Of a DNA stretch of 42,968 nucleotides, positions 1-42,968 are shown one piece after another; the stretch's first letter is position 1; every line of letters starts with the position of its first letter. The notes beneath the pieces are model-generated. The model saw nothing but the letters and a program-made list of their open reading frames with translations. It did no database searches and was not told the DNA's origin. Made by a program: the position numbers and the translations under genes. Source of the stretch: Acidobacteriota bacterium (GTDB lineage Bacteria; Acidobacteriota; UBA6911); the NCBI GenBank assembly GCA_017860135.1, contig JAFNAG010000003.1, positions 1-42,968 on the forward strand, written 5' to 3'.

Positions 1-2
1 TG

Positions 3-776
3 ATCCTGGGCGCTTCCAGCGGCTTTGGCGCGGCAGCCGCCCTGGCGCTGGCACGCGCCGGCTTTCACATCGCCGGCGTCCACCTCGACCGCCGCAGCAC
101 GCTCGGCAACGCCGAACAGGTCAAGACCGGCATTGCCGCGCTGGGGCGCCGCGCGCTGTTTTTCAATGTGAATGCGGCGGATGCCGCCCGCCGTGCCGAA
201 GTCATCCTGGCTTGCCGCGAGGCGGCGGGCGCGGGTGCGGAGAGCGCGGGAATCGGCGTGTTCCTTCATTCGCTGGCGTTCGGAACCCTGAAGCCGTACA
301 TCGCGTCGGCTCCCGAAGCGGCGATCCGCCCCGCCGACATGAACATGACGCTCGACGTCATGGCGCACAGCCTGGTCTATTGGGTGCAGGAACTCTTCGC
401 CGCGGGGCTTCTCAAGGAAGGGGCGAAAATCTTCGCGATGACCAGCGCCGGCGCCCAGCGTGTCTGGGAGGGCTACGGAGCGGTTTCTGCCGCCAAAGCG
501 GCCCTGGAAGCGCATATCCGCCAGCTCGCCGTGGAACTTTCGTCCTGTGGCATCAGTGCAAACGCACTGAGGGCGGGAGTGACCGACACGCCTGCATCCC
601 GCAGGATTCCGGGAAGCGAGCGCATGTTTGCGCATGCCCGCGCGTCAAATCCGGGACAGCGCCTCACCGATCCCGGCGACGTGGCGGAAGTCTTGGCTGC
701 ATTGGCAGCCTGCCGCTCGAATTGGCTCACGGGAAATGTCATCGGAGTGGATGGGGGGGAAAACCTGGCAGGGTGA
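3..776 (+). CDS. SDR-family oxidoreductase, enoyl-ACP reductase-like (5' end missing)
   Basis: The reading frame is open from base 3, so the start lies outside the window. The first residues read ILGASSGFGAAAA, the Rossmann glycine motif (GxSSGxG) of short-chain dehydrogenases that binds NAD(P)H. The active-site region is GYGAVSAAKAALEA, where Tyr and Lys are separated by six residues (Y-x6-K). That spacing is typical of FabI/FabL enoyl-ACP reductases rather than the classical SDR Y-x3-K. The C-terminus (TGNVIGVDGGE) is the usual SDR/ENR ending. The likely role is NAD(P)H-dependent reduction in fatty-acid elongation, but a generic SDR cannot be excluded without the missing start. The next gene, rpmB, has its own promoter. 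Confidence 0.75.
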   Translation: MLGASSGFGAAAALALARAGFHIAGVHLDRRSTLGNAEQVKTGIAALGRRALFFNVNAADAARRAEVILACREAAGAGAESAGIGVFLHSLAFGTLKPYIASAPEAAIRPADMNMTLDVMAHSLVYWVQELFAAGLLKEGAKIFAMTSAGAQRVWEGYGAVSAAKAALEAHIRQLAVELSSCGISANALRAGVTDTPASRRIPGSERMFAHARASNPGQRLTDPGDVAEVLAALAACRSNWLTGNVIGVDGGENLAG

Positions 777-810
777 CCGGCGGATGATCGCAATGCGCAG
801 GGAATGCTCA

Positions 811-839
811 TTGACGCGATATAAAGCACCTGATAAGCT
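811..839 (+). promoter_or_regulatory. sigma70-like promoter of rpmB
   Basis: TTGACG at 811-816, a 17-bp spacer, then TAAGCT at 834-839. The predicted start is near 846, which gives a leader of about 20 nt containing the GGAGAAG ribosome-binding site at 855-861. The -10 box is imperfect. Confidence 0.5.
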
Positions 840-866
840 TTAGGGTTTTTGAGCGGAGAAGTTCTT

Positions 867-1055
867 ATGCCAATGCAGTGTTATGTTTGCGCCAAGACTC
901 CTATTTTCGGGCACACAATCTCCCACGCGCACAATGTTCGCTCCCGGAAGTTCTACCCGAATCTGCAGAGCATCCGGATCGTCGAAAACGGATCCGTCAA
1001 GAGGGTCCGGGTATGCACCCGTTGTCTGCGTTCCGGCAAGGTGCAAAAGGCCTGA
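867..1055 (+). CDS. rpmB: 50S ribosomal protein L28 (zinc-ribbon form)
   Basis: A 62-residue protein matching L28, a component of the large ribosomal subunit. It starts at ATG 867, preceded by GGAGAAG (855-861) with a 5-nt spacer. An in-frame TTG at 849 is less likely because it lies upstream of that site. The protein has two CxxC pairs (CYVC near the start, CTRC near residue 51), so it is the zinc-binding C+ type. The motif GHTISHAHN followed by RKFYPN is typical of L28. It is convergent with ridA and separated from it by a hairpin. Confidence 0.95.
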   Translation: MPMQCYVCAKTPIFGHTISHAHNVRSRKFYPNLQSIRIVENGSVKRVRVCTRCLRSGKVQKA

Positions 1056-1099
1056 CGCAGCTCCAAGAGGCGGCAGTTTTCCCGGCCACGGAGAAGAAT

Positions 1100-1124
1100 G
1101 TCCCGGAGTGGACGGTTCCGGGAC
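1100..1124. terminator. hairpin between convergent rpmB and ridA
   Basis: GTCCCGGA (1100-1107) and TCCGGGAC (1117-1124) form a perfect 8-bp stem with a 9-nt loop, in the 72-bp gap between convergent genes. No T-tract follows on either strand, so an intrinsic bidirectional terminator is only a possibility. Confidence 0.4.
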
Positions 1125-1127
1125 GGA

Positions 1128-1505
1128 TCAGGCCAGAGCTACAGCCTCTATTTCCACCAGTACATCCTTGGGCAGCCGGCCCACCTGAACGGTCGCGCGT
1201 GCGGGCTTTGCGCTTCCCAGAAACTCCCCGTACACCTTATTGAACGCGGCAAAATCTTCCAGGTCGGCGAGGAAGACGGTTGTCTTCACGATCTTCTCCA
1301 GCGCGCTGCCCGCCTGACTTAAAATGGCTTCCAGGTTTTGCATCACGCGGCGCGTCTGCTCGCCGATCGTGTCTCCGTGTACCTCTCCGGTCGCCGCATC
1401 CAGAGGGATCTGGCCGGATACGAACACGAATCCGTTCGCGCGGATCGCCTGCGAGTAGGGCCCGATGGGCCGGGGTGCGTCTTGTGTCCCGATGATTTCG
1501 TACAT
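1128..1505 (-). CDS. ridA: RidA family reactive imine/enamine deaminase
   Basis: A 125-residue protein of the RidA (YjgF/YER057c/UK114) family. Family members hydrolyse reactive 2-aminoacrylate-type enamines made by PLP enzymes, releasing ammonia and a 2-keto acid, and act as cytoplasmic trimers. Visible motifs are GPYSQA (15-20), FVSGQIP (28-34), the substrate-carboxylate arginine in PARATVQV (Arg103) and EIEAVA with Glu120. Both key residues of the active RidA class are present, so it is probably catalytic. It lies 72 bp downstream of rel on the same strand and may be co-transcribed. Confidence 0.92.
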   Translation of the reverse strand: MYEIIGTQDAPRPIGPYSQAIRANGFVFVSGQIPLDAATGEVHGDTIGEQTRRVMQNLEAILSQAGSALEKIVKTTVFLADLEDFAAFNKVYGEFLGSAKPARATVQVGRLPKDVLVEIEAVALA

Positions 1506-1577
1506 GAACTCTCCCGTGATGTTGTTTCGATGCGAGGGTCGCGTTTCTGCATCTGCGCACGCGTCCCCGATGCAGTT

Positions 1578-3737
1578 TCAAGGAATGCGGGATACTCGCG
1601 CGACCTCCTCGATGCCGCGAATGCCCTTGATGACCTTGATGATCTTCTCCAGATGGTGCACATCGTGGATCTCGACCGTGAGGTCCACCCTGCCTTTGCC
1701 TCCTTCGGTGGTCGTCGAGCGCGACTCCCGGATATTGGTCTTGAGATTGGAAATCGCCGAAGTGATTTCCGCCAGGATGCCCTGGCGGTCTTCGATGCTC
1801 ATGGACAGGCGGACGGTATAGACTTCCTCTCCCGTCACATCGACCCACTCTACATCGGTCATGCGGTCGGAGCCAAGGAAGCTGGCGAGATTGGGGCAGT
1901 TCGTTGTGTGCACTGAGATGCCCTTGCCGCGCGTGATGTAGCCGACGATTTCGTCGCCGCGGATCGGATTGCAGCATTTGCCCCGGTAAACGAGCAGCCC
2001 ATCCTGCCCCTTGACGGTGATGGGGGTCTCACCCCGGCCCAGGACTCTCTTCACCACAGCGGCGATCGACGATTTCTTCGCACCGGTTTCCAACGGCGGG
2101 GCCAGGTCGGGGAACAGCGACGAGAAGATCTGCCGGGGAGCGATCTTACCGAATCCCACGGCCGGGTACAGATCTTCGATTCGTTGAATTCCATGACCCT
2201 GCAGGACGCCGTCCAGTTCTGGCATGGCGAGCACCTTTTTCCAGCTGGTTTTGAACCTTCGCGCCTGCTTTTCGATCAGCTTGCGGCCGAGCTCGGCGGC
2301 GTCTTCGCGCTCCTTCTGATTGACCCAGTGTTTGATACGGCTTTGGGCGCGCGAGGTTTTGACGAATGACAGCCAGTCCCGGTTCGGACCGGCGTCCTTG
2401 GATGTCAGGATCTCCACGATCTCGCCGTTCTTGAGCTTGCTGCGCAGCGGGACGATGCGGTTGTTGACCTTGGCTCCGGTGCAACGATGGCCTACTTCGG
2501 TATGGATCGCATAGGCGAAATCCACCGGTGTGGCCCCGCGGGGCAGGGTGATCACTTCTCCCATCGGGGTGAAGCAGTAGACCTCGTCCGGGTACAGGTC
2601 CACCTTCAGGCTGCTGATGAACTCGCGCGGGTCGCTGATTTCGCTCTGGGAATCAATCAGCTGGCGCAACCAGCGGATCTGATCCTCTCCCTCCACCGCA
2701 CCCAGCTTCCCTTCCTTGTACTTCCAGTGAGCTGCGATCCCGAACTCGGCGATGCGGTGCATTTCCTGCGTGCGGATCTGGATTTCGAACGGATGGCCGT
2801 TCTTGCCGATGACGGAAGTGTGCAGCGACTGGTATAGGTTCGGCCGCGGTATTGCGATGTAGTCCTTAATGCGGCCGGGCACGGGTTTCCAGAGGTTGTG
2901 CAGGATTCCGAGGATGGTGTAGCAGTTCTTGACCGTATCCGTGATCACGCGGATGGCGATGAAGTCGAAAACCTCGTCGATGCTGATCTTCTGCCGGCGC
3001 ATCTTGTTGTAGACGCCATAGATCCGCTTGATGCGGCTCTCTAGGCGCGCCGGGATGCCGTATCCGGCCAGTTCGGTGGAGATGGTCTTCTTGGTTTCCT
3101 CAATAAAATCCTGGCTCACGCTGCGCCGGGCCTCGATGAGCGAGACGGTATTCTGGTAGGCGGCCGGGTCCAGGAAGCTGAATGCAAGGTCTTCGAGTTC
3201 ACCGCGGATGCGTGCCATGCCCAGGCGATGGGCCAGCGGGGCATAAATCTCGAGGGTTTCCCGCGAGATCCGCTCCCGCCGGTCGGCGGGCAGATACTGG
3301 AGCGTGCGCATGTTGTGGAGCCTGTCGGCAAGCTTCACGAACAGGACCCGGATGTCCCCCACCATGGCGAGCAGCATCTTGCGGAAATTCTCGGCCTGCT
3401 TTTCGTGGCGGGAACTGAACTGGACCTGCGAGATCTTTGTGACGCCGTCGACGATCTGATAGACTTCCTCCCCGAACTGTTTCCGGAGTTCGTCGGCGGA
3501 CATGAGCGTATCTTCCAGGACGTCGTGCAGCAGGCCCGCCGTCACCGTTACGGCGTCAAGCTTGAGTTCGGCCAGAATGTCGGCGACCTCCATAGGGTGC
3601 GTCAGGTAGGGCTCTCCGTTCATCCGCAACTGTCCCTTGTGGAACTTAGCGGAGGCCACATAGCCGCGCTGAATCACTTCGAGCGCTTCCGGGTGATAGC
3701 GCAGCACCTTTTCTGCAAGGTCCTCGAAACGGATCAT
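1578..3737 (-). CDS. rel: bifunctional (p)ppGpp synthetase/hydrolase (Rel/SpoT)
   Basis: A 719-residue long RSH enzyme that makes and degrades the alarmone (p)ppGpp during the stringent response. An N-terminal HD hydrolase domain is visible: His47 in THPMEV, then LLHDVLEDT with His71-Asp72, so hydrolysis is probably intact. The synthetase domain (about residues 235-345) contains GRIKDYIAIPRPN, YQSLHTSV and FEIQIRT. A TGS domain starts near YCFTPMGEVITLPRGATPVDFAYAI (stretches at about 390-415). An ACT domain ends the protein (VRLSMSIEDRQGILAEI onward). Length and domain order fit a bifunctional Rel. A TATAAT box lies just upstream; no good Shine-Dalgarno is seen. Confidence 0.96.
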   Translation of the reverse strand: MIRFEDLAEKVLRYHPEALEVIQRGYVASAKFHKGQLRMNGEPYLTHPMEVADILAELKLDAVTVTAGLLHDVLEDTLMSADELRKQFGEEVYQIVDGVTKISQVQFSSRHEKQAENFRKMLLAMVGDIRVLFVKLADRLHNMRTLQYLPADRRERISRETLEIYAPLAHRLGMARIRGELEDLAFSFLDPAAYQNTVSLIEARRSVSQDFIEETKKTISTELAGYGIPARLESRIKRIYGVYNKMRRQKISIDEVFDFIAIRVITDTVKNCYTILGILHNLWKPVPGRIKDYIAIPRPNLYQSLHTSVIGKNGHPFEIQIRTQEMHRIAEFGIAAHWKYKEGKLGAVEGEDQIRWLRQLIDSQSEISDPREFISSLKVDLYPDEVYCFTPMGEVITLPRGATPVDFAYAIHTEVGHRCTGAKVNNRIVPLRSKLKNGEIVEILTSKDAGPNRDWLSFVKTSRAQSRIKHWVNQKEREDAAELGRKLIEKQARRFKTSWKKVLAMPELDGVLQGHGIQRIEDLYPAVGFGKIAPRQIFSSLFPDLAPPLETGAKKSSIAAVVKRVLGRGETPITVKGQDGLLVYRGKCCNPIRGDEIVGYITRGKGISVHTTNCPNLASFLGSDRMTDVEWVDVTGEEVYTVRLSMSIEDRQGILAEITSAISNLKTNIRESRSTTTEGGKGRVDLTVEIHDVHHLEKIIKVIKGIRGIEEVARVSRIP

Positions 3738-3762
3738 AAGCGTAGCGAAAGCTCAACGCTGC

Positions 3763-3768
3763 ATTATA
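3763..3768 (-). promoter_or_regulatory. -10 box upstream of rel
   Basis: On the minus strand the sequence reads TATAAT, a perfect -10 hexamer, 25 nt before the rel start codon. No good -35 is seen at 17 bp. The predicted leader is about 18-20 nt. Confidence 0.5.
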
Positions 3769-3885
3769 GAGGAAATTCCCGGGGGATAAAACGGGGCACG
3801 TCCGGCCGGAGAGGCATTCCGGCGGCGTACCCCGTGATAGGAAGGGTGACCCGCAGGCCCGGAGGAAGACGGGGGAGAGCGCCGG

Positions 3886-4668
3886 CTACTTGCCCGTAGC
3901 CAGCTTTTTGGGCTTCTTCGCATCCTCCTGCTGCTGCTGCAGGCGCATCATCAGAGCCTTCTGAGCCACCAGGTCGGCCTGGCGGATCAGCTCGGCCCTG
4001 ACCTTGGCGTCGTTCTCGAATTTTGCCTTCTCTCTCCAGAGCAGGTTCTGGTACTCCATGGCGTCGAAATAGTCGGGCTTGATTTTCAAGGCCTTTTCGA
4101 TGGCGTCCAGACCCTCGTCGATATCCTTCAGAGTCTTGGTCTTGTCGTCCGCGGTCAGAAACTCGACATTTTCGCCCTGCAGTCCGGTCTTCTGACTCGA
4201 CTGATCGAAATCAATCACGGCGATGCGGTAGAACGCTTCCGCGTTGTTCGGATCCACGGAGAAGATCTTCTGGCACCACTCCTTCGATTTATCGTATTCC
4301 TGGAGCTGGTAATAGAGACTGGCGATGCTGAGCATGGAGTTGATGCTGTTGGGGTCGCTCTCAGCGATGCTTTGGAATGTAGCGATGGCTTTGTCTGCCA
4401 TCTCCCTGCTTTTCGGGTCCGGCGAGCCGGGCACGAATTGGGACGTATACGTCGTTGCGAGGTACATCCGCGCGACCTGGAAATCGGGATCGAGCCGGAT
4501 GGATTCCTCGAACAGCGTGGCTGCCTCCTCATACCTCTGCTCGACGAATGCCTTGACGCCTTGGTTGAGCGCATCACGGGCGCGCAGCTTGGTAATGAAA
4601 CCGCAGCCCGACAGCGGTATGGCCGCCAGCAAGCTAAGCACGACGAGCCATCTTGTATTGAGCCTCAT
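3886..4668 (-). CDS. TPR-repeat lipoprotein
   Basis: A 260-residue predicted lipoprotein. The ATG at 4668 is chosen because GGAGG precedes it by 5 nt; the frame stays open slightly further upstream. The signal peptide MRLNTRWLVVLSLLAAIPLS ends in a lipobox with Cys22 (LSGC), so the protein is probably anchored in a membrane and exposed to the periplasm. TPR-like helical pairs follow: a block around AFVEQRYEEAATLFEESI, one around LYYQLQEYDKSKEWCQKI, and one around IEKALKIKPDYFDAMEY. The tail is Gln/Lys-rich. It is the last gene of the tonB-exbB-exbD-exbD unit, which suggests a periplasmic scaffold for that motor. The exact partner is unknown. Confidence 0.8.
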   Translation of the reverse strand: MRLNTRWLVVLSLLAAIPLSGCGFITKLRARDALNQGVKAFVEQRYEEAATLFEESIRLDPDFQVARMYLATTYTSQFVPGSPDPKSREMADKAIATFQSIAESDPNSINSMLSIASLYYQLQEYDKSKEWCQKIFSVDPNNAEAFYRIAVIDFDQSSQKTGLQGENVEFLTADDKTKTLKDIDEGLDAIEKALKIKPDYFDAMEYQNLLWREKAKFENDAKVRAELIRQADLVAQKALMMRLQQQQEDAKKPKKLATGK

Positions 4669-4711
4669 TCTGGCCTCCAAACGTATCAATGATTGCGCGC
4701 AAACGGCTTCG

Positions 4712-5122
4712 CTAACGGATTTCCGTCAGCAGCCCCACGTCCTGCACGCCAGCACCTTTGGCGATGTCGATGATTTTCACCACGTCGCCGTACGGGAGCT
4801 TGGCGCTCGCGCTGATGAACATGTTTTTGTTCGCCCGGGCACTGTAGATTTCCAGGAGTTTGGCTCCCAAATCTCCGATCCCCACTGGTTCCTGATTGAT
4901 CGCAAGTTGCGCGGTTTCCGACATCGAGACCACGATCACATCCGCGGACGGAGGAGCGGTCAGATCCTCGGGTGCGGGCTGGGGAACCTTGACCTCGAGA
5001 TCCATCTGCCGGACCGGGGTGATAACCATGAAGATAATAAGGAGCACCAGCAGAATATCGATATAAGGAGTGATATTGATATCTGATTTTGGCCCCGTAC
5101 TAGTCCCAACCGCCATTGACAT
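4712..5122 (-). CDS. exbD: ExbD/TolR-type biopolymer transport protein (second copy)
   Basis: A 136-residue ExbD/TolR family protein. It has a short cytoplasmic N-terminus with SDINITPYIDILLVLLIIFM, which includes the family's conserved Asp in the single membrane helix (about 17-38). A periplasmic domain of about 95 residues ends PYGDVVKIIDIAKGAGV. With ExbB it forms the proton-driven stator that energises TonB. It follows another exbD after a 232-bp gap and precedes the TPR lipoprotein by 43 bp. Two ExbD paralogues with one ExbB suggest a heteromeric or dual-function motor. AGGAAGAG lies about 10 nt before the start. Confidence 0.92.
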   Translation of the reverse strand: MSMAVGTSTGPKSDINITPYIDILLVLLIIFMVITPVRQMDLEVKVPQPAPEDLTAPPSADVIVVSMSETAQLAINQEPVGIGDLGAKLLEIYSARANKNMFISASAKLPYGDVVKIIDIAKGAGVQDVGLLTEIR

Positions 5123-5354
5123 GGAGGTACTCTTCCTTTCTGTCCACCGTTACACAAACGGCAAATAGCGAAATTCCCGATTAGGGTCCGGTCTGCGCCC
5201 GCCGGGCCACGATCGCAATCCTGCCAGGCGATCCGCCCCGTTTTCCACCGTCCGCACCGTCGGGAGTAAACGCCGCGGCAGGCGGCATACGAGCCTGTCT
5301 GCCGCACTCCCACAGGAGAAACGCACAGATCCCGGGAGTCCGGACGGAGGCAGC
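5123..5354. other. gap between the two exbD genes
   Basis: 232 bp without a supported gene. No convincing promoter, terminator hairpin or repeat was seen. It is long compared with the other gaps in this operon. Confidence 0.5.
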
Positions 5355-5771
5355 CTACTTCTCTTTCTCCGTCATCAGGCCGATCCGCTCCACACCGGTC
5401 TTACGGCACTCGTTGACGACCTCCACAACGCGACCGTAAAGCACAGCCTGGTCCGCCTTCAGAAACATGGTCTTGTTGATCTCGCCGCCGCCAAACCTCT
5501 TCGTGAGAGCCTCGTACAAAGCCGATTCCGTAGTCTGGTTTTTTCCCAGGAAGATGCGCCCGTTGCGGTCCAGGGCTACCACGACGGCGTCCTGGGAGTC
5601 CGCTTCCGGCGCTTCGAGCGGATTCTTGGCTTTCGGCAGATTCACCGTGATACCGGTTTGCAGCAGCGGCGTGGTGATCATGAAAATGATCAGCAGCACC
5701 AGCATGATATCTGCCATCGGAGTGACGTTGATATCGCTGGTGACCTTACCGGCTGAGATGTGTTTAGCCAC
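5355..5771 (-). CDS. exbD: ExbD/TolR-type biopolymer transport protein (first copy)
   Basis: A 138-residue ExbD/TolR protein. SDINVTPMADIMLVLLIIFM carries the proton-relay Asp in the single membrane helix (about 18-40). The periplasmic part ends YGRVVEVVNECRKTGVERIG, the usual ExbD C-terminal pattern. Its GTG start overlaps the 3' end of exbB by 8 bp, so translation of the two is probably coupled and they form the core stator. It differs clearly from the second ExbD copy. Confidence 0.93.
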   Translation of the reverse strand: MAKHISAGKVTSDINVTPMADIMLVLLIIFMITTPLLQTGITVNLPKAKNPLEAPEADSQDAVVVALDRNGRIFLGKNQTTESALYEALTKRFGGGEINKTMFLKADQAVLYGRVVEVVNECRKTGVERIGLMTEKEK

Positions 5772-6444
5772 CGATCTGCCCCCGTTTCTTCAGGAAGTAA
5801 TCGATCAATTCCGAGGAGGAATTGTCCATTTCAATCGTGAAGGTTTCGATCTTGTTCGTGAATGCATTGTATGCCATCACCGCGGGAACGGCGACGAACA
5901 GACCGAAAGCGGTGGTCACGAGCGCTTCGGCGATACCTCCGGCGACTGCGGCGATGCCGGCCGTCTCCTCGGTCTTCATGCCCTGGAAGGCGTTGATGAT
6001 TCCGATCGTGGTTCCGAAGAGCCCGACGAACGGCGCCGTGGACCCGATGGTCGCCAATCCTCCCAGACCCCGCTTCAGGTCCGAAACGCCGATCGCAGTG
6101 GCACGATCCAGTGCCCGCTTGGCGGCTTCGATGCTCTCGCCCGGAATGTCCTTGCTCTTGCTGTGAGCCTGCAGCTCATGGAGTCCGGAGATCAGGACCT
6201 TCGCGAGGTGGCTTTTGTTGTTCTGTTCGCCGAGGGCGATTGCTTCTTCGATCTTGCCTTCTTTCAGGCATTCTGCCACAGCCGGCGTGAACACCCGTGA
6301 CTGCTTGCGAGCCTGGCGATAGGTGATCCACCGTTCGATCATGACGCTGATAGAATAGGCCGACATGATGCCGAGGATGACAACCACTCCTCTGGCGATG
6401 CCACCCATCGAATTCCACAGTTCCATTATATTGATTGTTCCCAT
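5764..6444 (-). CDS. exbB: ExbB/TolQ/MotA-type proton channel subunit
   Basis: A 226-residue inner-membrane protein of the MotA/TolQ/ExbB family, which forms the pentameric proton-conducting stator for TonB. Three membrane segments are visible: about 15-33 (GVVVILGIMSAYSISVMI), about 128-150 and about 170-195 (TTAFGLFVAVPAVMAYNAF). The family signature GLGGLATIGSTAPFVGLFGT lies around the second helix. It sits between tonB (24-bp gap) and exbD (8-bp overlap), as expected for one transcription unit. Confidence 0.95.
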   Translation of the reverse strand: MGTINIMELWNSMGGIARGVVVILGIMSAYSISVMIERWITYRQARKQSRVFTPAVAECLKEGKIEEAIALGEQNNKSHLAKVLISGLHELQAHSKSKDIPGESIEAAKRALDRATAIGVSDLKRGLGGLATIGSTAPFVGLFGTTIGIINAFQGMKTEETAGIAAVAGGIAEALVTTAFGLFVAVPAVMAYNAFTNKIETFTIEMDNSSSELIDYFLKKRGQIGG

Positions 6445-6468
6445 CGATTTCTCGAACCTCCAACTGGT

Positions 6469-7230
6469 TTATTTGCCTAGATTGAATATGACCGTCACAG
6501 TAGCGATAACCGGGACGGGTTCCCCGTTGAGAAGCGTCGGAGAGTATTTCCATTGTTTCACAGCGTCGATAGCCGCCTGATCTAACAGCGGATGCCCTCT
6601 GATGACGCGGACGTTGGCCACGTTGCCTTCTTCGTCGACGTTGACTTCGAGCATGACGATACCGGACACGCGCGCACGCTTGGCAAGTTCCGGGTAGACC
6701 GGCTCGACTTTGCGGATCAGCCTGGATTCCTGCACATTCCCGCCCACGCGCAGCGGTTCGACTTTTTTGGGACGGGGAGGCGGGGGAGGAGGCGGAGGCG
6801 GCGCAACGCCACCCAGGACTCCGCCGACCACGCCACCGGGAACACCGCCGACCACGCCTCCGACCACGCCTCCCGGGATCCCGCCGACGACTCCGCTGAC
6901 TCCCACAACCGGGGGCTCGTCAACGGGCGGTGGAATCTCCTTGGGAATTTCCGTCGGCGCCACGAACTTGGTTGGATCCACCGTGACCCGCTGAATCGGA
7001 GCGACTTTCGTCGGGCTCGGTGGTGGCGGCGGCGGCGGCGGCGGGGGGGGGGGGGGAGGTGGTGCGATCAAAAACGTCAGGAGCTCGCTCTCGGGAAGCA
7101 CGTTGAAGAACACCAGCGGCAGGATCACGATGAAAACGATCGCCACAACGTGCACCACAATCGAAATGAGGAGCGTCACCAGCCGTTTTACAAGATCTGA
7201 TCTGCTCGTCTGTTCTAAAGTTTCAAACAT
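6469..7230 (-). CDS. tonB: TonB energy transducer with Pro-rich and Gly-Val-rich linkers
   Basis: A 253-residue TonB family protein. It has one N-terminal membrane helix (about 18-43, LLISIVVHVVAIVFIVILPL), a run of about 16 prolines, a linker with IPKEIPPPVDEPP, a Gly-Gly-Val/Pro repeat block, a second proline run and the TonB C-terminal domain. That domain has EPVYPELAKRARVSGIVMLE and ends AVKQWKYSPTLLNGEPV. It couples the proton motive force from ExbB/ExbD to outer-membrane receptors, none of which is in this window. GGGAG precedes the ATG by 5 nt. The proline run is encoded partly by 14 consecutive G on the plus strand, a slippage-prone tract. Confidence 0.93.
   Translation of the reverse strand: MFETLEQTSRSDLVKRLVTLLISIVVHVVAIVFIVILPLVFFNVLPESELLTFLIAPPPPPPPPPPPPPPPSPTKVAPIQRVTVDPTKFVAPTEIPKEIPPPVDEPPVVGVSGVVGGIPGGVVGGVVGGVPGGVVGGVLGGVAPPPPPPPPPRPKKVEPLRVGGNVQESRLIRKVEPVYPELAKRARVSGIVMLEVNVDEEGNVANVRVIRGHPLLDQAAIDAVKQWKYSPTLLNGEPVPVIATVTVIFNLGK
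6806..6899 (-). repeat. degenerate repeats encoding the Gly-Val-rich TonB linker
   Basis: Imperfect short repeats of the type GG(V/I)(V/P/L)GG encode the segment GVVGGIPGGVVGGVVGG and its continuation in TonB. It is a flexible periplasmic spacer and evolves by repeat-number change in many TonB proteins. Confidence 0.7.
7043..7056. repeat. 14-nt G homopolymer inside tonB
   Basis: Fourteen consecutive G on the plus strand, equal to 14 C in the tonB coding strand, follow six GGC triplets. The tract encodes prolines. A change of one base would shift the frame. Confidence 0.9.
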
Positions 7231-7299
7231 TGTTTCTCCCGTATACTGCCCTCGGGTCTGAGATTAGGAGTCTACGCGCGGTGCCGAATTGAGAGCGCG

Positions 7300-7329
7300 A
7301 TCTTAATATCGGCCCGCAAAACCTGTCAA
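7300..7329 (-). promoter_or_regulatory. sigma70-like promoter of the tonB-exbB-exbD operon
   Basis: On the minus strand: TTGACA (plus 7324-7329, perfect), an 18-bp spacer, then TAAGAT (plus 7300-7305). The start is expected near 7293, which gives a leader of about 60 nt before tonB. Confidence 0.65.
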
Positions 7330-7402
7330 GCAGATTCCGTGCCTCTCAGACCTTTTGGGCGCTCCTTGCAAATAGCTCCAATCCATTGGCGCACGATTCC
7401 TG

Positions 7403-8605
7403 TCAGGCAGCCCTCTTCCTTGCCTTCGCTTCGGCGGTCCGATACCACCATTCTACGAGGGGACTGGCGACTGCGAAGCTCGAATAGGTGCCGATGAGGA
7501 TTCCCACCGTCAGGGCGAACGCGAATCCGCCCAGCACCTCGCCGCCAAGAATGAGAAGTGTCAGCACAGACAGGAAAGTCATTCCTCCCGTCATGATCGT
7601 CCGGGCGAGCGTCTGGTTAATGCTCAAGTTCAAGATCTTCTTCATGGGATCTTTGCGCATCGTCCTGAGGTTCTCCCGCACACGGTCGAAAATTACGATC
7701 TTGTCATTCACCGAGTAGCCGACCAGCGTCAGCAAACCGGCGAGCGTTATCAGGGAAATCTCCATCTGGGCCAGTGCAAACAATCCGATCGTGATCGCGA
7801 TATCATGCAACAACGCGATGATCGCGCCGACGCCATAGATAGGTTTGAACCGGAATCCGATGTAGACTAACATTCCCAGGAACGACAAACCGACGGCCAG
7901 AGCTGCCCGGTAACGCAAATCCGAACCCACCACGGCCCCGATGCTGTCCACTCCCGTCACCGCAAAGGGCCCGGCGTAATAATGTGTCTTCAGGCTCTCG
8001 ATTACTGCAGGCGTAACGCCCGCTACGCTGCTGAGACTTTCGAGGTTGTTGATCAACCCCCTGCCGGTCTTGTTGCGGAAGTCGAGTATGGCATGAGCGA
8101 GGGCCTGGTAGTGGGTCTGCACCTCCAACGCCGTCTTCCCCTGGGTTGTGAGCTTGTCAGGGTCGGCCCCCGTGAGGTGTTTGGTGAGCGCATCGACTCC
8201 GACGTTGAGGTCATTGATATCGGCAAGGGAGGACTCCACGTTCTCCGGATCGAATGTCTTGCGCAGCAGGGCCTGCAACTCCCTGTGGCCGGTATCGACG
8301 TTCTCACCGGCGCCGAAGACCCTCTGCATGCGCACCATCACCGAGTTGTCCCGGACTTCCCCGAATCGCTGGATCACGGTCGTGCCCAACGTTTCCGGTT
8401 TCAGTGTGTTCCGGAGCAAGTCCAGGTCCGGGGGCTGCCTGAACTTCAGAGTCACGACGGTGCCGCCCACGAAGTCAATGCCCAGCGCGAAGCCTCCATA
8501 GATGAAGAACCCCGCGATCCCCAGCGCCAGCAGAATCCCTGACAGTGCGAAGAAGTACCACCTCTTGCCCCACCAGTCGATTGAGACTTCCTTAAGGATT
8601 TCCAC
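7403..8605 (-). CDS. secF: protein translocase subunit SecF
   Basis: A 400-residue SecF. With SecD and YajC it uses the proton gradient to complete protein export through SecYEG. It has an N-terminal membrane helix (about 18-38), the SecF signature DFVGGTVV, a periplasmic P1-like domain of about 180 residues and five more helices in the C-terminal half. Conserved stretches include VGYSVNDKIVIFDRVREN and the ending FAVASPLVEWW. The periplasmic domain is longer than in E. coli SecF (about 323 aa in total). It starts at GTG with GGGAG 7 nt upstream. It is the last gene of tgt-yajC-secD-secF. Confidence 0.95.
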   Translation of the reverse strand: MEILKEVSIDWWGKRWYFFALSGILLALGIAGFFIYGGFALGIDFVGGTVVTLKFRQPPDLDLLRNTLKPETLGTTVIQRFGEVRDNSVMVRMQRVFGAGENVDTGHRELQALLRKTFDPENVESSLADINDLNVGVDALTKHLTGADPDKLTTQGKTALEVQTHYQALAHAILDFRNKTGRGLINNLESLSSVAGVTPAVIESLKTHYYAGPFAVTGVDSIGAVVGSDLRYRAALAVGLSFLGMLVYIGFRFKPIYGVGAIIALLHDIAITIGLFALAQMEISLITLAGLLTLVGYSVNDKIVIFDRVRENLRTMRKDPMKKILNLSINQTLARTIMTGGMTFLSVLTLLILGGEVLGGFAFALTVGILIGTYSSFAVASPLVEWWYRTAEAKARKRAA

Positions 8606-8713
8606 TCCAAACTCCCAAGCGAAGTTATTCCGGAGCTACTCTGGTTCTGCATGCGACCAACCGGGCGGAACTGTCGCCGTTTTGTTGGACACCGTTTGGC
8701 TCCTCAAGTTCCT

Positions 8714-10324
8714 TCAAATCGACAACGACTCCAGCTTGCGCTTGCTCAGCGCCCAGTCGAAGAGCCGATGTGACATGTACACGGCCGTGAACATGTTGGC
8801 CAGCAGGCCCACGGTAAGTGTGATTGCGAAGCCGCGGACCGGTCCCGTACCGAACTGAAAGAGAAGAGCGGCAGCGATCAGTGTCGTCACGTTCGCGTCA
8901 AAAATCGTCCAGAATACCTTGGCGAAACCGGCATCCACCGCGGCGCGGACGGTTTTTCCGGCTCGCAGTTCCTCGCGTATTCTCTCAAAGATTAATATGT
9001 TCGCGTCGGTCGCCATGCCAATCGTCAGAATGAGGCCCGCGATTCCCGGAAGGGTAAGCGTCGCGCCGACTCCGCCCATGAAACCCACGAGAATGACCAG
9101 GTTGGCGAGCAGGCACCATATGGCGTTGAGCCCGGCACGCTTGTAGTAAATGACCATTCCGACCACGACCAGGCCGAAACCGATGACGGCGGCCGTCAGC
9201 CCCTGGCGGATGGAATCATTGCCGAGCGAAGCCCCGACGGTGCGGTCCTGCGCCACGACCAGCGAAGCCGGCAGGGCGCCCGAACGGAGCAACAGGGCCA
9301 GATCTTCCGCCTGTTGCACGGTGAAACTTCCGGTGATCTCCCCGTCGGCGGCGATAGTGGTCTGAATCGTAGGCGCCGAATAGACGGTGTTGTCCAGTAC
9401 GATGGCGAGCCTGTCGCCCACGTGCTGCGACGTGGCGCGCTCGAAAATGGTCGCACCCGCGGCGTTCAGGAAGAACCCGACGGCGGTGCGGCCGTTGGCG
9501 TCCGTGCTGCGCCGGGCGTTCTTCAAGTCCTTGCCGGTAATGGTGGGGACGCTGTTTACCACCAGATAGGTGATCTCCTTTTGATCCGACCTGTCGCCGC
9601 GGTACGGCAGGATCCTGTATCCCTCGGGGATCTTGCCTCCGTTGGCCTGGATGGCGGCTTCGATCGTCGGGAAATCACCGCCGTTTTCCTTCTTGACCAT
9701 GCAGAGGGTCAGTTGTGCCGTGTCCTGGATCAGATCCTTGACGCGCTCCGGATCGTCGATTCCCGGAAGCTCCACGATGATCTGATCCGACACCTGCCCG
9801 CCGCTGCCCCCGTATATCTGAAGAGTCGGTTCCGTGACCCCCAGGGCGTCGACGCGCCGGCGGATGGTCTCCAGTGCCTGCTTCACGGTCGATTCCTGCA
9901 TCTCCCGGACCACGGACGCCAGCATGGTCATCGAGTACGTGGTCTTTCCCTCATTCGTCGTGCTGCGGATCGTGTATTTGCGGTCATAGAGCGGATTGAG
10001 ATAATTGCGGACATCCACGTCCTGGGCGGAGTCGACCCCCGCAATCACGACAGTGAGGCCATTCCCCTTTTGCGCACCTTCGAAAGAGATCTTCTTCTCC
10101 CGCAGTTCGCTCGAAATCCTCTCGGCGTCCTGGGCGATCTCCTGATTCAACGCGTCGTCGGTCTTGACCTGGAGAACCAGGTGAATTCCGCCCTTGAGGT
10201 CCAGCCCGAGATTTATGCGCGAAAACAGTCCCGCGCCGCTCTCTCTCGGACTGATGAACAGGTACAGGCATACCACCATGATGGCGGCGATGAACAGGAA
10301 CTGCCAGCGGAGTTTCTTTTGCAT
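8714..10324 (-). CDS. secD: protein translocase subunit SecD
   Basis: A 536-residue SecD, partner of SecF in proton-driven protein export. It starts with a membrane helix (about 6-25), followed by NLGLDLKGGIHLVLQV, the periplasmic P1 region with ALETIRRRVDALGVTEP, and then six membrane helices. The conserved segment TLPGIAGLILTIGMATDANI with LIFERIREELR carries the Asp of the proton path. ATG 10324 is preferred; a TTG 12 nt upstream is possible. It lies between yajC (67-bp gap) and secF (108-bp gap). Confidence 0.95.
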   Translation of the reverse strand: MQKKLRWQFLFIAAIMVVCLYLFISPRESGAGLFSRINLGLDLKGGIHLVLQVKTDDALNQEIAQDAERISSELREKKISFEGAQKGNGLTVVIAGVDSAQDVDVRNYLNPLYDRKYTIRSTTNEGKTTYSMTMLASVVREMQESTVKQALETIRRRVDALGVTEPTLQIYGGSGGQVSDQIIVELPGIDDPERVKDLIQDTAQLTLCMVKKENGGDFPTIEAAIQANGGKIPEGYRILPYRGDRSDQKEITYLVVNSVPTITGKDLKNARRSTDANGRTAVGFFLNAAGATIFERATSQHVGDRLAIVLDNTVYSAPTIQTTIAADGEITGSFTVQQAEDLALLLRSGALPASLVVAQDRTVGASLGNDSIRQGLTAAVIGFGLVVVGMVIYYKRAGLNAIWCLLANLVILVGFMGGVGATLTLPGIAGLILTIGMATDANILIFERIREELRAGKTVRAAVDAGFAKVFWTIFDANVTTLIAAALLFQFGTGPVRGFAITLTVGLLANMFTAVYMSHRLFDWALSKRKLESLSI

Positions 10325-10391
10325 GACGGCACCCAACCTTGGATTTTACGGAGCCTCTTCCGGGTCACTGCTGCAAAGGCGAGGACTCGCA

Positions 10392-10712
10392 CTAGGTAAT
10401 GGGGGTAGATTCTTCCGGAGACTGCAGTCCGGCGATTGCATTCTTGGCAACCTCGATTTTCACCTGGTCGGCGATCTTCAAGATCAGAGTTTTTTCCTTG
10501 ACCCCGGCCACGACGCCGTAAATGCCGGAACTTGTGATCACGCGGTCGCCGTTTCTGAGCGCACCGATCATGGCTTCCAGCTTCTTTTGTCTTTTGCGCA
10601 TGGGCATGAAAATCAGGAGATAGAAGATTACGCCGATGATGAGGATCGGTGCGAACTGAAACAAAACGTCCGCAGATCCGGCAGCCTGCTGCAAAATCGT
10701 CGGGACTTGCAT
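10392..10712 (-). CDS. yajC: preprotein translocase subunit YajC
   Basis: A 106-residue YajC. It has one membrane helix (about 18-37, FAPILIIGVIFYLLIFMPM), immediately followed by RKRQKKLEAMI and the conserved GDRVITSSGIYGVV cytoplasmic beta domain. It forms a subcomplex with SecD and SecF and occupies the usual position between tgt and secD. Confidence 0.94.
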   Translation of the reverse strand: MQVPTILQQAAGSADVLFQFAPILIIGVIFYLLIFMPMRKRQKKLEAMIGALRNGDRVITSSGIYGVVAGVKEKTLILKIADQVKIEVAKNAIAGLQSPEESTPIT

Positions 10713-10829
10713 CTTGCTATTGGATACCTCCCGCCACCGTTCTCTTTCCCGGCTTCGTGTGAGATGGATTCTTGGATCCGGCCGGCGACCACAGCCGAGC
10801 GAGGAGAAGATCCGCTGGGCCTCGAGCCT

Positions 10830-11945
10830 TCATTCACGCCGCTCGCTCAGCGACTCCAGCCAATTGCCAAATGAATCAAGTCGTATAGATTCTCTTATCC
10901 TATGCATTGTGTCAAGATAAAAGGTTACATTATGCAGCGTGTTGAGGGTAGCCGAAAGATACTCTCCGGCTACGTAGAGATGCCTCAGGTACGCCCGCGA
11001 GAATCGCCTGCAGGTGAGGCACCCGCAGAGCGGATCCAGGGGCCTCTCGTCCTCCGCATACGCGGCATTCTTGATGAGGATCCGCCCTTCGCTGGTGAAC
11101 AGGCAGCCGTTGCGCGCATTCCTCGTAGGAAGGACGCAGTCAAACATGTCCAGGCCCAGGGCAACGCAGCGCACCAGATCATCCGGCGTCCCCACACCCA
11201 TCAGGTAGCGGGGGCGCTCCGGCGGCAGGGCGGGCAGGATCGACTCGAGCACTTCGAACATCACATCCTTCGGCTCGCCGACGCTGAGGCCTCCGACCGC
11301 AATGCCATCGAGGTTCAACCTCATCAATCCCTCCAGGGATGCGTGGCGCAGGTCGGGATACACGCTCCCCTGTATGATGCCGAAAATGCCCCCGGGGACG
11401 GAAGCCGATTTGCCCCAACGCTCACGGCAGCGTTCCGCCCACCGGAACGACAGCTCCAGGGATTTTTCAGCCTCTGCTCTGCTGCACGGGTAGGGAGTAC
11501 ACTCATCGAGCACCATGGCGATGTCCGGCGCCAGAGCCAACTGGATTTCCATGACACGCTCGGGGCTCAGAAAATGGCTACTGCCGTCCAGGTAGGAGCG
11601 GAAGCGAACGCCTTCTTCGGACACGTGGCGCAGTTCGCGGTGGCTGAATATCTGGAAACCTCCGGAGTCAGTAAGGATCGCGCGGTTCCAGGACATGAAC
11701 CGATGCAATCCGCCCAGCCGGGCGATCCGCTCGTGGCCTGGACGCAGGTATAAATGATAGGTGTTGGAGAGCAGGATGCGGCAGTCCAAAGCTTCCAGCC
11801 ATTCGTGAGGAAGCGACTTCACGGTGGCCGCCGTGCCGACCGGCATGAAGGCGGGGGTTTCGATATCGCCATGTTCGGTATGGATCACCCCCAACCTTGC
11901 GGCGCATGCGGAATCCGCCTTGAGAACCTCGAATCCGAACCTCAT
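10830..11945 (-). CDS. tgt: tRNA-guanine transglycosylase
   Basis: A 371-residue bacterial Tgt. It exchanges guanine-34 of GUN-anticodon tRNAs for preQ1 in queuosine synthesis. Visible features are TDSGGFQIFS (Asp93, substrate binding), GGLSVGEPKD, DMFDCVLPTRNARNG (the catalytic nucleophile Asp and the tRNA-recognition loop) and the zinc site CGCLTCRRFSRAYLRHL (three Cys and a His). Length and motifs are complete, so the enzyme should be active. It heads the tgt-yajC-secD-secF operon, a widespread arrangement. Confidence 0.96.
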   Translation of the reverse strand: MRFGFEVLKADSACAARLGVIHTEHGDIETPAFMPVGTAATVKSLPHEWLEALDCRILLSNTYHLYLRPGHERIARLGGLHRFMSWNRAILTDSGGFQIFSHRELRHVSEEGVRFRSYLDGSSHFLSPERVMEIQLALAPDIAMVLDECTPYPCSRAEAEKSLELSFRWAERCRERWGKSASVPGGIFGIIQGSVYPDLRHASLEGLMRLNLDGIAVGGLSVGEPKDVMFEVLESILPALPPERPRYLMGVGTPDDLVRCVALGLDMFDCVLPTRNARNGCLFTSEGRILIKNAAYAEDERPLDPLCGCLTCRRFSRAYLRHLYVAGEYLSATLNTLHNVTFYLDTMHRIRESIRLDSFGNWLESLSERRE

Positions 11946-11968
11946 AACAACACTGTTGAATTCCGATT

Positions 11969-11974
11969 TTTATA
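11969..11974 (-). promoter_or_regulatory. possible -10 box of tgt
   Basis: TATAAA on the minus strand, 23 nt before the tgt ATG. The best -35 match (TTGCTA) is 19 bp upstream. Weak support. Confidence 0.35.
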
Positions 11975-12247
11975 GTGACAAAAACTGTAACAGTAGCAAC
12001 AAGCTGCGAAAGACGCCAGAGCCTTTCGTGCGCAGTGTCCACTTTGCGGTTGCTATTTGCGTCTGATCATCTGACGGACGGTTGCCTCAACACCTTCGGT
12101 TTCTCCGCAAGTCTCCGTCCGCGGCCCCGCGATACTTCCGGACCCTGCGGGCTGCGCGGGGCGACGGTGCCTCGAATTCACGGAATGGAGATAAAATGTA
12201 ACACAGGGCAGTCCTGCCCATCCCGAAAAACCGCGCCGCGCAACTAA

Positions 12248-12487
12248 GGGTTCGCGCAAAAATAAATTCACATTTTGGCGCGAGCGCCGGGCGGGCAGAT
12301 GCAAGGCGCCGCGACGCAGGCGATGTGGTGACATCGTCGAGGAGCGGTAACGCAGCAGATGCCTGCCCGCCGCCGCGCCCCGAAGGGCTGGCGGCTCGCG
12401 AATTTCTTATTTCCTATCCTGTCGTTTGTCATGGTTTGGGCCTGTCCAATCCGGCAGCAAAATGTGAAGTTATTTTTGCGCGAGCCC
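12248..12487. mobile_element. 240-bp MITE-like element with 30-bp terminal inverted repeats
   Basis: The left end (12248-12277, beginning GGGTTCGCGCAAAAATAA) is the reverse complement of the right end (12458-12487, ending TTATTTTTGCGCGAGCCC) with 28 of 30 positions identical. The element is flanked by TAA on both sides (12245-12247 and 12488-12490), consistent with a 3-bp target duplication. It has no transposase, so it is non-autonomous. The interior contains the inverted pairs CGCGAGCGCC/GGCGGCTCGCG and GGCGGGCAG/CTGCCCGCC, the small hairpin GATGT-GGTG-ACATC, and a GTCGTTTGTCA heptamer-like stretch. The family cannot be named from sequence alone. Confidence 0.75.
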
Positions 12488-12549
12488 TAAGGAGCACGGC
12501 CCGCTCTCCCGGCCCGCAGGAAGCGCTGGCAACGTACGGGCTGTTTGAC

Positions 12550-12555
12550 TATAGT
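12550..12555 (+). promoter_or_regulatory. possible -10 box placed for leaderless start
   Basis: TATAGT ends 6 nt before the ATG at 12562, so a transcript from it would begin at or next to the start codon. The -35 (TGGCAA at 17 bp) is poor. The alternative reading is that AGGGG just before the ATG acts as a ribosome-binding site for a longer transcript. Confidence 0.35.
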
Positions 12556-12561
12556 AGGGGC

Positions 12562-13794
12562 ATGAGGATCGGGATTGTGGGCGCGCGCCTGGCTGGCGCA
12601 TACTCCGCCCTGCTCCTGCTGACGCAAGGGCACGAAGTATTCCTGTTCGATCCGGCTCCGGACGGCGAAAAGCCGTGCGGCGGAGGAATCACCGGGAAGG
12701 CAGTGCGGACCTTCCCCTGGATTCTGGAAACGGTCCTGCCCCGAAACGACATCAGCATGCTGGAGCTGACGACGCAGGATGGCCGGTCGGCTGCTATGGG
12801 GCTTCGGCAGCCGATCCACGTCTTTTCCCGGGCGCTGCTGGACGGCGCGCTCCGCCATTGTTCCATTCGTGCCGGTGCGCGTTTTATTCCGCAGCGCGTA
12901 CATCGCGTTCTTCCCCGCTCCTGCGGGTGGTCCATTGTTACCTCCCTGCGAGAGCAGTACAATGTGGATTTCCTGATCGGGGCGGATGGTGCGAACAGCG
13001 CGATCCGCACCGTTGTCTCCAACCGCCTCGAGGGAAGAGACCTCTCACTGGCGCTCGGCTTTTACCTGCCGGGGGTGCATCACCCGAACCGGATCCTGGT
13101 CTGTTTTCAGGAAAAAGGCTTCCATGGCTATCTCTGGTCCTTCCCGCGGACCAATCATGCCTCAGTCGGGATCGTCCATCCCCTGGCCGGCATCAGGACC
13201 GCGGAAATGCGCCACCGCCTCGCGGCTTTCATCGCAGAGCGATATCCAGGGCACGTCTCCTGCCCAAGCCGGTTTTTCGCCGCCCGTGTGCCCTGTCTGC
13301 GCCGACGAACGCTGGTGAACCAGCATGTTTGCGGACGGAATTGGGCGCTTGTCGGGGACGCCGCAGGTTTCGTGGACGCCCTGACTTCTGAAGGCATCAG
13401 CTTTGCCCTGCGCTCGGCCCAGTTGATGGCTCAATCGCTCGAGGAGGGGAATTCGACGACGTACGAGGAGCATTGGCGTGCGGATTTCGGCCTGGATCTG
13501 GAGCGCGCTGCTGTCTGGCGCGACACATTCTATGACGGAGCGCTCCTCAACAGATCCATTCCGAGCCGCATGGTCCAGATGATTCGAGGAAGTGCCACCG
13601 TGCGGAGGATTGCCGACCGGCTGATCTGCGGCCGCCACTCTTATCCGGAAATGCGCGCCCGGCTCCTGTCCCGAAGCCCGATCATTCTGGCAGAGGCAAT
13701 GTGGAGCCGTCTGTTCCGCGGGGCTGCCGGATGGGTGACCGGCAGCATGCCGCGGCTTCATTCCGCAAGGAAGAATCCCCTCCTTCCGGGATGA
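12562..13794 (+). CDS. FAD-dependent oxidoreductase, geranylgeranyl reductase family
   Basis: A 410-residue flavoprotein. The start is ATG 12562, where the FAD-binding sequence begins immediately (MRIGIVGARLAGAYSALLLL); upstream in-frame codons run into the MITE and look non-coding. Motifs are the GxRxxG dinucleotide loop, KPCGGGITGKA (typical of geranylgeranyl/digeranylgeranylglycerophospholipid reductases), LIGADGANSAIR, and WALVGDAAGFVDALTSEGI, which contacts the FAD. The family reduces isoprenoid double bonds; related members act on menaquinone side chains or are halogenase-like. The substrate here is unknown. It ends 10 bp from a convergent beta-propeller gene. Confidence 0.85.
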   Translation: MRIGIVGARLAGAYSALLLLTQGHEVFLFDPAPDGEKPCGGGITGKAVRTFPWILETVLPRNDISMLELTTQDGRSAAMGLRQPIHVFSRALLDGALRHCSIRAGARFIPQRVHRVLPRSCGWSIVTSLREQYNVDFLIGADGANSAIRTVVSNRLEGRDLSLALGFYLPGVHHPNRILVCFQEKGFHGYLWSFPRTNHASVGIVHPLAGIRTAEMRHRLAAFIAERYPGHVSCPSRFFAARVPCLRRRTLVNQHVCGRNWALVGDAAGFVDALTSEGISFALRSAQLMAQSLEEGNSTTYEEHWRADFGLDLERAAVWRDTFYDGALLNRSIPSRMVQMIRGSATVRRIADRLICGRHSYPEMRARLLSRSPIILAEAMWSRLFRGAAGWVTGSMPRLHSARKNPLLPG

Positions 13795-13803
13795 AAATCC
13801 CGG
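13786..13803. terminator. GNRA-loop hairpin over the stop of a convergent gene pair
   Basis: CCGGGAT-GAAA-ATCCCGG is a perfect 7-bp stem with a GAAA loop. It contains the TGA of the flavoprotein gene (13792-13794) and ends 1 bp before the stop of the opposing gene. It may terminate transcription from both sides, although T-tracts are absent. Confidence 0.45.
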
Positions 13804-13804
13804 C

Positions 13805-14824
13805 CTAACTGATGCTGCCGGCAGCGTCGCCGGCCGTGAGGCGGAATATACCGCTGTTGTCGGCAAGGAATATATTCGGTCCCTCCAGTGCCAGGCCGAC
13901 CAGCATGGGTCCTGCAACGGGATGGGAAATCGTCTTTGACCGCTTGGAATAGCGGAAAACTCCCTTCTTTCCGCCGTAGGCCGCCGCAATCCACAGGTCG
14001 CCTTCGCGCCCCACGGCGAGCCCTTGGGGACGGGCAAGCCCTTCGAGAATCGTAGTGATCTTTCCGGAACGGGATATCCGGTAGACGGGATCGCGCATGG
14101 CAAGCGTCGGGCCGGTCACGTACAGGTCGCCTTCGCTGTCTGTTGCCAGATGGTACGCGGATACGCTGGGCGGAAGCCTGGCAATCACCTGGCGCGAGCT
14201 GTCCGGATCGATACGGAAGACATTGCCGGTCCGATCGCCGACAAAGAGCCGCCCGTCGGCATCGAACACAATCCCGCAGGGCACACCCAGGTCCTCAGCA
14301 ATCACCTCGAGGTGTTCGTAGTCCGTATACCGGAGAATGGTCCCGTCGGCGCGGCTGGAAATATACAACTGGCCTTCTGCCCCATACGCAAGGCCAGTGG
14401 GATTCATGACCTTGCAGGGAAACGGCGTCACTCTCCCGTCCCGAGTGATCCGGACCAGGGGATGGTCTGATTGCTGCCCGCGGGACCCGCTGATGGTGGT
14501 GATGATGTCACCATCCGGAGAAATCACGGGATTCGTCACCGGATGCAGATTGGAGGCCAGCCTAGTGCCCAGCAGGTAGGGGTAACACGCGGAGGTTGCT
14601 CCGTCCACGTGCAGGATAACACCCTGAGCCGCGGGACTGTCCGGCACTATGGCCACCACCCGCCCTGCCGAGGCGGAGACGATTGCCGCCTCGATTTCTC
14701 CGAACAACACCTTGGAGCCGCAGGGTAAACCCGGCCTGAATCCGCGACACTGAATGGAAACCTCTCCCCCGGGTACCGCCGTGGGGGGTGTAATTGCCGT
14801 AATTGCCAAATTCTGACTGTCCAT
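13805..14824 (-). CDS. IPT/TIG-domain plus NHL-type beta-propeller protein
   Basis: A 339-residue protein. It begins with an IPT/TIG-like immunoglobulin fold (ITAITPPTAVPGGEVSIQCRGF with VLFGE and VVAIVPDSPA, about 5-80). NHL/SMP-30-like propeller blades follow: NPTGLAYGAEGQLYISS, VPCGIVFDADGRLFVGDR, YHLATDSEGDLYVTGP and RPQGLAVGREGDLWIAA. No enzyme motif or clear signal peptide was seen. It is probably a ligand- or protein-binding propeller of unknown partner. ATG 14824 is used; a GTG at 14851 is an alternative, and neither has a good ribosome-binding site. Confidence 0.75.
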   Translation of the reverse strand: MDSQNLAITAITPPTAVPGGEVSIQCRGFRPGLPCGSKVLFGEIEAAIVSASAGRVVAIVPDSPAAQGVILHVDGATSACYPYLLGTRLASNLHPVTNPVISPDGDIITTISGSRGQQSDHPLVRITRDGRVTPFPCKVMNPTGLAYGAEGQLYISSRADGTILRYTDYEHLEVIAEDLGVPCGIVFDADGRLFVGDRTGNVFRIDPDSSRQVIARLPPSVSAYHLATDSEGDLYVTGPTLAMRDPVYRISRSGKITTILEGLARPQGLAVGREGDLWIAAAYGGKKGVFRYSKRSKTISHPVAGPMLVGLALEGPNIFLADNSGIFRLTAGDAAGSIS

Positions 14825-14966
14825 GCATGAAAAATTACGTGATGAGGGCACCCTTGTTCAAGTGCGGTCCAGCCGCTCCCTCGCGGTCGCTGCCGGGTCA
14901 AAACTGGAGTGCGAGGCTTCCCTTCGGCCCTGCGCTGTGGGACAGACCCGCTCCACTCCTGGCAGC

Positions 14967-15111
14967 GGAATCAGTATCGGAGCCGCAATCGCTATCGGGA
15001 TCGATATCGACAGCACGTTCCAGCTGACAGCAATCTGGCGGATGCGGGACCTGCCGGGCGCTCGGCGCCGATTGCGATGCGGATTCCGGTACCGACTCCG
15101 ACGATTGTTCC
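14967..15111. repeat. inverted clusters of a degenerate ATCG hexamer
   Basis: The left arm (14967-15010) is a run of 6-bp-periodic units such as TATCGG, AATCGC, TATCGG, GATCGA. The right arm (15068-15111) is the imperfect reverse complement (GATTGC, GATTCC, GACTCC type units). Conceptual translation gives alternating Ile-Pro/Ile-Ala strings, a sign of low-complexity repeat rather than a gene. A similar element lies at 42717-42835. Confidence 0.7.
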
Positions 15112-15143
15112 GTTGTACTGGCGGTCGTCGCCGGCAGATCGAG

Positions 15144-15172
15144 TTGACACCCCGGGGATCGGAAAATAACAT
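15144..15172 (+). promoter_or_regulatory. sigma70-like promoter of uvrA
   Basis: TTGACA (15144-15149, perfect), a 17-bp spacer, then TAACAT (15167-15172). The predicted start is near 15179-15180. This supports translation from TTG 15218, with a 38-nt leader, rather than TTG 15185, which would leave about 5 nt. No LexA box was recognised. Confidence 0.7.
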
Positions 15173-15217
15173 TAGAGGTTTGGCTTGACGCATTTATTCT
15201 CAGGGGAGGGCGGGCCT

Positions 15218-18190
15218 TTGCAGGACGACAGCAGCGACGCCATCGTCATAAATGGCGCCAGAGTCCACAACCTCAAGGATATCTCCGTTGAAATCCCGTG
15301 CAACGCGCTTTCGGTGATCACTGGCGTATCCGGCAGCGGGAAGAGCAGCCTGGCCTTCGACACCCTCTATGCGGAAGGCCAGCGGCGATATGTCTCTTCC
15401 CTGTCCGCATATGCCCGACAGTTCCTGGAACGGGTGGACCGCCCTGAAGTGGATGATATCATCGGAGTATACCCGGCACTTGCGATCCGCCAGAAGAGTT
15501 ACACTCGGAATCCTCGGTCGACAGTGGGCACGGTTACCGAGATCAACGACTATTTGCGGCTGTTATACTCGCGCGTCGGCATCACACACTGCCACGGCTG
15601 CGGCCGCATCGTCCGGAAAGACACCCCCGGCAATATCGCGGATTTCGTCCTCTCGCTCCCTCGCGGGCAGCGCTTCTACATCTGCATGCCGCTGGCGCTG
15701 GACGCGGAGAGCCCGGAGAGGGGCGCGAAATCTCCGCCGAAGGCACCGTCGCGGCGGAGTTCCGCGGCGGCGCCTGCTGCGCCGGGCTGTGCCGCCGAGG
15801 CAAACCTGGCCGTGGTCCTGCCCGGGCTGAGGCAGCAGGGTTTTGTCAGGCTTCTCATCGGGGATCATCTGGTGGATCTGGCGGACGCGGTCGCCACTCT
15901 TACCAGGACCGACGACAAGCGGGTTCTGGTGGTCATCGACCGGCTGACGGTGGCGGAGGATCTGCGGGAGCGGCTGGTTGATTCCCTGGAAGTCTGCGCG
16001 CGCGAATCGGAAGGCAGGATCTCTCTGCTCCTCCTCTCGGAGTCCCCGCAGCAGACGGAGCAGCTGATCGCGGCAGCGTATCCTCAGGTTCGACGGGCCC
16101 GGCACGCAGCCGGCCTCCTGCTCAGCTTCAGCGAACGCTTCGAATGCCAGCAGTGCGGAATCCCCTATGAGGAACCCGAGGCGCGGCTCTTTTCGTTCAA
16201 CAATCCATTCGGGGCATGCCCGGAATGCCAGGGATTCGGCAATACCGTCACTCTTGACCTCGATCGGGTCGTGCCCGACAAATCCCGGAGCCTGATCCAG
16301 GGAGTGGTGGTTCCGTGGACAAAGCCGCGCTATCGCGCCTTTCAAAACCGGCTCCTGAATTTTGCGGAGAAAGAAGGGATTGCCGTCGATCTCCCGTGGG
16401 CCTCTCTTCCCCCCGGGCACCGGGATCTTGTGGTTCGCGGAAAGGGCGCCTTTCCCGGCATCCTCGGGTTTTTCGAGCTCCTGGAGCGCAAGAAATACAA
16501 GATGCACGTCCGCATTTTCATGAGCCGCTATCGGGGCTATTCCCGGTGCCCGCGCTGCGGCGGGGAGAGGCTGCGGCAGGAGGCGCTCGATGTGCTTGTC
16601 GGCGGCATGCGCATTACCCAGGTCACGCGCATGACGATTCGCGAGCTTTTCGGGTTCTTCCAGCGGCTGGAGCTGAGCGCAGAACAGGCGGCGGTGTGTG
16701 CGAAAATCCTGGAGGAGATCCGGCGCCGGCTGGATCTGCTGCTCCGTGTGGGGCTCGAGTATCTGACACTGGACAGGCTTTCCTCCTCCCTGTCGGGAGG
16801 GGAATCGCAACGCATCCAGCTGGCGGCATCACTCGGATCGATGCTGACGGGAGTCATGTATGTCCTGGACGAACCGAGCATCGGGTTGCATCCCCGCGAC
16901 AGCGCGCGCCTGATTGAAATCCTGGGGAGTCTGAAGCGACTCGGCAACACGGTAGTTGTCGTGGAGCACGACCGGGAAATCATGAGTGCCGCCGACCACA
17001 TCATCGACCTCGGCCCCCGGGCAGGAGAGAGCGGCGGCGAAGTGATGTACCAGGGGGACTGCGCAGGCCTTCTGCAATCCGAGAAATCTCTGACGGGGCG
17101 TTACCTGAAGGGGGATTTGAAGATTCCGGTCCCGATATTCCGGCGCCGGAGCAACGGCAGATACCTGGAAATCCTCAATGCGAGGAAGCACAATCTCCAG
17201 AACCTGTCCGTGCGCATTCCACTCGGGCTATTCGTATGCATTACCGGTGTCAGCGGCAGCGGCAAGTCCACGCTGGTTCACGACGTTCTGTACGAGGCGG
17301 TCAGGTGGGCCGGGGGAAAAGGGTCGGAATCGCCGGATGCCTGTGACGGGCTGCGCGGAACGGATCTGATCACGGATGCCGTACTGGTGGATCAGTCCCC
17401 GATCGGGAAGACCCCCCGCTCCAACCCGGTAACATATATCAAGGCGTTCGACGCCATCCGGCAGATCTTCGCCGCCACCCGCGACGCTTACGCGCGCAGC
17501 CTGCAACCGCGCCATTTCTCCTTCAATCTCCACGGCGGGCGGTGTGAGACCTGCCAGGGCAACGGCACGATCACGATCGAGATGCAGTTCCTCGCCGACG
17601 TCGAGCTGACGTGCGAAGACTGCAAGGGCACGCGTTACAAGAGTTCGATTCTCGAGGTCCAGTACAAGGGCAGGAACATCGCGGAAGTGCTGGACCTGAC
17701 CGTTCACCAGGCCGTCGAGTTCTTCGCCGCTCATCCGAAACTGGTGCGCAAATTGCGCGTTCTGGAGGAAATCGGACTCGGCTACCTGCGCCTCGGGCAA
17801 TCGGCCAGCTCCCTGTCCGGGGGAGAGGCGCAGCGGATCAAGCTCGCCGCCTTCCTGTCCGCTCCATGCGCCGGGAACTCGCTGTATATATTCGACGAAC
17901 CGACAACCGGCCTTCATTTTGACGACATCCGCAAGCTGCTCGGCGCATTTGACCGGCTCATTCACGCCGGCAATTCCCTGGTGGTCATCGAGCATAACCT
18001 GGATGTGATCAAGTGCGCCGACTGGATCATCGACCTCGGACCTGAAGGCGGGGAGGCGGGAGGACGGGTTGTGTTCGAGGGTTCGCCGGAGGATCTGATC
18101 TCCGGCTCCGATTCCCACACGGGGAGATTCCTGAGGCATCATATCAGGTCGAACCACCCCTCGCCCGCGCCCGTCCCGCAGGCCCAATAA
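15218..18190 (+). CDS. uvrA: excinuclease ABC subunit A
   Basis: A 990-residue UvrA, the damage-recognition ATPase of nucleotide excision repair. TTG 15218 is preferred: GGGGAGGG (15203-15210) lies 7 nt upstream and the promoter ends just before. An earlier TTG at 15185 is possible. Two ABC modules are visible, each with Walker A (GVSGSGKSS and GVSGSGKST), signature (LSGGESQRI and LSGGEAQRI) and Walker B (YVLDEPSIGLH and YIFDEPTTGLH). Zinc motifs are present: CQQC/CPEC, CPRC and CETCQGNG followed by CEDC. An Ala/Pro/Arg-rich insertion (SPPKAPSRRSSAAAPAAPG) around residues 180-200 makes it slightly longer than the usual 940-960. UvrB and UvrC are not in the window. Confidence 0.96.
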   Translation: MQDDSSDAIVINGARVHNLKDISVEIPCNALSVITGVSGSGKSSLAFDTLYAEGQRRYVSSLSAYARQFLERVDRPEVDDIIGVYPALAIRQKSYTRNPRSTVGTVTEINDYLRLLYSRVGITHCHGCGRIVRKDTPGNIADFVLSLPRGQRFYICMPLALDAESPERGAKSPPKAPSRRSSAAAPAAPGCAAEANLAVVLPGLRQQGFVRLLIGDHLVDLADAVATLTRTDDKRVLVVIDRLTVAEDLRERLVDSLEVCARESEGRISLLLLSESPQQTEQLIAAAYPQVRRARHAAGLLLSFSERFECQQCGIPYEEPEARLFSFNNPFGACPECQGFGNTVTLDLDRVVPDKSRSLIQGVVVPWTKPRYRAFQNRLLNFAEKEGIAVDLPWASLPPGHRDLVVRGKGAFPGILGFFELLERKKYKMHVRIFMSRYRGYSRCPRCGGERLRQEALDVLVGGMRITQVTRMTIRELFGFFQRLELSAEQAAVCAKILEEIRRRLDLLLRVGLEYLTLDRLSSSLSGGESQRIQLAASLGSMLTGVMYVLDEPSIGLHPRDSARLIEILGSLKRLGNTVVVVEHDREIMSAADHIIDLGPRAGESGGEVMYQGDCAGLLQSEKSLTGRYLKGDLKIPVPIFRRRSNGRYLEILNARKHNLQNLSVRIPLGLFVCITGVSGSGKSTLVHDVLYEAVRWAGGKGSESPDACDGLRGTDLITDAVLVDQSPIGKTPRSNPVTYIKAFDAIRQIFAATRDAYARSLQPRHFSFNLHGGRCETCQGNGTITIEMQFLADVELTCEDCKGTRYKSSILEVQYKGRNIAEVLDLTVHQAVEFFAAHPKLVRKLRVLEEIGLGYLRLGQSASSLSGGEAQRIKLAAFLSAPCAGNSLYIFDEPTTGLHFDDIRKLLGAFDRLIHAGNSLVVIEHNLDVIKCADWIIDLGPEGGEAGGRVVFEGSPEDLISGSDSHTGRFLRHHIRSNHPSPAPVPQAQ

Positions 18191-18518
18191 CGAGAAAGCC
18201 GAAGCCGGCTCGCCGCGGCATCCGCGGATGCAATCGGAAGTGGGGTTCAACAGAGAGGATTTGTCAAATGTCGTTTGTCAATTGTCGTTTCTGCTTGGAT
18301 CGATTTGGTGCCTCGTCACAGGGAATCGCGGGCCTGCGCATATTCGCAGCGCCTCGATCAGGACGGCACAGGCCAAAAGCTCGCAGCACCAAATGACAAA
18401 CGACCATTGACAATGGATAGATCCTTTTGTCGTCAATCGCTGCGATATGCATCCTTTTGCCCGAATTCCACCGAAGAATGAGTCCCGCTCCCGATTGTAC
18501 CGGGCATCCGCAGCGCGC
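18191..18518. other. intergenic region between uvrA and the 6S RNA promoter
   Basis: No supported gene. It holds a CCGCGG-centred small palindrome just after uvrA and an inverted pair of heptamer clusters (18260-18414). Confidence 0.6.
18260..18414. repeat. inverted heptamer repeat, TTTGTCA type
   Basis: The left arm has four contiguous 7-bp units (18260-18287): TTTGTCA, AATGTCG, TTTGTCA, ATTGTCG. The right arm (18394-18414) has three units in inverse orientation: TGACAAA, CGACCAT, TGACAAT. Between them, ATTTGGTGC (18303-18311) and GCACCAAAT (18386-18394) form a perfect 9-bp inverted pair. The layout resembles the short tandemly repeated heptamers known in cyanobacteria. Confidence 0.75.
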
Positions 18519-18547
18519 TTGAATCCTGCATGCGATTTCGGTATTAT
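18519..18547 (+). promoter_or_regulatory. near-consensus sigma70 promoter of 6S RNA
   Basis: TTGAAT (18519-18524), a 17-bp spacer, then TATTAT (18542-18547). The predicted start at about 18553-18554 coincides with the 5' strand of the 6S closing stem. Confidence 0.75.
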
Positions 18548-18552
18548 GGGTC

Positions 18553-18735
18553 AGCTCCTGCAATGTTGGTGATGGCAAACTTTGTTTGAGCCAACATTCT
18601 ATTTGATGGGAGTTTGAGTCGTTCCGCGGTGCGCGATCTTTTCCCCCGGGAACTTGATTGCCTGAAGCGGGGCGCCGGACACCCCCTTGGAGACAAGGTT
18701 CAAATAGATGATGCCACACGGCGGCGCGGGAGCAT
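18553..18735 (+). ncRNA. ssrS: 6S RNA
   Basis: An approximately 183-nt RNA, almost the length of E. coli 6S (about 184 nt), which binds sigma70-RNA polymerase as an open-promoter mimic. The closing stem is GCTCCTGC (18554-18561) with GCGGGAGC (18726-18733), followed by ATTTTCTTTCC. Inner pairing is TCTATTTGA with TCAAATAGA. The 3' side has the CCTTG-GAGA-CAAGG hairpin followed by TTCAAAT, comparable to CCUUGAACCAAGG-GUUCAA in E. coli. TTCCGCGGTG matches the conserved UCCGCGGU block. The tip can fold as GCGATC/GATTGC around TTCC/GGAA. An unusual 5' hairpin AATGTTGG/CCAACATT is also possible. Its neighbours zapA and ymdB are frequent companions of ssrS. Confidence 0.88.
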
Positions 18736-19102
18736 TTTCTTTCCTGTCCCGTGCCGGCAGGGTCACCATCTCCGCCATCGGGCGACGGCTGCTAGAGGCA
18801 TTGCCCGTGCGCGGCGGCACGATTCTACAGGTGTCGGGCCCGGGCAGAGCGCGCACTCGTGCACAGAGCCGCGACCGCAACGGCGAGGGTGGGGGAACGG
18901 GTCTGCGGCGCATGTCCTCCCGCCTGCTGAAGCGCGCGCCTATGGAACTGGCGCCCGATTCCGCAATATGGACCATATCGGGGGCATTGGCCGCATCGGG
19001 ACTTGATCCCGTTGCGGGAAAACCACAGCCTCCGGGCCGTGGAGCATTTGCCCGTTGCGGGAAGAAGCGGGCGGGACGTTTTGAGATGCGGCGGGGTGCT
19101 GC
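18736..19102. other. gap between 6S RNA and ymdB
   Basis: About 370 bp. Frames are open here on both strands because of high GC, but none gives a recognisable protein or has a good start, so I call no gene. It could hold a long ymdB leader or a decayed gene. Confidence 0.5.
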
Positions 19103-19882
19103 ATGCGGGTTCTGTTCATCGGGGATATTTTCGGCAAGCCGGGGCGCAGGGCGCTCCGCGAAAGACTGCAGGCGCTTGTGCAGCAGCAGCGCATAGATTT
19201 CTGTGTCGCCAACGTTGAGAACGCTGCCGGCGGGTTCGGCCTCACTCCGCAGATTGCCGATGAACTGCTCGCCACGGACATCGACGTGCTGACGTCCGGC
19301 AACCACATCTGGGACAAGCGCGCGATTCTGCCCTACCTGGCGCAGCAGCCAAGGCTTCTGCGCCCGCACAACTACCCGGCTGCCGCGCCGGGGACCGGGC
19401 TGTTCATCGGCGACAGCCGATGCGGTGTCCGCGTTGCGGTCATCAACCTTCAGGGCCGCGTGTACCTGCCTGCCACGGACTGCCCTTTCAGCGTTGGGCT
19501 CGCCACAGTGGAGAAGGCGCGGAAGCAGGCGAATGTCGTGCTCGTGGATTTTCATGCGGAAGCCACGTCGGAAAAACAGGCGTTCGCATGGTACATCGAC
19601 GGGCGGGTCGGCGCCGTGGTCGGGACACACACTCATGTGCAGACGGCGGACGAACGCATCCTGCCGCGTGGAACCGCGTACATCAGCGACCTGGGCATGA
19701 CCGGCCCGCACGATTCGGTGATCGGTTCCATCCCGGACATCGCTCTTGAGCGCTTCCTCAAGCAGTTGCCCGCCCGTCTCGAGCCCGCCTCCGGCAACCT
19801 GCGCGTCTGCGGCGCCGTGATCGAGATCGACGAATCCACCGGCCTGGCCGAGTCCATCGCGCGCATCAACATCCCTGCCTGA
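19103..19882 (+). CDS. ymdB: YmdB-type metallophosphoesterase
   Basis: A 259-residue protein of the TIGR00282/YmdB family, dinuclear metal phosphodiesterases that in Bacillus hydrolyse cyclic nucleotides and affect biofilm and sporulation choice. Metal-site motifs are visible in order: FIGDIFGKPGR (Asp8), VANVENAAGG, LTSGNHIWD, VDFHAEATSEK and VGTHTHVQTAD. All are intact. The start ATG follows directly on a GGCGGGG-like stretch. It lies downstream of 6S RNA and is convergent with zapA. In other bacteria ymdB often follows rny, which is not found here. Confidence 0.92.
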   Translation: MRVLFIGDIFGKPGRRALRERLQALVQQQRIDFCVANVENAAGGFGLTPQIADELLATDIDVLTSGNHIWDKRAILPYLAQQPRLLRPHNYPAAAPGTGLFIGDSRCGVRVAVINLQGRVYLPATDCPFSVGLATVEKARKQANVVLVDFHAEATSEKQAFAWYIDGRVGAVVGTHTHVQTADERILPRGTAYISDLGMTGPHDSVIGSIPDIALERFLKQLPARLEPASGNLRVCGAVIEIDESTGLAESIARINIPA

Positions 19883-19953
19883 CGCACAGGTTCTCCTTGC
19901 AATCTGCTATCCATCTGCGGAGGGGAAGAAGGAGGAAATGCGGCGCGCCCGGA

Positions 19954-20247
19954 TCAGCAGAGGAAACGATCCAGGACGGAAACGCACGCGAGCGACCGGC
20001 GGCCGACGATCTCGTTCATCTGTTCGAGGGCATCGCGCGAGCGGTACATCTCGTCCGCAAAGCTCAGCGCGGCCAGCACCGCGACCCGCAGTGTATCCAC
20101 CGAGCCCGATGTGGCTGCGAGCTCGCGCATGCGCGTGTCGAGGAATCCGCACAGCGACCGCAGCCGGTCAGGGTCACCGGTGGTACGCAACGCATACTCA
20201 CGGTCATAGATCTTCACGCTGACCACGCGCGATTCCGGATCGTTCAT
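19954..20247 (-). CDS. zapA: cell division protein ZapA
   Basis: A 97-residue ZapA, which binds FtsZ and promotes bundling of the Z-ring. The N-terminal VSVKIYDREYALRTTGDPDRL and the helix LRVAVLAALSFADEMYRSRDALEQM are typical of the family. It is preceded by a small coiled-coil gene (41-bp gap) and pheT, an arrangement seen in several phyla, and is close to 6S RNA. Confidence 0.9.
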   Translation of the reverse strand: MNDPESRVVSVKIYDREYALRTTGDPDRLRSLCGFLDTRMRELAATSGSVDTLRVAVLAALSFADEMYRSRDALEQMNEIVGRRSLACVSVLDRFLC

Positions 20248-20287
20248 AGCACACCCCGCTGCAGCGGTACGCCCCTGCCTGCCGGGA

Positions 20288-20572
20288 CTATTTTACCTCG
20301 AGCGCAGCCAGGAGGTTTAGCGCTTTTTCCACACGCTCGCGCAGCGCTTCCCTTTCCTTCTGGAGCTGGGCGAGGTTGTGCTCGTCCGCGCTCCGTTCGC
20401 GGTGCAGCGCGTCCACCTCCGCCTTCAGTTTCTGGTTCTCGGCTGCCAGGGTTTCGTTTTCCTTGCGGATGCTCTTGAACGCTTCCACCGTGCGATAGAT
20501 CCGGTCCTCGAGATGGCTGAAGCGCTCCAAGCCCGTGAGTTCCAATTCGCTCGTGTTTTCCGTCATAGCCAC
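20288..20572 (-). CDS. small coiled-coil protein, ZapB-like
   Basis: A 94-residue protein. Residues 12-92 form an almost continuous heptad coiled coil (FSHLEDRIYRTVEAFKSIRK, ENQKLKAEVDALHRER and LQKEREALRERVEKAL), with no signal peptide. It sits between pheT and zapA, which suggests a ZapB-like division-ring factor that works with ZapA; similarity to E. coli ZapB is structural rather than obvious in sequence. The GTG at 20572 directly abuts the pheT stop; ATG 20566 is an alternative. Confidence 0.75.
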   Translation of the reverse strand: MAMTENTSELELTGLERFSHLEDRIYRTVEAFKSIRKENETLAAENQKLKAEVDALHRERSADEHNLAQLQKEREALRERVEKALNLLAALEVK

Positions 20573-22624
20573 CTATCTGAATGCAGCGCCATACTCTTCC
20601 TGGAGAAAAGCGCGGATATTATCGCTGAAGCTTTGGACCCGGTCAACGGTAAGGGTTCCCTCCCGGTCCAGGAAGGTAAGGCGGACGGTTATCCCTGCCT
20701 TGCCTGCAGGGATCTGCTCCCCCTCATACACATCCATCAGATCGATCGATGCGAGCTCGGGGATGCCGCGGGCGAGGATGCCCTCGCGCAGCGTCCCGTA
20801 GCTGATCTCCATGGGCACAAGGACGGAGAGATCGCGCTCCACTGCCGGGAAGCGTGGCAAGGGCCGGTAGCGCGCCGGTGCGAAGAGGTGGCCGCAGAGC
20901 GACTGGAGGTCGATTTCCGCGAGGAACACCGGCTGCTTCAGTTTCAGTTCCTCCTCAAGGGACGGATGCAGCGCTCCCAGGACGCCGAGACACTTTCCGT
21001 CGACCAGCAGCGCGGACCTGCGCGAATCGTTCAACCAGGGGATCTGCGAAGCAGGTGTCACCTCGGCGCCCGCACAGCGCAGACCGGAGAGAAGGGTTGT
21101 GACCACTCCCTTCAGATGGAAGAACTCATATTCCCCGGCCGTGTGGAGCCAGTTTTTCCCGGCGAATCCGCCCGTCCCCAGAATACCCAGGGCATTGCGC
21201 TCCACGATCGCGCCCTCCGTGTCGCGGCAGAACACCTTGCCGATTTCAAAAATCCGCAATTGGCGCACATCGTGGTTGAAGTTGTGCCGTGCGTTCCGCA
21301 GCAGCCCCGGAGCAAGGGAGCCGCGCAGGTATTGCGTGTCTTCCGTGAGCGGGTTCCGGATCTCCAGCGGCGCCCCCTCCTCGCGCAGGGGAAATCGCCG
21401 GATATCGGCATCACCGGCGAAGCTCAGGTTGACCGTTTCGTGATATCCCAGGCCGATGAGTATGTTGCGCACGGCACTCTCGTAGGCAAACGACGCCGAG
21501 AGCTTGCCGGCGACCCTCCCGGGCGGCAGGGTCGGGGGGATGTGCTGGTAGCCGTGGAAGCGGGCGATTTCCTCGATCAGATCGGCTTCCAGCTCCATGT
21601 CTGCGCGATGGCTGGGGCACTGCACGAGCCACCGCCCCTTCCCTTTGCGCACGGGTTTGAAATAGAGCCGCTTTAGAGTGGATTCGATGAACTCGGGCGC
21701 GAGGCGCACGCCGAGAAGCGATTCCGTCCTTTGGCCCGACAGCTCGATTTCGACCGGTGCGATCGGGGAAGGGTAGACATCCCGGCAGTTGCCGGCAATG
21801 CGCCCCCGGGCCATCCGCCGGATCAGGTAGCAGGCCCGTGCGATGGCGGTTGTTGGGCCGTTCCAATCGGCGCCGCGCTCAAAGCGATAGCTGGCCTCGG
21901 TCGACAGACCGAGTTTCCTGGAGGTGCGCCGGATCGACGCAGGCGTAAAATACGCGCACTCGAGCAGAACCTTGTCCGTCGCGCCGTTGATCTCCGAGTC
22001 GCGTCCGCCCATGATCCCCGCGATGGCGACCGGGCCGCCGCCGTCATTGATAAGAAGCATCTCCCCGTCCAGCACCCGCTCCACGCCGTCCAACGTCACC
22101 ATTCTCTGGCCCTGGCGCGCGCGCGCCACTACAATCCTCCCCTGCCGCAACCGGTCGAAGTCGAAGGCATGCAGCGGGTGGCCCACCTCGAGCAGGACGT
22201 AGTTGGTGATGTCCACGACGTTGTTGACCGGTCGCATTCCCGATGCCTGGAGCCGTTTCTGCAGCCAATCGGGGGAGGGGCCCACGCGGATTCCGTCCAG
22301 CAGCAGCCCGACATAACGCGGGCACAGGTCCGGGTCGTGGATTTCGATGCTGTACGGGATCCGCTCCCCGTCGCGGCGCAGCGCCTTTGCCAGCGGAATG
22401 GCTCGGAGGTGGCCCCGGTAGAGCGCCGCGATTTCCCTGGCGACTCCGAGATACGAAAGGCAGTCGGGCCGGTTGGCAGTAACCTCGATCTCGAGCACGG
22501 GCGCGCCATTCGCCTGCTCGACGGATTCCACGACCAGGCCCGCCATGGTGAGGTCCTGGCGCAGTTGCGCAATGTCGCCGGGCAGGTCCACGTAATCCCG
22601 CAACCACTCGATGCTGATCTTCAT
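20573..22624 (-). CDS. pheT: phenylalanine--tRNA ligase beta subunit, lacking the EMAP/OB domain
   Basis: A 683-residue PheT that with PheS charges tRNA-Phe. ATG 22624 begins the family N-terminus MKISIEWLRDYVDLPGD; the frame is open 15 codons further up without support. Residues run from GLVVESVEQANG straight to LEIEVTANRPDCLSYLGVA, so the roughly 110-residue tRNA-binding EMAP/OB domain between these segments in the usual 800-residue PheT is missing. B3/B4 (VNNVVDITNYVLLEVGHPLHAFD), B5, the catalytic-like core and the FDX-ACB domain (PAVERDLSVLV) are present. It lies 41 bp downstream of pheS. Confidence 0.95.
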   Translation of the reverse strand: MKISIEWLRDYVDLPGDIAQLRQDLTMAGLVVESVEQANGAPVLEIEVTANRPDCLSYLGVAREIAALYRGHLRAIPLAKALRRDGERIPYSIEIHDPDLCPRYVGLLLDGIRVGPSPDWLQKRLQASGMRPVNNVVDITNYVLLEVGHPLHAFDFDRLRQGRIVVARARQGQRMVTLDGVERVLDGEMLLINDGGGPVAIAGIMGGRDSEINGATDKVLLECAYFTPASIRRTSRKLGLSTEASYRFERGADWNGPTTAIARACYLIRRMARGRIAGNCRDVYPSPIAPVEIELSGQRTESLLGVRLAPEFIESTLKRLYFKPVRKGKGRWLVQCPSHRADMELEADLIEEIARFHGYQHIPPTLPPGRVAGKLSASFAYESAVRNILIGLGYHETVNLSFAGDADIRRFPLREEGAPLEIRNPLTEDTQYLRGSLAPGLLRNARHNFNHDVRQLRIFEIGKVFCRDTEGAIVERNALGILGTGGFAGKNWLHTAGEYEFFHLKGVVTTLLSGLRCAGAEVTPASQIPWLNDSRRSALLVDGKCLGVLGALHPSLEEELKLKQPVFLAEIDLQSLCGHLFAPARYRPLPRFPAVERDLSVLVPMEISYGTLREGILARGIPELASIDLMDVYEGEQIPAGKAGITVRLTFLDREGTLTVDRVQSFSDNIRAFLQEEYGAAFR

Positions 22625-22665
22625 AAGTCGCCCCCCGCGGCCCGGTTTCCAGACGGAACGCGGGC

Positions 22666-23682
22666 TCAAAACTGTTTCAGAAAGCGGACATCATTCTCGA
22701 AAAAGAGCCGGATGTCATCCACGCCGTGCTTGAGAATGGCCACCCGGTCGATCCCCATTCCCCAGGCGAAGCCCGAGTAGCGCGTGTCATCGACGCCGGA
22801 CATACGAAGAACTTTGGGGTGAACCATTCCGGCGCCCAGGATTTCTATCCAGCCGCTCTCCTTACAGATGCGGCAGCCGGCCCCGAAGCAGAAGATACAG
22901 CTGATATCAACCTCTGCGCCCGGTTCGACGAACGGAAAAAAACCGGGGCGCAGACGCATGCGGATGTCGGGATGGAAAACGCGCTTCAAGAAAACTTCGA
23001 GCATTCCCTTGAGATCGCCCATCGTGATGCCTTCGTCGACGACGAGCACGTCGACCTGGTGAAACATGGGTGAGTGCGTCGCGTCGAAAGGATCCCTCCG
23101 GTACACCTTTCCGGTACTCACCGCGCGGATCGGCGGTTTCATCGACTGCATCGCGTGGACCTGGACCGAGGAACAGTGTGTGCGCAGCAGCAGGTTCTCG
23201 TCGAAGTAGAAGGTATCCTGTGCATCGCGTGCCGGGTGGTTCTTCGGCATGTTCAGGGCTTCGAAGTTGTAATAATCCTGTTCCACTTCGGGAAGATCGA
23301 AGACCGTGAAGCCGAGGCTCACGAAGATCAGTTCGATTTCCTGCCTGAGGCGGGTGATCGGATGCAGCGTCCCCAGGGCATAGGGAAAGCCTGGACGCGT
23401 GACATCAATGTGTCTCCTGCTCTTCTCCAGCGCCTCACGCTCCATCACGGCACGCGTGGTTCCGAGCCGGTCCTCCACGAACTCGCGCAACAGGTTCATG
23501 GATTGGCCGAACGCGGGGCGCTCCTCTTTCGGCAGCTCGCGCAGGCGCTTCATTTGGCCCGTGATGATGCCGCTCTCCCTTGCGAGCCACCGGTCACGGA
23601 TGCGTTTCCACGCATCCAGGTTTTCTATTTGCGCCAAATCTTGCTCAAAATCACGACGCAACTCTTCCGTGGATCCGCTCAC
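22666..23682 (-). CDS. pheS: phenylalanine--tRNA ligase alpha subunit
   Basis: A 338-residue catalytic subunit of PheRS. It has an N-terminal coiled-coil tRNA-binding region, followed by class II motifs: HPITRLRQEIELIFVSLGF, FEALNMPKNHPARDAQDTFYF, LRTHCSSVQVHAM, VYRRDPFDATHSPMFHQVDVL and the ending FAWGMGIDRVAILKHGVDDIR. All catalytic blocks are present. It starts at GTG. A strong terminator separates it from the upstream rplT, so pheST-zapB-zapA probably has its own promoter, which I could not locate. Confidence 0.96.
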   Translation of the reverse strand: MSGSTEELRRDFEQDLAQIENLDAWKRIRDRWLARESGIITGQMKRLRELPKEERPAFGQSMNLLREFVEDRLGTTRAVMEREALEKSRRHIDVTRPGFPYALGTLHPITRLRQEIELIFVSLGFTVFDLPEVEQDYYNFEALNMPKNHPARDAQDTFYFDENLLLRTHCSSVQVHAMQSMKPPIRAVSTGKVYRRDPFDATHSPMFHQVDVLVVDEGITMGDLKGMLEVFLKRVFHPDIRMRLRPGFFPFVEPGAEVDISCIFCFGAGCRICKESGWIEILGAGMVHPKVLRMSGVDDTRYSGFAWGMGIDRVAILKHGVDDIRLFFENDVRFLKQF

Positions 23683-23700
23683 CGAAGCACCTCAGGTTCC

Positions 23701-23792
23701 GGAGGTCATGAGCCGGGGATCACAGGTCAGAATGGAGGCCAAAGGCACAATCCCGGGTGGACACATCATTCTGACTCCCGGCTCCTGACTCC
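23701..23792. repeat. inverted heptamer repeat, TGACTCC type
   Basis: The right arm has TGACTCC, CGGCTCC, TGACTCC (23772-23792) in exact 7-bp phase. The left arm (23701-23735) carries diverged copies in inverse orientation, GGAGGTCA, TGAGCCG, GGGATCA, CAGGTCA. GTCAGAATG and CATTCTGAC form a perfect 9-bp inverted pair at the inner edges. It lies between the pheS start and the rplT terminator. Confidence 0.65.
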
Positions 23793-23827
23793 AAAAAAGA
23801 AAAGCCCGGCGTCGCGCGACACCGGGC
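23793..23827 (-). terminator. intrinsic terminator of thrS-infC-rpmI-rplT
   Basis: On the minus strand a GCCCGG-t-GTCG / CGAC-g-CCGGGC hairpin is followed directly by TTTTCTTTTTT. It lies 33 bp after the rplT stop and is the clearest rho-independent terminator in the window. Confidence 0.9.
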
Positions 23828-23859
23828 GCTGCAGGACATTGACTTGGAATCCGTAACGT

Positions 23860-24222
23860 CTAGGCAATCGCCAGAGCCGCTTTGGCCGTCTCGACAAGGC
23901 GGGCGAAAGCGCCGGGGTCCTTGATGGCGATGTCGGCCAGGACCTTGCGGTCGAGCTCGACGGAAGCTTTCTTGAGCCCGAGCATAAACCTGCTATAAGA
24001 CATGTCGTTGCGCCTCGCTGCCGCCCCGACACGCACGATCCAGAGACTCCGGAAATTCCTCTTTTTGGTGCGGCGGTGGCGGTAAGCGAAACGCAGCCCG
24101 CGCTCCACGGATTCGTGCGCGGAACGGTGCAGCTTGCTTTTCGTCAGCCGGTACCCTTTCGCGAGCTTCAGCGTCTTCTTGCGCCGCTGGACTCTCTTGT
24201 TCCCTCTCGTGACTCTTGGCAT
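23860..24222 (-). CDS. rplT: 50S ribosomal protein L20
   Basis: A 120-residue L20, an early assembly protein of the large subunit that binds 23S rRNA. The basic N-terminal extension [20 protein letters not shown] and the conserved GRxR-like core [20 protein letters not shown] are clear. It is the last gene of infC-rpmI-rplT, directly before an intrinsic terminator. In some bacteria L20 represses this operon; I saw no obvious leader pseudoknot. Confidence 0.97.
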
Positions 24223-24282
24223 TTCGATGCTCCAAAGTGCGGCGTCCTCTTTTCCCGTAGTGCGGGAGGGCGCCGGTGATAT

Positions 24283-24477
24283 TTACAGATTCAGCATTTT
24301 TTTGACGCGCCGCTTATCCGCCCGGCTTACCAATGCGGCAGTGGTCAGCTTGCGGACTCGCTTGCGCGGCTTCTTTGTCATGATGTGCCGCGCGTGGCTG
24401 TGCCGGCGCACGATCTTACCGCTTCCCGTCACCTTGAAGCGCTTGGCCGCGCTCCGGTTGGTTTTGCGTTTGTTCAC
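24283..24477 (-). CDS. rpmI: 50S ribosomal protein L35
   Basis: A 64-residue L35. GTG 24477 is chosen because AAGGAG lies 6 nt upstream and the protein then begins at the family N-terminus (KRKTNRSAAKRFKVTGSGKI). An in-frame ATG 33 nt upstream would add 11 unmatched residues. The rest (RHSHARHIMTKKPRKRVRKL) is typical. It sits between infC and rplT as usual. Confidence 0.95.
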   Translation of the reverse strand: MNKRKTNRSAAKRFKVTGSGKIVRRHSHARHIMTKKPRKRVRKLTTAALVSRADKRRVKKMLNL

Positions 24478-24543
24478 ACAATTCTCCTTGTATCGAAATT
24501 CACTGCGCAATTCGCCTGCGGCCCGGCACTTGCATGGCCGGAT

Positions 24544-25059
24544 TCAATTCTTCTTGGGCGCGAATATCGCGACCAGGGTGTACCCTTCCATCCTGGGTGC
24601 CTTTTCCACCTCGGCGCTCTCCGCCAGTTCGCCGAGAAGCCGGTCCATAAGGCGGCGGCCTATCTCCTGGTGGGTCATTTCCCTGCCCCGGAACACCACC
24701 GTTGCTTTCGCCTTGTTCCCCTCGGTCAGAAAACGGATGATGTGGTTCTTCTTGAACTGGTAGTCGTGCTCCTCGGTCTTGGGCCGGAACTTGACTTCCT
24801 TGATGACTGCCGTCTTCTGGTGTTTTTTCGCGTCATGCGCCCGTTTGCTCTTCTGGTACTGGAACTTCCCGTAGTTCATGATGCGGCATACCGGAGGATT
24901 GACTCCCGGCGCCACCTCCACGAGGTCCAGATCCCTCTCGCGCGCGACCGTCAGGGCATGTTCCGGAGCCATGATGCCCAATTGTTCGCCGTTCTCATCG
25001 ATGACGCGAATCTCTTTGGCCCGTATCATCTCGTTTATGCGAACTCTGATTTGTTTGAT
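24544..25059 (-). CDS. infC: translation initiation factor IF-3 with probable AUC start
   Basis: A 171-residue IF-3, which keeps 30S subunits free and checks start codons. The first in-frame ATG (25029) gives MIRAKEIRVIDENG, but the coding pattern extends ten codons upstream as IKQIRVRINE, matching the IF-3 N-terminus IKxxRVxxxRIN. That stretch begins with ATC at 25059-25057, placed 5 nt after AAAGGAGGT (plus 25065-25073). No ATG, GTG or TTG gives this start. E. coli infC starts at AUU and is autoregulated through it, so the same logic probably applies here. The C-terminal domain (KEVKFRPKTEEHDYQFKKNH) is complete. Confidence 0.93.
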   Translation of the reverse strand: MKQIRVRINEMIRAKEIRVIDENGEQLGIMAPEHALTVARERDLDLVEVAPGVNPPVCRIMNYGKFQYQKSKRAHDAKKHQKTAVIKEVKFRPKTEEHDYQFKKNHIIRFLTEGNKAKATVVFRGREMTHQEIGRRLMDRLLGELAESAEVEKAPRMEGYTLVAIFAPKKN

Positions 25060-25064
25060 TGCCG

Positions 25065-25073
25065 ACCTCCTTT
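25065..25073 (-). promoter_or_regulatory. strong ribosome-binding site fixing the AUC start of infC
   Basis: AAAGGAGGT on the minus strand, an almost perfect anti-16S match, with a 5-nt spacer to ATC. It is 35 nt from the first in-frame ATG, too far to serve it. Confidence 0.85.
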
Positions 25074-25108
25074 GTTGTCAGATATGAAACAGAACCTGCA
25101 TCCGGGAA

Positions 25109-26905
25109 TCAGGGTCGTGCCGCCCGGGAATCAATGTATCCCCGGATCATGTCCAGAAAATCACCCATGTCCCTGGAACCCGTATCCCCTTCGAACCGGT
25201 TTCGCACCGAAACACGTCCGCTCTCGGCTTCCTTGTCACCCACCACCAGCATGTACGGCACTTTTTGCGCCTGGGCTTCGCGGATCTTGTAGCCCATCTT
25301 TTCGTTTCTGTCATCGAGCCCGGCACGGAGGCCGGCCGTTCGCAGCCGTTCCATGATTTGCCGGGCATAGGAGTGATGGCGTTCCGAAATGGGGATCACC
25401 ACCACCTGCACCGGCGCCAGCCAGATCGGGAAAGCACCCGCGTAATGCTCGATCAGGACCCCGAAGAAGCGCTCGATGGATCCCAGAATCGCACGATGCA
25501 GCATCACCGGCTGGTGCGCCTGACCGTCGGGACCGATGTACTGCAGGTCGAAGCGCTTGGGCAGTGTAAAGTCGAACTGCACCGTGGAAAGCTGCCATGG
25601 CCGGCCGATGGCGTCAATCAGCTTCACGTCGATTTTGGGGCCATAGAAGACCGCTTCCCCTTCCATGCGCTCCCATTCGATCCCCCTGTCCTTCATGGCC
25701 TGAACGAGGGCCCCCTCCGACATTGCCCAGTCTTCCGCGGTTCCCGCGTACTTCTCCTGCCTGGACTCATCGCGCACGGAGAGTTCCACCTTGTATTGTT
25801 CGAACCCGAAACTCTTCATCACAAAGAGCACCAGGTCCAGCAGGGCGAGAATCTCGCCGTACACCTGATCCCGCGTGCAGAATATGTGCGCGTCGTCCTG
25901 CGTGAAGCCGCGCACGCGCAGCATGCCGTGCAGCACTCCGCTTTTCTCATATCGGTAGACAGTCCCGTATTCGGCGAAACGCAGCGGCAGATCGCGGTAG
26001 CTCCGCATCCTGGAGCGGTAGATCTCGATGTGGCCCGGGCAATTCATCGGCTTGATGACGAATTCCTCTTCGTCGATCTGGAAGGCGTACATGTTCTCCC
26101 GGTAATAGTCGTAATGCCCCGAAGTTCTCCACAGGCTATTCCGTGCCACATGGGGGGTCGTCACAAACTCATATCCCCTGTGGAGCAGCTCGGGAGTAAG
26201 GAACTTCTCGATTTCCATCCGCACCCGTGTGCCTTTGGGGTGCCAGAAAATCAATCCGGGGCCCGCCTCTTCGGAAATGCTGAACAGGTCGAGGTCGCGC
26301 CCCAACTTGCGGTGATCGCGCTTTTTCGCCTCTTCGATCTGATCGAGGTGCGCCTGCAACTCAGCCGCCGTGAGGAAAGCGGTCCCGTAGATCCGCTGCA
26401 ACCGCTGGTTGTGCTCGTCCCCCTTCCAATATGAACCGGCGACGCTTTGAAGGCGGAAGGTTGCCGGATCAATGTCGCCCGTCGAGACCACGTGGGGGCC
26501 CGTGCAGAAGTCGACCAGATCTCCCAGACGATAGCACGAGAGCATCTCCCCCGCCTTTTCCCGGATCAACTCCACTTTCAGATGCTCTCCACGGCCCTGG
26601 AAGTAATCGATCGCCTGCTCTTTGGGAAGAATGCTGGGCCGGTAGGGCAGTTTCGCGCGCACCAGTTCTCCCATCTTCCCCTCGATCCTTTCGAGATCTT
26701 CCTCCAGAAAACTCTCAGGGCGTTCGAAATCATAATAGAATCCATCGCTGATGGCGGGCCCGATACCGAGATGGGTCCCGGGAAACAGGGCGCTGACCGC
26801 CGCCGCCATCAGATGGGAGGTGCTGTGCCGATAAATCTCCAATTGCTCCTTGGGATCGATCACTTCACCGGTCTTGCCGTCTGCATAGATTACATTCAAT
26901 GGCAT
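25109..26905 (-). CDS. thrS: threonine--tRNA ligase lacking the TGS domain
   Basis: A 598-residue ThrRS. ATG 26905 begins MPLNVIYADGKTGEVIDPKE and reaches the editing domain HxxxH (YRHSTSHLMAAAV) after about 26 residues, so the roughly 60-residue N-terminal TGS domain of most ThrRS is missing. The editing site HxxxH plus DFCTGPH is intact. Catalytic features are MNCPGH, FAEYGTVYRYEKSGVLHGM, RVRGFTQDDAHIF and VMLHRAILGSIERF, including the zinc Cys/His/His. The anticodon-binding domain (APVQVVVIPISERH, MGYKIREAQAQKVPYMLVVGD) is complete. It lies 49 nt upstream of the infC start, as in many operons. Confidence 0.95.
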   Translation of the reverse strand: MPLNVIYADGKTGEVIDPKEQLEIYRHSTSHLMAAAVSALFPGTHLGIGPAISDGFYYDFERPESFLEEDLERIEGKMGELVRAKLPYRPSILPKEQAIDYFQGRGEHLKVELIREKAGEMLSCYRLGDLVDFCTGPHVVSTGDIDPATFRLQSVAGSYWKGDEHNQRLQRIYGTAFLTAAELQAHLDQIEEAKKRDHRKLGRDLDLFSISEEAGPGLIFWHPKGTRVRMEIEKFLTPELLHRGYEFVTTPHVARNSLWRTSGHYDYYRENMYAFQIDEEEFVIKPMNCPGHIEIYRSRMRSYRDLPLRFAEYGTVYRYEKSGVLHGMLRVRGFTQDDAHIFCTRDQVYGEILALLDLVLFVMKSFGFEQYKVELSVRDESRQEKYAGTAEDWAMSEGALVQAMKDRGIEWERMEGEAVFYGPKIDVKLIDAIGRPWQLSTVQFDFTLPKRFDLQYIGPDGQAHQPVMLHRAILGSIERFFGVLIEHYAGAFPIWLAPVQVVVIPISERHHSYARQIMERLRTAGLRAGLDDRNEKMGYKIREAQAQKVPYMLVVGDKEAESGRVSVRNRFEGDTGSRDMGDFLDMIRGYIDSRAARP

Positions 26906-27074
26906 GATTTTGATGCGCCCTTTCGGCCTGTTTGCCTCGGATCGCAAGGCAGGGAGAAAGGAACACACCTTCCCTGATCATCAGCTTGTAAATGGATTGG
27001 CGGATATGAGTTGCAACCGTGGTGCTGCCTTCATCGCGGTTATCCTGCCCGAGTTATGGATCCTGTGCGGATCA

Positions 27075-27149
27075 TGGTAGGCGCGAGCGGATTTGAACCG
27101 CTGACCCCTTCCGCGTCAAGGAAGTGCTCTCCCCCTGAGCTACGCGCCT
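27075..27149 (-). tRNA. tRNA-Val(GAC)
   Basis: A 75-nt cloverleaf with encoded CCA. The acceptor AGGCGCG pairs with CGCGCCT, the D-stem is GCTC/GAGC, and the anticodon stem CTTCC/GGAAG encloses the loop TTGACGC, giving anticodon GAC (reads GUC/GUU). The T-arm AGCGG-TTCAAAT-CCGCT is intact. Confidence 0.95.
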
Positions 27150-27165
27150 AGAAAAACAGGGTTTA

Positions 27166-27195
27166 AAGCTATCAGAAAGGTCGAAAAGCTGTCAA
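27166..27195 (-). promoter_or_regulatory. sigma70-like promoter of tRNA-Val
   Basis: On the minus strand: TTGACA (plus 27190-27195), an 18-bp spacer, then TAGCTT (plus 27166-27171). Transcription would begin about 10 nt before the mature tRNA. Confidence 0.6.
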
Positions 27196-27216
27196 TATTA
27201 TTCCAAGGAGAACCAG

Positions 27217-28473
27217 TCAAGGCATCTGCTTTTCAGCTGGCGGCCCCTTGGTCAAAACCTCGACTGCCCTGTCGAACTGCTCCTGATCGATTTTCGTCCG
27301 GAGCTGCCGGAATTTCGAGGAATCGTCCTGATCATCGAAATACGAATCCACGAGGAGATCCTGCAGGCGAAGCGGCTCAGGCGACTCGATGTCCGGCTTG
27401 ATTCCGGTCTCCCGCACCGATTCGTCGTTCTCGATCAGCTTGCCGTCCGGCGTATAGAACTTCGCCGTGGACAGTATGAGGACAGCACCGCTTTTCAGCT
27501 CGATCCGCTTCTGCACCGATCCCATGCCGTAGGATCTTTCCCCCACCACTCTCGCTCTTCCGGAAGCCTTGAGCGCGCCGGCAACGATCTCGGCAGGGCC
27601 CGCAGTCGATCCGTTGATCAGAACGGCCATGGGAAGATCCGTCAGAAACTTTTCCGGATCCGCCTTGATTTCCTCCAGAACCTCTCCCAGGCGGCCTTTC
27701 ACAATGTATATGGGCCCGTTCCGAATGAAAAGATTCGCAAGTTCGGCGCCCTGCTCCGGCTTTCCGCCGGCACAATCCCTGAGGTCCAGAAGCAGTTTTT
27801 GCGCGCCGGCGGAAATCAGCGTCTTCAATTTGACACGCGTCTGGTCGAGGTTCGTGGCGGCCAACGACCGTACTTCGAGGAAGCCGATCCGGCCATCCAG
27901 CATGCGGGTTACCGCAGGTTGCGGGTCCGCATTGGCGCGCACCATTGCAATCTCGACAGGTTTGGTTTGCGAGCCTCGAAACACAGTCGCCTTGACCTTG
28001 CTGCCGGGAGTTCCCCGGAGCATGCTCTCGGCCTCCAGCAGGCTCGTGTCCTCCACATTGGCACCGTCGATCGAAACCAGGTAGTCCCCGGGGCGCATGC
28101 CGGCAGAGTCAGCAGGGCCGTTCTGAGTGGTCGCAACGACGTAGAGGATATTCGACCGCTTGGACAGCACCAGACCGACCTCCGCCGTATTGCCCTTTTG
28201 GCTGTCCAGCGCGCCTATCTGTTCCTTTGTCAGGTATGAGCTGTAGGGATCGAGTGCGTCAATCAGTCCCTGCATGGCGCCTTCCTGCACCTTGCTCATT
28301 TCCGGAGGCTCGACATAGTCGTCGTTGACCGTCTTCAGGGATTCCATGAACACGGAGAGCGCCGGGTAGGCGTCATCCTTGGCAACCACTTTTCCATAAA
28401 ACGCGGCCGAAACCCCGTACAGGACGATCAGCGTCGACAGCAGGACAACCAGCACTTTTCCCTTGTGAAGCAT
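27217..28473 (-). CDS. S41 (CtpA/Prc-like) peptidase homologue without catalytic Ser-Lys
   Basis: A 418-residue protein with an N-terminal signal anchor (about 7-25), a cap/dimerisation region, a PDZ domain (about 95-180, with GPADSAGMRPGDYLVSIDG) and an S41 core. ATG 28473 has GGAGGT just upstream. Active enzymes read TASASEI/SASASEI, with the nucleophile three residues before Glu, and TFGKG, with the general-base Lys 25 residues later. Here the positions read STAGPAEI (Gly292) and SYGMGSVQ (Met317) at exactly that spacing. Both catalytic residues are therefore replaced while the fold and PDZ look intact. It is probably an envelope pseudoprotease that binds C-termini or another protease; the partner is unknown. 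Confidence 0.9.
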   Translation of the reverse strand: MLHKGKVLVVLLSTLIVLYGVSAAFYGKVVAKDDAYPALSVFMESLKTVNDDYVEPPEMSKVQEGAMQGLIDALDPYSSYLTKEQIGALDSQKGNTAEVGLVLSKRSNILYVVATTQNGPADSAGMRPGDYLVSIDGANVEDTSLLEAESMLRGTPGSKVKATVFRGSQTKPVEIAMVRANADPQPAVTRMLDGRIGFLEVRSLAATNLDQTRVKLKTLISAGAQKLLLDLRDCAGGKPEQGAELANLFIRNGPIYIVKGRLGEVLEEIKADPEKFLTDLPMAVLINGSTAGPAEIVAGALKASGRARVVGERSYGMGSVQKRIELKSGAVLILSTAKFYTPDGKLIENDESVRETGIKPDIESPEPLRLQDLLVDSYFDDQDDSSKFRQLRTKIDQEQFDRAVEVLTKGPPAEKQMP

Positions 28474-28508
28474 CGTACCTCCGCTTCTTGCAGTATCCAA
28501 ACTTTGGA

Positions 28509-28537
28509 ATTATATAGTACGAAATCCCCTGCAGCAA
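28509..28537 (-). promoter_or_regulatory. promoter of the S41 homologue gene
   Basis: On the minus strand: TTGCTG (plus 28532-28537), a 17-bp spacer, then TATAAT (plus 28509-28514, perfect). The predicted leader is about 29 nt and contains GGAGGT. Confidence 0.6.
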
Positions 28538-28789
28538 CCAATTCCATGATCGGCGTGCCTCGGCAAGCGTGTGCTTGTTGGATCACGTGGAAGCCACACC
28601 CGCTGCGTTGCGGTCACGGCACTGACCAGCGGCATGGCCTGTAGCGCGATTGCCGCAGCATCACGCACTTCTGCATTATGGAGCTCTGCAGTCCTGACCA
28701 GCGGGCAGGTTGTTCCGCGCGTGACCGTTGGCTCTCGTGGACTTGGCATCCGCCTTGACGCGTATTGCCCGGTATGTTCCAATGATTCC
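28538..28789. other. intergenic region before ruvX
   Basis: About 250 bp between divergent genes. No gene was recognised and no convincing plus-strand promoter was found. The ruvX frame is open through it, but the upstream residues do not look like RuvX. Confidence 0.5.
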
Positions 28790-29206
28790 GTGGACCGCGG
28801 TCGAATTCTGGCGTTGGATTATGGTACGAAAAACGTGGGGCTTGCCTCGAGTGACGAGCTGGGGATTACGGTGCGCCCACTTCCCTCCCTCCCGAACGTC
28901 AATCGCCGTGACCTGATGCGCCGGCTGAAAACGGCCGTCCGGGACAACGCGATCGATTCGCTGGTTGTCGGAATTCCCATGAATATGGACGGCAGCGCCG
29001 GCGCCGCCGTGCAAGGCGTGCAGCGCTTCATCGAAGCGCTGCGGCGCGAGTTCGGCCTGCCACTGTGGACCGTTGATGAGCGCCTCTCGACTGTCGAGGC
29101 ATTGGAGATCTGGAGAGGGATGAGCACCAGGCGGCAGCGCAGGTACAGAACCGTTGATTCCCTGGCCGCCGCACTCATTCTGGAGAGGCTCCTGAGGGAA
29201 TCCTGA
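28790..29206 (+). CDS. ruvX: RuvX/YqgF family Holliday-junction resolvase-like nuclease
   Basis: A 138-residue RNase H-fold protein. GTG 28790 gives VDRGRILALDYGTKNVGLA, where the conserved Asp-Tyr-Gly motif falls at the family position. Other blocks are SLVVGIPMNMDGSAG, WTVDERLSTVEA and the C-terminal VDSLAAALILERLL with the last catalytic Asp. Members act in 16S rRNA 5' processing and have been proposed as Holliday-junction resolvases. It ends 1 bp before mltG, a common pairing (yqgF-mltG). No clear ribosome-binding site is seen. Confidence 0.9.
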   Translation: MDRGRILALDYGTKNVGLASSDELGITVRPLPSLPNVNRRDLMRRLKTAVRDNAIDSLVVGIPMNMDGSAGAAVQGVQRFIEALRREFGLPLWTVDERLSTVEALEIWRGMSTRRQRRYRTVDSLAAALILERLLRES

Positions 29207-29207
29207 A

Positions 29208-30233
29208 GTGCGCAGACTCCTCCCGCTGCTGATCTTATTGATCGGCGCCCTGGCTGCCGGCGTCGCGTTCTGGACGTATTCGGAGCTCACCACGCCCTAC
29301 TACTCTCCCGGCGGCTCGGAGATTTTCATAGAAATCCCCCGTGGAGCCGGGACGCGAGACATCGCGGGCCTGCTCCAGGCGGGCGGCGCAATCCGGCACG
29401 CGTTGCCCTTTGTCCTCTATGTCAAGTGGACCGGGCTGGACAGGCGGCTGCAGGCGGGTGAATATCGTTTCGCCGAACCGGCCAATCCGTCGCAGGTTGC
29501 CGGCCGGCTGCTATCCGGGGACGTCTATTACCGCACGATCACGATCCCGGAAGGACTCACCGCCCTGGAAACGGTGGATTTGCTGTCCCGTAACGGAATC
29601 GGCGACCGGCAGGAGCTTGAGCGCCTGCTGCGACGGGTGGAGTGGATTGCGGACCTGGATCCGGAGGCCGGCAGCCTCGAGGGTTACCTGTTCCCGGAAA
29701 CGTATCGATTCCCCCGCAGGATCGGTCCGGAAGAGGTCCTGAAAGCCATGGTACGTGAATTCCGCCAGCGCTTTTCACCGCTGTGGGCGGCAGGTCCCCA
29801 ACCCGAAAACCGGCGCGCTCGCGATATCGTGATCCTCGCCTCCCTGGTGGAAAAAGAAGCCCGGAACTCCGGCGAGCGGCGCCTCGTGTCGTCGGTGATG
29901 TGGAATCGGCTCCGGTTGCGGATGCCGCTTGCCTGTGATCCAACCATTATTTATGCGCTCAAGCAGAACGGCACGTACGACGGGAACCTGCGCAGGCAGG
30001 ATCTGGAGATCGACTCCCCCTACAATTCATACCGGCGCCTGGGGCTCCCCCCGAGCCCGATTGCAAACCCGGGAGAGGATTCCCTCCAGGCCGCGCTTTC
30101 GCCAACTGCAACCGCTTATCTCTACTATGTTTCGAAAAACGACGGAACGCACGTATTCTCCAGAGACCTGAACTCCCACCTTGCAGCAGTCGCACGCTAC
30201 CAGAGGGGCGCCTCACGCCCCAAATCGCGCTAG
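29208..30233 (+). CDS. mltG: endolytic peptidoglycan transglycosylase MltG
   Basis: A 341-residue membrane-anchored lytic transglycosylase that cleaves nascent glycan strands and is thought to release them from synthesis. One N-terminal membrane helix (about 4-22) is followed by a LysM-like segment (IEIPRGAGTRDIAGLL and TITIPEGLTALETVDLL). The YceG catalytic domain has SLEGYLFPETYRF, ASLVEKEA with the catalytic Glu215, NRLRLRMPLACDPTIIYAL and SPYNSYRRLGLPPSPIANPG. All motifs are intact. It starts with GTG 1 bp after the ruvX stop. Confidence 0.95.
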   Translation: MRRLLPLLILLIGALAAGVAFWTYSELTTPYYSPGGSEIFIEIPRGAGTRDIAGLLQAGGAIRHALPFVLYVKWTGLDRRLQAGEYRFAEPANPSQVAGRLLSGDVYYRTITIPEGLTALETVDLLSRNGIGDRQELERLLRRVEWIADLDPEAGSLEGYLFPETYRFPRRIGPEEVLKAMVREFRQRFSPLWAAGPQPENRRARDIVILASLVEKEARNSGERRLVSSVMWNRLRLRMPLACDPTIIYALKQNGTYDGNLRRQDLEIDSPYNSYRRLGLPPSPIANPGEDSLQAALSPTATAYLYYVSKNDGTHVFSRDLNSHLAAVARYQRGASRPKSR

Positions 30234-30574
30234 CGACAGCGCGTTCATCCTCGGTTATCCAATAGTTGCGGAATAAGGCCGCGGACTCCGACCGTGCGAT
30301 TCTGACAGGCCCCGTTGTTCCCGCGAGCCGTGAGTCACTTCAGACTGCGCGGTCAGGAGCGACGAATCCTCGAGATTGGAAATGCAGCCTTGCAAAGCGT
30401 CGCGCAACTTTCCACGAGGACATGTTTTCGCTATCTACCCCATCTCGATCGCGATGCCGACAGCAACCCCGGGGGGACGGGGCAGCGCCCCCAGTGCCGG
30501 GCACGCCAACGCCATGCTTTGCAGAGGTGGTAGTTTGCATTGACTTGCCCAGGAGACGGTGCTAGGATTCAGGC
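30234..30574. other. 341-bp intergenic region after mltG
   Basis: No supported gene. It contains a short GC-rich stretch with CGATCGCGATGCCGA, possibly a relic of the ATCG hexamer family, and a good promoter at its 3' end (30540-30568). Confidence 0.5.
30540..30568 (+). promoter_or_regulatory. sigma70-like promoter placed for leaderless transcription
   Basis: TTGACT (30540-30545), a 17-bp spacer, then TAGGAT (30563-30568). The -10 ends 6 nt before GTG 30575, so the transcript should start at or next to the start codon. Confidence 0.6.
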
Positions 30575-31180
30575 GTGCGAACGAATCCCGTATCTTATCA
30601 ACATGTTAAGCGGCTTGCGGCGTTTGTGGTTCTCCTGTTTTTAAGTTGCTCGGGGCTGGCTCTGTTCTCATTGGGCCAGAACAGCCGGCCCTCTCTGCCC
30701 GATCCCATCAAATTCGTCAAAAAGCGGGATCTGGTTATGCGTGCTTCGCGCGCTGTCCTGGAGGAGATGGGTTACAGGATCGAACTCGAGGACATGCAAA
30801 ACGGGCGGCTGGTGTCACGGCCCTACGAATTCATCACCGGCGCTCTGACCTCCGCCGAGATTGACAAAGTCGCCAACAAGACGGACACGATCACGGGAAG
30901 CTGGCTGAAGGCCCGCTACACGGTGGAAGCGTTGTTCGAAATGATCTCTCCCACGGAAACCATGGTGACGGTGCGCACCCAGATGGAAGCGCTGAACCGG
31001 GATTCCGACGGCAGCGAGAAGTGGTTGCCGCTGCAGTCCCTCGGCAGCGTGGAAAAGCGAATCCTGGGCAAGATCAGCATGAAACTGCTGGGCACGGAAC
31101 CGGCTTTCAAAGATAACAAGGGCTTTTGGGATCAGAAGCCAACGCCTCCTGTCCCGATCAAAAAGCGGCCTGCCGACTAG
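30575..31180 (+). CDS. predicted secreted protein of unknown function
   Basis: A 201-residue protein. The first 35 residues look like a signal peptide (VKRLAAFVVLLFLSCSGLAL). The mature part begins around KFVKKRDLVMRASRAVLEEMG, followed by a mixed alpha/beta region resembling small envelope proteins that read like DUF/BamC-type domains (YRIELEDMQNGRLVSRPYEF and TGSWLKARYTVEALFEM). I do not recognise the family. It heads a unit with a two-TM protein and two ABC exporter subunits, which suggests a periplasmic accessory role. The promoter position implies that GTG 30575 is the 5' end of the mRNA. Confidence 0.7.
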   Translation: MRTNPVSYQHVKRLAAFVVLLFLSCSGLALFSLGQNSRPSLPDPIKFVKKRDLVMRASRAVLEEMGYRIELEDMQNGRLVSRPYEFITGALTSAEIDKVANKTDTITGSWLKARYTVEALFEMISPTETMVTVRTQMEALNRDSDGSEKWLPLQSLGSVEKRILGKISMKLLGTEPAFKDNKGFWDQKPTPPVPIKKRPAD

Positions 31181-31184
31181 CCTA

Positions 31185-31853
31185 ATGTCCAACCTCCTGC
31201 TCACCTATGATCCGCTCTACACTCGCATCGCCTTAGCCGCTTTGGCGCTCCTGCTCGTCGCTGCTTATCTGATGTTTTATCTGAGGCGCGCGCGCAAGGC
31301 GCGGGTGCAGCAGCAGGCGGCGCGCCCTCCCGCATCCGGGTCCCCCGATGCCCATCTGTTCGAGCGCAGCGTGGTTCCGAGCCCGACTGTAGCTGCGGAT
31401 CTGCTGCGCGGCCTGCTCATCGTCCTGGCGCTGGTGGTCGCCGCGGGATTTTCCCTGATCCTCCTCCCTCAGAGCACCCTGGACAGCGTCGTTCAGGGTC
31501 TTCTCCTCAGGAATGCTCCTCCGCCGGCGCAGGAAAGGATCGCTCTGCTCTATCTGGGGGATGAAACCCAGGGGAAGGAGTTTCGCATCCGCGGAGTGAT
31601 CCGCAACATCTCGGCGGAGCCGATCGAGAAGCTCGATGCCGCCATACGCCTGTACGCATCGGACGGGACGCTGCTGGAAACTGCGATAGTCCGAATGGAC
31701 GCGGAAACGGTCACGCCGGATGCCACCTCCACGTTTACGCTTTCCTACCCGGAGTATGACGGGCGATTTGCGCGCTATTCCCTTGACTTCAAGCTTCGTC
31801 AGGGGGACATCCTTCCGTACAAGGACATGCGGGCGGCGCACGAGCGCGGTTGA
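31185..31853 (+). CDS. two-TM membrane protein of unknown function
   Basis: A 222-residue protein with two membrane helices (about 15-34, IALAALALLLVAAYLMFYL, and about 76-95, LLIVLALVVAAGFSLILL) joined by a basic loop. The C-terminal domain (about 115-215) looks like a beta-sandwich of the FxLYD/DUF3426 kind: RIRGVIRNISAEPIEKLDA, AIRLYASDGTLLETAIV, ATSTFTLSYPEY. It follows the secreted protein by 4 bp and precedes the ABC pair by 22 bp, so it probably belongs to the same unit. The function is unknown. Confidence 0.7.
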   Translation: MSNLLLTYDPLYTRIALAALALLLVAAYLMFYLRRARKARVQQQAARPPASGSPDAHLFERSVVPSPTVAADLLRGLLIVLALVVAAGFSLILLPQSTLDSVVQGLLLRNAPPPAQERIALLYLGDETQGKEFRIRGVIRNISAEPIEKLDAAIRLYASDGTLLETAIVRMDAETVTPDATSTFTLSYPEYDGRFARYSLDFKLRQGDILPYKDMRAAHERG

Positions 31854-31875
31854 ATTCGCCTTTCTGTCACTCACT

Positions 31876-33630
31876 ATGCTGAAAGATTACAGTCTCCTGC
31901 ATCTGCTCCCCTACCTGGGCAAATACCGCTGGAAAGTCGGAATCGGGTTTGTGATGGTCGCATGCACGGTCGCCGCGGGCATGGTTTCGCCCTGGATTCT
32001 GAAATATGTGGTGGATGACATCCAGGCGGCCTTCGCACCGGAAAAACTCCCGCGATATGCGGCTCTCATCCTGGGCATCTCCGCGGTGGAAGGTTTCTTC
32101 AGATTCTGGATGCGGAGAATCCTCATCGGGGTCAGCCGTGATATCGAGTTCGACCTGCGCAACGATTTTTTCTCTCACCTGCAGAAGATGTCACTGTCGT
32201 TTTTTCAGGCCCACAGCACAGGAGACATCATGTCACGCGCGACCAACGACCTGAATGCCGTCCGGTCGGTCCTGGGTCCCGGCATCATGTATTCGGTCAC
32301 GACGCTGGTGACGGTGATCGCAGCCGGTCTCATCCTTTTCCGGCTCAACTGGAAACTGACTCTGTTCGCCTGCGTTCCCCTGATGCTGGCTTCGATCGGC
32401 GTCAAGACCGTGGGACGTCAGATCCACGACCGCTTCGAAGTCATTCAGGAACAGTTCTCGCGCATCAGCGCCCGTGCCCAGGAAAACCTCGCCGGCATCC
32501 GTGTCGTCAAGGCTTTCGCGCGCGAAGAATCGGAGACATCGGAATTCCAGAGACTCAATGAGGAATATGTGCGCCGCAGCGCGTCGCTGATCCGCCTGTG
32601 GGGGATCTTCTATCCCATGATGTCCGCCCTCATCGGGTTGTCTGCTGTGGCCCTGCTCTGGTATGGCGGGAGGATGGTGGTCGCCGGGCAGCTCAGTCTG
32701 GGTGAGTTCGTTGCCTTCCTCTCCTATCTGTCGATTTTGACTTGGCCGACGATCGCCGCGGGCTGGGTGATCAACATCTTTCAGCGGGGCGCGGCATCCA
32801 TGGAGCGGATCCTGCGCATCCTGCGGACCGCACCGGGGATCCGTTCCGACACCCCGCCGGGAGATCCCTGGTCGGCCTTGGGAGCCATTGAGATTCGCAA
32901 TCTGTCGTACCGGTATCCCGGCTCTGTCCGGCCCGTGCTCAAGGAAATCAGCCTGCACGTGCCTGCGGGATCCACCCTGGCAATCGTCGGCCAGACCGGA
33001 AGTGGAAAATCCACCCTGGCCAACCTGATCCCGAGACTCTTCGATCCGCCCCCGGGAACGATTTTTGTCGACGGGCGTGACGTGCATTCCTGGCCCCTGG
33101 CAGATCTCCGGCGGCTCATCGGCTACGTTCCGCAGGAGACCTTTCTGTTCTCAGACACCATTCGCGCCAACATCGCCTTCGGCATGGCAGGGGAAATCCC
33201 CGATGCTCAGCTCGAGTGGGCGGCAGGGGTTTCCGCCATTGCAGAGGATATCCAGACGTTTCCCGAGGGATTCAAAACCTTCGTGGGAGAGCGCGGCATC
33301 ACCCTGTCCGGCGGGCAGAAACAGCGGGTTGCGCTCAGCCGCGCCCTCGCCAAGTCCCCGAAAATCCTGATTCTCGATGATGCGTTTTCCAGCGTCGACA
33401 CGTACACGGAAGAGAAGATTCTCCAGGGATTCAGACAGGCCATGCGGGATCGAACCACCATTCTCATCTCCCACCGCGTGTCGACAGTGAAGGAGGCGGA
33501 CCATATCGTCGTCATGCGGGACGGCGCCATCGTGGAGCGGGGGACGCATGAATCGCTGATGGCGACAGGTGGAGCCTATTCGGACCTGTATCACAAGCAA
33601 CTGCTCGAAGAGGAGCTGGCGACAGCCTGA
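31876..33630 (+). CDS. ABC exporter subunit with degenerate Walker B (MsbA-type)
   Basis: A 584-residue exporter half-transporter: six membrane helices (about 20-300) then an ATPase domain (about 335-580). ATG 31876 begins MLKDYSLLHLLPYL, and 52 extra in-frame upstream codons overlap the previous gene. Walker A is GQTGSGKST, the Q-loop GYVPQETFLF and the signature LSGGQKQRV. Walker B reads ILILDDAFSSVD, with Asp where the catalytic Glu normally stands. Its partner gene starts 4 bp later. This matches heterodimeric exporters in which one ATP site is non-catalytic. The substrate is unknown; lipid or drug export are possibilities. Confidence 0.92.
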   Translation: MLKDYSLLHLLPYLGKYRWKVGIGFVMVACTVAAGMVSPWILKYVVDDIQAAFAPEKLPRYAALILGISAVEGFFRFWMRRILIGVSRDIEFDLRNDFFSHLQKMSLSFFQAHSTGDIMSRATNDLNAVRSVLGPGIMYSVTTLVTVIAAGLILFRLNWKLTLFACVPLMLASIGVKTVGRQIHDRFEVIQEQFSRISARAQENLAGIRVVKAFAREESETSEFQRLNEEYVRRSASLIRLWGIFYPMMSALIGLSAVALLWYGGRMVVAGQLSLGEFVAFLSYLSILTWPTIAAGWVINIFQRGAASMERILRILRTAPGIRSDTPPGDPWSALGAIEIRNLSYRYPGSVRPVLKEISLHVPAGSTLAIVGQTGSGKSTLANLIPRLFDPPPGTIFVDGRDVHSWPLADLRRLIGYVPQETFLFSDTIRANIAFGMAGEIPDAQLEWAAGVSAIAEDIQTFPEGFKTFVGERGITLSGGQKQRVALSRALAKSPKILILDDAFSSVDTYTEEKILQGFRQAMRDRTTILISHRVSTVKEADHIVVMRDGAIVERGTHESLMATGGAYSDLYHKQLLEEELATA

Positions 33631-33634
33631 GGCA

Positions 33635-35458
33635 ATGGCAACGGATCTGCGTGAGGAACAGGTTCTGGGCAAGGCGTACGACGCACGACTGATGCGGCGG
33701 CTGCTCGGCTATCTCCGCCCGTACCGGAGGGACGTTGTGATCGCCTTCGTGTACATCATGGCGGGCTCGGCACTGTCCGTGCTCCCTCCCTGGCTTACCA
33801 AAGTTGCGATCGACCGCTACATTCGAACCTCGGAACTGTCCGGACTGAACGCGATCGCCATTCTTTATGTATTGGCGCTTCTCGGCACCTTCCTTTTCAG
33901 CTACGGCCAGACCTGGGTGCTGAATCTGATGGGTCAGCGGATTATGTTCGACCTCCGCATGCAGATCTTCCGGCATTTGCAAAAACTGGACGTCGCTTTT
34001 TTCGACAAAAATCCCGTGGGCCGACTGATGACCCGGGTCACCACGGATGTGGATGCCTTGAACGAGCTGTTTACGGCAGGGGTGATCTCGGTCTTCGGCG
34101 ACATCTTCACGCTCGCGGGAATCGTCGTCATCCTCTTCCTGCTTAACTTCAAGCTGGCTCTGGCGATATTTTCGGTGATTCCCCTGCTGTTCCTGGTGAC
34201 TTTTGTTTTCAAGATCAAGGTGCGGGAGTCCTTCCGCCGGGTGCGCACGGCCATCGCCCGGATCAATTCGTTTCTGCAGGAGAACATCAGCGGAACCCCT
34301 GTCGTGCAGAGCTTCGTTCAGGAGGGCCGCCAACACCGGAGATTCACGGAAATCAACCGGGAACACCTGGACGCCAACCTGCAATCGATCTTCTACTACG
34401 CCCTGTTTTATCCCCTTCTGGAGTTGGTCGGCGCCCTCGCGGTTGCGATCGTGGTGTGGTACGGGGGACTCAAGGTATTCGAGGGGAGCCTTACGATCGG
34501 CGCCCTGGTCGCGTTCGTGCAATACTCGGACCGGTTTTTCCGGCCGATCTCCGATCTCAGTGAAAAGTACACCATCCTGCAGGGTGCGATGGCGTCTTCG
34601 GAACGTATTTTCAAGCTTCTCGACACTCCGCCGGGCATCGAATCGCCGCCCGAACCCAAAGCCGCCACCGTGACACAGGGGACGGTTGAGTTCCGGAACG
34701 TCAGTTTCGCATACCATCCGGGAGAGCCCGTGCTCCATGATGTGTCTTTTGAAGTGCGCCGCGGGGAAAAGGTGGCGCTGGTCGGGGCGACCGGTGCAGG
34801 AAAATCGACGATCATTTCGCTCCTCAGCCGGTTCTATGATGTGAGCAGTGGACAGATCCTCGTCGACGGGACCGACGTAAGGGAATATTCCCTGCAGGGA
34901 CTGCGCCGGTCGATCGGCGCGGTGCTGCAGGATGTGTTTCTTTTCTCGGGAAGCGTGGCGGAAAATATCCGGCTGGGGAACAGCGGCATTTCCCACGGTG
35001 ACCTCGAGAAAGCCGCCGAGACGGTGCATGCGGCCGGCTTTGTCCGCCGCCTGCCCCAGCGATATGAAACCGAGATCGGCGAGCGCGGTTCTTCGCTGTC
35101 CGTTGGCCAGAAACAGCTTCTCGCATTTGCGCGCGCCCTCGCCTACGACCCCAGGATCCTCGTGTTGGACGAGGCCACGTCCAGCATCGACACGGAAACC
35201 GAGCTGTTGATCCGCGAAGCGCTCGAGAGACTGCTGGAAGGACGCACCTGCATCATCATTGCGCACCGGCTGTCGACAATACAGAACGCCGACCGCATTC
35301 TGGTGCTGCATCGCGGCCGCGTGCGCGAAAGCGGCAGGCACCAGGAACTGCTCAAGCAGAAGGGCATCTACTGGAAGCTCTATCAGCTCCAATACAAGGA
35401 CCAGCTTGCTTCGGTAGGTTCGATGGTTCAGGAAAGGGAGTCGGGAGAAAAGCCGTAA
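33635..35458 (+). CDS. ABC exporter subunit with catalytic Walker B and altered signature
   Basis: A 607-residue half-transporter with six membrane helices and an ATPase domain. ATG 33635 lies 4 bp after the partner stop. Walker A is GATGAGKST, Walker B VLVLDEATSSID with the catalytic Glu, and the H-loop IIAHRLST. The signature is LSVGQKQLL instead of LSGGQ. With the partner's Asp this predicts one degenerate site (partner Walker motifs with this LSVGQ) and one consensus site, as in TM287/288-like exporters. The last residues (QERESGEKP) are encoded by the left arm of a heptamer inverted repeat. Confidence 0.93.
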   Translation: MATDLREEQVLGKAYDARLMRRLLGYLRPYRRDVVIAFVYIMAGSALSVLPPWLTKVAIDRYIRTSELSGLNAIAILYVLALLGTFLFSYGQTWVLNLMGQRIMFDLRMQIFRHLQKLDVAFFDKNPVGRLMTRVTTDVDALNELFTAGVISVFGDIFTLAGIVVILFLLNFKLALAIFSVIPLLFLVTFVFKIKVRESFRRVRTAIARINSFLQENISGTPVVQSFVQEGRQHRRFTEINREHLDANLQSIFYYALFYPLLELVGALAVAIVVWYGGLKVFEGSLTIGALVAFVQYSDRFFRPISDLSEKYTILQGAMASSERIFKLLDTPPGIESPPEPKAATVTQGTVEFRNVSFAYHPGEPVLHDVSFEVRRGEKVALVGATGAGKSTIISLLSRFYDVSSGQILVDGTDVREYSLQGLRRSIGAVLQDVFLFSGSVAENIRLGNSGISHGDLEKAAETVHAAGFVRRLPQRYETEIGERGSSLSVGQKQLLAFARALAYDPRILVLDEATSSIDTETELLIREALERLLEGRTCIIIAHRLSTIQNADRILVLHRGRVRESGRHQELLKQKGIYWKLYQLQYKDQLASVGSMVQERESGEKP

Positions 35459-35558
35459 AGTTCGTGGATATCATCGCAGCAGCGCCGGGTTCTAATCGGC
35501 ACCTGGAGGTTGACACGATTCATCCTGGCCCGTAGTCCCACTCCGACTCCCGACTCCC
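35436..35558. repeat. heptamer inverted repeat overlapping the 3' end of an ABC gene
   Basis: The right arm (35538-35558) has CCACTCC, GACTCCC, GACTCCC in 7-bp phase. Its reverse complement GGGAGTCGGGAG occurs at 35436-35447, inside the last codons of the ABC gene, a perfect 12-bp inverted match with CTCCCGACTCCC (35547-35558). Confidence 0.7.
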
Positions 35559-35562
35559 TCAA

Positions 35563-36999
35563 TCATCTGGCGCCTTTGCCCATCAGCACGATGGGAAATG
35601 TGCGCAGCAGGATCTTCACGTCGAGCAGAAGTGACCAGTTGTCGATGTATTGCAGGTCGAGCCTCATCCACTCGTGGAAGTCGATTTCATTCCGTCCGGA
35701 GACCTGCCACAGGCATGTGATGCCCGGCTTTACGGAAAGTCGGCGCCTCTGCCAGCGGGAATACTCACGGACCTCGTCGGGCAGCGGCGCGCGGGGTCCG
35801 ACGAGGCTCATATCCCCTTTCAGGACGTTCCATAATTGCGGCAACTCGTCAACTGAGCTCTTGCGAAGGAAGCGACCCAGGGGTGTCACGCGCGGGTCGT
35901 TGCGCATCTTGAATACCGGGCCGTCCATTTCGTTCAGATGCTTGATTTCCCAGAGAACGTCTTCCGCTCCATCTTTCATGCTACGAAACTTGAAGAGCAC
36001 GAACTTGCGGCCATAGAGGCCGCAGCGGATTTGCCGGTAGATCATCGGGCCTGACGATGTCAGCCGGATCAGAACGCCGACGACGAGCAGGAACGGGGAG
36101 AGGACCAGGAGCAGGAGGGCCGAGAGGATGACGTCCATGATTCTCTTCACAAACAGCGAAAAGGCGTGATCCGGGGTAGTGCTGAATGTGAGCAGCGGTA
36201 CGTTCTCGAGGAACTCCATGGAAACATTGGAAACCTTGGACGGAAACATGTCGATGGCGACGCTGGTCCGGATTCCCTGCTCCCTGCAAATTGCCAGGAC
36301 TTCGCTGAGGCTCTCCAGGTCGCGCGGCCGATTGCCCACGAAAATGATCTCGTCGACGACCATTTCCTCCACGATCCTGGGAATATCGGAGATCGCTCCA
36401 AGGATCTTGCCCTCTCCGCTGGTCTGCTCCTCGCGGTCGCGCGCAATGTATCCGAGAATCCGCAGCCCCCAGTCGGAATATCGCGAGACCAAACGGCCCA
36501 TTTCCAGAGCCTTGTCGCCGCTGCCGACAATCAGGATGTTCCTCTGACCGTTGACCGGGCGGCGGCTGCTCCGCCAGCGCGTGGTTACTGCCAGGCGGGC
36601 CAGAGAAAGCAGCAGGGCTTGATAGAGGATAAACAGCGCGATCAGCGGGCGGCTCAAATCCGCTTTCAACGAAAAGGACAGGAATCCGAGGAAGAGGCCG
36701 AGCAGAATGGCGCTCGCCCCGATCACGCGGATCTTTTCCCAGTCCGAACGGCGGATGGAGAGCCGGTAGAGCCCGAGCGAATATGACACAATCGACCAGA
36801 CCACGGACGAGATCGCCACTACCCACCAATAGGAAAAGAGCGGGTGGAGCTCCGGATTCAGCAGCCGGGAGAGTCTCGCCGGCACCAGAAGCTCCAGGTG
36901 GATCCGGGTGTGGTAAGCGAAAACGAAGGCGAGGCTGGTGAGGCCGAGATCAGATACGAATTGGATTGCGGCGAATAGCCTGGCGTGCTGCCGGTACAT
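35563..36999 (-). CDS. undecaprenyl-phosphate sugar-1-phosphate transferase (WcaJ/WbaP type)
   Basis: A 478-residue polyisoprenyl-phosphate hexose-1-phosphate transferase that loads the first sugar on the lipid carrier for exopolysaccharide or O-antigen synthesis. Four N-terminal membrane helices (about 10-125) are followed by a CoA-binding-like cytoplasmic domain (about 145-250, NILIVGSGDKALEMGRLV), a membrane hairpin and the bacterial sugar transferase domain. That domain has FVLFKFRSMKDGAED, LRKSSVDELPQLWNVLKGDM, SLVGPRAPLPDEV and KPGITCLWQVSGRNEI. All catalytic motifs are intact. No glycosyltransferase cluster surrounds it, so the sugar is unknown. Confidence 0.93.
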   Translation of the reverse strand: MYRQHARLFAAIQFVSDLGLTSLAFVFAYHTRIHLELLVPARLSRLLNPELHPLFSYWWVVAISSVVWSIVSYSLGLYRLSIRRSDWEKIRVIGASAILLGLFLGFLSFSLKADLSRPLIALFILYQALLLSLARLAVTTRWRSSRRPVNGQRNILIVGSGDKALEMGRLVSRYSDWGLRILGYIARDREEQTSGEGKILGAISDIPRIVEEMVVDEIIFVGNRPRDLESLSEVLAICREQGIRTSVAIDMFPSKVSNVSMEFLENVPLLTFSTTPDHAFSLFVKRIMDVILSALLLLVLSPFLLVVGVLIRLTSSGPMIYRQIRCGLYGRKFVLFKFRSMKDGAEDVLWEIKHLNEMDGPVFKMRNDPRVTPLGRFLRKSSVDELPQLWNVLKGDMSLVGPRAPLPDEVREYSRWQRRRLSVKPGITCLWQVSGRNEIDFHEWMRLDLQYIDNWSLLLDVKILLRTFPIVLMGKGAR

Positions 37000-37027
37000 T
37001 CTTCATCTTCCGTGAGTAAAAATTGGA

Positions 37028-37036
37028 ATTATAGCA
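37028..37036 (-). promoter_or_regulatory. extended -10 promoter of the sugar transferase gene
   Basis: On the minus strand TGCTATAAT, an extended -10 (TGn plus perfect TATAAT), 28 nt before the start codon. The -35 is poor. It lies immediately next to the end of the matrixin gene. Confidence 0.5.
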
Positions 37037-37040
37037 CAGG

Positions 37041-39743
37041 CTACTTTGACAGCCGCTGCAGAGGGACCGCCGACAGGACTTTGCCGTCAGTCGTGCCGAA
37101 CAGCTCAAACCCGATGACCGGCCGGTCCGAAGTCACCTCGATATACCCGCCGACCTGCCCTGCCGTCTCCGGAATCAACCACTCCAGCAGCGAGGCGATG
37201 CGGAGGTTGGGGGCCAGGTCCAGCGATGCACTCCCCGCCTTCCGTCCCGATGCGTCGTAGACATCCGCTTTCAAGCGGGCGCCGTCGGGCGCCAGAAATG
37301 CCACACCGGTGTAATATCCATTGCCCTGGGCGACGTGGGGAAAAACGAAGCTCGTACTCCCCGACACCGAGAGCGGCAGCGCTGCGCCGAAATGAAGCAA
37401 CCCGGCAGTGGGGTCTCCGTCGCCGAACAGGACATTCCCGAGCAGCTTCGAGCCTGCCGGCGCACTCACCCGAATGTATCCTTGCGCCTGCTCCAGCCCG
37501 AAGAAATCATGCAGGTCGGCACTGAAATGCCGGCCCGGCGCCAACTCCACGCTGTATGCGCCCGGATGGAGCTGGCTGCCGTTTTCGTCGAGCAGGGCAA
37601 CCGTGACGGTGGCGACCGATGCGCCGGCATTCAAAACGTTCAACCGTGTATTGTAGTGGACTCCGAGAGCCCCCACCGCCAGTTGCGGGGAGAACAACAT
37701 CGCGCTGCCTGCTTCCGGCGGCAGGGCATTCAGTCCGAAGACGGCATCCTTCTGCCTGACCAGGCCGAAGCCCGCGAGAGTGTCCGCGGCGGTGCTTGCC
37801 AGCAGGTGCCCCGCACGCAGGACCCCGGAAAAGGCGAACAGGCTGGAAACGGTATCGCCGATCTTCCCGCCGGCGGGGATGTACCTGGTTATTTTCAGAG
37901 TTTCACCCGTGTCCAGCACCAGTGCAAGGTCTACGGAAACCGGCACGTCCGCGATGTTCATCAAATGGATTTCGGTAGAAGTATTCCCGTTTTGAAGAAC
38001 ATCGACGAAATACAACTGCCTGTAACCCCGCAGGAAAGCTTCGGCACCATCCAGGTAGGCGCCCGCAAGATCGCCACCCAGAAAACAGCCCTGCAGCATG
38101 CCATTATCCGATTCCGCACTCAGGGATCCTGCCTGTCGGGAGTCCATGGGAAGGTTGAGGATCTGCCGTTCGAGGCGGGCGGACTGCGTCCTGCCCGCCA
38201 GGGTGAATGCAGCGGGGATAACCGCATCCTCACTCCACAGGAGCGCCCCGCCGGGATCGCGCGCAAATACCCGGACCGTGGCCGGCACCTCCGCCGCAGG
38301 ATTCGCCAGGGCGATCCCCGTATATTCTGCAGGCGAGGCAATCAGGTAGGGGAAATGGAGCCGTACGGCCGGCAGGCTCCGCTCTGCAACCAGGATGCCA
38401 CCCGTGCTTGCCACCTGCTGGTCGCCTACCTGGATCGTGACGGTGCGGGGGCCGGGAGCGGCATCCGGTGCGACATGAAGCAGCACCGATACTCCGACCT
38501 CGGCGCCGCTGACGTTTCTGAGAGTGCGGACGCCGCGAGCGGCATCCAGCGACAGGCCCGTTCCCAGAATGCGGATGCTGCCGATTCCCGAGACTTTCCA
38601 GAGATCCGCGCCGCCCAGCCACAGGCTCAGCGTTTCACCGGGGTGCACTACTGCCGAGCCGTCTGCCAGGTAGCCGAGCCCGCTGTCAGGATCACCGCGG
38701 CCCATGCGATCCAGATTCAGCGTGGGGATCCCGGACGGCACGACGAGGTCCATCTTGAGATTCCGCGGGGCGCCATCAGTTCCCAGACTCCTGTCCCCGG
38801 CGAAAACGGTGCGAAACGTCGTATGCAATCCTCGGTAATACGCGCCGCCTCCCTGCACCATCAGATCTTCCGGCGTCGCAGGGCCGTCGAGCGGTTCCGC
38901 ATAGACGGCGTACTTTCCGGAGGCCATCGCTTGAATCGCGAAGCTGCCGTCCGGCCCCGAGAGCGAAGCATAAACCAGATTGCGGTCCAGATGTACTGCG
39001 GTGACCGAAGCCCCGAAGATCCCTTTGCCCATCGAAGTGATGCGCCCGGAGATGCTGCCAAGGGAATTGACGCGGGCCTTGTCAGGGTATGTGGAACTGG
39101 CAAACGCCACGGCATCCGCCGAAAGGTGCCGTTGATGGAATTCCTCCGGAGCCGCCGTGTGGAACATTGTGTCATCCAGCCCCGCGGCGTGGTCACAGCC
39201 GAGCGCGTGCCCCAACTCGTGCGTCAGGATCGACTGTAAATCATACGTGCCGGGAGTCAGGTCGGTCGAAAACCGGTATGCGGGATTCAGCAGGATGTCG
39301 CTCTCGAAAATCTCCCCCGTATCCGGGTCGAACACAAGCCGCGTTAATGCCACCGCACCCTGATCCCCCCCGAGAATTTCGCGGTTGACGGCCGTCCCGG
39401 CCATGGTGACCAGGTTCATGCCATCACTCGCAGCAGTGTCCGCGGCAGTTGTTTTCGGTTCGGAGAATCGGATGGCGGCGGTCTGGATGCCTTGCCAGGA
39501 GTGGAGCGCGGCTCGGATGGCGGCGAGGACATCGCTTCCGGGAGCGAGATTTGGCATCCCTTTCGCCGTGTCGTCATGCACTGCAAATGCGATCGGGAAA
39601 CGGACCGCTGGCCAGGACCCGCGGGCTCCCGCAGTCCCCCAGCGCATGGGCACATACGCGCGGCTCGAATTTGCGGGAATGAGCAGCGCGGAGGCCGCCG
39701 CAAGGACCAGCATCGGAATTCTCCCGCGGGGCCGCGTGTTCAC
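37041..39743 (-). CDS. secreted matrixin-like zinc metalloprotease with C-terminal beta domains
   Basis: A 900-residue secreted protein. A signal peptide (about 8-29, MLVLAAASALLIPANSSRA) precedes a metzincin domain with LTHELGHALGCDHAAG, that is His175, Glu176, His179 and His185 of HExxHxxGxxH type, and a Met-turn candidate at Met193. A segment like a carboxypeptidase-regulatory or SdrD-type domain follows (SISGRITSMGKGIFGASVTA), then an IPT-like region and repeated beta modules resembling a bacterial adhesin or lectin scaffold (about 440-900, for example LHFPYLIASPAEYTGIALANP and FVFPHVAQGNGYYTGVAFLAP). The substrate is unknown. Its GTG start overlaps the stop of the preceding gene by 4 bp. 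Confidence 0.85.
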   Translation of the reverse strand: MNTRPRGRIPMLVLAAASALLIPANSSRAYVPMRWGTAGARGSWPAVRFPIAFAVHDDTAKGMPNLAPGSDVLAAIRAALHSWQGIQTAAIRFSEPKTTAADTAASDGMNLVTMAGTAVNREILGGDQGAVALTRLVFDPDTGEIFESDILLNPAYRFSTDLTPGTYDLQSILTHELGHALGCDHAAGLDDTMFHTAAPEEFHQRHLSADAVAFASSTYPDKARVNSLGSISGRITSMGKGIFGASVTAVHLDRNLVYASLSGPDGSFAIQAMASGKYAVYAEPLDGPATPEDLMVQGGGAYYRGLHTTFRTVFAGDRSLGTDGAPRNLKMDLVVPSGIPTLNLDRMGRGDPDSGLGYLADGSAVVHPGETLSLWLGGADLWKVSGIGSIRILGTGLSLDAARGVRTLRNVSGAEVGVSVLLHVAPDAAPGPRTVTIQVGDQQVASTGGILVAERSLPAVRLHFPYLIASPAEYTGIALANPAAEVPATVRVFARDPGGALLWSEDAVIPAAFTLAGRTQSARLERQILNLPMDSRQAGSLSAESDNGMLQGCFLGGDLAGAYLDGAEAFLRGYRQLYFVDVLQNGNTSTEIHLMNIADVPVSVDLALVLDTGETLKITRYIPAGGKIGDTVSSLFAFSGVLRAGHLLASTAADTLAGFGLVRQKDAVFGLNALPPEAGSAMLFSPQLAVGALGVHYNTRLNVLNAGASVATVTVALLDENGSQLHPGAYSVELAPGRHFSADLHDFFGLEQAQGYIRVSAPAGSKLLGNVLFGDGDPTAGLLHFGAALPLSVSGSTSFVFPHVAQGNGYYTGVAFLAPDGARLKADVYDASGRKAGSASLDLAPNLRIASLLEWLIPETAGQVGGYIEVTSDRPVIGFELFGTTDGKVLSAVPLQRLSK

Positions 39744-40312
39744 CGTGCTCTCCCCTTCTCCCGGAGGACCATGAGAAAACGGCCCAACACCTCAGGCCGC
39801 GCAGCATCTTGTCTGGCAGCCTGCGCATTGGGGGAGCCCTCCTCGTAAGCGGATTCAGGTCCCGGTGCGGCGGGCCGCGCCATGCGAATGCCGGTCACCC
39901 GGTCGGCGCTTACGAGGAAGACGCCCTGGAGCATTCCCGTGACGCGCAGCCGGTTTCCGGGCGCGCGGTACAAGAACAGGACCGCTTCCTGTCCTACCTG
40001 AAACTGAGGGACACCCGGGTAAATCTCTCCTCTGCCGGTGAGGATGCCGCCGGGCTCGGCGATGGACAGCAAGGAGCCGGGATTCCCTTTGGGTGCATCC
40101 AGGACTTGAAGATCGGTCCGCGTCCAGATCGCCTGCGTTCCAGAATCCCAATACGGGCGATTTCCAATCACGCGGGCATAGATAATGGCATCCGAATTGT
40201 CTGCAAGCCCATCCACCGACATGCGGCCCGAGCCGGCAGCCCGCGCGGGGACCACCCACAGGGTCGCCGAGATAGCGACGGCAGCGGCAGACAACAACTT
40301 GCGGCTCATCAT
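39740..40312 (-). CDS. secreted protein of unknown function, coupled to the matrixin gene
   Basis: A 190-residue protein with a signal peptide (MMSRKLLSAAAVAISATLWV followed by VPARA). The mature part has a beta-rich region (DAIIYARVIGNRPYWDSG, TDLQVLDAPKGNPGSLLSIA, QVGQEAVLFLYRAPGNRL) resembling small secreted proteins often found beside metalloproteases, then a disordered tail. ATG 40312 is used; the next codon is also ATG (40309). The last bases (GTGA) overlap the matrixin start, so translation is probably coupled. It may chaperone or inhibit the protease; that is inference. Confidence 0.7.
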   Translation of the reverse strand: MMSRKLLSAAAVAISATLWVVPARAAGSGRMSVDGLADNSDAIIYARVIGNRPYWDSGTQAIWTRTDLQVLDAPKGNPGSLLSIAEPGGILTGRGEIYPGVPQFQVGQEAVLFLYRAPGNRLRVTGMLQGVFLVSADRVTGIRMARPAAPGPESAYEEGSPNAQAARQDAARPEVLGRFLMVLREKGRAR

Positions 40313-40488
40313 TGGACAGCCTCTATCCCTCAAAGGACGCAAATGCAAAGGAAATATAACACCATACTGCCGGGATTGCCCTGCCCGCGCAAACCAGGCT
40401 ACGATTCAGACCGTGGCGCGCCCCGGGATTCCCTGCACTGCCCTCCGGGGCTGGCGACTTTTGAATCGCAGAGTATCGGGGAGCCGGA

Positions 40489-41214
40489 CTACCTCAGCCG
40501 CCGGAAGCCCTGCTGCCGGAAAAACCCCACGAGATCCGGCATTTCCGGCGGTACCTTCATGAAAAACGCTTCGCCTTTCGCCCTTCCGATCAGGGTGCCA
40601 TAGTAGCTGACAACCGCGTCCACACCGTACAGGAAGTCCGGCTGGCTGAGGTATGTGTCCGGCTTTTTCTTTGGGTCATATAGCTGTGACTGATGGGCGC
40701 GAATCGCCATTTCACGCTGTCCGACGTGGGCCGACACGTCGACGATGAACGTGGGCAGGACATGAGGGGGAAGCATGTAATACAACAGCGCCTTGGGACG
40801 GAAGCGCTCCTGGCCGGTCCTGATCTTCGCCAGCCCCGCATGGTGGGCTGCGTCGGCAACCAGGCGCCCGGCATTCGCATGATCCGGGTGAGGGTCATCC
40901 CAGTGCGGGGCCATTACGATCATCGGGCGATGTTCGCGGAGCGCTCGGATCACCGCAAGACGAGTTTTCGGAGTAATGAGCACATCGCCGTCCGGGAGAC
41001 CCAGATTTCCCCGGACCGTCAGGCCCAGGATCCTGGCCGCTTTCCCCGCCTCGCGGGCGCGGACGGAAGGAGTGCCGCGCGTTCCCAGCTCGCCGCGGGT
41101 CAAGTCGACGACGCCGACGGCATATCCCAGCGCTGCCATCCTGGCCAGTGTTCCCCCCACGTGCAACTCCACATCATCCGGGTGGGCTCCCACAGCAAGA
41201 ATATCCAGTTCCAT
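40489..41214 (-). CDS. bshB1: bacillithiol biosynthesis N-acetylglucosaminyl-malate deacetylase
   Basis: A 241-residue LmbE/PIG-L family zinc deacetylase of the BshB1 group. It removes acetate from GlcNAc-malate in the second step of bacillithiol synthesis. Motifs are AVGAHPDDVELHVGGTLA (metal-binding His-Pro-Asp-Asp), VVDLTRGELGTRGTPSVRA, NLGLPDGDV, APHWDDPHPDHANA (second metal motif) and the C-terminal AIRAHQSQLY with FLYGVDAVVSYYG. It directly follows bshC (3-bp gap), which makes the bacillithiol assignment much more likely than a generic deacetylase. bshA is not in the window. Confidence 0.92.
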   Translation of the reverse strand: MELDILAVGAHPDDVELHVGGTLARMAALGYAVGVVDLTRGELGTRGTPSVRAREAGKAARILGLTVRGNLGLPDGDVLITPKTRLAVIRALREHRPMIVMAPHWDDPHPDHANAGRLVADAAHHAGLAKIRTGQERFRPKALLYYMLPPHVLPTFIVDVSAHVGQREMAIRAHQSQLYDPKKKPDTYLSQPDFLYGVDAVVSYYGTLIGRAKGEAFFMKVPPEMPDLVGFFRQQGFRRLR

Positions 41215-41217
41215 AGG

Positions 41218-42672
41218 CTAGTCCAATGAGAGAACCTGATGCTCGAACTTCCAGGGGTCGATGGATTCGTATACCAACTCCGGCACTTTCCCGGGATGGC
41301 GGATCATGAGAGCAAAGCCTGGAAAGTACTGCTCCTGGAGCTGGCGGCCCGGCGCGAGAAAGCTGCAGAGTCGCGATACCTGGCGGTCGACCGCCTCTGA
41401 ACGGCGCTGCAGCACTCTCAGGTAACGATCCTTCAGCTTCGCGACCTGATAGGCCATGCGCGCTCCGGCTCTTTCGGTCCTCGACCTGAGGCGCGCGCCG
41501 GAGGGGACGAGCTCCATCAGCCGGGAAGTGCTCCTTCGGACCTCGTCCGCCAGCATATCCAGGCTACCCAAAGTATGCCGCACCAATTCCTGTGGCACCA
41601 GCCTGTCCTTGAGTTCGTGGGGTCCGGCGAACAGTTCCCGCCAGTGCAGTCCATACCTGGCCAGGACTCTGCGGCTGCGGAGGTCGACCAACGAAACGCT
41701 CGCGCGCGGCCATGCGCACGGCGCGATTCTCCCAAGGCTCTCGAACAGGGCTTGATCACAGGCCGCTTCGTGCACATTGCCTTCTCCCAGCACCTCCACC
41801 GCTACCGGCAACATAAGGGAAACAGGCAGGTCCCCCCGATAGGTCGGGGCGCCCTGTCCCGGACCCGTGTCACTCCGCGCGGGAAGATATCCTGCTGCAG
41901 CCAGCCGCGCCGCCTGTGAAGAACAGACCGGCCCCATCGCATTCTCCGGGACTCCGGCCGGCACCAACAGGGAACCGTTCTCCGGGGGATTGAAGAAGAT
42001 CAGGCCGAGGGATGCGAGCGTACGGGACAGGAAGCTCCCGAAGGCAACGGTCAGATCCGAGCCTTGGGAAAAGGCGCTCGCGAGATCTGCCAGAACGTGC
42101 GAATCACCCGCAGAAATTCCCAATGTGTGAGCCAGTTGTTCGTGGAGGGCTCCGACGTACCCGGGGATTGTCGATTCCGGGCCGGAGAAACCGCCCAAAG
42201 AAAACTCCTTGTTGCCTTCCCTGGAAAAAACGCGCGCCGTGAGGCCCTCCTGTGCGCGATCCATCACAATCCCGACCACCGGCACCGCTGGGATTCCACG
42301 CTTGCCGAGCCACCCGGCCATCCGGGCTGCGGTCATCGCCTGCAACCAGTCCGCGAGCGATCCTCCAAGCAATCGAGGGCGCAGCACTGCCAGAACGATG
42401 ACGGCATTGGTGGATTGCAGCCTTTGGATGTTGGCGAAAGCAGTCTCGTCGCTCGAGAACCTGCGTGCCTGCTCCCGGAGCAGATCGCAGATCGCCGTGC
42501 GGGGCCAGGGTTCAGCCTGCAAGCGGGCGGCCTGCGCCAGGAGGTTGTCCCGATCCGGCATGTTCGGGAAAAACTGCCGCGCGGACGGATTGCCTTCGAC
42601 AAGGTCAATGAACAGCCGTGGAAACCCAGGCAGGTCGCGAAATCTCACGGTTTCGGATATGGAGCGTGTCAA
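41218..42672 (-). CDS. bshC: bacillithiol biosynthesis cysteine-adding enzyme BshC, divergent
   Basis: A 484-residue protein. The N-terminus (RDLPGFPRLFIDLVEGNPSA with PDRDNLLAQAARL) and the C-terminus (LQEQYFPGFALMI and DPWKFEHQVLSLD) match BshC, which adds cysteine to GlcN-malate in the last step. A long coiled coil precedes the C-terminus (about 375-425). In the middle, the segment GIPAVPVVGIVMDRAQEG stands where typical BshC has an acidic EDHDFEE-like motif, so it is a divergent member and activity needs testing. A TTG start with GGAG 6 nt upstream is used. The pairing with bshB1 supports the function. Confidence 0.85.
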   Translation of the reverse strand: MTRSISETVRFRDLPGFPRLFIDLVEGNPSARQFFPNMPDRDNLLAQAARLQAEPWPRTAICDLLREQARRFSSDETAFANIQRLQSTNAVIVLAVLRPRLLGGSLADWLQAMTAARMAGWLGKRGIPAVPVVGIVMDRAQEGLTARVFSREGNKEFSLGGFSGPESTIPGYVGALHEQLAHTLGISAGDSHVLADLASAFSQGSDLTVAFGSFLSRTLASLGLIFFNPPENGSLLVPAGVPENAMGPVCSSQAARLAAAGYLPARSDTGPGQGAPTYRGDLPVSLMLPVAVEVLGEGNVHEAACDQALFESLGRIAPCAWPRASVSLVDLRSRRVLARYGLHWRELFAGPHELKDRLVPQELVRHTLGSLDMLADEVRRSTSRLMELVPSGARLRSRTERAGARMAYQVAKLKDRYLRVLQRRSEAVDRQVSRLCSFLAPGRQLQEQYFPGFALMIRHPGKVPELVYESIDPWKFEHQVLSLD

Positions 42673-42683
42673 CTTGGACTCCG

Positions 42684-42704
42684 CAGACTTCAGACTTCAG
42701 ACCT
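42684..42704. repeat. heptamer run, CAGACTT type
   Basis: CAGACTT, CAGACTT, CAGACCT in exact 7-bp phase, 12 nt upstream of the bshC start codon and overlapping its likely leader. No inverted partner is seen nearby. Confidence 0.75.
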
Positions 42705-42716
42705 CGGATGAACCAG

Positions 42717-42835
42717 GTCGGGATCGGAATCGGTATCGCCCGCGAAATCCGATCAGAACTAAAAGCCTCTGCGCTGATGTCGGCTGCGACATGATCGATA
42801 TCGATCCCGATGGCGATTGCGAACCCGATACCGAC
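42717..42835. repeat. inverted clusters of a degenerate ATCG hexamer
   Basis: The left arm (42717-42754) reads as 6-bp units GGATCG, GAATCG, GTATCG and so on. The right arm (42793-42835) carries the reverse-complement series (TATCGATCCCGATGGCGAT, GATACCGAC). It is the same family as 14967-15111. Confidence 0.65.
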
Positions 42836-42968
42836 GGCAGCGAGGTTTGCCCCGCTTTGCGCTGGCTGTTGCCCACACGTGACACTGTGGGAGTGCACTG
42901 CCTGCCGGGTCCCTGTGAAACCCTGATGAGGCGCAGAGGGACGGCAGTCAGCAGCCACCCACGATCTG

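Follow-up and report, generated by a model that had tools for sequence, protein, structure and literature searches.

A putatively non-proteolytic S41 protease homologue maintained across Acidobacteriota in the neighbourhood of peptidoglycan genes

The closest described counterpart of the protein presented here, named pseudo-CTP, is CtpA of the Pseudomonas aeruginosa LbcA-CtpA system, a carboxy-terminal processing protease (CTP) of family S41 that degrades cell-wall hydrolases. The layout of N-terminal dimerisation region (NDR), PDZ domain, cap and core is common to CtpA and pseudo-CTP, and the ancestral-type locus, M23/envC followed by ctpA and a deacetylase, is common to CtpA and many members of the pseudo-CTP family. 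The two differ in the triad, which is Ser302-Lys327-Gln331 in CtpA (PMC8764530) and Gly-Met-Gln in pseudo-CTP, as well as in the clade-specific PDZ loop and tail of the latter. Bacillus subtilis CtpB and Escherichia coli Prc (Tsp) present the same S41 and PDZ architecture but, unlike pseudo-CTP, both are active Ser-Lys proteases, and Prc has additional domains and a length of about 680 aa. MltG and MepS are under Prc control. NlpI and LbcA are well-known CTP adaptors. An S41-type fold without proteolysis, as proposed for pseudo-CTP, occurs in retinol-binding protein 3 (IRBP), an animal non-peptidase S41 homologue matched by our protein at the sequence level (9frx, E 2.8e-7); IRBP is, however, an extracellular retinoid carrier built of repeated modules, without a PDZ domain and with unrelated biology. 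Maintained pseudoproteases that regulate the pathway of an active protease are represented by iRhoms and Clostridioides difficile CspC/CspA, which offer an analogy only, with rhomboid and subtilisin folds and roles in other pathways. Pseudoproteases are already known as a kind, and in the open-access literature we found no description of a bacterial S41 pseudoprotease clade conserved through a phylum; no paper on envC-linked replacement of CtpA by a dead form was found in open-access text either.

The gene lies on the minus strand at positions 27217..28473 of the window, by which we mean the whole analysed stretch of 42,968 nucleotides, and codes for an S41/PDZ homologue of 418 aa in which the catalytic Ser and Lys are missing. 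A previous sequence-only reading of this DNA had placed the gene correctly and described a clean frame with intact expression signals. The frame is indeed clean, with 418 codons from the ATG at 28473 to the stop at 27217-27219 and no internal stops, and a GGAGG ribosome-binding site can be read directly 4 nt before the ATG (28478..28482, minus). The promoter claim was borne out only partly, because the automatic scan upstream of the gene gave no complete sigma-70-type -35/-10 pair and no -35, while a possible -10, TATAAT, is read directly at 28509..28514 (minus).

Pfam assigns the protein to the S41 family through its core domain at 27385..27891 (minus; PF03572 Peptidase_S41, 1.1e-35, 123.1 bits against a cut-off of 24), and the score for the CTP subfamily stays below threshold (TIGR00225, 204.6 bits against 218.6). 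The best relatives of solved structure are those of P. aeruginosa CtpA (7rpq, E 4e-45). Because pseudo-CTPs match S41 profiles well, automatic annotation is likely to name them "S41 family peptidase", with an impossible activity. Residues 6-24 (28402..28458, minus) form a hydrophobic segment, predicted to be an export signal or membrane anchor, in which Ser13 is retained in 94% of orthologues in the alignment of 97. The phmmer alignment to the CtpA NDR identifies residues 39-85 (28219..28359, minus) as the equivalent of the dimerisation region; the PF22694 score in the window protein is slightly under the cut-off, and mean entropy of the region among the 97 pseudo-CTP sequences, 1.79, is among the lowest apart from catalytic-site motifs. 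The PDZ domain comprises residues 96-176 (27946..28188, minus). A single-sequence AlphaFold2 model reached a pLDDT of 38, too low to be of use. The protein should retain the fold of CTPs, including the dimerisation region at its N terminus and the PDZ module.

Alignments to CtpA by phmmer and among orthologues both place Gly292 (27598..27600, minus) at the catalytic Ser site and Met317 (27523..27525, minus) at the catalytic Lys site. Gly292 aligns exactly with the residue that distinguishes wild-type from S302A CtpA crystal constructs, Met317 stands opposite Lys327 at a spacing of exactly 25 residues, and the third triad residue is retained as Gln321 (27511..27513, minus), opposite Gln331 and present in 87 of 97 orthologues. 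The proposed replacement of both catalytic residues is thereby confirmed, and it extends phylum-wide. Among 97 distinct pseudo-CTP sequences, the residue at the Ser site is Gly in 85 sequences, Ser in 4 and Ala in 2, with other residues in the remaining 6, and the Lys site is freely variable (A, R, E, L, Q, M, V, T, D, I, S, H, W, F, G) and never Lys. All 54 active S41 controls, comprised of 24 sequences from the same phylum (including the genome's own paralogue) and the 30 best Pseudomonadota matches, have Ser, Lys and Gln at these sites. Presence of Lys in 0/97 against 54/54 active relatives is far beyond chance, and Lys is also missing from all four orthologues whose Ser site does hold Ser. 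The fixation of the Ser site as Gly, together with drift at the Lys site, therefore points to an old loss, after which the fold rather than catalysis was constrained. An alternative Ser-Lys pair in register was ruled out, as the 97-sequence alignment shows no conserved Lys or His in the core; orthologues with intact residues, which would likewise contradict the loss, were looked for and none was found. In three loci of the window's family (L009, L010, L012), the nucleophile position is again Ser, but the Lys position is taken by Met, Val or Ala.

The approximately 97 orthologues come from about 40 families of the phylum and group as one clade. They were detected in 13 of 14 other genomes of the window's family, practically throughout its class, and then across the phylum; in families at first apparently without a pseudo-CTP, the copies are divergent and measure about 385-435 aa. 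In a 114-row tree, pseudo-CTP rows make up one side of a branch (SH-aLRT 99), with only L003, a further S41/PDZ protein of the same genome, standing apart; they again form one side of a branch (SH-aLRT 95) in a 92-row tree with Prc as outgroup. Both trees are quick ones, without bootstrap and with a few long rows uncertainly placed, and the sequence relationships are compatible with a single origin of the clade. NG86 dN/dS values over 12 moderately diverged pairs range between 0.04 and 0.25, which means purifying selection. This result, and the catalytic loss fixed in orthologues across the phylum, agree with the maintained pseudoprotease suggested earlier. By its sequence, pseudo-CTP can be described as an exported protein with PDZ and S41 fold, devoid of the catalytic dyad and kept under selection. 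Outside the phylum, the 30 best matches in a search of 150 Pseudomonadota genomes are all active. The only match in the genome-contig scan is a weak one to an Alteromonas PDZ, and the plasmid scan gave more distant S41 peptidases of 29.6-34% identity, none of them by identity near the pseudo-CTP clade. One apparent truncated or chimeric orthologue (L063, genome G026) was dismissed and excluded; a run of N at L063:8450-8565 marks a scaffold gap inside the pseudo-CTP gene, and the frame beyond it is unrelated.

In the window, pseudo-CTP is followed on the minus strand by tRNA-Val(GAC) at 27075..27149, in a conserved position, and by thrS at 25109..26968, which starts the conserved thrS-infC-rplT-pheS-pheT block. 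Divergently, on the plus strand, are located ruvX (28571..29206; PF03652, 6e-37), with an open frame from a GTG and the RuvX domain from about 28802, and mltG, coding for a YceG lytic transglycosylase (29208..30233; PF02618, 9e-80). This arrangement is that of the window's class, with ruvX and mltG as conserved neighbours, and the gene faces ruvX-mltG in other classes too; in L062 the pair is inverted and still adjoins pseudo-CTP. The tRNA-Val(GAC) gene lies between pseudo-CTP and thrS in most members of the class and in some other classes. In much of the class, two conserved proteins (30575-31180 and 31185-31853 in the window, plus strand), neither with a Pfam match, are found between mltG and ABC transporters.

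Other families show different neighbours. An EnvC-like M23 gene, pseudo-CTP and a divergent polysaccharide deacetylase follow one another in six loci (L184, L185, L186, L188, L192, L194), and M23 precedes pseudo-CTP in about 20 further loci. Family f18 has pseudo-CTP followed by a PBP1-type and a PASTA protein, and the arrangement recurs in L199, without PASTA, and in L204, a contig from a viral collection. Loci which combine M23 with divergent ruvX-mltG (L078, L081, L201, and with overlapping open frames L080 and L195) connect the different arrangements. The link to peptidoglycan genes thus persists across pseudo-CTP loci despite changing neighbours. As housekeeping genes, ruvX, thrS and rplT may, however, owe their conserved order to other causes. 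Among active CtpA loci of the Pseudomonadota controls, M23-S41 is present in 28/30 and S41-deacetylase in 25/30, and envC-ctpA-PA5135 is a known P. aeruginosa operon (PMC12569750). The M23-S41-deacetylase order is common to the dead copy, to active CtpA controls and to this operon, and the simplest history therefore makes the dead protein an orthologue of CtpA by position; we infer that the loss of catalysis predates the split of the sampled families, and that the locus broke up later while its tie to peptidoglycan genes lasted.

The PDZ domain, previously regarded as intact, is recognized as such by a PDZ_2 match (7.8e-12), but its carboxylate-binding loop is degenerate, with EVGL in place of GLGI. 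The G[LIVMF]G pattern is found in 20 of 97 pseudo-CTP sequences, compared with 54 of 54 active ones, which makes classical C-terminus binding by the protein's own PDZ less likely. The ligand may instead be supplied by its C-terminal tail. Sixty-six of 99 pseudo-CTP proteins end with -Ala-Ala, 42 of them with -KAA. The same end is present in 0/55 active S41 proteins and in 7/203 neighbouring proteins (six of the seven being rplT products), the latter serving as the background in place of the whole proteome. The -AA tail comes after a short conserved helix and a linker, mostly 5 to 21 residues long, and variability within the tail is lowest at positions -1 and -2 (1.56 and 1.72 bits, compared with 2.7-3.6 for -3 to -15). 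A 56-row tree requires at least 11 changes of the trait, an -AA end occurs in 6 of 19 rplT products, and Lys/Ala-rich ends can be partly driven by composition. The window's own protein ends with -EKQMP and has no -AA tail. The substrates degraded by Prc include proteins whose C termini are nonpolar or of the SsrA type (PMC5686067), and the Prc PDZ is a binder of C-terminal peptides (PMC5686067, PMC7481392); by analogy, the tail looks like a ligand of CTP PDZ domains. In E. coli, MltG, MepS and PBP3 are themselves without nonpolar tails (PMC7481392).

Active CTPs are present alongside the dead one. The draft genome of the window (G000, 715 contigs) encodes the active paralogue L002 with SASASE...SFGKG motifs, which the sequence-only reading had named as a supporting result, and long paralogues of about 535-700 aa fetched across the phylum have the Ser-Lys pair in 23/23.

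These observations have to be weighed against explanations other than regulation of an active CTP, of which two are serious rivals. The first, possible although the odds are against it, is a stand-alone scaffold whose PDZ and closed S41 groove bind peptidoglycan enzymes, organising or protecting them without contact with an active CTP. It would be consistent with peptidoglycan genes beside pseudo-CTP in all main arrangements and with the conserved groove, where mean entropy of the nucleophile loop is 1.43 and Gly316, Gln321, Glu295, Asp230 and Arg232 are kept, but it leaves both the frequent -AA tail and the degenerate carboxylate loop unexplained. The second, rather doubtful, is a decoy or inhibitor that spares cell-wall hydrolases, either by filling the PDZ of an active CTP with its tail or by poisoning mixed oligomers with dead subunits. 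PDZ and dimer interfaces are points of regulation in CTPs, and the tail, absent from active enzymes, and the conserved dimerisation region are in line with such a role; the window's protein, however, lacks the tail, and mixed dimers are not assured because pseudo and active copies diverged long ago. Far less probable is that the S41 (ClpP/crotonase-like) fold still supports catalysis by another chemistry, as a peptidase or other hydrolase using for example Thr290/Glu295. The loop around the old nucleophile is little diverged, Thr290 is kept in 94%, and Glu295, Asp230 and Arg232 in practically all sequences, yet the last three are equally fixed in active S41 proteins, where position 290 is Ser, so these residues may be structural, and the core offers no conserved Lys or His. 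Ordinary decay of a recently inactivated or mis-sequenced ctpA, for which the two substitutions in this single genome are the only argument, has a negligible probability given the same loss in about 40 families, the low dN/dS and the conserved length and locus; a strain lesion or sequencing error is ruled out by orthologue conservation and dN/dS.

Regarding the reading we prefer, it is very probable that pseudo-CTP is a maintained non-proteolytic S41 homologue, as judged by its sequence. Conserved gene context makes a role in peptidoglycan control likely, although gene neighbourhood falls short of proof of function, and both statements taken jointly are still rather likely. That the protein works through an active CTP is suggested tentatively. 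The proposed mechanism would start from an ancient, phylum-wide pseudoprotease clade descending from envC-linked CtpA and often still placed at its chromosomal position, whose members would cut no peptides by the S41 Ser-Lys mechanism. In the window's class, pseudo-CTP would act non-proteolytically on the divergently encoded MltG; in other families, its partners would be EnvC-like M23 proteins, a divergent polysaccharide deacetylase or a PBP1-type enzyme. The likeliest route would be regulation of the active CTP also encoded in the genomes checked, contacted through mixed assembly at the dimerisation region, through the -Ala-Ala tail offered to the active PDZ, or through both, the tail route not being directly applicable to the window's protein. 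In E. coli, Prc has MltG among its substrates and regulates it without the adaptor NlpI, and unknown accessory factors were proposed (PMC7481392). In this phylum, the dead CTP whose gene faces mltG would be an attractive candidate for such an accessory role. The PDZ-based adaptor or regulator of active CtpA, guessed in the sequence-only reading, is compatible with the data. In its most complete form, the proposal is unlikely as a whole: the phylum would have swapped envC-linked CtpA for a dead form which, with its -Lys-Ala-Ala tail as a built-in PDZ ligand and also as a subunit of active CTP, sets turnover of MltG, EnvC-type amidase activators and PBPs.

If pseudo-CTPs directly regulate an active CTP or cell-wall enzymes, they would represent a natural separation of CTP binding from cutting, and provide a handle on the control of peptidoglycan hydrolases in a large and little-studied soil phylum. 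If the reading of dead and active CTPs is true, a pair of pseudoprotease and protease would govern cell-wall growth.

Two additional observations concern single contigs. The one clade member found by a scan of the viral collection (L204:4902-6107, RGTAGAAE...FGAGSVQ) resides on the IMG/VR contig mentioned above, beside PBP1-type and DNA-methylase-like genes; the contig is probably host DNA, adjoining a prophage or mistaken for one. In addition, L003 (G000:C274:1455-2546, minus) is a third S41/PDZ protein of the window's genome; its contig could be contamination (the genome is 7.6% contaminated). Placed outside the pseudo-CTP clade, L003 has Ser present (TASAAE) and Thr replacing Lys (TFGTG), and is a possible second type of S41 pseudoenzyme.
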